From positions 87,361,580 to 87,425,579 of the forward strand of contig CM047425.1 in the NCBI GenBank assembly GCA_026168455.1: DNA of 64,000 bases, written 5' to 3'. Both the position numbers and the translations under genes were made by a program. Numbering within the stretch: the stretch's first letter is position 1; every line of letters starts with the position of its first letter. The notes under the pieces are model-generated. The model was not told where the DNA came from and searched no databases. It worked only from the letters and a program-made list of their open reading frames with translations. Below are positions 1 to 64,000 of this stretch, one piece after another. The DNA comes from Theocolax elegans (lineage: Eukaryota > Arthropoda > Insecta > Hymenoptera > Cerocephalidae).

Positions 1-683
1 GAAAAATCTGGTCGCAAAGAATCCAGAATCTAGAATCCAGAATCCAGGAGTAATCCAAGGAAGCCACACTGGCAATTTGCTTTATCTGGCCACCTTGCAA
101 CCACGCATCACGAAATTCCCACGCGCTTTGATTAAGTCGTAAAAGCCAGTACTGCATCGGTGCAACGTAAGACGCGCGCAAGCCCAAGGTGTTTATGGCG
201 GTTTGATGTTGCAGCGGGGGCTTTTCGTCCGGGCGGAGATAGCGTTTGCTGTGAAGAAGGAAGAGCACGCGGGGCGGTACCCGAGCTCGTTTGCAAACCC
301 GTCAGGAATTCCGTATTCCGTGCTCGTCAGACCCGGGCTCCGCTATTAGACCAGTAACTACTTATTCAAACCGGATCGCGCGTGCATGCGGACCCCGTCC
401 CTATCTCTGCCCACCGTCTTGGCCCTGCTTTAGAATGACTCCCTTTCTCTCCCTCCCCCCAGCTCCCTCTTGGCTCGTGCTTCTCTTCCCTCGTTATTGC
501 GTGGGGATCTCGACTCGATTAAGATTGGGTATTAGTTTGTTTGCCGAGCGTTTAGTCTTCGTTTTTAAACCGCTTGATTTCTCTTCTTTAATACGCGTAT
601 TTGTATGCGTCTTATACACGAATTACGTGCGTTCATTGATGGACGTGACTAACTTCCTTCCACCTTGTTACCTTCTCATTTAA
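1..683. other. GC-richer unique island, no gene recognised
   Basis: This stretch has higher GC and more CpG than its surroundings up to about base 680, where AT-rich sequence begins. Open frames of 65 codons (from 160) and 130 codons (from 291) overlap in different frames. Their translations are rich in Pro, Arg, Ser and Cys with no motif I recognise, as expected of chance frames in GC-rich DNA. It could be a noncoding exon or a regulatory island; nothing in the sequence decides this. Confidence 0.5.
19..46. repeat. Short tandem repeat, four 7-bp units
   Basis: Four consecutive copies of GAATCCA are present (the second reads GAATCTA), followed by a partial fifth. This is a small tandem array with no evident function. 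Confidence 0.8.
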
Positions 684-2758
684 TAACCATCGACAATAAA
701 TATAAGTATATATTCGATATATACCTTTAATTACTATAAATTTAATGTTAAAATAATTCAATATTTTTAATAAGTATTCCTAGTTGTATTGAAATAAAAT
801 GAATTGCTATTATACATTGACAAGTAGAGTGCTGGACCGCCGAGAAGCGTATTTATTGATAAAACTTTGTAGCTTGTTTTCCGTCACGTATCCTGTAAAC
901 TTCAATATCGTACTGTATCTCGGAAACACGCAACGTTTTACCTGAGTATGTGTAAAATAAATATATTTCAGTTTTTTGACTGCTATTTCAAGTATGTAAA
1001 TAACACAAAATGCAAAGGAAGTAGATAAAGAACTTACTTTCATTTTTGTTTCAACACATAACCAGGAAAATATTTTATAAATACCAATTATTCGCTTATA
1101 AGGAGATATGAAAAATTTTGTAAATTTTTATTTGCATATTACTTCCATCTTCGTAAATGCATCAATTTCCAATAACTTTTTGACCTATGGGATACTCGTG
1201 CTTATATTAGCTGTTCACTTATTTTCTTTTGTATTCGTATAACATTAAAGTGCAGTATGTATAGTACTAGGAAATATGTATTACTCACAATGAAAATTAA
1301 TGTTATTTTCTCTTAAAAGGTATTATAATATTTACTTGACCCGTCAGAGTAATTATTGGCTAAATTAAATAGTAGCTTTTTGTAAGGGTGCAATCCGAAG
1401 GAAGCTTAATCAATTATTTGCACTTTAATTTCGCAAAACCAGTACATAAAGTTACTTTACATTTCCAAAAATATGATTTTGTTTTAAAATGCAATTCGAA
1501 AAGTTGCAATTTTATATAAAAGTGTCACGAAAATCAATGAAATTCGTGTCGTAATTGATAGTAATAATAATGTTTATTAATATCCAGAACGAGTAGTTAA
1601 TAATAGTGCAAGGTAAATCATAAATTGAAGAATCATCTTCGTGATATTATTTCCATCAATCGATCTGACGGTATAAAAATGTTGAATTAACTGTACTCCG
1701 GTTGCATTAATCGAATGTACAGACTCAATACGCTAAATCAAGTAAACTCTTTGTCTGACTTGGTTCTGCAACTCCTTCCTGATTCTCCGTAACTTGTTAA
1801 ATGCCCACCCTTCCTTTCCTGCTTTCCTTCTCTCCTTCTCTCCGTCTCTCGTCTCTCGTCTCTTTATCCGTTCCTCTTTATCCCTCTTTCCGGGGCAGCC
1901 CGCAAGTGCCACGTTCACTCGTCGGAGTCCCTTTAGACGCGACTTTAATAACGCAAGCACGTACGGACCGACCATATCCCCCTACATCCTGACCCTTTCG
2001 TTTCTCCATTGCCCTCTTACTCTCTTTCTATGCTATTCTCTCTCGTGCAGCTTTTCTCAGTCCCTCTTTGCTATCCTGGTAATGGTGTCCACTCGAATGG
2101 CAAACGTTGTTTGGAAATTTGCATTGGTGCGCTACTTGGACCTTGAATGCCCAGGGAGTCATTCGAGTGTCACTTAGTTCCTCACGATTTTATCCTTTTT
2201 TTACAGGTACACCCAGCTGTACACCCAGCTTATACGTTCGAGATACATGAATTACTGAATAATTCTGCACAGTTGAACATTTGACTGCCTGAATTATTGT
2301 CTTAATTTAACTGGCCAAATAAAACTCGTGGTTATATTATTCAGGTCATTTAAATTGCTAATGAATGATTTGCCGCTACAGAAGCAGAATATATAGTGAC
2401 ATAATTTCGGAGCTTTCCAAATGATAATTGTAAATTGCATCATTGTGAATGTTGTTCAATATAAATTGTTAAACAAATATTAAAACGTCAAGTTTCGTTT
2501 CAGCTTTAATGATTAAATACGTGTAATGTATTTCCGATTTTTATGACGGAATTCAAAAACTCAAATATCAAGAGTATTGGTTAAAACTTAGATCAGTTTA
2601 ACTTGTGCTCTACAAAATGTGAAATCGTACTAATTTTCCATAAAAATTTCTTCCGTACCACTTATTTTCAAAGATATTAACATTTCAAGATAATGAGAAG
2701 ATGTTACGGGCAATGTAGACAAATATAAACGATGCGCCGCATCGTGAATGGTAGTCCG
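684..2758. other. AT-rich noncoding stretch with a pyrimidine-rich island
   Basis: Mostly AT-rich sequence without recognisable genes or repeats. A GC-richer island lies at about 1790-2180 and begins with a long polypyrimidine tract. The 127-codon frame starting at 1794 is a product of that tract (Phe, Ser, Leu and Pro runs) and is not accepted as a gene. Confidence 0.5.
1804..1869 (+). repeat. Polypyrimidine tract with GTCTCTC repeats
   Basis: An almost pure C/T strand with three consecutive CGTCTCT-type units near 1843-1863. Mirror-like homopyrimidine DNA of this kind can adopt unusual structure, but no function is shown here. Confidence 0.7.
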
Positions 2759-2842
2759 TCAGTTAAAGCACTCGGTCCGTGGATCCGCGCCGTTTCGTCC
2801 ACCTTTTTTCGCTCGCTTCTCATCTTTTCATACGAAAGAAAG
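2759..2842 (+). promoter_or_regulatory. Candidate initiator and untranslated first exon with 5' splice site
   Basis: TCAGTT at 2759-2764 matches the arthropod initiator consensus. The following 80 bases are GC-richer and CpG-bearing. They end in AAG at 2840-2842, directly followed by GTAAGAGT, a strong 5' splice-site match. No DPE-like sequence sits at the usual +28 position. Initiator-like and splice-like strings occur by chance, so this is only a candidate for transcript evidence to test. It contains no convincing coding frame. Confidence 0.2.
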
Positions 2843-3900
2843 GTAAGAGTTCCACTTTTCCTTGAACTATCCAACTAGTTTTACATTCGAAATTATTCAT
2901 AGAAAGATAGACTATATTTCTTAGTTGCGAATTTTAACAAGGACTAAAGATATTTTTAGCCGGTACAGCAATTTGCCGAGTTTTTTTCAAGAAAGTCAAT
3001 TCGAGTAAATGTAATAAACTTTTTGGTTCTCTTTCTTGAAAAGGAAAGATACAGTTTTTAGATTTAATTAATTATAAAATCATTCACATTTGTCATTTGA
3101 TATAGGTTGAATAATGCTCTAACCCAAAACGTTTCAGATAATATAAACAACAGTGTTGATATAGCACTACCTCAGAGCTTGCGGTTATTATGAAATTTTG
3201 TTTACTTAATGTCTTGATTCAATTATGGTAATTAGTAGCTTATATTTTAGTTAGTTTCTAAGGACTTAAGTTTCACACATTCTTATACTTAAGTAAATAT
3301 ACTTAAGTCTTCGTAGAATTTGGTAGAATAGTTTATCTTACTACTTGCCTCAACTTACTTTTGAAAAATTAGTTTGCCAATTCTAATCAGGATACATTCC
3401 GCTTCGTTGTAATTTAATTTTACATAATCTCGGGTGAAATTAAACTGCAAAATTCAAACTAATATGGAAAACTTTATTAAATACAAAAAAGTAATAAAGA
3501 AAGTTATTGAATTATTGGCAACTTTATAATTATTACAGATAAATTGCGTTTTTGACTTAATGATTCATATCTTTTGTAATAAATTTCCCGTCTTTTAATA
3601 TGGTATCATATTTTAATACGAGCAAATACGTTTTCGTTATATCAGTCGAAACCTAATACACTGACAATCTCTTGTAATGAACCTGATTACACGGTGTATC
3701 GATTCTCGTTTGCATAAATAAGCTCTCTTGTAGTACGAAAAAAAAAATTATGTGTTTGTGTACACTATCGAAGCTGAATGTCAATCGTGAGCCACGTCAA
3801 TTAAATACGACAGAAAGGAGAAAAAAATGGTCGTGTCAAGACCAGATCTACCCAACGTATTTCTCAGCGCAAAATAGACCATTAATTCTTCTTCTGCGCG
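2843..3900. other. AT-rich noncoding stretch
   Basis: I see no gene, RNA gene or repeat here. If the donor site at 2843 is real, this would be intron. Confidence 0.5.
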
Positions 3901-3968
3901 TGGTCGTGAATGCTTTTCAATAACTCGGCTCCCTCCAGCGAATGTCGTTCATAAAGCATTCAAGACCA
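3901..3968. other. Inverted repeat able to form a 16-bp hairpin
   Basis: The arm TGGTCGTGAATGCTTT (3901-3916) is complementary to 3953-3968 at 15 of 16 positions, with a 36-nt loop. It lies in a CpG-bearing island. The stem is shorter than a typical insect pre-miRNA (about 22 bp), pairing does not extend clearly into the loop or flanks, and I do not recognise either arm as a known miRNA. Confidence 0.5.
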
Positions 3969-4120
3969 TCGAATTCCCGACGTTCGTCAACGTCTTTGAC
4001 GTGCGAGGGAAAGTCTCGGTGACTATACGTGTGTATGCGCGCATAAGCCGCTCTCATCTCTAAACCTCTTCAATAATCATAATGGTACGAGAGGAACATT
4101 GCGAGACTCCGGAGTAGCGG

Positions 4121-4180
4121 CACCAGCACCACCACCACCACCACCACTACCACCACCACCAGCACCAGCACCAGCTCCAG
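4121..4180 (+). repeat. CAC/CAG trinucleotide microsatellite
   Basis: Interrupted CAC repeats with interspersed CAG and CAT/CTA variants. Depending on frame it would read as Pro/Ala or His/Gln runs. The frame from the ATG at 4082 meets a stop at 4115-4117, before the repeat, and the Pro/Ala frame has no ATG after its upstream stop. I therefore treat it as a microsatellite and not as coding sequence. Confidence 0.8.
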
Positions 4181-4184
4181 CAAC

Positions 4185-6880
4185 TCAACTATATCTATGA
4201 AAGGTCCGCATGCTGTGCGCTAATGACCGGATCGATATAATATATACTTGCGCATCCTACCTAGATTTACGCCCATAACAATGTGCTTCGAGGAAATGCA
4301 CTCGGATTTTAACTTGCAAAATTGTCGAATCAGTTATTCAACGTTGAATATGAGGATGAACGTTTTCAATGGCTTACTACCCGTGTGTAGAATATTTAAC
4401 TCTTCTCATAAAAGATTAGGAAAATATTTGCAGAATTATTAAACCAACCTATAGATATCAACTCTTTCTCTTATAGTATATAAAAGAGCGAATAATCAAA
4501 TATTGTATACGTAAATCTGCAGATTTTACTGAAACATAATATCAGCATAAATATTGAAAATAAATGTTATTCTATACTATTGAGAAATTATAAGATATAA
4601 ATGGATTTCTTTCAAGCGGGTAATGTCACATTAGTACACTTCTTTTTGGGATTCTTAATTTCATCAGTTGAACAATACCGATTTAATTAATGATTTAATA
4701 AAACTTTACGAATTTTGAAAAAATCTATTCAAGATATATTCTTAAAATTCTAATCAGGCAAAAGTTGTTTTACCAGTGCAGAGAAGTTTTAATACTGTAT
4801 GTTAAATATATAATAATAATATGAAACTTTATTTATCCAAACGTTTATAAAAGTAAACTTATATTATAAGTATAATAAATAATATATTTTTTGATGCAAT
4901 ACAGAATTTATTTATTACAATTATTACACCAAATTAAATTATATTAAAAATTGTTATATTCCAAAGCAATATTCGTAAATAAAAAAACGCGGAAGTCTTA
5001 CACCATTCATTCAAATTCATTCAAATTTTTTATCAATCATATTTACAAATACGCAATTTTTACAATGCGCAATCGTGGGTAGCAAAATCAAAGATAAAAT
5101 CGCAGGCGTAAAACTCTCTTATATATGCAAATAAAAGAAAAATTTCGTCAATTGCAAGTTAAGGAACTCCACCTAATGGATTCCGAAATGTTACAAACCG
5201 CAAAATTTTGCCACACTATTTATGACTATTTAAATTAATAATTATTATTTGTAATCAAAACTTTTAAATTTGATTTATATTTATTTTTATTTTGTAAGAA
5301 TTAGAAATGTAAATATTTTTAATGATGTAATTCGACCAGCGTCACACTTGTAAACAAATTTTGTTTAGTATTTGATTGTGTATTAAATAATTTTTGAGAA
5401 AATAGTTTTCAGTGGAATACGTTTTTTTTTTTGTGTTATAAATAAATATTTATATTATTCATATCAAGCATCGCTCTCTTCTTCTAATGAATAACATTAA
5501 TTTCAATCTATGGGCTTAATTTAATAAAATAGTTTTTGTTTATTTTGATACACATTAATTATATAGTAATAATAGTGTATTATTTATTTTAATCTAAGAA
5601 ACTATTATCTTGAATCAAGAAAGTATTATTTTAAAATATTACTTTATTTCCATTGTATACCTTTAATTTGATCTAATTTCAATATATATTCTTTGGAATC
5701 AATAAAGAAGTTTTTTTAATATAAATATCTATTTATTCAAATCTTGATTAAATTTCATATATAAGTAAATAAATTTTATATTTACAAGTAAATATTCCAA
5801 AGTAATATAATGTATTTGGAACAATTAAATATTTATTTTTTTAAAATAAATTGATTTCAGAGAAATAAATTTAAGTGATTATATTACATTGTTTAGTAAG
5901 TTTAAATAAATTACTTTTTAAATAAGAACACATTTTATCAAATAAATTAATAATTAATGAAAAAACCTTCCAACATAGCCCAAATTCCACGCATTTGGTA
6001 AGGAGTAGTGAACAATTCAATGAAATATTTCGTTCAATCTTGAAAGATTACTAATTGAAAATTCCAGAATGAAGTTAAAGCCCGTACCTTTTCACAAAGT
6101 CAATTGTAAAGTACGCAGGAAAGCATACAGTAGCAAACGACCGGTACACGCTCCCTCGGTTCCATTAATTATTTATCGTAATGTGTGCTATCGATCCGTC
6201 TGCAGTTAACGCAAACTGCAGGGGGTTCGGATCCACGCGTATAAAGCCGATGATAAGGGCACCAAAGCGCGGGCAAAATGACAAAGTGCGTATGAGGGAA
6301 AACGAGTAATGTCAAGGGAGACACAGAGGGGAGGAATTGGATCCGAAAGATGGATCAAGCTCGATTAGACTTAATGTTTATTCGAGATGCGTACGTATAA
6401 CTGTCCTTTCGATGTAGTTTTCTTGATGGAAATAGGATTTGTGGTTGAGAATATTTCCTCATCTTACGATTTATGGGATTGACTGTGTGGTCCAAGGGAA
6501 CTTTTCATGTACAACTTGGATAAAGAAAAATAATATTTTGCAATTGTATTGTAAAGTAAAATATAGTGAAAAATAAGTATAAACAAGTTAAAAAGATTAA
6601 GCTTTGAAACAGTTTTCCTTTAAATTTATAAAGAGCGTGTGTTTATATCAGGAAGCGAGTAGTAAACCTTGCTAAATATATCTTATATATAGGTGTATGG
6701 GTTTTAAATCACCTTAGACTTTACAGGAATTGAGAGGCAGTTTCAAAGAAAATTTGAAAGATAATCAGCTTTAGACTTACGATAGACAGTTCCAAACATC
6801 ATATTTGTATTTATGTCTAGTAGAAGGAATTCCAGCGAAATGTTAAATTCTACTTGAAAGGGAAAAGGGAAAAGATTTGG
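4185..6880. other. AT-rich noncoding stretch
   Basis: Very AT-rich, especially 4450-5950, with poly-T and poly-A runs. A small GC-richer island lies at about 6110-6350. I see no gene or identifiable repeat. Confidence 0.5.
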
Positions 6881-8480
6881 CAAATTATACGATCGGCAAA
6901 GTGCCCGGTGCGAATTCAGTCCACGTATGTGCCGCTTATCTCGTGTGCGCACATCGATGGGAGCGCAACAAACCGTCATTAGTACCGTCGAATATTCCAT
7001 GACCGTTCCCCCCTTCTGCAGCCCCCACCGCGTGATCATTCCCTGTACCTTTTTGCAGTCTGCCCGAAGCCAAAATTTTAGAGAGAGCCTCGACACTCGC
7101 GTGCAATTAAGGGAGCGTTGTCTGAACCTCCCGGGAGCCACCCCAGTGGAAATGGTACGCATTCTACAGTCGGTTTCATGTGATCTTCCTGTTTGTCATT
7201 ATGCACACACAAAAGCTATAGGATTTATCAGTTTCACGGCGAAATATATACAGGCTATGAATTGCAAATTTTATTTATATTATTATATTGTATAGTTAAA
7301 TTAACTTTTTAACATATGTATCCACCTAAATTATTTTCAATTAAATTATTACACTAATCTATTAACCGAGGGATATTAGATTTTACAACCGATACGTTAA
7401 TTATTAACTCGTCATATAATGATGTCGTTAAAATTTTATATTAAAAAGAATTTGTTATTGTTTAGAATAATTAACTCAATCGATCTATCGCGAGTCTTAT
7501 TCAACTTTCACCATGTAAAAGTTATGTGCACTAATCAATATTAAAATTCAAGTAAAAAAATAATATTTAATACTTGCAATATCACAATATTTGAACGATG
7601 AGTGCACTTTCTTATATTTTATATTTTGTTTTGGACATTTGAAACCAGAATACAATTCATTTTATTTAATTAACTTATTTTCTTACATATAATATAATAG
7701 CACATTTTAAAAGTTGTATTTTGCTATAGGATAGGATTCTACAAAAACTTAATATAGATGAATGTTATATTCGCAATACGTGGATATGGATACTGAGCAA
7801 AAAATCTATAACGAGAAAACGAGAATATAAATATAATAAATATATATGTATGTCGAATATACTTGCTTATAAAAGTTTGTTTTCAAAGCATACCGAGTAT
7901 AATTTTACGCAATGAACAAACTTGATTATGAACTAATAATTATTATAATAAAGGACCGTGAAAAATCAAATCAAAATCCCGACGCTGGAACTCGCTGATT
8001 AAACGAAAGCATAACATCATTCGCGCGTGGAGTGAGGGACATTTAAATAATATCAATCAGCGAATTATAAGCGAACGCCCGGATATAAATTACCATAAAA
8101 GCCGGGTGACGTAAAATTTACCCCCCTCCTTTTGGCTCAGTCTATCGTTATCGAGTCGCGCTATCGTTTCTCCCTCAAATATGTTTATCCTCTCGCCGAA
8201 TGAATATTTTCAACGGTCGTGGCCATCCGCTGTTTGCAAGTCATTCATACATAATGAAGCACAATAATGTAGTGTGCGCACTTTGCATTAATTTTGGCGC
8301 TCCGCGTCGAGCCGCGAAGCCGTTTAATTTTGGCCGCTCGATGCGTATCGAGAATGGTACTCACGTGGGAGTATATGCGACGATTATACGCATCTCGTAA
8401 AGAATTAAAGCTTTCTCCGTATCTCCCTCTCTTACTCTCTCGATGCGTCGTCAATGATCTAGAGAAGTGGATGAGCGTTT
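6881..8480. other. Two GC-richer islands, no gene recognised
   Basis: The islands lie at about 6890-7200 and 8100-8450. The first holds the longest open frame of the window (139 codons, minus strand, 6743-7162) together with an overlapping 122-codon frame on the plus strand. Neither shows a domain, and overlap of open frames on both strands points to composition and not to selection. AT-rich DNA separates the islands. Confidence 0.45.
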
Positions 8481-11400
8481 AACTAATTTTTAGTGTTCAC
8501 TTGGATTACAATTAAATACGACAAACAAATATTTTAAAAAAAACATTTGAAAAATTTAATAATAATTAAAATAAACTATAGAATATTATAAAATAAATGA
8601 TTTTTTTATTAGAAACAAATATAGAAATAATATGTACCAAGTACTACGCTATTTTTCAATATATTTAATTGTGAGTGTTCACTTCAAATTAGCACCCTAT
8701 TTATGCATATTGCGCTACAGTAATTAGTGTTATCAAATGTGTGAAAGATATTTATGCAGTAATTGAAATTTACACGTTATCGTTTCAAATATTCAAATAT
8801 TAATTTATTGCATATTATGTATTTTTATCAGCTTAATCACAAGCAATTGTATTTCGATATTTGGCAATTACGCGATAGAAATTATAATATTATTTTTACT
8901 TAAAATTATAATACTATAAGCTTATATTTTGAGGTTAACTAAACCACATTGTTTATGTACAATGGTATACAGGTTTTTTTAGTTTAATATATAACATTTA
9001 TCTAATTATTTAATGTACATGCGCATGTATAAATCATTAAACTAACCGTTTTAAATACTTTTTCAAGTTTGTTTGCGTTTAAAATGTTTGATCAATAAAC
9101 AATGTCACGAACATCACTTTATACTAGGATTGATTAATAAGTTTTAAATGTAAATTATATTACTCGGTACTGACCTCAGCGTTATAATTTTGTGCTCGTT
9201 TTATTTGTATAAAATTATTTAAGTATTATGTTTAATTATGCAGTTCTAATGTAAGATTGTAGATGACTAACTAGCAAACGTGAACCGTTGATACTGATGC
9301 TCGGACAAAAGAACTCGATCCCTCAATGTTCACTGAAAATCCTACAATGAAGAGTTCGTCTGGAATTTCGTTTCCATTGATTAGAGCGTCAGCGGTTCTT
9401 CACGTACTCCAGTGCCATCCGCGAGTTTACTCAATGAGCACTTATTGTTAGAACTACCTCTAAGATCACTATACTATTGTAGATATGACTGAATGTTAAC
9501 ATCGGCCATAAGCAATAAAATTCAATTTGTAACATTATTAATGGAAATACACAAAACCGAATTTTCCAAATGGTTGTTAAGAGTCTATCGATACAAATTA
9601 GTCAATACCGATAATATCGATTAATGCGCATTTGATATTGTACATTTTTTATCTTTTTCTTGTAAGTCGTATAGTTCAGTCGCAAATAAACTTGAATTAA
9701 TTTGGTCTTCCGAATCGACGTCAATAGTACAATTCGTTAAATCGAAATAAAAGTATAACAATGATGAAGGAGACGACTACCGATGGGATAAAGTGAAGAT
9801 CGTTTGACTCATCGAAACTATTGAATGGAATATTTGCAAAGTAAACGAAAAGATGTATAAGAGAAAGGGAAGAAGAAGAAGATAGAAATTGGTAAAGAGT
9901 CTTAAGCATTGAAGTGGGTATTATTAACTCATTGAACGTGGCCTCTCGTGAGTACGATATCGCGGATAAAAGAACAAACTGTTCCTGTATTGAAAGATTT
10001 TTATATAATACACTCACTTAAAAAATGAGTATTTAATTAGAATACATTATATTTTAGTCACTTTTATCGATAACTGGGTTATATTAAAAAAATAGAAGGT
10101 AAATATTAAAATTAAAATCATAGAGAAAATATGTAATACACAATATTGAAATAAATCTATGGGTTTAGTTGAACGTACGGTAAATAATTGTCAATAGAAT
10201 TATATTTGCTGATTATAATTTAGTGGTTGAGCGAAAATGATATTTATTCAATAATTAACGTGAATTGTATAAACATACGCATTGTATGGATTGATTAATT
10301 ACATTCCATAAGTAATGAAAATACACGAATATATTTTCTATCGTTAAATATAAAAATATTAAAATGACAAAACGTCTTATCCAAGTGATATTTAAGCAAA
10401 AGATGTAAATTTCCCTATTACTAATGCAATGACGGAAATGTAGGAGTTGAAGCGTAGCACCGGTTACTCGTCTCGGGCGAAATCGAATAACCCGAGATTG
10501 ACTATAAACTCGCCATAAACTTTTGTCACCATCTAGCAAAGGACGAATTTATCAAACGAATAACCCAATCCAAAAGTAACTGCAACGAGATCGAGCTTTG
10601 GACCATAGTAATTCGGTAAAATAACGGTCATACCATAAAAACGATCGTATAAAACATTGGGAGATTCGAGCTGGGAACGTGGAACGTGATTCCGTGTGAT
10701 TCCACGAGCTCAGGGTCAACGAATGCATTCCTATTCGTATATAGCATTGATTTGCGCGTTCGTTTGCAAAATTAACCAGGGTCCTCGTGCCATTAACGGA
10801 CATTTACTCGAGAATCGATATAACGTGTAGATGTACACTAGGGGTGCATCATCGCATCCACGACTTTATTGTCGAGTGTACCGATCGATTATCAATTTTC
10901 CGGACGCGTGTACAGAAAGAGGGGGAAGTTGTTTTAATTGTTTACAGGCGACGGGAGAAGAGATGCTAGAGTTAGACGGTTTCTTGTTGCGAGTTCACGG
11001 GAGTTCCTTGATGGGATTCATAAGCGTGGTTGCGGTGCGTTATTATGCAGAGGAGGGATGAATTTTGTTTTTTGCCAAGTTTGAACAACTTGGGGGGATG
11101 ATTATTTTAACCGAGCGCGCGATGAATTCGTTATTATGGCTTCGGAACCGATACCTGGCTAGGATTAATGAAAGGTTATTGAAATTTTGGGATGTTCGTA
11201 ATTTATTGAAGATGCCGAATAGTTTCAAGTAATTGTTTTTGTTTGACGAGTCCGTTAAGTATATTGTAATTAATTACATAGCACGTACAATGTATCGCAA
11301 CACCGAACTAAACTTTTCTTTACACCTCGCATCTATAACTTCTTCTTATATTGTCCAAACTAAAATTAAAAACGGTAATAATATTACCAAACTCAAGGTG

Positions 11401-12040
11401 TTATTAATCATCCGGTATGCACGGTAAGAATTAATTGGTAAAGAACTCGTGAAAACCGATGTACAGGAGATCTCATATTTGTTTGCAATAACTGTTTTAT
11501 ATTATTCATCAAATTATATTCTTATAAAATCTAATTAAAATCATGTTTATCCGAACATTCTCTGCTTCTCATAAAAACAATAATGTTATCACTAGGTAAT
11601 TAAAGTAACGCACACGGGAAAATAAGGGGCGCAAGCGGTAGATACGTACGTGAAAGGAAAATTAAAAAATATTTCCGTTATTTGTGCTGCGTCTAAAAAG
11701 GTGAAAATCGCACAAAGTCGCAAACCAAGCTTGTACAGTTAATACTTTGCCAGTGAACCGCGCGTGCGTCTATATGTACATTTCATATTTTTATGTTCGT
11801 GAGCGGTTTGTATTTTGCGCTTATTTGCCGTGTGAGAGAGCTGCAAATAAATGCGCCGCGCATATTTGCTCGACGAATTAATCGCTTCGGGTATTTTCGT
11901 GTTTGCCGCGCATACGTATTTCTACGAGATTCTATGTGTGTATATAGGTATGTTTAAGTGGATGCGTACGAGGCAAAATACGCGATCGCGATAAATAAGC
12001 AATAGAAGTGGAGTCAATACCGTTCTTTGACAGAGAGCCT
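8481..12040. other. AT-rich noncoding stretch with islands near 10.7-11.2 and 11.6-12.0 kb
   Basis: No gene recognised. Local structure includes a 7-bp stem at 10472-10498 (TCTCGGG with CCCGAGA) and a compound hairpin at 10668-10711, listed separately. Open frames of 60-98 codons are scattered on both strands without recognisable motifs. Confidence 0.5.
10668..10711. other. Compound inverted repeat
   Basis: GAGCT (10668-10672) and CGTGGAA (10678-10684) pair with TTCCACG (10700-10706) and AGCTC (10707-10711). This gives a 12-bp interrupted stem around a loop that itself contains GGAA and TTCC. It lies at the edge of a CpG-bearing island. Function unknown. Confidence 0.55.
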
Positions 12041-15000
12041 AACTGACCATCGAGGAGTGTCTCATTTTATATTTCATTTTAATTAATTAAATATACGCGT
12101 CGGCTAAAGCGTAGATCGCGTTACTTGGTTATTCAATAAAAGGTATTGTTAATTTTACCTTGTTTCGTTTCAACAGGTGCAATATTTATTTCGTTGCTCA
12201 CGACATGTGGCTTTCACTTGCATTAATATATAATTCTGATTAATTGAATATTCGCTTGGAAAGCTCACAGGAAGTAATGTTAAATTAACGTAATGTTATA
12301 TTTTACTCCGAAATATCATTTTGATGTATTTAAATTTTGTTGATTATGTTTAAATTCTGAAATAACATTGCACATTGTTGCCTAAATATAACTAGTGGTT
12401 ATGTGAACGAATAGTTTAAAAAAAAATTTAACTTGAAATGTGGTACTTAATAAATTATTATTAATTAAAGCTTGATCATACTAAATAATGATCAACAAGA
12501 GTTACGATAATTTTTTTTTCAACTCTACCTTATCATTACGAAAAAATTTATATAAAAGGATGTTATTCTCTATAACAAAAACAATAATCATCGTTAGTTA
12601 AAAAGTTGATACCATGACTGTGTCGATCAATTTAGTACTACAACAATTTCTTTTCTCCTCTCCTCTTTTAATCTTTCTAAGTGTTTATAATATAATACTG
12701 AATGAAAGAAAAGCATAAAGTAATAACTTTTCCAATTTGGTGTAAAAGCATCTATTGCCTCAGTCTCGGATCTCTTTTTATGAACAAGCAAAATAAATAA
12801 ACAACTAACAATAACGATTACACCTTTTATTCGAAAAACTAACGCTAATAGACCAAGTTCAGACTTATCAAAAAATACGTTTACTTTTATGAAAAGTATT
12901 TAACTTCTTTAATTATATATCTATTTATTATTACCTAACAAAAAACACTGGATAGAAAAATACAAATTAATTTACTTTTACACTAATGGCGAATCTATTG
13001 TATTGATTATGAACTAACCTATCACTATTCTGTTATGTTTAAATTAATTTTAATAAACCTAATATAAATTCTAATAGATACTGCTTTCACCTTCAAATAA
13101 TATTTATGCATATCTTTCCTCGTATTAAAATACTATGCAATTCCTTTTTAGTAACTATAAAGATGTAAATCTAAAAAAATTTGTATTCGAATCTTTACAC
13201 TTCATAGCTCCCTAAAGTATACTCTGTCACACTTTACTAAAACAATTATTAAAATTTATACACAATTGCTAAACGATTAACTTACGACATCACTGAATTG
13301 CTATGTCACATAATTGACATATACAGTATCAGTGATTAGACAACGTACATCGCTTAAACTATATCAATAACTGGATCATCATCTCAGCAATTCTGCTCTA
13401 ATGGTATCAAAATTATTTTTCCAATACTCGATACTAAGTTAGTTATTAACTTTTGATGTTTTTAAAACATACTTTTATTTAAGAATCGAGCAGCTTCACG
13501 AATAACTCGTTCAATTTCTGAACTTGATATTAGTTAATTGGTAAACGTTCAATTATTGATTGTACATATAATTTTTAAATTAAAAATTCTTTTATCCGTG
13601 AAGCCCAATTTTCAAAGTGCATCCAAGGGACTACCAAAGTGATACGTTAATTTTGAGGAAGCGACGTATCAGTAAATTGTCAGTGGTTTTTTATTGAAAT
13701 AAATTTTCTATGTTGATAATAAAATTATTAAAAAAAACGAAAATTTTTTTTTGAAAAACAAGACAATAAAAAGTCTTATTGGTAACGAAAGTGCTTGAGT
13801 ACAATGGTTTGTTTTCCTCTTTTTCTTATCAAGTTTTCTCACTCGTTTCTTGAATCTCCCAAGTTTCGAATCTGTAAAGGAAACCGATGTCTGGAACCGT
13901 TCCCTGCGTAAACTCTTTCGGCAGAAAGAAAAAGAAAGCAGAGTGTACAACTGTGAATACGTTTTGGTTTATTTTGGCACCATTGGCACAAAAAGTCAGA
14001 ATACTGTTATTTGATTTTGCAAATATGAAAAACAATTACCTGTTTTATTACATTACTAAATAATGATTATTTAATTATTTCATTAGATTTGAAAAAAGTT
14101 ACTATAAGAAATATTGAGTTACGTAAATATCTGGTAACGTGGGCTTTGAATATGTTTGATGTTCGAGCTACACTGGTACATTAAATACAAATCGTATGAA
14201 ATTGATCAACCTCGCGAAGTATGATATTTTAATGGTGTGCACAAAATTAACTTCTCCATTATGTGTATCATCACCTGCACTTTAGATAAATAATTAAGTA
14301 TCGGAGCGGGAAAATTTAATTAATCGTAAAAGGGAGTTTAAAATTTATGTATACTCATTAGGGATCAACGTGATATGTAATTACAAATCGCAAACAGGGT
14401 ATAAATAACGTGAGACTAAGTAGCAAATTAGCCCATATCTAATACTAATTCCAAGTGAGCGACGGTATAATTAAAGGTACGAAATCGCAACAATAGCCAT
14501 ACATACCTAAAAACAAAGGAAGCCAATAACAACGTTGATTAGCATTGCATAGTTAATGAGATTGTATCGCGCGCGACAAATCGTAGCAGTGATCAGCGCG
14601 AACACGGCTACGGTATGATAGCTTGCGGATTACAGTGGCCTCCACCCACGAATCTCAATGAGAACATCTGAATTGCTTCCATGTTTTTAGTTGAGATTAG
14701 TCATTCGTACTTGTCTAATACAAGACCTACAACCGTAATTATTTTTTCAAATTCAGAAATTTTTTTAGATGAGAATACTTTTTTCATCATCCTGATTGCG
14801 TTAGAACAAGAGATATTTATGATAAAACTTACTCCTTTCAAATATAATCTAATTTAATGAAACATAAAACTTGAACTGCAGTAAAATATATAAATTTACA
14901 AAGTGATTTTTATATGTATTTCGTTAATACTTTATTAGACAATAAATTATGACTTAGTGTTTTTGTAATTTCAAATTCTAATAAATCATGCTCTTAAAAA

Positions 15001-15880
15001 AAGCCTTTACACGTATTCAAAATAATACTGCGATTCGATGTTTAGTAATTATTGGTAAACGAAAGTTTCAAAATTAATTATTGCATTCATGAACTTTGAA
15101 GTTGTACTTGCTCCGTAGTTGTATGTATATGAACACTTTCAGTAAACTATACTTAAGCAAATGATAAAAAAGAAAAAACTTTTTGGTCTTGAATTCACCA
15201 AACATACTATTTCCATGGAGAAACTTGAAAAAAAATAGCGAATCGTGGAAAGAATTTATAAAATGTTTTCTTACTTATACTAAATTTTTTACAAAGTTTT
15301 TAGTGAATATAGCAGTGTCTTGACTTAGCAGCGGAAAATGTTGCGATATTTTAGCGTGACCGACCTAGATTCATTTACAAGTTACAATATTTCGAGATTA
15401 AATTAGAACTGAACTTTATAATAACTGCAATAGAAACTCATAAGTAAATTTTCATAAATGATTAATAATCAATGGGTAAAAATTAAAGAACAATATTAAG
15501 TAATTTATTTATTTTTTATTTGAACACATAATCTAAAAGAAGTCATATTTCATATGCAACGATTTTACATCGAGTCGCTGTGTTATAACCCTCAATTTTA
15601 GTAAATATATAAGGGATCAAATAGGGTGATATGATATAATACATAAATGAAATACTATCTTTATGTTAATATTTTGAGTAGACCGATCAATAATGCTAAT
15701 GTATATTCTAAATTATTAATTTTTCTTGAGCCGCTATTGTCAACGTGTTTAGTAATCAACGAGAATCTAAATATTAAATGAAAATTGACCTACCGAGACA
15801 TTGATCTCCATTAGTAGAACAAATGTTCATTAGTAAATAATCCTGTTAAACCTACTTGACGTAAGCGTAACCCCAAACTT
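12041..15880. other. AT-rich noncoding stretch
   Basis: I see no gene, RNA gene or clear repeat. A short GC-richer patch occurs at about 14540-14650. Frames of 68-80 codons on the minus strand at 13708-14035 are Phe/Lys-rich readings of AT-rich sequence and are not accepted. Confidence 0.5.
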
Positions 15881-16480
15881 ATTTATTGGACACGAAATTT
15901 CCTTTTTTTCGCGCGACGTAGATACGTTCAACCTCTAAATTGAATATCTCCTCGAGATAATTAGAGATTTCTGTGGAACCGAGCGGAGCGCTATACATAA
16001 ACACGGGGTGCGCGAGCTCACCTCGGAGCTTAAAATTAAAGCCCGTGAATGGGCCCACGGACAAAGAAGCAGAAGCGCAGCCGGATCGCCCGACAAGGAC
16101 ATTGCCAAGGAGAGTAGGAGGGAGGATGTAGATGGTGGCCTGTAGGATATATATCCTTGAGTCTAAATTATTCATGATTTTCGTCCGGCCGAGAACACCA
16201 CCTCGCGCTCCATAAAGCCGTGTATGTGTATATCACGTAGCGGAGGCTCGCCTTCGAGTAGATATTAGGGCTTAGGGAAAATAGGATCGGCCCCATTTTG
16301 GAACGTTTCCCGGGTGCGGCTCGCTCGTATTAGATTTTAAGTACTTCGGGGCGACTACAACGATCCGCTTGCAGTCGAGCGACTTTATATAAGCGAACCA
16401 AGAGGGAAAGAGAGAGCTACGCTTTAGGGGAAATAGATTTTCGATATATTCAAGCGCCGCTCGATTAAACCAAAGCTTTT
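15881..16480. other. GC-richer CpG-bearing island, no gene recognised
   Basis: A sharply bounded island in AT-rich DNA. A 98-codon frame on the minus strand (15879-16175) has no recognisable domain, and no convincing splice or start context was seen. It is a candidate regulatory island or noncoding exon. Confidence 0.4.
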
Positions 16481-17887
16481 TCTAGCTCCCGCGATAAATG
16501 TTTATTCATTTTATGTAAGCTACTGCACACTTTTCCGTTGGACGGATCCTATATATTGAAATTATTGAGATATTTTAAAACGTAAAACTACTTTTCTATT
16601 ACAATTTTTAATGTTATTTTAATACTCGATATATATCTATCTTTATAGACATTGTATCGTGAGTATGAATATTTGAAAATTTTATCTTATGCGAGACGTC
16701 TTCTTCAAAATGTTCATTCACGTTTATTATCTGATTGATTGAGGAATCATGAAGAAATATTTTCTGAAGCCCTAAACTTAAAGAAACAAGCCAGAACTTT
16801 AAAGTTAATTTATTTATTTGTACCATAACTTTTCTTAATATATTATACACCACGTACGGTTTCTTTACCATACTGTACTTACCATAGTATATCCAAGAAA
16901 CCACTTTATCGAATAGCCTGAAATTTTACTAGTAAAAACTAAACATGATCCTAATCTACTTAAATGGAATAGAATTTAAAAATATTGCAAAAAAGACTTA
17001 TTTTAAAAATTAGTGCAATTAGTTGAAAAATTTTTTAAAAAAAAGCAGATAAATAATTTAGATAAATAGACCTTTTAAATAATTTTAGTAATTCTGTTCT
17101 GCGAAAGTGGATTAAAAACGTGGTTAGATGTTACTGTTAAAATTTTAGCCTATTTGATTAAGTGGTTCCTCAGATATCTTGCGGTAAGTGCAGTATGATA
17201 AAAAATGAAGGTACGTAAAATGGGTTGACTGTCATAGCTAATTAAAATAGTTAGGTTACAAATGAATTAACTAAAAATTTTTTTAATAAACGTTAATAAT
17301 AAAACAACTGATTCAAATTATTAATGAATACTTTTAATTATTATTATAAATTATTTTTTCTAACTTTGAATCCAGGCTTGCCTTATCAATGTAAAAATAA
17401 TGTGATGTGATTGTATGAACGGTATTAGCCATTAGTAATCACATATAAATGGAATGTGATTAAAACATGCATTAAATTCTGAAAATTAGATTTAAATGCC
17501 AGTCGATTAAAAGATTGAACATTCAACATATATGATTATCATAATAATGTTTATGTAACGGTACTATACTGCCATTTTCTATATACAGTAAATTATTATC
17601 CTATTATATTAATGAAATTGATGATCCATTAATGAAGTTTTATATAAACATATATTCAAATGATATCGTTTGACATTACATATGATACATGTGTAGGTAA
17701 ATCGGATAATAAATAGATAAATAGAATATTGTCTGCATAATAGTATTTGATTTGGAATTGCATTTGGTATTAAGAGGATGTCGAAGCTTTGCTGAATAGT
17801 TGTAATATTCTAAACATTAAATATTTTCATTCATATAAAAATTGTATCGATATTTAAGTATATTCAATCATCAAGCAGCGCTCCCGT

Positions 17888-17901
17888 CGCAAGTATAGGA
17901 G
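17888..17901 (+). repeat. CGCAAGTATAGGAG motif, first copy
   Basis: This 14-mer recurs exactly at 53070-53083. Both copies have GC-rich sequence on the 5' side and ACTAG shortly downstream. It looks like the edge of a dispersed repeat whose remainder has diverged or been lost. Confidence 0.35.
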
Positions 17902-20320
17902 TAACGGACTAGTCTTATCTTTAGCTAACTCGTTGGACCAATTATTGTTTTTAAAACATACATCATTATTGTAAATAAACGTTGTATTCAAACGTATCGT
18001 TATTTGAAATTCTGATAGAAAATGGTAAAATAACATTAATTAACGATATACAATCATTTAATTATTTCTTTTCATTCATAACAATTCAGTATTTATTTGA
18101 TTTTTTAACTTTAAACGAAATACATTGTTAACGAATAAAGAAAGATACGGTGTCACCATAGGTCTAGTTTAAACCAACATTCCTTTAAAAAGCAATGATT
18201 CTCCTACATTAGCTTAGACATTAACCGTTCTCATGAATGTAATGGTCTCAATAGTATCTCAATATAAATTTGGCTATTTTTAACGCTTTGAAATGAAAGA
18301 TTGTTATTTTATAGATTACTATTGTCATTTTTTGTCAATATAAAGAATTGGTTAAATTATATCTAAACAATCAGCTTTTAAATTTCTTCACGAAAAAATT
18401 GTATTTAAAAAAAGTAAATAATAAGTCGGACTGAAGTTACGTAGAGAACCAGACCTGTGGAGTTTGAATTATTTTTAAACTGGGAAATGTTGACTTACAT
18501 AAAAATATTAAGGTCTAATGAAATGGTCTAATGGAAAGTATCTTATGAATAATAATATGTTTTAAAATATTAGTATAAAAATTTTAGAAAAATATAAAAA
18601 TATTAGTTTGTATATAAACATTGTAAAATTTAATATTTTATATAATTAAAACGATGAAATTTATAGTTTAGCCAAGTATCATAAAATTGTGGTAAGTAAT
18701 ACAATTGTACAATGGTTTTACCTAAAACATATATGAATTGAAGATTTTTCTTATTAAACCTAGTTAAAATTAATGTTCAAATGAAAAGTTACTTTATTAA
18801 TCGCCAAACTAGGTCACGGTAGAAATCGAGCGAATTTCGACACTTAGAAAAGTAAATTAAAAGAATAAATCAGCCGACTCTAGTTTGCTAAAAAAAGTTT
18901 TTAAACTTCGCTTTGCGGAAAATGGGACCTAAGAAAAGTTTTAAGTGTAATGAATTTTTAAATCAAATGAGAGCTACACGCGAGTTTCGTACTTTAAACT
19001 TTGAAATAAAAAAGAAAAAATTTACAAATCGTTAACATCGGCCAAATCCTACGTGTCAGTATACCTTCGGCGTGCAGCGAATCGATTTCAAGTAAGTTTA
19101 GAAGCATATGTGTTCGTCCTAAATTCCACATGAAGAGATAAACCGATTAGGCTTAGACCTGTGGATGAAAATTTGCATTCTGCGTTACTCGCAGAATTAT
19201 TTACAATATGCAACTGACGGTACGTCTTCGCGGACTAAAACATTAATGCAGACACATACGCAATATATACATCATGCCCAATTCAATATAAATATGTAAT
19301 CATAATTCGAGATATATTTTCTTAGAAACTGATTGTGGGAAATATTTAAAAATTAGATTGGATTGGATAATTGTTTTTCGTTTAAAAACAAAAATATAAT
19401 TTAGTGTGAATTATTTATTTTTGGAAATGGAGGACAAATACATTGTTTTCCACGGTAGGAAATAATTCTGTACCTCGCTAGTTTTTAAGCATCTTGATCA
19501 AAATAACACTTGCAGGAAACCTTATAGGTGGAGGTACAATAGTGCGAACTATTATATTCTCAATTATATAGTGTGAAAATGAGTGAAAATTCGAAATATC
19601 CTATTCACTAAATCATATTGTAATATTACATTACTGTTCTATTTATTTCTACTCATGGCATTAAGGATTTGTTTTTTATGATCAACGTATAAAAGACCAA
19701 CTTTTAGCTGGCGTTATATTTTTTTCTCTGGAATTCTCTAGTATTTTTTTGGTAATAGTGTTAAAAAAGTAAGGTGCAAGTTTTATTACCTAAACACACT
19801 TCAAATAAATAATATTTATTTTAAAAAGTACCTTATACAATATACATTTATAATAAAATTTTGAAAACTAAAACCCATTACATTGCTTAGATTTATAGCT
19901 AAATTTAGGTTATATAAACAGTCTCACGTTTCCGCTTTTCCTCTTCTTTTCTTTTTGCATTTCCGTAACATCTTGCATTTTCATGAAACTCTTCTGTGCT
20001 ATTTGAAATTGCATAGAAAGTATGAGAAAATTTTCCGGATTCACTTAACATTTTTCTCATATAAACTTTTTTCGAATAAATGTAAGAAATAGACTAGTAT
20101 TTTTTTTATAACATTAAAGCTTTAATTTAAAAATATATTTCAAATACAATGCATTCTACATGTTGGGAAATATCTTTTTGAAAGTAAATAATATTGTTGA
20201 ATAATTTGTCTTAAAAATGTGAATATTAATTAATAACTCAATCTTATCTACCGAAACAAAATCTTGCCTAATCTTAGTCTATTGTTAAATCCAGTGATAT
20301 GTTTGCCTTCCAAATATATT

Positions 20321-20428
20321 TCACAAGATAACTTTATGCCGTTTAAAGATATTATCAAGAATCTTCTTTGGAACAGCTCCAAAACTGGAGAAAATTAGTA
20401 CTACCCCGACGTAAATATCACCTGCTTC
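20321..20428 (-). pseudogene. Possible non-LTR retrotransposon protein scrap
   Basis: The minus-strand frame ending in TGA at 20321-20323 reads EAGDIYVGVVLIFSSFGAVP followed by KKILDNIF. The pattern VxxxFSxFGAVPKKxL resembles, from memory, a short conserved block found downstream of the reverse transcriptase in some LINE polyproteins. No RT motif was found next to it, so this is a weak call and could be coincidence. Confidence 0.22.
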
Positions 20429-21701
20429 AAGTTATTGTTTAAATAATGACTCTTTTTCTTCCCTGAGAAGTAAACTTGCATAAAAAGAACTTTACCCATA
20501 ATAGATAAAAATAATATAAACAAAAAGAATTTCTTGATTACATAAAACAGTAATAAATAAAATTTGTATTCAGTATTAAATACAATCTTACATGAGGAAA
20601 TAAAATGTATCGATAAAAGACAATAAATACAGAAAATGTTAAATAGAATAAATCGTTTAACTTATAAGCTTTTAAAATGTTTGAAAAGCTTTTAAAAGAA
20701 GTAAAGTTTAGTGGTAAGTTTAAAATTTTATCGATTAGTTTTCAAACATTTATTACTTACGTAGTTGACAGTGATCCTTTTATGTTTGCGGCTTAAATAT
20801 CGGATGTAAATTTCTTAAAATAAAATAGCCTTTAAAAGTTTTATTTAAAAAATTGCAATATTTTTAAAGTTAACTGATTGAAAAGTTAAAAGAAAAGATT
20901 AAAAATATAATTTTATATATTTTTGTTCAGTACTATTATTAGAGTTACATATACAAAAAAAAATCAATTTTTAAAATTTTACGTCAATTATCAATGAATT
21001 CCCGATATTGTCTAGGAACTTCGTGCTTTATTTTTAACAAAATCAGCGATGTAAAATGATTGGCTACACGTGGCAGAGAAAACAAATCTTTAATTATCTA
21101 ACCGGGATGTATAATATAAAATAGGTCAGCCGTCAAGTGGGTATGATCGTAGCGTAGACAATAGCAGTTAGATATTAAAGCGTCAAACTATAAAAATCTA
21201 TCGATACTATTTCATAAAATAAGTGATCGAGATTTTGAAGGAAACGTACAAAAAGAAGATAAATATGCACATGAGCGTCAAACGCATGGCTATAAATACA
21301 ACGAATATCGAAAGTAAAGCTTTCCAGAGATAAGCAAAAAGCAAAACCAATATAAGCAGCGAAATCACTTTTAATGGACAATCTTATTTATGTGTATTTA
21401 TGTCGGCGAACATAAAAACCGCTCGTGAATTCTTTTATGCGTTATTTTCCAGAAAATTGCATTATTATCATTTTTATACTTTTTTTATCAACGATTTATA
21501 ATGACTTTACAAATATTATTAACCATTATACCATGAGAATAATTAAATTTTTTAAGATATAATTTCAGTTATAGATATATAGACCCCACTATTTTTTATC
21601 TATTAGTTAAATATTGTTAAATTCTATTCGGGATATTAGTTTACGAAAGAACGATAAAATCTAATTTTATATCTAGAGGATCATACTCGCCAAAATTGAA
21701 T

Positions 21702-21740
21702 TAATGAATTTTCATTACAATTAGTGAAGTTTCACTAATT
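21702..21740. repeat. Two adjacent perfect palindromes
   Basis: TAATGAA and TTCATTA with a 2-nt spacer (21702-21717) are followed one base later by AATTAGTGAA and TTCACTAATT with a 2-nt spacer (21719-21740). AT-rich palindromes like these could be dyad protein-binding sites or recombination scars; no function is evident. Confidence 0.6.
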
Positions 21741-22790
21741 CGTAGTTACAAGTCTGCCACTCATCCATAATTACGAATCAATGAATGTTCACTGAGTGCA
21801 GCAAAATTACTCTAATTTAACTTCAGAGAACAAACTATTAAAATTAGGATACTTTATACGTTTGAAATGTGAATAATATTTGACGATTTTGATATATCTT
21901 TGTACCAAATTAGAGGTTCAACAATTTTTCAAGCAACATACATATGATTTTCCTTTTCATTTCAAATTGATAATTATTTAAAGAGAGTTATACATTTTCA
22001 CTTACTTAAAATTTTTTGATAGAATTTGTAACTGTCAAATTAGTTACTTCTAGTTTTAAAAATCAAAAAGTAAGAATGAGAATAGCATTATTGAAGTCAA
22101 TTTTAATAGCATTTTTAGACGTCAATTCGAGTATTTTTTACATTCAAAAATCGTTTTTCAATAAACTTAAAATCATTTGAAATATAAACGTTGAATAAAA
22201 GCAGCATAAAAAAAGAAAAGACATGAAAAAAATAAATATTTAATTTTTTAAAATTTGATAAAAGAAAAATCCTTTACTAAAAAGAAATAGATTTTGTTCC
22301 ACGTGAAATATATCTTAAACATATCTTAAAAAGAAAATCTGATTACTCAAATATGTTTCTTCTATAAACACGTAGATTCTTCCGTAATCAAACAAAATTT
22401 CTTTTCGTTAAAAATTAAGAAGAGTAACTCAAAAACGTCAATATTTTAAAATCAAGCAGTTTCCTCTTGATTCTATAGTGATCACATTGAAGCAAGTAGA
22501 ATTTTTTTTATTTCCATATAGAAAGAATTCCGCTTAGATAAAAATTCTACGTTTTTCAGTGTTCCACAGGAAGTTAAATACCCTGTTTGCATTTTTCACT
22601 TTTACTTCATAGACATTAACCACCTCTGTGGTAAAAAAAAGTTAGAACGGGGTTAAATAAAAGTTGCATCTCTTTCTTCGTTGGTCTATCTTGAGTTTGA
22701 GGAGGCATAATGGAAAAAGGAGAGTATATATTTAGAAGGATGAAGAATCCAGCATCAAGGCTAACAAGGAGCAAGCCAAGCAACACAACA

Positions 22791-23200
22791 AACCGTGCAT
22801 AAGAAATAAGCAAAGCGTGAATTGAACGGGAAAAGCGAGGTAAGTGGGTGCACCGGCCAAGATAAAGCTAGTCGAAAGATAATAAGCGACAGTTTCGCGG
22901 GCCGCGGGCTCATTGTTAGTTAAGCCGAGCGCGATAGCCCCCGTGATTTAGAAGGCGAACGTGGAGCTTTGCTGAACAATGAGCTTAGTCCGAGTGTAGG
23001 TGCGACCGGCCGATTCGCTGAGCTAAGAACGAGAGTACAAAGAGAGAGGAACGATAATGGCTCGAGAGAGACCAGATTTTTTAGAGGATGCGGGACGAAG
23101 AGATTAGGCACCAGAAGAGCCGAAAGGACTTTTAATCGGAAGAGAGAGAGAGAACGAGGTAAAACTACGGAAGATGTATATATTTATGCTAGATAAAGGT
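22791..23200. other. GC-richer island with a candidate 5' splice site
   Basis: A CpG-bearing island in which GAG followed by GTAAGTGGG (junction near 22839) matches the 5' splice-site consensus. A purine run of GA repeats lies at 23140-23155. Frames of 63-75 codons overlap on both strands and are not convincing. Confidence 0.35.
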
Positions 23201-23716
23201 ATTACCAGAATTACCTGAATTCTCCTGGTGATTTTATCTTTTATCTCTAACTTTCTGAGCAACGGCCTTTTACTATTGAATAAAAATTGTTTACTGTCCT
23301 CGAATAGACTAAAATTTGATAATGGCACCAACTGATATTATATATCATATATATTAAGAGTATTCCTAATTAAATTTCAATAAAATAGGATACGGTATCA
23401 AAAATGCATAATATAATCTGAATTAAACAATGCAAAGTAATATATAATATTTAATTTGATGGCGATGCATATTGAGAGAAATGAATCTGTGCGACACATT
23501 AACTTGTATTGACTATTAAGTTACCATATATGTTTATAAATAAAAAATGTTTTCTCTTGTGCGTGTTATAGACGATAATGTTTAAGAAATATCTATTTGT
23601 CGCAAAGATTCCTTTCTTTCAGAAGATATATGAATTAATGGAGCATCGAGAATAATTAACGGGGGTAATTTGCAAATATTTTGGTAAACGTTATCAGTAT
23701 CAGTTTTGGGTAAATA

Positions 23717-23967
23717 TACGGAAAGAAAAGTTTTATAAAATGTATCTGCAAGAACTGGATACAAATTGTAGTGCTAGCATGGTAAAAATTTTGAAACAAA
23801 ACACGTGCTGAAACGCCTCCGTCTGCGAAAAACTAAAATCCATCATGGAAAAAATTTCAATTTACTCTTAACTTTTATTACAATTTGGGACAAAATTCAT
23901 ATAAACAACTAAATGACACTATTTTACCCTGGATATTTGGGTAATGTCTATTTATTCTTTCTGTTTA
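23717..23967. mobile_element. MITE of the CACGGAGAG type, copy 1 (degenerate)
   Basis: The interval aligns by eye along its length with 41716-41969. Shared blocks include AAAAGTTTTATAAAA, GTATCT, CTGGAT.AAA.TG and CATGGTAAAAATTT-like runs. Its ends read TACGGAAAGAAAAG on the left and roughly CTTTCTGTTTA on the right, degraded forms of the TIR CACGGAGAGAAAAG. The end position is approximate. No open frame is present, as expected for a non-autonomous element. Confidence 0.5.
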
Positions 23968-23969
23968 TG

Positions 23970-25930
23970 TATTTAAGTAGAAAACATAAAAATCATATTT
24001 AATATTCATGTAAAAGTAGATTTATCGATTGTAAATTTTGCGCTGTTTTGTAATATCAATATCATTTTTATACACTTTCCATTAACGTCAAAAATAAAAA
24101 CTAACAACGAAGGTAAAATGTTAGGTGATATAAATTTTATTGAATAAACCTATTTTACTTATATATCCAATTTTCTTTAAATACATATGTAATTTAAATT
24201 GTGTTAATATATAAAAATATGTAATAACTAATAATTAGAATAATATACCTTGTTCTAAGACAGAAAAAAGTAAAATATTTTACTAAGTAAAAGATAATAC
24301 GTTTGAAATTTATTATAAGTTATTTATAAATATCAATCCATCAAATAGTATTATATGAAGTTGCAACAGTGAAAGAAATGCATTAGGATGAGCATACAGA
24401 CTTTTCAAAACTAGTAGTGGCACTCTGAAAAGTAACAATAGACCTTTTGTAGCGTATATCGATGATGCATAAATAAAATGTAGGGAATTTATAAAAATAC
24501 AACTATTTTTCAATAAATCAAAGTCACGAGAAAGAAAGTGCGTGAATATTGTAAAACTGAATATTATATATTTGAATTTATTGAACGATAGTATGTTTCT
24601 GTTAGAATCTTTTGAATTACAAAATTTTTTAAGTAATAAGTAGAAAATTGATTACTGTATTATACATTAAAAAATGAACATGTATAATAATTATCGAATC
24701 AACTTTTTTATTCATGAGCCAACATCATGAAGAGAAGGCTCACTTACGCTCCATTGTTAAATAGTGATAATAGATAATTGAAAACTTAATACAGAATATA
24801 ACGATTTAAACACTATTTATTTGATTTTACAAATATTTTTGTTAAACCAAAGCCAACTTATACTCCATTGTTAAAGGTATGTTATACTGTAACAATGTCA
24901 TTGTTGATGCCATGTACAGGACCGCTTTTTATTTTTGAAGGATTATTAAAAAATAACAATCCGCTTGAGACAAAAATTGAATAGGACACCCGTAGGAGCT
25001 TATACCCGTAGCGTTTGATGAAAAGGGTTCGTTCTAGTGCTGCGAGTGTATAGGCATGCGCGATCAGACGTTAAAAATAAAAACTCGAAATGAATTGCGA
25101 ATCTTTTTTTTTAATTGGTTCAATAGATACTCGTAAAAAAAGATGATTTTTTTTATTTTAAACAAAAAAAATCAATAATTGAATTTTTGAATCCTGATTG
25201 TTATAAGAATTAAGTTATATTTTATACCTTTTCTATCGACATTATAATTTGTTACGTCGATCGTATCCTGCTCAACGGGTCACGCTCGTCTCATACAAAT
25301 AATTTTATAGTAACATAAATAAATCTTATAGCTACATGTACTTATAATGTATTTATTAATTATTATTATGTTGCATTCAAATTTATACTTCACCATTATT
25401 TATGTAACATTCAACTGATCTAATATTTGTTTGCATTATACATAAAATTATTTTTGTAAGTGAACATTTCACGCGACCAAGAGTTTACCTGACTGTATTT
25501 GATACTGCATTCAGTTTATATTTGATTAAGAAATAAGCGATTCCTTTGAGGAGTACAGTAATACAAATTTCCTTTCCAGATATAATGTATATTATTTAAA
25601 TCAAAAGGGTCATAATGTATAAACAGGTGACCTCAGCTCGATGCACTTTAGCTACTAAGGTAAGCTTCACGTTATATTTATCAACTAAACATATATCAAG
25701 GCAGTAAGTAATATTGCCCTAAACGTACCAAAAGATATTGCGGTATATCCAAATGCTGTTAGGCTATGGCAAATATATTAAATGTTGGAATGCACATTTA
25801 ATACCTTTGCATACGATAAAATTATAAAATGTTTGAATTGTAAATGAATACATTAAATATATATTTAGGGCATGTGGAAGCTTCAATTGTACTACCAAAA
25901 GATATTCAACGAATAATTCTGTTTTAAGCA
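23970..25930. other. AT-rich noncoding stretch
   Basis: No gene recognised. A diverged 24-base direct repeat with the core CTCCATTGTTAAA occurs at about 24740 and 24850, and a GC-richer patch lies at about 24960-25070. Confidence 0.5.
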
Positions 25931-27060
25931 TCTTCTGTGAATTTCATGTCGAATTGTACGAAAGCAACGAACCGATTCGACGTCGAGGATCGACGTCGTG
26001 GCCACAGCAGTCGCCGAACATGCACTAGACCGGCATGGCGCGCTGCGCTAAGTAAATCTGTGCGCAATTACGCAGTAAGTACACGTGCTGTCCCTTCAGT
26101 TGTTCCACATGCGTCCGCAGGTTCGGTAATCGCGAGACTCGACACCAGCGACCATACACTTGACACAAGATCCGGCCTTTCGTCTGCTTGTAATCGTGGT
26201 CGAGGAAGCCAACATCACCTTTCTACGTTTCCGAAATTCTCGAGTATTTAGTATGCATATACATTTAAATAAATATAAATATGTATATCGTGGACAAATA
26301 TTTATGATAGGGGTTCTCGAGTGAAACTATTAGACACGGATTATTATCTTTGAGTTAAATAATGATACGCTCTCTGGACTTCTGCGGTTAAATCCGTGAT
26401 GTGCCAATGGAAATGAAGCTATGCCGTGACCGAAACTCTAGATTTATGCGTTTTCAATATGAATTACTTTTAAATATTCTGTCTAACGTTAATCGATGAT
26501 AATACATATGTAAATGTTCGGTATAAGTAAGAACTACTTTAAATATCTTTAACAGACGATATTAATTTCAGATAATTACATCTTTACTTATCTAAAAGTA
26601 GTACCGAATGTCGAGTGTAGCCCAGAAGTTAAAATTCAGGAGAAAAAGAACGAGAGAATGCGAAAGTAAGCATTAGAACGCGAGACGAAGAAAAAGGGAG
26701 GTATAGGAGAGAGCATAGTGGAAGGGATGGGAATCGCATGGCGTAGCATTGCATTGGGGAAACGGAACGTAACGACGAAGAGGGAAGGGGGGTTGGAACA
26801 GGGTGGGTCGATTTAATGTCGCAGAGCCAGCGGTGGTCTGCAATGGGAATGGGCCGCGGGGATGGGCAGGTAATTGCACGGCTGGTTCTCAAGTGGCAGA
26901 GACTGGTCAATTTCACCCCTCTCCTGCCACCGGTAAATTCAGCTTTCCTCTCGCGTCGTTGACGAAGCCTGGGTTATCGCACGGTAACGTGCGCCTATGC
27001 TACTGTACCGAATGAAATTTCGCTTCCGTATATATGCTCGCGGTTCTCATTTGTGCTTCC
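25931..27060. other. Two GC-richer islands, no gene recognised
   Basis: The islands lie at about 25930-26240 and 26620-27060. The first carries a 104-codon frame from 25937, rich in Arg, Ser and Ala, that I do not recognise, and a direct repeat of TCGACGTCG around 25977-25999. The second begins with a purine-rich tract. Frames run on both strands, so coding is not supported. Confidence 0.4.
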
Positions 27061-28470
27061 GAATCGCTTTTTTTCAATGATTTCCGGGATTTACACGTTT
27101 TCGATTCCCCATTGATGGTGCACTGCATAGCTCAATTATTATTATATGTGGATTTTCGATTTGTAAAACCTGAGTGATAAAAAGTACATTGTTATTATTT
27201 CGATCATGTTATTATATACATAGAAAAAATTTCGTTTTTTGCGTTATAAAAAAACCTTTGTTTTTTTCCAATGTTTAATTTAACATATTTGCATTAAACT
27301 TTAAAAATTAAATGTTTAACATTGATATTATTAATTTCCGTTTTTATACTCATTTAATAACGAAATTATAATGAACAAGTCATTTAATGTACGTGGATCA
27401 ATACATATTTAATGATATTTTAAATGTTCAGCTTTTAATTTTCTTTTCACGATGCGCCGATTTTAATGTATTGCAATTCATTACCTATAGGTGTTGTGTT
27501 TACAAAAATATTTGATGTAATAATGTTTAAATGATTTCTTACGCATCTGCATTATTAAAGATAAACAAATTAATTTTTACAAATAATGAGAACCGAAAAT
27601 ATTCAAATAAATGATTTTTCTCGTGTACTTTGAAGCAATACGCTTTACGTTTTAAATTCCATGAAATTATTTATATAATATAACCGAATAATTTATACCC
27701 ATTTTGAAAGATATAAATTATCCAACGATAATACGTCATTTAATATATATTGCACAAAAAAGAATATTAGCTTTATATTTTCGAAAGTCAATAATTATTC
27801 GCAGTTTAATAAATTTTGTACAAGATATTAAATTTCTGTTTAATTTAACATAAATTAATCGTAAACACGTATTAAGTAAAAGTTCATTCGTTCTTAACGG
27901 ATATATGCAATCACTTAAAAAAGTATAGTAAATTAACTAAATTAACAATTAAATAAATATCATCTATATTCAAAATCACGAAGTATTAACGTTTAGTATG
28001 TTATTGTGACTAGTCTTTAAAGGGATGTCGTTCCTCCATACCTTATACACATTTGCCGACAGTTATTGATTTTTCAAATACATTTCTCAATTTATATATT
28101 TCCCTAATATTGCAGCAGAGAGGGATTCTTTGAAGTATTCATATTGTGCATCTGTTTATAATTTTGATATTACGAAAATGCAAACGTAAATTAAAAAAAT
28201 CAAATACAGAAATCTGTAATGAGTAGCGGCTTTTCCTCAAGTATACTAATGAAAAAGTGAATAAAGTCGAAATAAAATAGTTCTACCTTTATGTACCCTT
28301 AGTTACCTTAATGTACCTTTAGTTGCTTTTCAATCATTTGTAAAGCCTATTAATCTCTACATTATATTCGACTTTTTCCGGACATCAATTTTATTTGATG
28401 AACAGCCTAGTATCGTACAAAATACAGAAAAAACATCCCTTGAGGGGAAAAAAGGTAAGATTTTAATACA
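27061..28470. other. AT-rich noncoding stretch
   Basis: I see no gene. At 28292-28330 a phrase of the form ATGTACCyTTAGTT is repeated twice in tandem, imperfectly. Confidence 0.5.
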
Positions 28471-31380
28471 TTAGCAGTGTGACCTCATTGAGAAAGCATA
28501 GGGGGGCAATTGATTGGGCAAGGATTCTTTTTTTCTTTCTTATTCGCAGCACTTCTTCCTCTGACGTAGTCACTCGAAGCGGTCAGCACTTCTTCACGCG
28601 CCGATCAATCCACATCTATCAAGTGGATATATCGACGTCATCGAAGCCACTTTACTATCCATCAAGACCCACGAAAGAGAGAACATCGATTGGCGAATCC
28701 TGAAAGTCGAAGCCTCGTGCATTAAGCTCAAAAGGGCTATCATCGGGTAATTTGGCTTATAATGAAGCTTCCAGCTTTCAACCTGCGTCATTAGAGCGTT
28801 TAGAATATGAATCTTTATATTATGTCACCAATGAGCGATTATAAGCTTGTTTGGTAGGTTATTAACTGTCCCTAGACAATAGACTTGTAATACAATAATG
28901 TACAATAGAAACTTTTTCATTCCAATCATGTAATACTCTTTGTTTTATATAATTAATTGCATGCTAACCAAATTTTTGAAAATAGTACTTAATAAAGTAA
29001 TCAGCGAAAGTGAACAGCTCGTGTATATAAAGTATTTATAAGTATGAAAATGTAGATATTTTTTAACACAATAAATGCATTTTTCTATTACTTTTGTATT
29101 ATTTGAAATAACAGTTTTCTTAAAAAATATTTAAATTACACGGTCTCTACAAGAATAGAGTTTTATGCGTTTAAGTAGCTAATATTTCACGTGTAATATT
29201 GAAAGTCTAGCATTAGGCTCTATGGTCATATCACAAAAGGAACATGATCTAAAGCATCTATAAAGGAGTATAGCTTCTTTCTATGAAGTGCTTAGAGGTC
29301 TAAAAGGCAATTAGGTTAGTGTCCTAGCAAATCTCACTTTAAGTATAACATTACCTTTATCGTTTATTTTTATATTTCATTTATTAGACAATCGTTTCAA
29401 TCAATTATTTTATTATTCATTTTATTCTTTAAAGTATATATATATGATACACGCACGAAAATATTGTACAACAGATTAATTTAAATTATTTCTACGGTAT
29501 ATATTACTTAAAAGATTTTAATTATTGAATTTTAACTTCACATACTTAATGAATATATTTAAAAATATCGTATTACATTATAAGTATTTAGCTGTTAAAA
29601 ACAAATCCGAATCTATATTTTCTTTATTTAAACATTTCTCGCTTCATTACTATGTCATATGATTAAAACATTTTAAACATTTGCTATTTCTTTATAAATG
29701 ATTATCTTTATATTGTACTTCAATGGATTTATTGAAATGTTCGTATAAATGTATCTGATACTATATTTATTTATATTTCCGACTATATTATTTCACAAAA
29801 AATTAAATTCGTTTAATAATATCTTTTAAATCTTAACTGCGTAACCGTTACATACATCGGTTCATGTAAAATGATTTAAATTTATTTAAATTGGGTCACG
29901 AAATTATATATTTTTAAAATTTAATCGTTTTATTGCGTATATTCACTCTCATACACAAATACATGTAATGACCATTCGTTGTTGTTAGATAGCCCTTTAA
30001 TAAATAAAATTAAAATTATTTGGTGTTATGTAACAACAACGTTATCTTTTGACTAGGGTTTTCTATTTGCGTTTTTCTACATCAATATCTGATTAGATAC
30101 AGCTAGACCTTGGCGTAACTCTGCCTTTTCCAAGTCCTGTAGCGAGAGTGACAATTTCCCTGAAGGTTTTCTGGATCAAATTTATATTTGCTTTTCACCA
30201 TGACGATGCAAATTCAAGTACGAAACGTTACCCATACTCTCCTTATTAATACTATTACAATCATCTTAGCTTGAATCACTACGATAAGCACAAATGAGTA
30301 TTTTCGATTTCTTTTAATATAATATTGGGTTATGTAGTTACACCATTAGTGATTACTGTGAAAGTAAAAATAGATTCTATATCTAACATAACTGAAACTT
30401 GCGAGAACTAAAAAAAATAATGATTTTAAAATCCTTTTTTAGTTTATTTCAATTTCGAGTTGTTCAAACAATAGCCTTAAGTTATTAAAATAAATTTACA
30501 TGCCTACAATAAGGGCCAATTCCCATCGAACCACAACAAAGCACGCATCCATTAATTATCTTAAATATTATAATGGATGATTTAGGCGTCTATGAAACAA
30601 ATATAACTTCGTTAAATTGTTCGCATTTAGGTGATCGATTTTGGTTTGATAGTTCTGATTATAGTGAAAATTAATTGTCTAGTGCGTGAATAGCTAAAAG
30701 TCATATCAATTGCTGTTTTAAGTTTTTGAATGGTTTAAACAAAAGTCGTATTTCAATTGTTTTTACCTAAAAAAGTTACGGAAATATTTAATTCATAAAA
30801 ATAGCCGAGGAATTACAGGGTGATCGATCTAACATTTATCAAGTTATAGAAAATAAATTAAACAAATTAAACAAGAAAAAAGCTTTAATTTACATAAAGA
30901 AAACATTAAAAATGATAAAATTTTCATATTTAGTTTAAATAAATGAATTATAAGAAAATATTAATTACACGTATATAATTTACATATTAAATGAAATAAT
31001 AAATATTATTATTTATTTGTAATTGAATTTATTCTGACGCAAATATTAAATGAGCGAAAGTTTTTTTTTGAATAATGTGGTGTACATATCTTATGAGATG
31101 GAAATTTTTCCGCAAATTGCCATACTTATAGTAAAGTAAAAAACGAAAGTTATTTTTTGGTATAATTTACCTTACACTTTCTTAATTACGTAAAGACAAT
31201 CATATTAATAGTTTGCTACGAATAATAAACATTATTTTTCATAAATTATAATCATGAAATATTATAAATAAAGAATACAATGTGTAGATTCAAGGATATA
31301 ATTCAGAATTACTTAAATTAAAGGTAAATCCAAGCTCGACTTTTCGAAATCTTTCTGGTAGATAAACTCGATAACAAAAA
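28471..31380. other. Small island followed by AT-rich DNA
   Basis: A GC-richer island at about 28480-28790 gives 65-74 codon frames on both strands without motifs. From 28800 on the sequence is AT-rich with no gene or repeat that I can identify. Confidence 0.5.
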
Positions 31381-32890
31381 CAACACGCTCGTTGCAGATT
31401 TATATCAGGAAAAACAAAGCCGCGCTCGCGCATATTCGTATAACTGTGCCGATACATATAATACCCGGTTGCGCGTGGCATCGTTTCTCATTCGATATAT
31501 AGAGGCAAACCCGGAGGCGGTAATATTTCGAGCTCAAAGCGGATTCACACTGATCGCAAATCGCACCGCGAGCGATTGCGTTTCATTAAGCGTCTCATTG
31601 TTTCCAGATAGCATAAAGGGGCCTACATGACCTGCAAAGCGACGAGCTTTGGGTGTTTTTTCTATCGAGTCGACGACTTATTTTACCGCCTCGCATTTTT
31701 CCTTTTATCCTTTATGATTTGTGAGCTTTTCTCATATATTGTGTGTTTAACGAATAGTTTCATAGCGCGAATATTTTTGCTTTCAACAATCTAGAAAAGT
31801 ATTCGCTCAATATTGAGGTCATCAAATTTAAAAAATGATGCTTTCTAAATAGTTATATCACTTAAAGTTATTTATTTTAATTTATATGTAGGTAGAAATT
31901 GTTGTGATATATGTAGCTTATTATAATCTTCAATACTAATAATATACTTAATTACAGATTGAAAATTATTTTGTTGAAGGCTCTAATATCATTATTAATG
32001 AACAAATTTATTTATACGGTGGACGTGTTGATTACTTTCGACACTTTTTCAAACTATATTTTTATTAAAAATATTAACATTCCTAATATTTTTTGTAAGT
32101 TGTATAATATGTTTATTGCAATATAATTTTTTTGAACGTTACTCGCCATCTTCAAATAAAATAATTAGAGAATACTTTTACATTTTTCGTATATTAAGTT
32201 TAAGAAAGTAAATAGTTTAATAATACCAAATATGCGAGAATAAAATTGAAAGCGTTAATATGTATTTATATAATAATAAAAAGAATTTTCTTAGAAAGAG
32301 GTTTGTAACAAATATAGAATAATAATCTTTTTTCTGCTATTCGTATCAATTTCTGAATTATCATGGTACATTAAATGACACGTAATGAATAATGATTAAG
32401 TAGACAAGTCATATTTTTAACATGAGAATAATGATATCCAGTTCATTGGGTAATAAATTATGAAAAATTAGATAAATTCGTATGGTGGAATGATATTCCA
32501 AGGACGGGGCACTTAATGCGGAAAACCGCGAGCACACGAGCTGCTTAACGAGGTGTGATCTTTGCTTCAATCAAGCAAGCTATTAACCTATTCAAGGGTG
32601 AGTTTCCCAAGGATTATCTGGGGCACGGTAACGTCGCTATCTCCCAGTTCGCCACCCCCGGTTTTTCCGCGCGTAAGAGAAATGGACCAAGCCACTTTCA
32701 TTTTCGCCCGGAGCTCGTGCGCAAGAGAGACGTGTAACGAGGCGTTCGGACCCCCCGTAGCTCGTTCGAGCGTAACATCGAGCCACTTTTACCTTTCTCC
32801 CTTAGATCTTACTCCTTTGCGTGATCGCGCACGAAAATGTATGAAAATTCGTCGTACACTTCTACCCTACGGAAATTATTAAAATGATTA
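31381..32890. other. Two GC-richer islands, no gene recognised
   Basis: The islands lie at about 31380-31700 and 32490-32880. The second has overlapping 60- and 106-codon frames on the plus strand with no recognisable domain. Function unknown. Confidence 0.4.
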
Positions 32891-35229
32891 TAGGGAGGAA
32901 TTTTAGTTACGTACATACTTACGGGAAATAGACTAATTATTAGATATTGAATCAAATCATTATGAAAATGTCATTTTTATACCTAAAAGTAATAATATTT
33001 CAACCGTGGTTATAAATTATTAGAATTTTTACTATGGAAACAGGGTACACTTTAAGTATTTATTCAACAAAAATTGTTTTAAAAATTATAAATACGAGCT
33101 TTAAAAAGTAAAATAAAATTAACGTAAATTTTTACCTATATAAACTAAAGTATATATCATTTCTACCGTAATAAAAGATATAATTCTCATTTTTAAACTT
33201 ATTTTGTTGAACCTTTTAACGTATAACTTATACTTATTTCCTGTTATTCTAAGATTAGACAATTTATTGTTTGACTTTATTCTTAATCTTTTAAAAACGC
33301 GAGGAAATTTTTCATTTTCACTAGGAAACTATCCTATTTTTTAACTACTGCTGTAAATAAATTGTTATCCACCAAATAAAGTACCCCAATATAACATTTT
33401 TTTAATATCAATTCAACTTGGGATTCAATTTATTGTTTTAATTGAATAAAGTTTCAATTCATATTTTCTATATTAAGAAAATTCTTTTGTACTAATAAAA
33501 ATATGTATGATATTGTTTTTTATAAACAAATTAAGGTACACTTTTGTAGAAAAATACAATAAATATTACATCACTCAAAAAATTAATAAAAAGGTATTGT
33601 AACATAATTAAAATCAATTTCTTTATTAAAGAAATGTGCGAAACCTTTCGTTTACCAGTTTACCAATGTTTCTTTTATGTTTCTTTTTAGACTTTTGGAT
33701 GCAAAAAAAATTGTGGGAATCCAGATAAATTCTAGATATAATTAACAACCAATGTTACATGTAGTACTATATAGTAAAAGTTGATAGATTTTGAGTTAAA
33801 TAGCGGTAATCACAGCTGGTGTTGATAAAAAATTGAAAAAATTTACTTTTTGAGGTTAGAATAACTTTTGAACAAATAGATTCCAGTAACTAAAATTTTT
33901 TTCTATTTTCTGTAAAACATTTCCAGCGTGTACCTAAAATTTGGTGCATTTTAAAATGTTGATCGGACCACTTGACGTGGAATGTTCCATATATATATGT
34001 AATAAGTAATTTCTTGCTACTTAACAAATAGCCAGTAAGCAATGCTATTTTACAGGTTTACTTTCATAGAAGAATATTTTTTGCTTGACAAAGTTAAGTA
34101 TAATGATAAACACGATATTTTTGTAAATTTCATAATGTATCATTGCATTTTATTTATATGGTATTAAGGTATTCTAAATAAAAGAAAATGTACAATTAGC
34201 GTAATAATACTCTGTCGACCTTAATTCGTCCGGCGTGCAACCTCGAGTACGTTTTGCAAAGTCTACTCGTGTGAAAATTTCGAGACTATACGAAACGAAA
34301 CTAGGGAAATTTGTGTTATCTGCCAGGAGGGGTTGATTGTTGCACGAACAAGAGAGCCTGAGGAAGATTACGTGATTTTCGCCAGCGTCAAAATTATACA
34401 GGACAGGACTAACGAGTGGACAAGCGCGTCTCACTAATTCAAAACAACTTTATCAAAGCGCTTTTGCTCGTTTTAAACCGAATGGCAAATTCAATTCTCG
34501 GACTTTTGCTTCGGACTAATTCTCCTGTGCATGAAGTAATAAAAACACCAGAATCCCGTAAAAATTCATATAGTTCACGTAATTTGCCGACTAAATTCAT
34601 CCGTTACTTATATGATTATAGTTACTTGGCTATTTAATACATTTATAATATAAATAATACTTATATATTAATATAGTCTTATACATCATGTAGTGCAGTA
34701 ATAAAGTTGATATGATTACAATATAATCGTTCGTTAGGTACACTGATATAAAGAAGGATTTGGTAAAGTCTATTCATCAAGAGCTAATGAATATGTATTT
34801 GAATAGGTAAAATGCATATCCATTAGCAGTTGCAGCTTAAAGAAATTGTTCGTCATATATTTCAGTAATTCGCCTATTGCAATATATTACAAATTAAATA
34901 CGATAAAAATATTTTTAAAGATAAATATTAGTATTAAACATTCTGTTTGACATTTAAATGTTAAGAAAGTCAAAATTGTATAATATTTAATTTAATATTT
35001 TCTTTACTAAAACAACTTAAAGGTAGGCTAAATAAAAAATTCCCTAAATTGGCGACATAAACAGGGAACATTGCAGTCAGCTGACAAATTCGCCTGTCTT
35101 ACGCAGAAAATGTAAAAAACCTTAAACTCAAAGATTATTTATGTATCAACTGTTAACGAATATTCTTTAATTAATAATCAATATGAATGACGAAAGTAGC
35201 AAAAAGAATGTTAACATTCTAATTTATTG

Positions 35230-35230
<1 letters not shown>
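32891..35230. other. AT-rich noncoding stretch with one island near 34.2-34.6 kb
   Basis: The island carries an 86-codon minus frame and a 73-codon plus frame, neither recognised. The rest is AT-rich and featureless to the eye. Confidence 0.5.

Positions 35231-35273
<43 letters not shown>
35231..35273. repeat. (TA)n microsatellite
   Basis: About 21 uninterrupted TA units. Confidence 0.98.
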
Positions 35274-35277
<4 letters not shown>

Positions 35278-35402
35278 TTAAGCTGAAAATCTGGAAATAC
35301 AGAGTGTAAATTTTATATTACACACTTTTTATATTTAATAAAAGTTAAAAAGATCAATCCTAAATGTAAATAATAATAAATTATTATATTCTCAAAAAAT
35401 TA

Positions 35403-35555
35403 AAAAACACAGAATAATTTTTTTTTTTTTGAAAATCAAGCGAGTGCTTATAGGTTATATTTTGAAACTTTTGCTAAAGCTTAAAATGCACTTTTTAATC
35501 TTAATAACCTATAAAAACTTGTTCGATTTTCCAAAGCTATTAATTTTGTGTTTCA
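35403..35555. repeat. Imperfect long inverted repeat, possible degraded MITE
   Basis: Two arms of about 55 bases (35403-35458 and 35504-35555) are imperfectly complementary around a 45-nt spacer. AACACA pairs with TGTGTT at the base, GAAAATC pairs with GATTTTC in the middle, and ATAGGTTAT (35450-35458) pairs with ATAACCTAT (35504-35512) at the top. A foldback element or an old hairpin RNA locus are both possible. No clear target duplication was found. Confidence 0.45.
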
Positions 35556-38500
35556 AACTTTTGAAAAGATTAAAATGCGTATAGTTATATAAATTACCTA
35601 AAGATTAAAATCTGTCTTATAAAGTTTTATAAAATTTACTATGTAGGTTTTACACTTTATACTTCCAAATTTTCAACTTTTGGATTTAAAGTATATACGT
35701 ATTATTTCGGACTATTCAAGTTCTTTCTGAATCTTCATATGTATTTTCGACCTTTAGTAAAACGCATCCAGTTCACGCTCATTCCGAAGAGAGAATGTCG
35801 AACCTGTATTTAACGATGTACATGTGACTTACTGATCACATAATCGTAAGCAACCTACAGCATGAGTTCATTAAATAAGTCATTAGATATTTGCAAAAAA
35901 TATCTTCGGTAAGCAGCCAATTGTACATACCTTCATATTTTACATAATAGTAATCATTGACAATAGATAAATTAAAATATATAATTAGAACCTTACCTTT
36001 AATGTTAATATGTAAACAAAATTAAGAGTAGATTAAAATGACACTGGCTACTTTAACAAGAACATTAATTATAGGCTGTAAGACATATTGAAGTTACGCT
36101 CTCTCATAACATAACAATATATAGCCACCGAAAGTCAGAAACAAAATCCTGAATCAAACTACAACTAATACTACACAAAAATAAATATGCGTTAGATCAA
36201 TTCATTCCATTCTTAATCTCACTCTTTCAATAAACTACGTAATAATCCTTTAGCAAAGCAAAACAGCCAAACAATTCAAAACTATAGATCGTACTGAGTA
36301 AAATAAAAAAATAATAGCAAAAAGTTTTATTACGTTAAATTACAACATAATGAAATTACCTGAATTATTTAAAGTTATGATCGATTAAATATATTATGGA
36401 TAATTAAATATACCTTATAAATAGCCCTTTATTACTTGCTATTTACGATGTTTTCTATGTTTTTACAGATAACCAACGGACGTAGTATTTCAATGAGATA
36501 TGATATGAAAAGTAACTTGGTATTTTAAAGGTTGCACGTTTTTAATGCACTGCTTGATCAGAGGTAATGTAGATTTTGTATTATAGAAAAGTGAATACCT
36601 CAAGCCAAGTTTCGTTTATTCGCCTTCTCCCCCGACCAAGCATAAGTATTAACATTATATTTAATTTAATTTAGTTTACAATTTAATTTCTGGGACACAT
36701 GACTGCAACCCTAACCTACTCCTATCAACCGAAAGTGTAAAAACCGTGACATCACCATCACGTTGCAAGAGAAAGTCTCTCGTCGGCACCAACTGGATGG
36801 TGCTTCTCCTGAATCTTATCTCTCCTGAGACTGGCCCGTTAATTCTCGCCAAAAGCAAACTACACGTTCACTTTGGCATACGGCACCTTGCAGCTTCTCT
36901 AGCTCGACCGTTCCCTGCGTGCCGACAGGTGCATACCTCGAAGACACGCTACTGGTTGTCTAGAATCGCAGCAAGCTCGGGTCTCGTCTTTTCCTCAAAA
37001 TGAAACTTCGCTTCCTCCCTTCTACTGTCCCCCAGCGATCTCGCATAACCTAGCGATACCGCAGATACATGCTCGGTCTTTGCTATTGTTAAGTACATGA
37101 AAAAATATCGATTATTCATTTTCATTTTTTGTTGTCAAATTCAAATTAATTTAATTTATCTGCGGATCTTTCACACATATTCAAATATTGTGTAAATAGA
37201 GATATTTAAAACATATCATCTTTTTTAAACTTAACATGTATAATAAAATTTTAATAGGTTTCTAATTAGAAGACGGTGAAAGTAGCCAACACAATTAAGA
37301 TGGAGTGCTAAACATTTATTTCATTCAATTTAAGTAATATATTTCTCATGTAAAAAAAAAAAGTTGTTTTTTTGACTACGCTACTTTATGTAGAATTACT
37401 AATAAATATGGAAATGTACAACGTAATTTATTATAAAATAAATAAAATAAAGATATTTGTAAAAACTTAAGTGTATTAACATCACGAAATCAATGTCATT
37501 AATTCGTTAATTCAGAAAGTGTTTTTCATCTATCGATAAGCAATGAACTTTTTTTTTAATTAGAAAATTCAATAATAAAAAGTATCAAGTTTCAAACTTC
37601 CCGTCCCAGGTAGCACCGTATATTTTTCAAAAAAACTTTTCTCATGAATCCTGTTCAATAAAAGGATCACTCGTAAAACTTTAGATTTCCGGCGCAAAAG
37701 TTTAACCAGCTCTTGCTTTACTCTTCGTTAAACAAAAAAAATCGCGCCAATCCTCGAAGCGCGGTGACGCGACGCCAGCAAGTGAAAGATCGAAATCAAT
37801 TTCCCCGGCGATAGGATTTTTATCTGCGGCACGCGGGAATTGATCAAAGCTGGAAGGATTCGTCATCGGCTGTCCGTTATCCGAGTGGAAAATCATGACA
37901 GTTCGGGAGAGAGGGACCTAATCGACCCTCGCTCCGCGACATAACCTCGTTTCGCTTTGACTGATGACTTCTCTGATCTCCCTTGCTTTTTCCCTCTCGC
38001 TTTCTAGCTCATTTTTCCTCGTCGAATGGTGTGCACAACCGAAAAATCAGGGACGGATAGTGTAGAATTCCGCGATACAAAAATGCCAAATTGAATTTCG
38101 AAGGACTGGGATTTTATCGAGTTTACTTCGTTAAGGACTCCCCGAGACTCGCTTCCACGTGAACCGTAGGTCAGCAAGATTGTTTTTCATTGATGAAATT
38201 TTCTTCTAGACTGTTATCGCATAACGTGTTACTGTTGTCAAACACGTGAATGCACCTCCCGTTTAAATTGAAACTAAACGAATGGCAATATATACTTTAA
38301 AATTGAATATTTTATTATTGTTCATATTTATAGAAAATTAAATTTAATTTAAGTGTTGAATATGCTGTTACATGTTGATATTTTTATATTGCAAACGATC
38401 ATCTGTCAAATTTATAATAATAATAATAATTTTTTTCAATATAATTTTATTAATATATAATATAAATATTATTTACTTTTTTTATTTTAAACGTTGCTTT

Positions 38501-38600
38501 GTTTATGCTCTCAAATCATTGCTAATCAGAGACAGTGATCATGCGATGTATGTGAAACAAGCACTTATTGAAAAATACATTTCCCAGTGGTGCCTGTAAC
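35556..38600. other. AT-rich noncoding stretch with islands near 36.7-37.1 and 37.7-38.2 kb
   Basis: No gene recognised. Frames of 60-85 codons overlap on opposite strands inside both islands. A short ATA repeat lies at about 38414-38431. Confidence 0.5.
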
Positions 38601-38603
38601 AAT

Positions 38604-38677
38604 CTGTAGAGACTGAGAATTGAACCTGGGATCTCCGGGTACGAGTCCACCACTCTACCAATCGAGCCATTGTAGAC
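38604..38677 (-). tRNA. tRNA-like sequence (pseudogene or SINE head)
   Basis: On the minus strand an A-box-like TGGCTCGATTGG is followed at normal tRNA spacing by a B-box-like GGTTCAATTCTC. A D-arm stem GCTC/GAGT and a GGACTCGTACC anticodon-loop-like region lie in between. The T stem pairs poorly and the ends are not complementary; both contain TCTACA in the same orientation. It is therefore not a functional tRNA. It is most likely a tRNA pseudogene or the head of a tRNA-derived SINE. Confidence 0.5.
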
Positions 38678-38680
38678 CTC

Positions 38681-41600
38681 TTCAATATTATATTAAAAAC
38701 TCTTTTCTGAAATTTTCTAAAATTTAACTGTATGGCCGATCGTAATAATAATCGTATTAATTTGAAGAAATAAACTGTTTATTTTACGTATATGATAAAA
38801 AAAGTTGAAGTATTTTTTCACGCTAATCATTTAAAAATCCTACTTTATTGATCTTTACGAATGAAGTAAAATTGCATATTATTTCTTCGATAATTGTATT
38901 CTTCGTAGACTCACTTGAATTGCGGTAGGCTTACTTTTTTGCTTTGAATACTTATCTTAGTTTTTTTGTATACATAAACAAAATTAAATGTATTACATTC
39001 ATTATATATCTAAAAATCTTACAATATTGAATAAAATTTAGAACTTTAGGAATAAATTGTTGTTGCACGAAGTGGCCTTTCAAATAATCAGGGCGAAAAA
39101 TGTTGTGTGTACTTTGGAAGTAAAAGGCGATTAGTCCCTTGGATGAATTACTGCCAAAAGCTAAACTTCGAAAGCAGCAACTTTCATCCCGAGAATAAAT
39201 ACCTGTTTTACTCCATAAGTAACTATTAGATATATAAACCTTAAATTCTAATAAATAAGGTTTCGTTTCCTCAATAATATGTACGAATATTTTTTATTAC
39301 TGAATCTTTTACATATACCGACAATATGAGATTTGTTAAAGTTTATTGCATGTGGCTACAGTACGACTACACGCTGTTCTACAATCTCTACTTTTGATAG
39401 CTTTTCTACGTGATTTTGCAGTGACCTTTTTACGGATAAGGTTAAAACTTTTAAGATATTTAAAATATGTTAGTTCGCATACTAAAATCAAATAGAATAT
39501 TTACAAAACAAAAAAGTTATATTTTTATTTCAATCATACAAAATTAGTTCATTTAATAACTTTAAATTTTGTATATGTTTAATCAAAAAATAAAATAATG
39601 CTTAAATCAATTACCTACTTTATAAGAATAATTACGCATTATTATTTGACTATTTAATCTATTTGGAATTAAAACTGTTGCATATAGAAACAATTTTGTT
39701 TAATGGTTTTATTGAAATTTGTAAATTCCAATTACACTTTTTATGTTGATTTTATATTATCATAAAATAGAACTCGAGTTATAGGGTATTTAAATGAAAT
39801 AATAGAAATAGAATATTACATATGCGATTATAACAAATCTGTAGCTACAGTATCTATTGTTAATACTATTACAACGCATTCTATACGCGGAAATTGCGAA
39901 TTTAACTAGCAGCTTTTGGCTAAAATTACAGATCAGTACTATCAAGATTCATTAAAAATTAATTTAAATTATTTTATAAGCATTTTTTAAAAGCGACAGA
40001 TCAAACTTCTATATTATATTTATTATAAACAATGATTGTTTTTACCAGTATTTGAATTACGCAGCGTTATTACATAATAGATATTTTAATGTAATTTTAC
40101 CTTTAAATATGTATGAAAAAAACATACTGTTCGTTGCAAATTCAAAAGATTAACTTTTAAATAGGACATGAAAAAGGCTATTTTTCCGATGACGGTATCT
40201 AGTCGTTATCGTATTTATGCGTCAATAAAGGCACGCGTTCTCGCATATCCAAAAAGTTCGAAAGCGCGTGAGCGAATCGACGCAGGTTTTATCTAAAACA
40301 CCAAGAGGCCTGGATGCACAAATTTAGCATAAGCACGCAACACTCGATATGATTTTTTTTACGGCTCTCTACACTCTTACATCGATTTTAACGGCCTTCG
40401 ATATCGCTGTGGCTCAGCTCATCCCCTCCGCCCTTCATTTTTTCTGCACCGACCGCAGTCTTTTTTAAAACGCCATCGCCAATCCTCTTCCACTTCCCTT
40501 TCCACAGATAAGCCCCCGCAATATCCGAGTCGACTACGCGGACGTTTTTTTTTTGAAAAAAGGGAGAGAGGATTGTACATTCTCGTATTCACGTACGGCT
40601 TATGCGCTTCAAAATTTTGCGATGTGTTTTCGAGTGAATGGTTATTTAACAGTGGCAAGCTTGTTAGTTTATACAGTTGTAAAAAAATCTATTTGCTAGT
40701 TGAATTTGATGTTTTAGTTACTTAAAATTGACAAATTATTCAAGATAAAATTTGAACGTCAACTCGTCGTCGAGTCATGTTACAATTATCACAGGAACCG
40801 AACGTTGAAGCTTATCGGTAGCACGCCTGACTTACAAGCCAAAGCTTGAGGATCAAGCTCCAAGCTCGTCACCTTTTACGATTTATTTATACGTAATACT
40901 ATGCTAATTTTTAATCATTTCTATACATGCGAATCTCGTTTTCCGTAAACGTGCATATTAATTAAAATATAACTATAATTCCTATAATAACCAAAATTGG
41001 TTTTATATTATGTAACGTAAGTATAAAAATAAAATAAATTTTAGCACAGTCTATGTAATAAATGTCTAAATATCTTTCCAGCATCAAAATATTGCTAACA
41101 AAACAAGTAATATCTTAATTAAAAAGCACTCAAGTCAGTTAATTGAAGCGCAGTTCGATGCAGATCCGCAAACCCAAACATTAATGTTTTTGATCAATAC
41201 AAACGTAGGTAATTAGGACTTGTAGATCGAGTTAATCAATTAGCTCCGCAAACGTAATTCTGACAATACCAATTTTCCGTGTGCATTGTGCTGGTGGTAA
41301 CTAGGAAACGTTGGTGCAAGGTGTAACGGTTAAACCAACCCGACAAGCTGACACTTTCGCCGTTGCGTGTTATCTCGCGTTTATGAGGACCGGTTGTATA
41401 CGCGCTTTATGGGGGCGACATGTTTTCCTCGTAAATTTCCAAGTTTCTCCGTCAACGGCAGCCTAACCCGCGAAAAGAGCCCGTCCGAATCCCGTTCGCT
41501 TCTTTTATGCTTCGAAGAAAAAGCAATGCGAGAGAAAGAGAGGGAGGGTCTTCTGTAATCCCTTTACGTGACGTGCTCCTTCGAAAATTGGAAAAAAGGG

Positions 41601-41713
41601 AAGAATCGTTGAAGGGAGACTGTCGCAGCTTACTGAATGTAGATAAAACTCTTACATTTTACTAGTCTTATAAAGTCATTGTCGTGTAGGTATGAGTATT
41701 GAATCCTTAAAAG
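38681..41713. other. AT-rich noncoding stretch with islands near 40.2-40.6 and 41.3-41.6 kb
   Basis: No protein gene recognised. It contains a tRNA-like sequence at 40.8 kb, listed separately. Frames of 63-79 codons in the islands show low-complexity basic residues and no domain. Confidence 0.5.
40800..40876 (+). tRNA. tRNA-like sequence (pseudogene or SINE head)
   Basis: It contains GCTTATCGGTAGCACG, resembling a D arm and A box, then CTTACAA like an anticodon loop with TAC, then GAGGATCAAGCTCC like a T arm with a diverged B box, ending CACC and TTTT. Four of five T-stem pairs form, but the anticodon stem and acceptor stem do not. A decayed tRNA or a tRNA-derived SINE is more likely than a live gene. 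Confidence 0.38.
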
Positions 41714-41715
41714 TA

Positions 41716-41969
41716 CATGGAGAGAAAAGTTTTATAAAAAGTATCTAAATGATCTGGATGAAAATTGCAATCCCAGTATGGTGAAAATTCTGAGATGAAA
41801 ACACTATTCGGAATGCCCCCAACTGAGAAACATTACTATACGGCATGGTAAAAATTTCAATATCGTTCTCATTTTTTATATAAAATTTCTGACAAAAATT
41901 ACGTAACTACGAATACTCCAATTTTTACTCAGAACATTCAGTAATTTTCATTACTTTTATCTCTCCGAG
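41716..41969. mobile_element. MITE of the CACGGAGAG type, copy 2
   Basis: 254 bp between TA dinucleotides. The left end CATGGAGAGAAAAG is matched by the right end CTTTTATCTCTCCGAG read on the other strand, giving TIRs of about 14 bp. The interior aligns with the copy at 23.7 kb. A TA target and short TIRs with no coding capacity fit a Tc1/mariner-type MITE. The superfamily is inferred from the TA flanks only. Confidence 0.65.
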
Positions 41970-42114
41970 TATGAAGGTTCCTCAAGTCAAACTTTAAAGT
42001 AGGAAATTACGTAAATATGTCTACCTACAAATACTACAATTACGTTACATACGTTTTATCCTAGTAGAAATTTAAGAATTTTGAGGTTATAACTAAAAAT
42101 ATAATTTTGCTACA

Positions 42115-42330
42115 ATGTAGTTGTTACAGTTATATGCATGGCACCGATATAGAACATTTAACACCTCCCACTCACGTTGTAAAATATGGAAAAACATCTA
42201 ACCAGTCATGAAATCAAGTCTCTGAGCGTAATTATCCATCCACTTAGAGTCTGCATTCAGCCAAGCTTAACTTTTACGACCAGTTGACGAGCATTCTCAC
42301 CTATTTTTTGGTATTTTATATCGACTCGTT
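42115..42330 (-). mobile_element. Old degraded copy of the 5S-rRNA-derived SINE
   Basis: On the plus strand, blocks such as ACACCTCCCACTCACGTTGT, AAAAACATCTAACC and CAAGCTTAACTTT line up in order with the two younger SINE copies at 45.1 and 49.9 kb. Read on the minus strand it retains GTGGATGGATAATTACGCTC, matching the 5S box C region better than the 45-kb copy does. Substitutions are numerous and the 3' half is missing. A piggyBac-like MITE begins just beyond its 5' end. Confidence 0.65.
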
Positions 42331-42340
42331 TTTTTATTAA

Positions 42341-42901
42341 GGTAAAGTACCCAGTACCGGGACAAGCGAAAAATTGGCAGTAGTAGTGGGACACGTTGAA
42401 TTTAATACTGTAAACGGTAAATAAAATATAGATATGAATGAATTCGGATTGTTTACTAGATAAACTAATGTATTTGTATAAAAAAGTGTTTGTTTAATTT
42501 ATAAATTTAGCATAAACACAATATAAATTTTTTGAGGTTATGACGATCATGAATTTTGGTGTCGAATGGTGTCCCACTACTACCCCCTCTCAGTTTCCAT
42601 AATGCAGTACTGGGACACATTTGAAACTATTGTCCCAGTACTGCGTCCGTATCATGTCCCACTACTGCAACCTCTTTGAAATAGGTCGTCCCACTACTGC
42701 GGATTTCTCACTGCTATTTACAACATACTTTTTTAATAAAAACATTTAGATAAACTACCGTTTTTTGTAAAACATCAATAAAATAGACAATTAAATAACG
42801 ATTAGATTACCAAGTTTTTAAATATGTTGTTTCTAATTGTTAAAACAGTGCTCATAGTATATTAAGTTTCCATAAGTGTCCCGGTACTAGGTACTTTACC
42901 T
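42341..42901. mobile_element. piggyBac-like MITE with internal GTCCCACTACTGC repeats
   Basis: 561 bp with 24-bp TIRs (42341-42364 and 42878-42901) that differ at one base; the outer part reads GGTAAAGTACC. It is flanked by TTAA on the left and TTAT on the right, consistent with a TTAA target duplication that has one mutation. Inside are six copies, in both orientations, of a motif near GTCCCAnTACTGC (42377, 42571, 42604, 42631, 42656, 42688). The third and fourth form perfect 14-bp inverted arms. No transposase frame is present. The superfamily is inferred from the TTAA flank. Confidence 0.7.
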
Positions 42902-42905
42902 TATC

Positions 42906-45074
42906 TAAAACGTTTGCACATTAAACTTACACATTATACTATAGTTTGCCACTAGCGTGTGGATTAATAAAGTTTGATAGATTCTACTCACTTGATTCTA
43001 TTTACTGATTATACCAGTACCTTCACACTAACAAAACGATATATTTTTTTTAATATTTCAAATTACTTAATGTTTTAATTTTACATCACTTAACTTACAA
43101 ATAATTTTTGTGAAATTTGTTGTAACAATACAAAGGATTAAAATTCAGTAAACTTTTTCCATTATTTATTACTTACACAAAATATCGAAGAGTTCAGCGA
43201 ACTAAAATTTTATCTTACGCAATGATTATCGATAATCGGAATATAATTAACATCACTCAATGCTACATTATTACCTATTTTTGCATTTTCATTAAATTAT
43301 TTTACGTTCGATCAGTTAAAGTAAGAATTTACTCTATATTTATATCAATTTGTACAGGAAGTAGTAATATTTTCTTGAACAAAGTGCAGTTTTGCAAATA
43401 AGTTAAAGCTCCATAATGAAATGAAATATTGATGAAATATTGTTCGATTACTTGTAAATATCTTAATCAGTAAACACATTAATAATCCATTATTATAAAA
43501 CATAGTTAATTAGAAATTTCTAAAAGTGTAGTCTTCAAAAAATATGCATATTTGTCTTACCGATAAACTGTTACATTATATTTAAAATAAATAAAAATCG
43601 ACAAAAAAATGATGCCGTTGGCCTAAATGTCGGACTTATTGACGTTCCACTTTTTCAAGTATCCAAAAACTACTAGTCATGTTAATCTTGAGAGAACATT
43701 TTGACAGCTGACAAAACTTGTATCATATTTTCTGATGTCAGTTAAAGTTTTTTACCGTAAGTTTCTTCTGAGACTGACTATAATTACATAACACTAACAT
43801 AACCGTTAATGTATTTTGAATACGTAAAATATACATATATAATTAACCTTTAGACAGCCGGGAAGCCGAAATATCGGTCAGGCCTGTGATATGAAGTTTG
43901 TATATAGTTCATACAAGACATCAATTCGGACACTATTAAAAGGTCGATTTTATTTCTAAGATCCTGATAGTCTAAAAGTTAGTTATGAATAACTTATGAA
44001 CATTTATGAAATTTGTAGTGAGTCTAATAATGAAGGAATTGGTGTGTTATTATATATGCAAGTAAATACTCAAAATATATAACACTGTTAAATATTTATT
44101 ACAAATGACAGCGCGTTATAATGAAATATGAAATTTTTAAATTTTATAACAGATTAGTTTGAGAATACTGATGTGATAGAAACGCCAACTTGTTAATTTA
44201 CATCATAAATCTCGGAGTGGGTTGGACGTATCCACTTTATAACCATAGTGATGGATCGTGCGTTGGTGAGCCTAGAGTTAATTCGTTAATCGTTTGGAAA
44301 ACCACCCTTGCTTAATCAACATTAACAAGATACAAATTAAAAATTATTACTGAATTGTGATTATGTAAATGGAATTCAATTGATGATAGCCCTTAAACAT
44401 ACCATTCGAATAGAAAGTTGTACCTGCCTTTGAGTCAATTGAATTGTGCGTACTACATTTTTCCATTTTCGATCTTGAAAAAAATGATATCAATGTTTCA
44501 TATACATTTATTATATTATTACTTACAATTAGTTAGTTCACAGTTTAAATTGAAAGATAATTTTTTTTCTTCAGAAAATGTATAGTCGTAAATAAAAAAT
44601 ATTTCTTTCTTAAAGTAAATTTGCAAACTGTGAAGGTAATTAAGTCATAAGTCATGTTAAAGAACTTTTTAAATTTTAGTAAACTCAACCGCTATCGTAC
44701 TTTCTGTTAATATTTAAATTGCTACTAAATTGTTCTTTTTAAAGAATAATTTTCAAGTTGAATAATTCTGTTCTATAAAGAAGGGATTAGTAAAACGAAT
44801 GGACTCACTTACGTTAAGGGATTAAAAGGAGGATGCACACTGGATATAAAATTTCTGACCTCAAGAATACGTAGGCGATCCATCGCAGTGTATAAAAAGT
44901 AAGAATTGGTTCCATTACTTATGGAATTAAACTCAAAGTGTAAAAATATTTGAAAAATAATCACAAGGAAAGTAGAGCGGGTATAGAAGCAATCTATTTT
45001 GTAATCACGTTTACTTTAAATTTAAAGAAATTTATTTAAATTATAGCATACAATTAAATGATTTAAAATTAACA
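42906..45074. other. AT-rich noncoding stretch
   Basis: No gene recognised. The phrase GCCGAAATATCGGTCAGGCC at 43864-43883 is GC-rich and resembles text near the termini of some retroelements. I could not define an element around it. Confidence 0.45.
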
Positions 45075-45537
45075 TTAATAATGTTAATATATTATTTTTT
45101 TTTTTTTTATTCTTGATTTGTGCTCTCTTTTTCCTGGCACTTCCTACCGTTTATCCACCTGGGGACTTTAACGGTGTCCACCTACCACCTATGTGTGGGT
45201 GCTTTATCCCTGCCTTAAAACCCCACCATCTCGCATTCGCCCGGGGTTATGCCCGTGGATGAGGGAAACCTGTGAAGCAGGGAAAACCTCATCCGAGATG
45301 GCCGGTGTATTCGAAACATTCTTTTTGGGTGTCAAAGTCACATTGCGTAGGCCTTGACACCGAAACCGAATGTTTCACACCTCCCGCTCACGTTGTGAAG
45401 TGTGAAAAAACACCTAACCCGCCACGAAAGCCAAACCCATCCAAGTGCGAACCGCACTCAGTGCTGCTTAACTTCCGTGACCGGCCGAGGTGCGTCTCCG
45501 CCACTCCGCCACCGTGTCGGTTAATAATGTTAATATA
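45075..45537 (-). mobile_element. 5S-rRNA-derived SINE, copy 1, with 17-bp target-site duplication
   Basis: The element (45092-45520, minus strand) is bracketed by the identical 17-mer TTAATAATGTTAATATA at 45075-45091 and 45521-45537. The head, read 5'-3' on the minus strand, carries GTCACGGAAGTTAAGCAGC and GCGGTTCGCACTTGGATGGG, matching 5S rRNA box A and box C. A short segment just after the 5S part that is present in copy 2 is missing here. The body has a central hairpin with arms GAAACATTC (45313-45321) and GAATGTTTC (45368-45376), and the 3' end is a long A tail. This is the SINE3 type of architecture: Pol III promoter from 5S, body, A-rich tail. The 88- and 69-codon frames here are accidental readings. 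Confidence 0.9.
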
Positions 45538-47310
45538 ATAAATTAGAAGTATAAATTGATTGTAGCATGAATTTAATATATCGAATTTAATGCGCATTAA
45601 TTAATTATATATTATTTTAGAAAAGTAAATATTACGTATTGTATATTTATCGTATATTTACAGATTTAATTATATTATAAATAATAGTGTAGAAATGAAA
45701 TATGATATATATAGTAAATTTGTCAAATATAAGTTTATAATGAAGTTGTAATACCACTCATTAAAATTTGCACTGTAGAGTCTTTCAACTTATAGGGTCA
45801 ATATCTAACTTTCATCTTACTATGGCTGAAAATAACTAAACTTTTACAACTCTTTAACAAACAAGTTGCCTAGAAATAATTGTTCAGAAAATATTTGGTA
45901 TTGACATTTCAAAATAATATAGAAATCATTGTTTAATTATCGAAGAATAATTTTTATTTACCGTTCCAAATTTAAATGAGGGTAATACTTTATAATAAAA
46001 TTATCCTACAAATACCATTTTTTATTTACAAAATATGACTGTTGAAATGGAATGCTGTTCGAGTGGAAAGAAAAGAAAAATGTAAGATTGACAAATAGTA
46101 ATTCAACAATGCGAAAAAAATAGAAGAATAGTTTGACTGGTGCGTTAATCTAGCCGATCGAAAGCTAGCGCGTTCTCGCATCCCGTATTTCGCAAATCAA
46201 GCGGCAGCGTCAGCGTCTGCTCGTTTGACTCTCGTCGGCCATGCGCGTAAACCCGGCGAAGCTGACCGCGCTGTTAACGTCTGTCTGGTGGGCTTTTATT
46301 GGACCTAAAGCGGCCCGATGCTCGTAAAAGCGGGAGTCCATTTACAGTAACGTCCGGCTGTGTCCGTGGTACTCGCGCGTTTTCATTGCCCGGACATCCC
46401 CCCTCGCCCTCCTTTCCTCCCACCCTCTTTTCCTCCCTCCCTCTTTTCCTCCCTCGCGTTGACAACCACGGAAGTCTATTCCCTCGCGTGCATCCGTCAT
46501 CGTTCACGAGCCATCAGAACGCGCACTTTCGAGGAGAATTTCCGGTCGCCGAGCTTTTCTCTTTTCGTGGCCAACTTGGTTAAGACGTTTCAAGCGTGCA
46601 TTTTCCGATCATCTTTTGAATTCGTTTGAAAATCTGCTGGGTCCGAATGTGTTACGGTTCAACGAGTATATGCTTGAGAAATATCGACAACACTTTTTGC
46701 AGCTACCTTCCGTTACAATTTTTATACGCTAAAATAGTAAATTAGAAGTTTAGAAACTTGCGTTCTGAATCCGTAAAACTTAAATATGTGCAAAGAGACT
46801 CTTTTTATTAAATATTAGAAAAGTTTATATTGAGAAATAGGTCAAAGGCGCACGTACTATTTTAATTACGGTGTCGCGTTTTATTTAAACAAATACAATA
46901 TATAAGTTTCTACTTTACATTTATTAATTTTGGTTCAAAGGTCATTTCCTAATTTGTTTTCTTCGACAATGGCTAAAATATGCAATTGAACAGCAAATAT
47001 TGTATATCTCTATGTTACTAAAATTAAAAATGGTTTAAAATTATCTAATTATCTCGAAATTCTATTTCCGATCGATTGTAATTTTGATGAAACAGTAATT
47101 TATGAAATTAGATTTACCTTATACAATTTATACATCCATTAATGAAGAGATTTCTGGTCTAATTTTGCCAATAACGAAAGTGAAAATTTAATATCGTAAA
47201 GCACGGTTCTATTCTCGAAGGAAGACATGTCTCTCCCTAACGAAGCTAAAATTTAACTTTTTATATAAGGCAGAATAATAATTAAACTAATAATGGAATA
47301 TTTTATTAAG
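45538..47310. other. AT-rich DNA with a GC-rich island at 46.14-46.64 kb
   Basis: The island includes a polypyrimidine block (46399-46456) with two copies of a 17-bp unit containing CCCTCTTTTCCTCC. Overlapping frames of 77-94 codons on both strands come from this composition. No gene recognised. Confidence 0.5.
46399..46456 (+). repeat. Polypyrimidine tract with a tandem 17-bp unit
   Basis: C/T-only sequence in which the unit CCCTCTTTTCCTCCCTC occurs twice in tandem. Mirror-symmetric pyrimidine DNA of this kind can form triplex structure in vitro. No role is shown. Confidence 0.7.
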
Positions 47311-47312
47311 TA

Positions 47313-47463
47313 CACGGAGAGGAAAAATTCAGTAAAAATTACTAAAAGTTTTGTAAAAATTACAAAACTCTCAAACCCTATAGTAAGAGGCTGAAACTTT
47401 TATAATTTTTACTAGACTAATATGTAATTTTAACGTTTTTAAAATGAATCTTTTCTCTCTGTG
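47313..47463. mobile_element. MITE of the CACGGAGAG type, short form
   Basis: 151 bp between TA dinucleotides (47311-47312 and 47464-47465). The left end CACGGAGAGGAAAAATTCA is complementary, with few mismatches, to the right end TGAATCTTTTCTCTCTGTG. The interior differs from the 254-bp copies and has its own foldback (TTTTGTAAAAATTACAAAA). It is probably a relative that shares the TIR with the longer family. Confidence 0.7.
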
Positions 47464-47465
47464 TA

Positions 47466-49834
47466 ACGGTGTATGCCATACATAATATTCAACAATTTCG
47501 TTATTATTCGAACTATTTAATTCTATAGTCGAATAATAAATTTAGTGAGTTCAATTTAGACTGCGGATACGTAACAAAATTAATTATCGAAAACTCATTG
47601 AGTTGTAAAATCCAGGCTTATTAGCTATTGAATTATTTAATATGTTTATACTACTTCTAAATAATTTTACCGCCTCAAATTTACACTTATAATTAAGCAA
47701 TTTTGCATTTTCGAGAGTTGAATGTTTATTTGCTTAGTTGCAGGTCAATGATATAAAATATACAAAATGCAATACTATATCGTCTAACCAATAATGTATA
47801 ATAAATATATTAGTTAAAATATTAGTTTAGAAATGGGATTGTTTTATGAAATTGACAATAAATGCTACAACCTGCATAAAATAAAAACACTTAATCAATA
47901 ATATACTATTACTTTATTTCTCAATTTATTCAGTTCTATACACTTATAATATATTTTGTATGTAGGAATTTTTAAATTAGCTTATATAACTGTTATCATC
48001 AGTTATATATCTCACCCCATCTTTTTTTTAATATTTTGAATGTTTTAATTTTTCGTTAACTTTTTTAAAGTATCAAAAAACAATTTGTGAGTGTCTATAG
48101 AAATCAACTCTTTGAATTTATCATGTTTATCGAATCCGTATAAAATATTGGAAAATGGTTGAAGATAAAAGTGTTGATTCCCTGTTCAGTATATAGTTTA
48201 TTTGTTTCAATCCGAGCTAATAAAATATCACATTTGCGAAGGATAAAACTTGATTTCAGTCTCGCCCACGCACAATACCGTTCGAGAAGGTATGTAAAAA
48301 ATATCTCCGCTATCGAAATTTACCGGAAATTTTCCAAATGGAAAGTGATAGGAAAAAATCGAAAGCAGTACGATCAAAACGAATGCAAGTGCATCGTCAC
48401 TCTTTGGTTAGATGTATAGGAGAACGCAAGCATGATAGGGAGACAAACAATTAGAAAACGAGGAATTTCACGACTAAACGAGGACACCACCCGCAACTTT
48501 TTCGGTCTCTCGATTTTTTTTATCGAGTTTTACCGAGGCGGTAGTCGAGGGCAACAATTTATTTTTCTACGCCCCTGCCGCGGACGTGTATACGGGTATA
48601 TACGTCATTTCGCTTCTCGTTCTTTCTTTCCGGCTTTTCATTAACGATATCTCTAGTGTTCGCTTCGTATATACTTCACCTTTTTCACGGCATATAGTTT
48701 GTCTTCTCTTCGGCCCCGACGTTTAGGACTGAAAGATATAATAGATTGTCCAGCGCGTACATCACGTATCAAAACTCACTGAAATTCATGATGTTCTATG
48801 CTTCGGAATTTCATCTTTTCTTCGTTCTCTCATTTCTCCACACTTTTCTCTCTCACTCTATCCCCCTTTCTCCCCATCTTTCTCTTCCTCGTTGCGCTTT
48901 ATCTCTATTTTTAGATATTTATGGTTCATGATTCACGTTCTCTTTTTAAGTAACATTATTAAAACATTTTACTTTGTTCTGTAGAAGCGTAATATATGGT
49001 AGTATAATACAAATATAAAAGCATCATTATTATTACACGGATTTTTATAAATAAGAAAAGACTACAAGGATATTTTGAATTGGCGCTATCGTTTTATACG
49101 AGTCTAAAGTTAAATTTTGTACTGACCGTTTTTACCTTTTTACCATATAAATATTTATGCAATTTACTAATAATTTTGTCATATATAAATACATTTAAAA
49201 CTATAAAGATCATTTAAAATTATTATTTAAATCTGAGAGGTTAATCTTATTATAGTTTAAATAATTAAATCTGTTCAGAACATTTTATGAACTTTATAGG
49301 CCGTTGTAATATTTATATTAACAATTTAACAGTTAGTTCAATGTAAGTATCACATTAATAAATTGGACAAGAATTTAGTATTTCAAAACTCTTACATTAA
49401 TTTTAAATAAACACTAAATTATTCATAAATTTTATGAAAATTTTATTTGACTTATCTTTTGAATAAAGTTTTGTTAAATTAATCAAATCTCAGGTGATAA
49501 ACGCAATTAATAAATAATTTGAAAAATATTATTTTCTAAATATCCATTGATTGTTATACACAGAATAATTTAATAAAAAAAATTCTAAGGGTAATTTATA
49601 ATGTATGTCGGGCATGATTTTTCTATTTTACTACTGCACATTTGAAAATAAATTGAATCGTAGTATAAAAATATGTATTTACTGCATGATAATTTTTGTA
49701 ATAAAAATATTAATTCAAATTTATTTAAAGCAAATTATTTTTATGAATTTCATGTGTTATTTGAGACATTAATTTTTTCATGAATGCAGAAAGAATACTG
49801 TTATTTTGTAAATGATACTTTCTAAACGAATGTA
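47466..49834. other. AT-rich DNA with an island at about 48.2-48.9 kb
   Basis: The island has frames of 61-86 codons on the plus strand without domains, and ends in a pyrimidine-rich run (about 48820-48905). The rest is AT-rich and featureless. Confidence 0.5.
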
Positions 49835-50310
49835 ATATAAATGATATATTACCAACGCGGTGGCGAAGTGGCGGAGACGCACCTCGGCCAATCACGAAAG
49901 TTAAGCAGCACTGAGTGCGGTTCGTACTTGGATAGGTGACACCATTCTTGTGCGGCTTTCGGGATCGGTTAGGTGTTTTTCCACACTTCACAATGTGAGC
50001 GGGAGGTGTGAAACATTCGGTTTCGGTGTCAAGGCCTACGCAATGTGACTTTGACACCCAAAAAGAATGTTTCCAATACACCGGCCATCTCGGGTGAGGT
50101 TTTCCCTGCTTCACAGGTTTCCCTCATCCACGGGCATAACCCCGGGCGAATTCAAGATGGTGGGGTTTTTAAGGGAGGGATAAAGCACCCACACATAGGT
50201 GGTAGGTGGACACCGTTAAAGTCCCCAGGGGGATAAACGGTAGGAAGTGCCAGGAAAAAGAGTGCACAAAATCAAGAATAAAAAAAAAATATATATATAA
50301 ATGATATATT
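49835..50310 (+). mobile_element. 5S-rRNA-derived SINE, copy 2, with 16-bp target-site duplication
   Basis: The element (49851-50294) lies between identical copies of ATATAAATGATATATT (49835-49850 and 50295-50310). It begins at the first base after the duplication with ACCAACG, the equivalent of the 5S rRNA 5' end (GCCAACG). It continues through box A (AAGTTAAGCAGC, 49898-49909) and box C (TTCGTACTTGGATAGGTGAC, 49921-49940). The body contains the hairpin GAAACATTC/GAATGTTTC (50010-50018 and 50065-50073) extended by GGTGTCAA/TTGACACC (50025-50032, 50051-50058). The tail is a run of A followed by AT. Mobilisation would need a partner LINE. Intact promoter boxes and a clean duplication suggest a fairly recent insertion. 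Confidence 0.92.
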
Positions 50311-50639
50311 GTTTAAACTAAACTGATATGTCAGATTTTTTCTATAAATGAATGCAGATAAATGGTTTATAAATATCGTTAAGAAAATATTATATAATTT
50401 AAATGTAAATTTATGATAGAATCGAAACATCCATAAATTACTACACAGAAGAATTTTAAGTACTATAATGAAAAATTAAATCAAAGTATTAAATTATTTT
50501 AAGTTCAAATAATAATCTATTACAGCCATCAGAAGTGTATTTATTAATTTACAAGAATGGTTAATTTGTTTTAATACAAGTATAGGTAAAACGAAATTGA
50601 AATTACATTTAACATTGTATATTGAATATTAATCATGTA
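50311..50639. other. AT-rich noncoding stretch
   Basis: Nothing recognisable except that it probably includes the 3' untranslated end of the LINE remnant that follows (minus strand). Its exact limit is not visible. Confidence 0.4.
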
Positions 50640-51117
50640 ATGATAGGCGATTTTGCTAAGAGAAGACAGTAAAACATCAACTTAATACGGCAGATAATCT
50701 TAAATCTTTTTAAGATTGTTAGTAAATTCTTTTCTATTAATATAATATAGTTGTATATTAATGTTAATATCCTCGGTATGGTTGTTATATTTACATTTAG
50801 CATCATTGTATATACCACTACATTATAGTGATTCAGCTAACTCGTAATGCTTGGCTCTGCATCTACAGATGGTGGTGAGGTAAGTCCTTGGTAGTTTAAG
50901 TTTGTTGAACCAGAGATACTTTTTTCTTGGTAAAAGATTTCAAAGTATGTTTTACCTTTTTGTGCACTTTGTGAAAGCAGGGTACTTTTAGCGTTAAGAA
51001 ACATCTTAGGCTTCAAGGATTCTCTGAGATCAGAAAATGGTACTGCAGAATCATACGAACTATTATGAGTTGCTAACTTGACGAGTTTGTCAGCTACTTC
51101 ATTACCTATCATACCAC
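50640..51117 (-). pseudogene. LINE ORF2 remnant: RNase H end and C-terminal region
   Basis: Read on the minus strand, the fragment starts at GGMIGNEVADKL, the conserved last block of the RNase HI domain of LINE polyproteins (family pattern GNExAD.LA). About 60 codons later the frame shifts near 50913-50930 and continues as WFNKLKLPRTYLTTICRC and then AKHYELAESL, the typical block following RNase H in insect LINEs. Beyond a stop at about 50822-50824 the same frame still reads KCKYNNHTEDI and NREEF-like text (NRKEFTNNLKKI), the degraded Cys/His C-terminal region. The element is 5'-truncated, frameshifted and carries several stops, so it is dead. The clade (I, R1, LOA or similar RNase-H-bearing group) was not resolved. 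Confidence 0.75.
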
Positions 51118-51318
51118 CGAACGAAGAGAGCGAAGCGAGTGAAGTTTAGGTGCGTTCAATGGATTCTTGTTATTAATTTGACAGAAATATTTTTTACAAT
51201 TTAAAATAAATGGTGTTGACTGCAGTTCTTTTGTTACGGAATCAAAAACAAAATGATGGCGTTCTTTTTATTAGTTTTGAAGCAATTACGTATATTTTCT
51301 GCAGAAAAATGGACATAA

Positions 51319-51935
51319 AAACATAAATTTAATTGTCAACGATCGTCCGTCTCACACCTTTATACGGTCATCTTCAGGGCTATGTTGCTCGATGTTCACT
51401 GTAATTGTTAGATATTTTTTCACATTTGTAGTAGCTCGAAGAGATCAAGTTTTTCGTTTTTTATTTATCTGACTAATTACGAGCATAAACCAACTGCAAT
51501 TCAATCGGAATTTGATCACTGACATGCTGACTAACATGGAACAACGGAACATGCATGGTGAAACAACATCCAACAGTTGCAATGAACATCGAGCAACATA
51601 GCCCTGAAGGTGACCTATAAAGGTGTGAGACGATCAAAATGTTGGCAATAAAATTTGTATTAACTTGAAAAGATCAAGTTTTTCCTTTTTTATTTACCTA
51701 ACTAATTACGAGCATAAACCAACTACAAAAAATTAACATGCTTACTAAAACTTGTTTAACGTTAGATATCAATGTGATATTGCTTATGGTTATATCGATA
51801 AGAGCTACAAGTTTAAATTCGGAGGAAAACAATAAATAAATAATAAGTAAATCCGTAATCCTCGTGCATCTCATGAGCAACTATTCGCGACAATACAGCC
51901 CTAAGAGGTTACCCCTAACAAAAATGTAGATCAGC
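51319..51935. mobile_element. Penelope-like terminal-repeat cluster (remnant)
   Basis: A block of about 100 bases occurs twice in inverted orientation (about 51319-51413 and 51565-51662), both containing GAGCAACATAGCCCTGAAG-like text and GGTGTGAGACG. A second block is repeated directly (51437-51499 and 51665-51726), both with GATCAAGTTTTTC and ACGAGCATAAACCAACT. A third, more decayed copy of the first block lies at about 51866-51930. CCTGAAGnTGACC followed by AAAGGT and GTTGGCAATAAA is typical, from memory, of the repeats at the ends of Penelope-like elements. Mixed direct and inverted terminal repeats also fit that group. The coding part is absent. Confidence 0.5.
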
Positions 51936-52760
51936 GCGCATGAAACAAGTTTCGAGGCCGTTTTGGGCTGAGAGGTGAGGAAGAAACCCTATAGCTTCTA
52001 GCTTTTAGCTTTTTGTTTCAAACTAGTGGACAACTTATTTCAGACAAGGTAGATGGCGCGGATCTGTTGACTCGTGCTTCGATATTTGTTGTAATAGAAT
52101 AAAGAAAATGTTATGATTATTATCTTAGACAGAATTTGGCTATATGCCTGTCTCGTTTATACATAAAGCAGTTAGCTGTTTCCGTACTTATAAAAATTTA
52201 GTGTGAAGTTTCATCACGAGTAATTTCTAAGAATTCTGGCATCTTGTATATAAACTTGTCTCTTAAAAGACTATACGAAGCTTTGATATCATACATTTGT
52301 GAGATAACTGATGATTCTTCATTTGAGATACTGTACAATTACATTACGCAAAATGTGAGGTCTTACATTAGAGATCTCAGCACGTATATTTTTTCTATAT
52401 AAGATTGGACAATCACTTTTCCACTCACTAATTTGTCAATAAGTATTTTATCGATTAGGTACATACACGCACGATTGGCAGATATTTTAGAAAAATAAGT
52501 CTTACATTAGGTAAATCAATAATATTCTCAATGCCGTTTAAATCATCTAGCCATCTATCGCGCAGCTAACTAGGTCAATTAATTGCTTGATCTTTAGGAG
52601 AAACAGGAGGAGATGAACTAAATCCGCATACGTACTTCAACTTGATATTATCATACTGTTATTTTCAAGGATATGTTGGCTTTTAGTATTAAAAATTATT
52701 ATGAAGTTTAATAAACGGCAAAAGTTAAGAGAAAAGATATAAAAACATTTTAGGCAGCAC

Positions 52761-52785
52761 TCCTGACTGCAAGAAGCAGTCAGGA
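52761..52785. other. Perfect 10-bp stem-loop
   Basis: TCCTGACTGC, loop AAGAA, GCAGTCAGGA. The stem is perfect and GC-rich relative to its AT-rich surroundings. It could be a structured 3' end of a retroelement RNA. It does not match the histone mRNA stem-loop. Confidence 0.7.
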
Positions 52786-53052
52786 TGTCTTAGCTTAAAC
52801 ACAAAAAAATATCTCTAGATACTATATTTATTTAAGCACAAGCGTTATTACGACATGAAAATACGTTTCGATTCTTCTAACAGTGAATAGTGCCGTTTCA
52901 GCAGCGCAATATGAAAATATCTCTCGGGTCAAAGGCTCGAAGTAAAGTCATGAAATCAATTCAGTTGATTTATAAAAGTTGTTCTGAATTCCTTATGTAT
53001 TTTTTTAACGTAGTTAATTAATTTTTAATGTTTTCTAAATATATAATCAAAA

Positions 53053-53083
53053 GGCGCGATAGCGCCTGACGCAAGTATAGGAG
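53053..53083. repeat. GC-rich hairpin plus CGCAAGTATAGGAG motif, second copy
   Basis: GGCGC-GATA-GCGCC forms a 5-bp hairpin (53053-53066), followed by CGCAAGTATAGGAG (53070-53083), the same 14-mer as at 17888-17901, with ACTAG just downstream in both places. This suggests a terminal piece of one dispersed repeat family. Confidence 0.4.
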
Positions 53084-53234
53084 CGAGAGCCATTATAACT
53101 AGCCCCCCCAAATTTTTACTTTTTAACCACTTCAATATTACATTATTTATTTGTGCTATTGGCCACGCATTACGTTCCTTATTTATTAATCTTTACTGTA
53201 CAATAAGTTTTACACGAATTTTATTAATACTTCA

Positions 53235-54120
53235 ATATTTATTTATTTAACCAGAAATATTTACAATGGTAAATTATATAGAGGCAAACCCAACAACTTG
53301 TACATAGATCCGGTATGCATGTATTTACTTCAATCTAAAAATTACAAACTAATTAACTGAGGCCTAAGATTTATATTTTACAAGAATATAATTATATAAT
53401 TATTTCATTGAATTAACTTTAATCCAATTTTTCAATTTATTTCTAATATTATGTTGAGTAGTTATTAGGCATTTGAGATGTTTGAGTAATTGATTGAACA
53501 ATTTTATTACTAAAATATAATTATTAGTCTTACCGCTAAGCATTTTCTGTAGGAGGTAATGAAACGGTTTTTATTTCTAGTTTTCGTGTCAATAAGTAGA
53601 AACTTACTTTTTAATTATGGATAGTGATAAGGTAAGACGTTAACAAAAATGTTTTGATACACATTCAAAAAATATTAAAACTTATTTGATTTTTGTTTTT
53701 TTATCTTCAGAAGTCTATTTTAGATTCTCCGAAGTTAGCCAGTATAAGTTCTATCTCCCCATGACATTGTCCTGTAATTAAAAATCGAGTGAAAAAGTAT
53801 ATGATAATTTAACATTAATGTTTTGGTTTGCATATGTTTATTTGATTTTGATTATCAATAAGTAAGATATTTCGTGCGATTTATTATACTCTCAATATGC
53901 ATTTCCAACTTCATATTATAGTAAAAAATAATGCCAAGATATTTGCAATTTTCCACTAACTTAAACAGTTCGATATCTTGTTTTAATAAGCAGTCATTTT
54001 TTCTTGTGCTAATAGAATCTATCACTATTCACTAGAATGACCGTGTCGTCGGCATAGCATTCCAAAATTTGTACCTTGTGGAACTCCTGTTTTTATTTTA
54101 CAGGAATCACGCAGCACATT
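53235..54120 (-). pseudogene. LINE reverse-transcriptase remnant with 3' end
   Basis: On the minus strand the fragment reads KTGVPQGT (54071-54093; RT block containing GVPQG) and then, after an apparent deletion of the intervening block, CYADDTVILV (catalytic YADD, 54037-54057). It continues with CKYLGIIFYYNMKLEMHI (about 53905-53955) and a thumb-like SWGDRTYTG region. SKFLLIDTKTRNKNRF follows, and the C-terminus NQLLKHLKCLITT ... NKLKNWIKVNSMK stops at TAA (53400-53402). The 3' untranslated region runs to a TAAATAAATAAA-type tail at about 53235-53251. Several stops and frame changes show it is dead. It is 5'-truncated, as is usual for LINE insertions. No RNase H text was seen, so it differs from the remnant at 50.6-51.1 kb. 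Clade not resolved. Confidence 0.75.
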
Positions 54121-57100
54121 TAGAAAATTTACCTCTTTACTTTTATTTTGTGAACTATTTTCGGTATTAATTTTGAACATTTTCTGAAAGTATGTGGCGG
54201 CTGCGGATACTATTGAAACATTAAAAAATGATTGATTGAAAAAGTTCTACCCTGATGAAGAGATGTTCTGGCTTCACCATCATGGAATTTGTTCGAATTT
54301 CAAAAGTGCTTTTTCATATGAATATGAAAAAAATAATATATTTTAGATTATAGTACTTTAATTTAGTAAAACGATTTGACCTACAATATTATACCATGTA
54401 TTTAATTACTCTTTTAAATGTATTTTTTACATTTTGTTTCAAATTAATTTTTTCATCTCAGGAAATTAATTATGTGTTTTCGTTAAAATTGAATATTATA
54501 CACTCATTATTTTTATTAAAAAATTATAAATATTTAAATAACAAGACATTTTTCTAAAAATTTGTATTCAAAGGGCTCAGTACACCATGATTTCATTGTA
54601 CTTTCATATAAATATATAAATGTTTTTAAATATTTTTTATTCCTAAATGGTTTAGATGTTTGGGTAATCGAAAATCATGATTTTATCCTCTATCATTACC
54701 TACGAAAGGTGATTATTAATTAAATTAAAATTAGTTACTTAGAAATAATTACTCTGTAAGTTTCTTCAGTATAATTTAGACACAGCATATAAGTTTTTAC
54801 AAATTTTTAGTGTAATATTTTAGTTTCAATTTTGGGATTTTTGAAGGTAGCTCCGCGTAATTTGACTATCATAACAGGTTTAGTTAAGACATGAACAAAA
54901 ATAGATTTTATGCAATTAATATTTAATCTTTATTTAAACAGAAATTAATTTGTGTGCACAAAATAATTACTTTTGATCAAAATCACTAACGTCAGCATCG
55001 AGTTGTTACTTTTTAATCATTCAACTCTGCATCGCTTCGACCGCGCCCATATTTTCAACGACATAATAATTTGCGCGCATTACAGCCCACACTCAAAGTC
55101 AAATGACTCGTCCAATTTTCCGCTTTTACCCTCTCAAATTTTGTAATTCGTAGAGACATCCATGCTGCTGGCCCCCGTTCGATGCAATGATTGTTAATTA
55201 AGTAAACCTCATACCTAGCTAATTTTGTTAAAAATTTCAAATCTAAGCAGAAATAAAATTTGAATTTTTTATCATAAACGAATATTTCAATAAAAATAGA
55301 AGGTTTCATCTATATATCTCATTTAACCCTATTAAATAAAAGGTAAATAACCTAATTTACCAAAAGCAATTAATCGACACGAATAAATTCCAGAACAAAT
55401 CTGCTACAATAATAAAATTCGTATTTTAAATTCTGTTTTAAGTTTATTGTGTATAATGTTTTGTATAAACTTGTATAATTAAATAGTTTAAATTATAAAA
55501 CATTCAATTATAAAATGCTGGTATTTTTCGCTTTGTAATGTTTATATTTTGAATTCAATAAACGGTAAAACAGCTAATTCATTATAAAAAATTAAATAAG
55601 CAGTACTCTATTTAAAAATAGAACATGATATGCTTTGAGAAAAAAATAACATTATAAATAAACAATACAAACATTATTTACAAATCCAAAACAATGATTT
55701 ACAGGTACTTGAAAATAGGGCATACCAACTCAAAATTAAACATGATTCTGATGAATAGATATACTGATCAATATTTATTAGCAAGTCTATACATTAATAA
55801 GTTATTTGTTTGTTTTATTAAATCAATAAATATTGTACGGTTATAATAGGTTAATAATAACAATAATAATCAGTGTATAACTCTTGATTTATCCATTATA
55901 ATTGCATTCGTATTTTCACATTATTGATGTACAATTAATTATCTTCAAATTATTGAAATATATTTAAAAACTAAATGTTATAAGTAGAATAAAAAAATGG
56001 TATTACTAAAAAAATGGTTGATCATACAACATGAATAAAATTGCTTTATTCGGTGCACTAGTAAAAGAGTCAACAACTTTTTTACATTACTCTAATGAAC
56101 GAATCGACCGTTTTTTCTGCCCATCAATATCAAATGTACTGACAAAAATAATGTATCGTACGTCATGAGCCTTTTTTATTCTCAATAATTTATATAAACG
56201 AATAAACAAACTGTCATACGATAAATCAAGAATAAATATTACAAAAAAATATGCGTTGATGGTGCCGGAGGTGAGGATAGGGGGAAGAATCTGTCGAAAG
56301 CACACAAAAAAGCCGAAATGCGTGTTCAATCAATTCTCGTCATATTACCGCGGAATCGTGGACCGCGAAAATCGTGCAACATATCCAATTGAAAAATATA
56401 TACGCGAATGGCGCACTCGAGATCCGTGACAAACTCAACTTACTCCCACACCCATCGCTTCTCCTACTTGCGAGTTTTCAAGAAAGCACCGAGCTTCATA
56501 AATAACGCGGGCTGCGCTTGAGTTATCGTCCATTCGAGTTAAAGCGGAATGCATCACCCCTGACGGGTAATCCTAACGATAAACAAAAAAAAATAGAGGG
56601 GTTAGCCGGCGGGTCTAGGAAAATTGATGAGCGGACGGTTTATACGGCCGTTAACGCCTTTGTTTATAAACTTTATGCGGGTATTAGGATTGAGTTCAAG
56701 CTTATGTGGCTAGGGGATAAAGATTTTAATTGCGATAACATGGCTGCGATATGAGCCTGGCAAAAAGAGGAAAAAAATTATCCGTGAACTTTGGCAATTT
56801 TTCCTTGTTGAACTTTGAGATTGCTGGTTTTTATGTATGTCGAGCGAGGGGAGCTCGGTAGTAAAGGAGGAAAGGGGTAAAACTTGGTGAAATATTGTGG
56901 ATTTGTACGCTGAAGCCGCATGGAATTAATTGTTTCGTGATATCGATTTTCGGAATAGAGCTCAAACCGGTCTGGGACAATTTTTAATCGTTCGAGAATT
57001 GAGTAATGAATTTTGCGATATTTGAGGAATGAATACTTTTGACCAAGATTTTAGTTGTTTAAATTCAGAAAATTTTTAAATAAAAATAAGGTAAATGTAT

Positions 57101-57600
57101 GCATGAATTATCTTGTATTTAATATATATATATATATTATTTTTGAATTGGGAACCATTATGTAAGCCACAAAAGATATATTAAACGAAACGGAAATAAT
57201 CGTATATATATAATAAACGAGTACAAGTAGATCGCATTGCAATGTAAGAAGGTAAAACAAAATGAAAATATAAGGAGGGTAGAATAAAAGACGCCTGGAA
57301 AAAGGAGGGACAATTGGATTGTTCATCGCGATTCGCGTCGAAAATTGCCAAGCTCAGATTCGCCGAATTTTTTCTCCCACCTAAGTTGCCACCGCTCGAG
57401 CTATGACGAGTTTATCCCAAGAAAATTGTATTCTCGACCAACGAGATCAACCTTCCTACGTTTTCCCTTTTGGAAATTAAATTTAAGAACGATAAAAGTT
57501 CCCGACTCGGAGTGCATAAGGAACATTCTTTTTTATATTTCCTGCGACAAAATTGCACATTCCCCACTATTCTCGTTTTGATATCTACATCACTTTCATG
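54121..57600. other. AT-rich DNA with islands near 55.0, 56.3-57.0 and 57.3-57.6 kb
   Basis: No gene recognised. Frames of 66-84 codons in the islands occur on both strands without motifs. A short (AT)n run lies at about 57122-57138. Confidence 0.5.
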
Positions 57601-60600
57601 TTGTAGGAACACGATTGTTAGAAAAATTTTATATTTATATACTTACGTACGAAGATTAAATTAATGATTTTTCTTGACGTAATAAAAATTAAGTCAATAA
57701 ATTTAAATACATTTATTATTAAAACTGATAATTTGAAAAAAAAACTTTAAATAATTATTAGCTAAACAAACTTATTTCTCGTACCAAACATTTATGAATA
57801 AATAAAAATTAATAAAGATAGAGAATAAAAAATCGAAAACGTTGAATAAAATATTTTTCTAATATTTTTGTACTGTTTATTAGTTTTTTATCCCACTACA
57901 TTTATTTATAGTTAAATACGTACATAATTCGATTAATATTAAAATTAAAAGAGCATCTACTTTTAAAATTGTATATCGAATGACCTCAAATATAAAACAG
58001 TAATATTCACCGATAAACCATGAATATAACTTTTAAAGCACGTTTAAGCCAAGAATGTCAGATTGTTAATTAAATAAATAAATTTAATTCTGTGTGGTGA
58101 ATATATACCACAGTGCACATATCATCAAAATTCAGCATCAACAATTATCAAATAAGCTATCGTCAAAATATAATATATTTTTCAACATATTTGCAAACAA
58201 AAAATTAGTTGTTTTAATGCACGGATAATCGACTTATGATATTGCAAAGCAGCAGGCGATCAAGAGTCATAAAGTGAATTGATATGACGTATCGATTACT
58301 CGAATAATACGTCATTCGAAGGCCAATCGAAGCCCCAACGAATGATTACATACACGAATACTCGAAAATGCGATGGATGCCTGCAACCTACCCCACATTA
58401 AATTTTACGATATTACAAGCTTTTGTCGAGAATGTATTTCGTTAATTGAATGTTCAAATATTTAAGAGAAAAATGTCACTTTCACATACAGCAATTGTTA
58501 AAATACGTCGACTTTTTCAGGTATACAAGGAATTCTTTAGTAACGTTTAACAATTCAATATAATTAAATTTAATCAAATGCACGTTTTGCAAAAGATATT
58601 GCGTGTGCTTAACATTTGCTAATTTCAGTAATTAGTATGTACTTCTCGATACCCTTGTCGGATAAGACTATTAAATTTTGAATGTCTGTGGAGAATATGT
58701 ATATACGTATATACAGACATGCAAAGGCAGAGGAATCATAGTTTCTGAAATGACACCAAAACAGATAATCTTCTATTTAATTACTAGTGATTATTCCGTT
58801 ATTCCGCTTATTACTTTGCTTGTTCTATTATTTATTTGTGAATATGCCTCAACATATGCATTTTAGTTATATTACTTGTATTTACAATATTTAAATACAT
58901 AACTTTTTGTCGCTTTAAAAGCATATACATTTAAAGAAAAAAGTTACTATTATTTTATAATATTAAGTAACCCACTGTGTTGATTGAGTGATTTGGTTGT
59001 TAAATTTAAGTTTAAAGATTACATATTATAAACTGCCAGTATCCAAAGAGTACAATTGTACACAAAACTATTATATTGTTTAGTAACGAACAGTATATTA
59101 AAATTTTCTAATTATATTAAAAACTTTATAGAAACATGTATTATCTATCAAATTGCATTCGTACCCTTAGAAGCACAAAGTGATACGACACTGCTTTGCA
59201 TCAACTATCCCTTACATTTTTTTGAAGTAATGTTATATAATAATTCATAATACTTTTTTCTTATTTTTCTAAAAACCGTAATAAATTTATTTACTATTAG
59301 TATTTTACAATTGAATTAGGGATAAAAAACTTTTAAATAACTTTCAAAGTCACTTATGGTAAAATATATAAAATTATTAGCTTTGACTAAACATTCATTG
59401 GCTAATATATTACTTTTATCTCTCGATGAAGACAATATAATAGCTTTACATCTTATAATTAATAGGAAAATCGTTAAAAACTGCGCGTTTTCTATTACCG
59501 GTTTAATTTATGATTTTATGGAGTATTTGCATACTTTGTATTTTTAACTCTATACCGTTCAATCGGTTAATGCTTTTGGCAGCGTTACAACGCGACAAAA
59601 TCGATAAAGGATCAAAATAAATTTAAAGTTCACACGCTACCGAATTCGGAAAACTATTAACAGTTATACTCGATTCACTTATTTAGAGCGTCTTTATACT
59701 TTTATATACTTGCATGTCAATTATTGTATCTAAATGCATAATAAAAAATAAATAAAAGATATAAAATAAAAAATTTAATCGGATAAACTTGAATGAAAAG
59801 GTAAAAGTTTCGCGAATCTTTAAAATATATTCTCCGAGCTATAGCTGAGTTAATATCGGATAAAAACTCCGGATAACGGTCCACTTAAATAGTCCTTCGA
59901 AAATAAACGAAGCTATTGCCGTACTCGATAACTGCAATAACTTAGCGCCGCGTTTACATCTCAAAATCTTCTGGAGTATATACATAAAGCGATTATACGT
60001 GAGGAAGTACGTATATTACAAATGTATTTTAAGGGAAAGGCGAGCGAACCAGAAGACAGGCCGAACGAACTAGGTATAGAAGGACTTTAGTGGTGCGCTC
60101 CGACGACATTCTTGTAAATTGTAGTTCCGAAAGTGAAAAGTCTCGTAAACTCGGTACTCAATTCCGCAAAGCTTTCAGACCACGCTTCTTGGCTCTTTGA
60201 AAGACTCTCCTTCTCTATCTCTCCTTCTGTGCTGGCCACGTATGTAGCTGCGGCGACATCGAATTTTTATTCCAGTAGGACGCAAAGAAAGGAGATAAAG
60301 AAAACGAGCAAAATGAGAGAAAACTACATGCAAGGAATTCCGCGGGTAATTTGTTTGTGTGCGGAATGAAATTTTTATGCTAAACCTATCGATTTTCCAG
60401 GGAAGGACTTTACGCAATTGCTAGGTATCGATATTTTTAGAGAGGCGTTCCGATCACCATTTTAAAACGTCTTCAAATGGAGGAAAAAGTTTCAGATAGA
60501 TATAACTAACTTTTATAAATGAAAATAAGATGTTTCTTTTTACGCAACAAATAACGTTTTCTCTGAAACTTTATGTAACAGTGATTTACATACTTATCGC

Positions 60601-62200
60601 TAATATTTATTTGAATCATAAGTAACGTAATATTTTTTCAATTTATTTTACAATATTGAACAGACGAGTATTATTTTTTTATATAACTGTAGTACGAAAT
60701 GAATTGAATATTTGTTCCAAGAAACACGAAATTTTCAACTGCAGAAGAGTGTTTTGAAAAATATATTGTTTTTCTAGTGCAAAAAGATTTCAAAGAAAAA
60801 CGTATTAAGATTTCCATAACCATCTCGTAAAATAACTCTACTATCTGTAAATAGTAATATACGTCACTTTTTGTGAAATACAAAATTCAGTAATTCCAAG
60901 TTTTTTAAATTTGGAACTTAAAAAAGTTAATAAAAGATAAGTTTAAGTGTAAAGTTAGTTTATATTTTACAAATTATCTTACTTATTTTCGCAGTGTTTG
61001 TGTGAAAGCTCTGTTAGTTAAATATAATTTTAATTAAAGTCTACAACTTCTAGTTTATGGCAACATACAACATATGTACTAAGCCTAAAAAGTATATAAT
61101 TAAAACTTGAAATTAAAAGTTGTACACCACGTTTTAGAAGACTATGTAAAGTAGAAAATTTATGTTAAATAGTTTCGCGGACGTCAAAGCAACTGTACGC
61201 ACTTTTGCGCATAAATTCGGGTATACTACGTGATGTCCAAATTCATTCAAAAGGTTTTACACAGTAACATGAAATCTTGCAATGTTAAATAAAAAACGCA
61301 AAATTAAATAAATAAAAGGAGTTACGACGGAAAAGAATATTTTCGGATTCTATTTAGATACACTGTGTAAATAAAATAAAATTGATATTTCGTACATTGT
61401 TTACCGAAGAACAAACAAATATGTTTTTATAGTTAACGCACTACCATAAAAGAAACATTAAATAAAGTAAAATGCAATATTTAAATCATATTTGAGAAAC
61501 CCAGTATTCCATTACCCTAAAAAAGTCAAAAGAAGGAAGAAGTAAGAATCCGCGAGTTTCTTCTCCAAATAAAGCGATTTTGTTCTTCGGACTCCCAGAT
61601 ACGCATTTCGCGTACGGCGCAACTATAACGACTCGAACGAAGAGCGAAAACTCGAGAAAAAGGAAAATAAGGAAATAGAAAAAGACTCCAGTGGAGACGA
61701 TTTGGCAGGCGATAAATTTGCATTTGAAAACAGCAGAACCATTTTTGCCGTCTCTCGCTCTCGTAAATACCTGGTTACTGCAAGGGATAAGAACTGGAAG
61801 CGACCAGTCGGGTGTTCCATATTGATTCGCTGCTTTTTTAAACTTTGGCTTCAACTGTTACATTCACTTTCTAGTCTATGCATGTGTATGAGGACATTGG
61901 TAATAATTCTGTGCGCGAATTGAGTTGTACTCCAGTTGAGGAAACCGAACTTCTTTATTATGAATATATCACAGAAAGAGTTTGATTTTTTCTTACAGTT
62001 TATCTGTAAATGGTAAATTACAATAAAAATGTTTTATAAATTCCTACAATGTAAATACGCAGTACAATTTTTCAAATTAATGTTTTAATGCTCCTACTTC
62101 ACAATAAAATGGCGACAATAATTAGAATCACATTAACAATAAAACTCTCTACCACGTATCCTACAATTTCAGTGTCAGTCATTCGATAAGTGCGTCAAAG
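57601..62200. other. AT-rich DNA with islands near 58.3, 60.0-60.4 and 61.5-61.9 kb
   Basis: No gene recognised. The island at 61.5-61.9 kb has a 122-codon minus frame overlapped by 65-codon frames in both other minus registers and by a 73-codon plus frame, so none is persuasive. Confidence 0.5.
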
Positions 62201-62209
62201 ACTGCAGCT

Positions 62210-62270
62210 GCTAGTGGACGGGAGGTGGACAAGATGGACGAGCTTTCTCAAGCTCTCTATGTCCACTAGC
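62210..62270. other. Nested inverted repeat (cruciform-capable)
   Basis: Perfect 10-bp outer arms GCTAGTGGAC (62210-62219) and GTCCACTAGC (62261-62270) enclose an inner stem GAGCTT/AAGCTC with a TCTC loop (62240-62255). TGGAC recurs three times in the left half. The block is GC-richer than its surroundings and lies about 560 bp before the hammerhead element. Function unknown. Confidence 0.65.
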
Positions 62271-62859
62271 ATAGGCGTAGACGATTCATGGATACCCATA
62301 GATATGTTATACATCTGTATAATGCACGCTTAAAACATTTTGCAAAATCACATCACAAAATATCGTAAATATATGTGCTTCCATAAATAAAATAGCACAA
62401 TAGCAAATTGTGAGCATCTAAAGTCCTGATTGTGGTTCATTTTTTTAAGTCGAAATACGATTCAATAAAAAGATGAATTTTCGTGAATTTTTAGAAATAG
62501 TGTAATAGTAATTTTTACATTACTGTCACATTTCCTCAGATTTATCGATCTAAATTATAAATTATTCAATGAATTCCATTACAATAATTATTGAAAAAAG
62601 TTTTCCGTGTATAAAAATAAGAGCATGTCCACGAATGAATAAGAATATTTAAAGTGAAACATTTCTTATTGTAGTATGTTGATACCTTCTAACTGACATT
62701 TTAAATCAAATGTCAATTTATATTATGCAGGATGACAAACACAACTTGTTTGTGATCTGGTATAGAAGAACAAATACACGTAAACATTCCAGGCAACGAG
62801 AGGAACTATTTTAAGTAATAAAAATCAATATATATAATGGTTTTTCCCACCACCAGATG

Positions 62860-62902
62860 GAGACGACTATATCTCTACACTCGTTGTAGAGATCGTCGTC
62901 TC
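62860..62902 (+). other. 17-bp hairpin upstream of the ribozyme
   Basis: GAGACGAC (62860-62867) pairs with GTCGTCTC (62895-62902), and ATCTCTACA (62871-62879) pairs with TGTAGAGAT (62885-62893), with a CTCGT loop and a small 3/1 internal loop. It lies directly upstream of the TATA box inside the element. Confidence 0.85.
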
Positions 62903-62907
62903 TTTTC

Positions 62908-62917
62908 TATATATATA
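62908..62917 (+). promoter_or_regulatory. TATA-box-like sequence
   Basis: TATATATATA followed by GCC, about 50 bases before the ribozyme. A start site about 30 bases downstream would put the whole hammerhead inside the transcript. AT repeats are common in this window, so by itself it is weak evidence. Confidence 0.35.
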
Positions 62918-62958
62918 GCCGCAGAACATCTTGCTGGCGTCGCGGTTCATCTTGCGAC

Positions 62959-63027
62959 AGGCGTCTAAGGTAAGATCTCCAGTTCCTTACTGAGGAGTCC
63001 AAGCTGAAGATCGAGGACGAAACGCCT
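62959..63027 (+). ncRNA. Hammerhead ribozyme, type III topology
   Basis: All invariant core elements are in place. The cleavage triplet GTC ends at C62965, the first core strand is CTGAGGA (62990-62996, CUGANGA), and GAAA is at 63019-63022. Stem III is AGGCGT (62959-62964) with ACGCCT (63022-63027), 6 bp and open-ended. Stem I is TAAGG (62966-62970) with CCTTA (62985-62989), extendable by two A-T pairs past a bulged T. Stem II is GTCC (62997-63000) with GGAC (63015-63018). Predicted self-cleavage is after C62965. Stems I and II are both capped by loops of natural size. About 15 base pairs plus the fixed core bases make a chance match very unlikely. Activity is not proven. Confidence 0.9.
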
Positions 63028-63039
63028 TTAATTGTTTTT

Positions 63040-63045
63040 AATAAA
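63040..63045 (+). promoter_or_regulatory. Polyadenylation-signal-like AATAAA
   Basis: AATAAA lies 13 bases after the ribozyme and is followed by G/T-rich GGCCGTGCTCTGGG, an arrangement typical of a cleavage and polyadenylation site. It may be fortuitous in AT-rich DNA. Confidence 0.35.
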
Positions 63046-63170
63046 GGCCGTGCTCTGGGAAATTCCACCAACCATAGTGGACAAAGAGTACAATGAGCCT
63101 ACTTTATTCTAAATGTAATTTATTTAGTTCGGTGTGACCGATAATACATACATATATAAAAATCAATATA

Positions 63171-64000
63171 CTTGACGCAAACTATATTTATTTGACTTTA
63201 GTAATAAATAAGTTTAAAATTTTAAATAATTAATTTGAAAAAGAGTGTAGAAGAGCGCACTTAAAGCTCTATTTTACGTGGAAAAGTCAGAGAACTTTGA
63301 AAAGAATTTGACCATGCAACTGAATTAACGAAATCTTGACCATAAAATAACGAGGTTTGAACTTGTAAAACAACAAACCACTTACAAAATATTCGCTATA
63401 ACATCACGTCGATCCTCAACTCGACAGCCTCTCAAAAATTAAATTTCAAAAGCCGATCGCATCCATTCGAACCCGCTTTATTACTCGCTCAATCAACCGT
63501 TCCGCCCTCTTCTACAAAATGACGTAAATCCACCGATGAACTTTTATTATCACCCGGATGCTACCCGCCAAGCGGCGAACAATTGCGCCGTTGCCCATTA
63601 AAATTTACGATCCCTTCCCCCTGCAGCAACCCTTCTAAACTCAGAGGATCGTTATCGTGCCTAATCAGTCGCGGATTAGGGCTTAATCCGTGGGGGTGCT
63701 ACTATCCAGACGGACATGCAGACGCGATTGCGCATGTACGCATGAAGGAGACAGAGGAATGCGATTCCATTGGAAGACTATATAGCGCGTTCAACCCCGA
63801 ATTATCGGTCCTCGCCCTCGAGGCTTAAGGTCCTTCCATCGATAGTATACTATTCTATCAAATTGCTTAAAATTCTAACTTCACGTAAATTGTATTTCCG
63901 TTTATATGTTCATTCCAATTTCGCTAATACTTGTAAATTGTATGCGTATATAAAATTATATTTAATTAAAAATTACTATTATACTATTTTATTTGTTATT
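63171..64000. other. AT-rich flank and a GC-richer island at 63.4-63.83 kb
   Basis: The island holds an 81-codon plus frame (63583-63828) without recognisable domain. A B-box-like GGGTTCGAATGG occurs on the minus strand near 63465 but lacks a D arm. No gene recognised. Confidence 0.45.

Follow-up and report, generated by a model that had tools for sequence, protein, structure and literature searches.

The window, the 64,000-nt stretch of DNA that we analysed, carries at 62959-63027 on the plus strand a type III hammerhead ribozyme motif, identified by its match to RF00008 and by alignment of its family (alignment A1). The preliminary description had proposed, from the letters alone, that all core bases are present at this position, that the core strands and stems follow type III order, and that a GUC triplet precedes the cleavage site; sequence reading and scripted pairing uphold these points, and the RF00008 match agrees with the type III order. 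Stem III pairs 62959-62964 with 63022-63027 (6 bp), the GUC triplet occupies 62963-62965, and cleavage is predicted from the topology between C62965 and U62966. Stem I pairs 62966-62970 with 62985-62989 (5 bp), the core strand CUGAGGA, with G at position N7, occupies 62990-62996, and stem II pairs 62997-63000 with 63015-63018 (4 bp); the segment 63019-63027 comprises the GAAA core strand (63019-63022) and the stem III 3' strand (63022-63027). All parts of the type III hammerhead definition (core CUGANGA, GAAA, a UH cleavage site, and stems I-III) are present. The covariance-model search that the preliminary description had put forward as a check returned a match to Rfam Hammerhead_3 (RF00008) at 36.6 bits and E=3e-6 for a 601-nt slice (62700-63300), below the gathering score of 48.5 bits, a shortfall that bears on curated listing and not on the fold; the motif was absent from both whole-window Rfam scans, probably because of their faster filters. 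A motif scan of both strands of the window gave this single hammerhead and none on the other strand, and, under a second-order Markov null, type III hammerheads with stems equally long or longer arose in 1/2000 simulated windows and ones with looser stems in 16/2000. We conclude that 62959-63027 is confirmed as a real type III hammerhead motif, with self-cleavage itself a prediction.

Two neighbouring features were noted. The stem III 3' strand can alternatively pair with a downstream AAAGGC (63024-63048, -6.5 kcal/mol), which could help product release after cleavage. An AATAAA at 63040 was given no weight as a poly(A) signal, there being 198 AATAAA on the plus strand of the window. A phage origin of the motif was considered and rejected: partial hammerhead patterns were collected from 106 plus at least 120 viral stretches; the six distinct type III motifs in 225 viral loci have no loop longer than 8 nt and no pairing run longer than 3; one exact 34-place pattern found no relatives in IMG/VR or GTDB contigs; and none of five viral matches to stem III plus stem I continues with the type III GAAA strand. 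Among 116 distinct viral cores that share one stem II type, none has G at N7 (68 T, 41 C, 7 A); a type II hammerhead may be present at one viral locus, L227.

The preliminary description, correct as to the hammerhead, its type, coordinates, cut site and stems, overlooked a kissing helix between loops I and II and the repeat family to which the motif belongs. The two sides of the kissing helix lie at 62974-62982 (loop I) and 63004-63012 (loop II). In the window, Watson-Crick pairs can form at 8 of their 9 positions, a level equalled by 0.5% of shuffled loops, or by 3.7% once G-U pairs are allowed; the longest unbroken run is 5, matched by 11% of shuffled loops, or by 42% with G-U. By the longest-run figures, the window loops alone are only suggestive, and the family evidence decides. 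At 63007, where the window has A, all 51 subfamily 1 copies that span the ribozyme (20 loci) have G, which makes the kissing helix 9/9 Watson-Crick in the commonest sequence; 31 of these 51 copies have identical ribozymes, and single copies lose a pair. At second-subfamily loci, G is likewise present at 63007 in 48/48 counted copies, and 63008 is changed in 47/48, turning a U-A pair into U-G, the 48 including some copies counted twice and one that belongs to subfamily 1. Because G63007 supplies the very pair that the window lacks, the A at this position of the window copy is a damaging substitution.

At -22.0 kcal/mol, the nested minimum-energy fold retains stem III and the helix between the loops but loses stems I and II to other pairing; the three hammerhead stems without a pseudoknot amount to -13.5 kcal/mol. 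Since this nested fold uses the kissing helix, the helix competes with stems I and II in a pseudoknot-free model; given a pseudoknot, stems I and II and the kissing helix can coexist. Such pseudoknots were predicted in about 40% of hammerheads in a survey (PMC3088659, in extract).

A search of the 658-Mb genome with 62700-63200 gave at least 116 matches at 90-100% identity (best 40 of 1479 candidates scored), and a second subfamily, about 85% identical, gave at least 58 matches (best 40 of 2341 candidates scored); these copy numbers are lower bounds, and the unscored candidates do not count as confirmed copies. Full-length copies mostly extend from query position 139 (62838) to 457-464 (63156-63163), with extremes of 131 and 469. 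Copies in tandem arrays are mostly spaced 392 bp apart, and in 13 of 14 joints a 65-75 bp spacer, missing in the window copy, separates the units; the fourteenth is an inversion joint. The unit has a GC content of 0.43 and, when circularised, the genomic unit folds to -129.2 kcal/mol as compared with -89.5 (sd 6.0) for shuffles (z -6.6; 0/200 as stable); the subfamily 2 circular unit has z -5.2 (100 shuffles). The reverse complement of the circular unit folds to -128.0 kcal/mol, equally well, so that folding does not reveal which strand is used. Of the characters that define non-LTR retrozymes, the family has the short tandem unit, the hammerhead, the GC content below 50% and the lack of coding sequence, and it carries a type III hammerhead where most described animal retrozymes have type I, which makes it a variant and not a plain member of that group. 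We conclude that the 392-bp unit, short, non-coding, tandem and self-paired, is on its sequence characters a retrozyme.

The window holds a truncated monomer of this unit at 62838-63155 (plus strand; 318 of 392 positions), delimited by the ends of genome copies and by the unit structure. It is flanked by an exact 15-bp target-site duplication, with a left copy at 62818-62832 and a right copy at 63156-63170, and 62833-62837, between the left copy and the retrozyme, is filler or target sequence. The duplication is one of four exact 15-mer repeats spaced 200-500 bp in the window, and its boundaries match the points at which most full-length genome copies begin and end. Within the copy lie, in order, a long hairpin (62860-62902) that diverges between subfamilies (31/43 identical in the unit comparison); hairpin A (62918-62938, from the fold); hairpin B (62939-62958), which abuts both A and stem III and, from the fold and the subfamily comparison, is likely a sister of A; the ribozyme; and, at 63127-63155, as judged from comparison of 3' ends, the 5' half of a presumed reverse transcriptase (RT)-start stem-loop, with a GTTCG arm and an AC/AT-rich loop. 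The copy has one 3' end, at the first, tail-less site, and is truncated at 62838. All six of its reading frames contain stops. With a single ribozyme and a broken kissing pair, the window copy is probably dead, and could probably at most cut a read-through transcript.

Several observations concern the copy and its surroundings. The single copies in the window (62838), L254 and L256 are truncated at almost the same point on the 5' side, at positions 1, 5 and 3 of the unit, perhaps by an RT stop at the base of a structure. A dimeric unit within the window copy was rejected, self-similarity being not above shuffles. Ten open reading frames of the window matched no protein family, and one homologue search was also without result. 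A 230-nt slice at 45311 (45311-45540, minus strand) is very stable (z -6.2); similar sequence lies about 4.5 kb on at 49725-50123 (minus strand) and at L244:4050, and represents another repeat family.

Comparison of one unit from each subfamily shows where the family is constrained. The ribozyme is identical at 66/69 positions (96%), hairpins A and B, which precede it, at 39/41, and 62903-62917 at 13/15; the 3' part is identical at 111/137, the spacer at 58/74 and the first 22 positions at 19/22, and most of the unit outside the ribozyme and hairpins A and B has 72-87% identity. From these sequences, the ribozyme looks to have been under selection during subfamily divergence. Within subfamily 1, changed cells amount to 0.6% in the ribozyme core, 0.9% in the stems and kissing helix, and 1.2% in other loops, so that the core is hardly better kept, as is expected of young dead copies. 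Within the family no pair has changed on both sides, and five measures of covariation were no better than shuffles, because the copies are too alike.

The insertions have a distinctive layout. An insertion runs from minus-strand units, through a head-to-head joint whose place varies, into plus-strand units, so that both outer ends are 3' ends, or else it is truncated on one side. We mapped 40 pieces, drawn from the window and 40 loci, and 20 of them have 3' ends on both sides. The element has two alternative 3' ends, one after ACATACATATA and one about 30 nt farther on, after ATTCATTTTTCAA, and the tail between them is present on one side only in 18/20 two-ended insertions, on both sides in 2/20 and on neither in 0/20. 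Direct repeats of at least 10 bp (12-17 bp) flank 19/40 pieces as compared with 78/1950 mismatched flank pairs, two of the 19 being plain A/T runs. Some pieces that have no flanking repeat come from insertions cut by other DNA (L239, L243), and the outer ends of the one in L239 share 13 bp. The 12-17 bp target duplications accord with non-LTR retrozymes, in which duplications, when present, are longer than 4 bp; the optional tail between two 3' ends and the tandem or partial tandem copies accord with the definition of a Penelope-like element (PLE). No consistent poly(A) tail was found at the retrozyme ends examined.

Internal 5' ends fall within 3 nt of the cut site in 3/67 cases as compared with about 1.2 expected (0/37 in subfamily 1 and 3/30 in subfamily 2). 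With 5' ends hardly enriched there, the DNA does not show cleaved RNA as the template; circles or uncut tandem transcripts would fit as template.

The two interrupted loci have features of their own. At L239:2872-5320 (G000:C2:54736871-54739319) one unit breaks off inside the ribozyme and continues into 2.5 kb of sequence with long broken frames and no Pfam match, after which comes the tail; this seems to be a chimeric insertion that has taken up foreign sequence. The DNA hosting it codes, at L239:7419-8132 (minus strand), for a Pox_A32-like ATPase (Pfam E=1.2e-6), which we take to suggest a Maverick/adintovirus-like element. In L243, a 6.3-kb insert (2040-8333) with no 120-aa frames splits a retrozyme insertion inside the spacer, and the outer flanks, read by eye, share a probable target duplication.

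The same genome contains PLEs. There are at least 98 GIY-YIG matches (best 150 of 1712 candidates scored), a number of them arranged as minus/plus pairs. PLE family A codes for an RT (RVT_1, E about 1e-4, under the Pfam cut-off) and a GIY-YIG domain (above the cut-off), and a search with its 3' end gave at least 41 matches (best 40 of 571 candidates scored). Among the matches listed, 18 are at least 99% identical, and 14 of these form 7 inverted pairs, all 7 with the tail on one side only (ends at query 211-217 vs 256-261); of the other four, two are single ends with the tail and two are ends without it that lie on one strand. One PLE pair, L287/L288, is flanked by an 11-bp duplication, AAATTTTATCA, read by eye, and PLE family C has ends both with and without the tail. 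The RT and GIY-YIG coding region, present in the resident PLEs, is absent from the 392-bp unit. A lizard PLE analysed in vitro provides a precedent for this layout: both target strands are cut and extended, at AT-rich targets; RT starts at two internal sites, and the sequence between them is the 30-40 bp tail that genomic copies may or may not have; and hammerhead mutants leave insertion unaffected (PMC11167929, in extract).

Retrozyme and PLEs also show a limited similarity of sequence at their 3' ends. The regions around the start sites of retrozyme subfamily 1 and PLE family A align with a score of 43.5, reached by 0/2000 dinucleotide shuffles; the other nine combinations of five PLE families and two subfamilies are not significant (606/2000 for subfamily 2 vs PLE A). 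The sequence ACGAACGATAG of the retrozyme tail recurs in two loci, L309 and L310, that were chosen for a 76% match to the PLE A 3' end (4 and 7 of 2000 shuffles as good; for subfamily 2, 174 and 14 of 2000). The PLE A score is also attained by 12/2000 random slices of the window, and the L309 score by 35/2000, so the 3' similarity is supporting, not decisive. A GTTCG...CGAAC-type stem is present around the start sites in folds of both the retrozyme and PLE A, and its subfamily 2 counterpart is TTCGG...CCGAA. Between the retrozyme units and 30 PLE loci there is one nucleotide match at E below 1e-3, in L297. This 60-nt, 82% match (L297:207-263 to unit positions 193-252) lies near a family B PLE and is an old fragment or shared sequence. 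PLE family A itself contains a hammerhead-like motif with core TTGAAAA...GAAAC (L288:2316, L285:2316, L310:337), possibly the minimal type I form in its U3-A8 variant.

Since the head-to-head layout and the one-sided tail are common to the retrozyme and the resident PLE, we take the mobiliser to be probably Penelope-like, and we regard it as quite likely that the element is a type III retrozyme with a 392-nt unit and a kissing-loop ribozyme, inserted by Penelope-like machinery. By analogy with known elements, tandem units would be transcribed and cut at C62965/U62966 into 392-nt monomers, which, as in animal retrozymes, a host ligase may close into circles. A putative Penelope-like RT/GIY-YIG enzyme would then insert the element: both strands of an AT-rich target would be cut, with the cuts staggered by 12-17 bp, RT would start inside the RNA at either of the two sites bounding the ~30-nt tail, at the GTTCG...CGAAC stem-loop, and would read through more than one unit, either going round or moving along, and the two strands' products would join head to head, the outcome read from the genomic insertions. 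It is reasonably likely that the co-resident PLEs themselves mobilise the retrozyme, priming both cut strands at different internal RNA sites to leave one tailed and one tail-less 3' end, and that the retrozyme mimics the RT-start stem-loop of the PLEs in the way that SINEs mimic the tails of LINEs.

Other readings account for parts of this evidence. Mobilisation of the same type III retrozyme by a LINE, with ordinary target-primed reverse transcription and inversions from twin priming, is unlikely. LINE insertions, too, have 10-20 bp duplications, 5' truncation and inversions, and twin priming could also produce inverted copies, but the retrozyme has two fixed 3' ends, one per insertion end (18/20), as do the resident PLEs (7/7 pairs) and as does a PLE in vitro (PMC11167929, in extract), and its examined ends lack a consistent poly(A) tail.

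That the element is instead a satellite-like or internally deleted PLE derivative, spread through uncut tandem transcripts, with the type III hammerhead as a roleless passenger, we consider improbable. The ribozyme and its adjoining hairpins are the part best conserved between subfamilies, the kissing helix is intact in the family's commonest sequence, and a single 60-nt match in L297 is all that links the units with the 30 PLE loci at E below 1e-3. These points weigh against a passenger, although the 5' ends show no clear clustering at the cut site and hammerhead mutants were without effect on insertion in the PLE in vitro system (PMC11167929, in extract). It is very improbable that the sequence is what remains of an integrated circular RNA agent of the HDV-like (epsilon) or zeta type: such agents have either loop-pseudoknotted type III hammerheads (PMC7936874, in extract) or hammerheads in both orientations (PMC11721086, in extract), but the other strand of the window has no hammerhead, the window copy has stops in six frames, and the family is made up of nearly identical DNA copies, in tandem and dispersed, that have target duplications. 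A chance hammerhead-like sequence, to which the score under the Rfam gathering cut-off, the G at N7 and the competing fold might point, is hardly credible in view of E=3e-6, 1/2000 null windows, the kissing helix, and conservation across subfamilies.

The preferred reading, a type III retrozyme inserted by Penelope-like machinery, bears on the enzyme that mobilises animal retrozymes. PLEs have been named a strong candidate mobiliser (PMC7229834) or a likely one (PMC7761336), but, in the available text of the latter, a shared motif had been lacking. Here, one genome contains both a retrozyme and PLEs, which share an unusual insertion signature and resemble each other somewhat in the tail; this makes the mobiliser question directly testable with purified PLE enzyme; the signature points to machinery that may move ribozyme elements in animals. 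The type III kissing-loop hammerhead resides in what is probably an animal retrozyme, and type III occurs mostly in plant retrozymes in the literature as represented by the extracts cited here. A literature search, made mostly outside subscription journals, returned no type III animal retrozyme and no retrozyme tail signature.

Similar in architecture are the termite, dipteran and HDV-like hammerheads, which, like the window ribozyme, are type III with a 5-bp stem I and a loop I-loop II pseudoknot (PMC7936874, in extract). The view in the preliminary description that a type III form is unusual in an insect-like genome holds only partly, the termite and dipteran pseudoknotted examples having already been published in that paper; its extract reports the termite genomic motifs as isolated, and states that its authors found no type III pseudoknotted hammerheads in hymenopterans, hemipterans or a cockroach. 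The ribozymes of the toad and termite agents have an extra helix I hairpin and a 6-bp stem II, whereas in the window ribozyme the loops are simple and 14 nt long, stem II has 4 bp and the kissing helix is longer (PMC7936874, in extract). The HDV-like (epsilon) and zeta agents are further defined by hammerheads on both strands and open frames, neither of which the window copy has. Plant LTR retrozymes share the type III hammerhead with the 392-bp unit, but are 1-1.5 kb long, with LTRs, a PBS, a PPT and 4-bp duplications (PMC11722881, PMC7229834, both in extract), whereas the retrozyme described here has no such LTR pair and has duplications of 12-17 bp. Hammerhead-bearing PLEs resemble the retrozyme in being tandem, with both strands extended, an optional tail between two RT starts, and AT-rich targets (PMC11167929, in extract), but they code for RT and GIY-YIG and carry minimal type I hammerheads (PMC7761336, in extract), whereas the 392-bp unit is non-coding. 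Metazoan non-LTR retrozymes, tandem repeats of about 170-400 nt with a type I hammerhead in each unit, share with the 392-bp unit the tandem arrangement, a GC content below 50%, self-pairing and, when present, duplications of more than 4 bp, and differ from its type III hammerhead with a 9-bp kissing helix (PMC7229834, in extract). For metazoan retrozymes, the mobiliser is not deducible from conserved motifs, according to the extract of PMC7761336, whereas the insertion signature of the 392-bp unit points to one.
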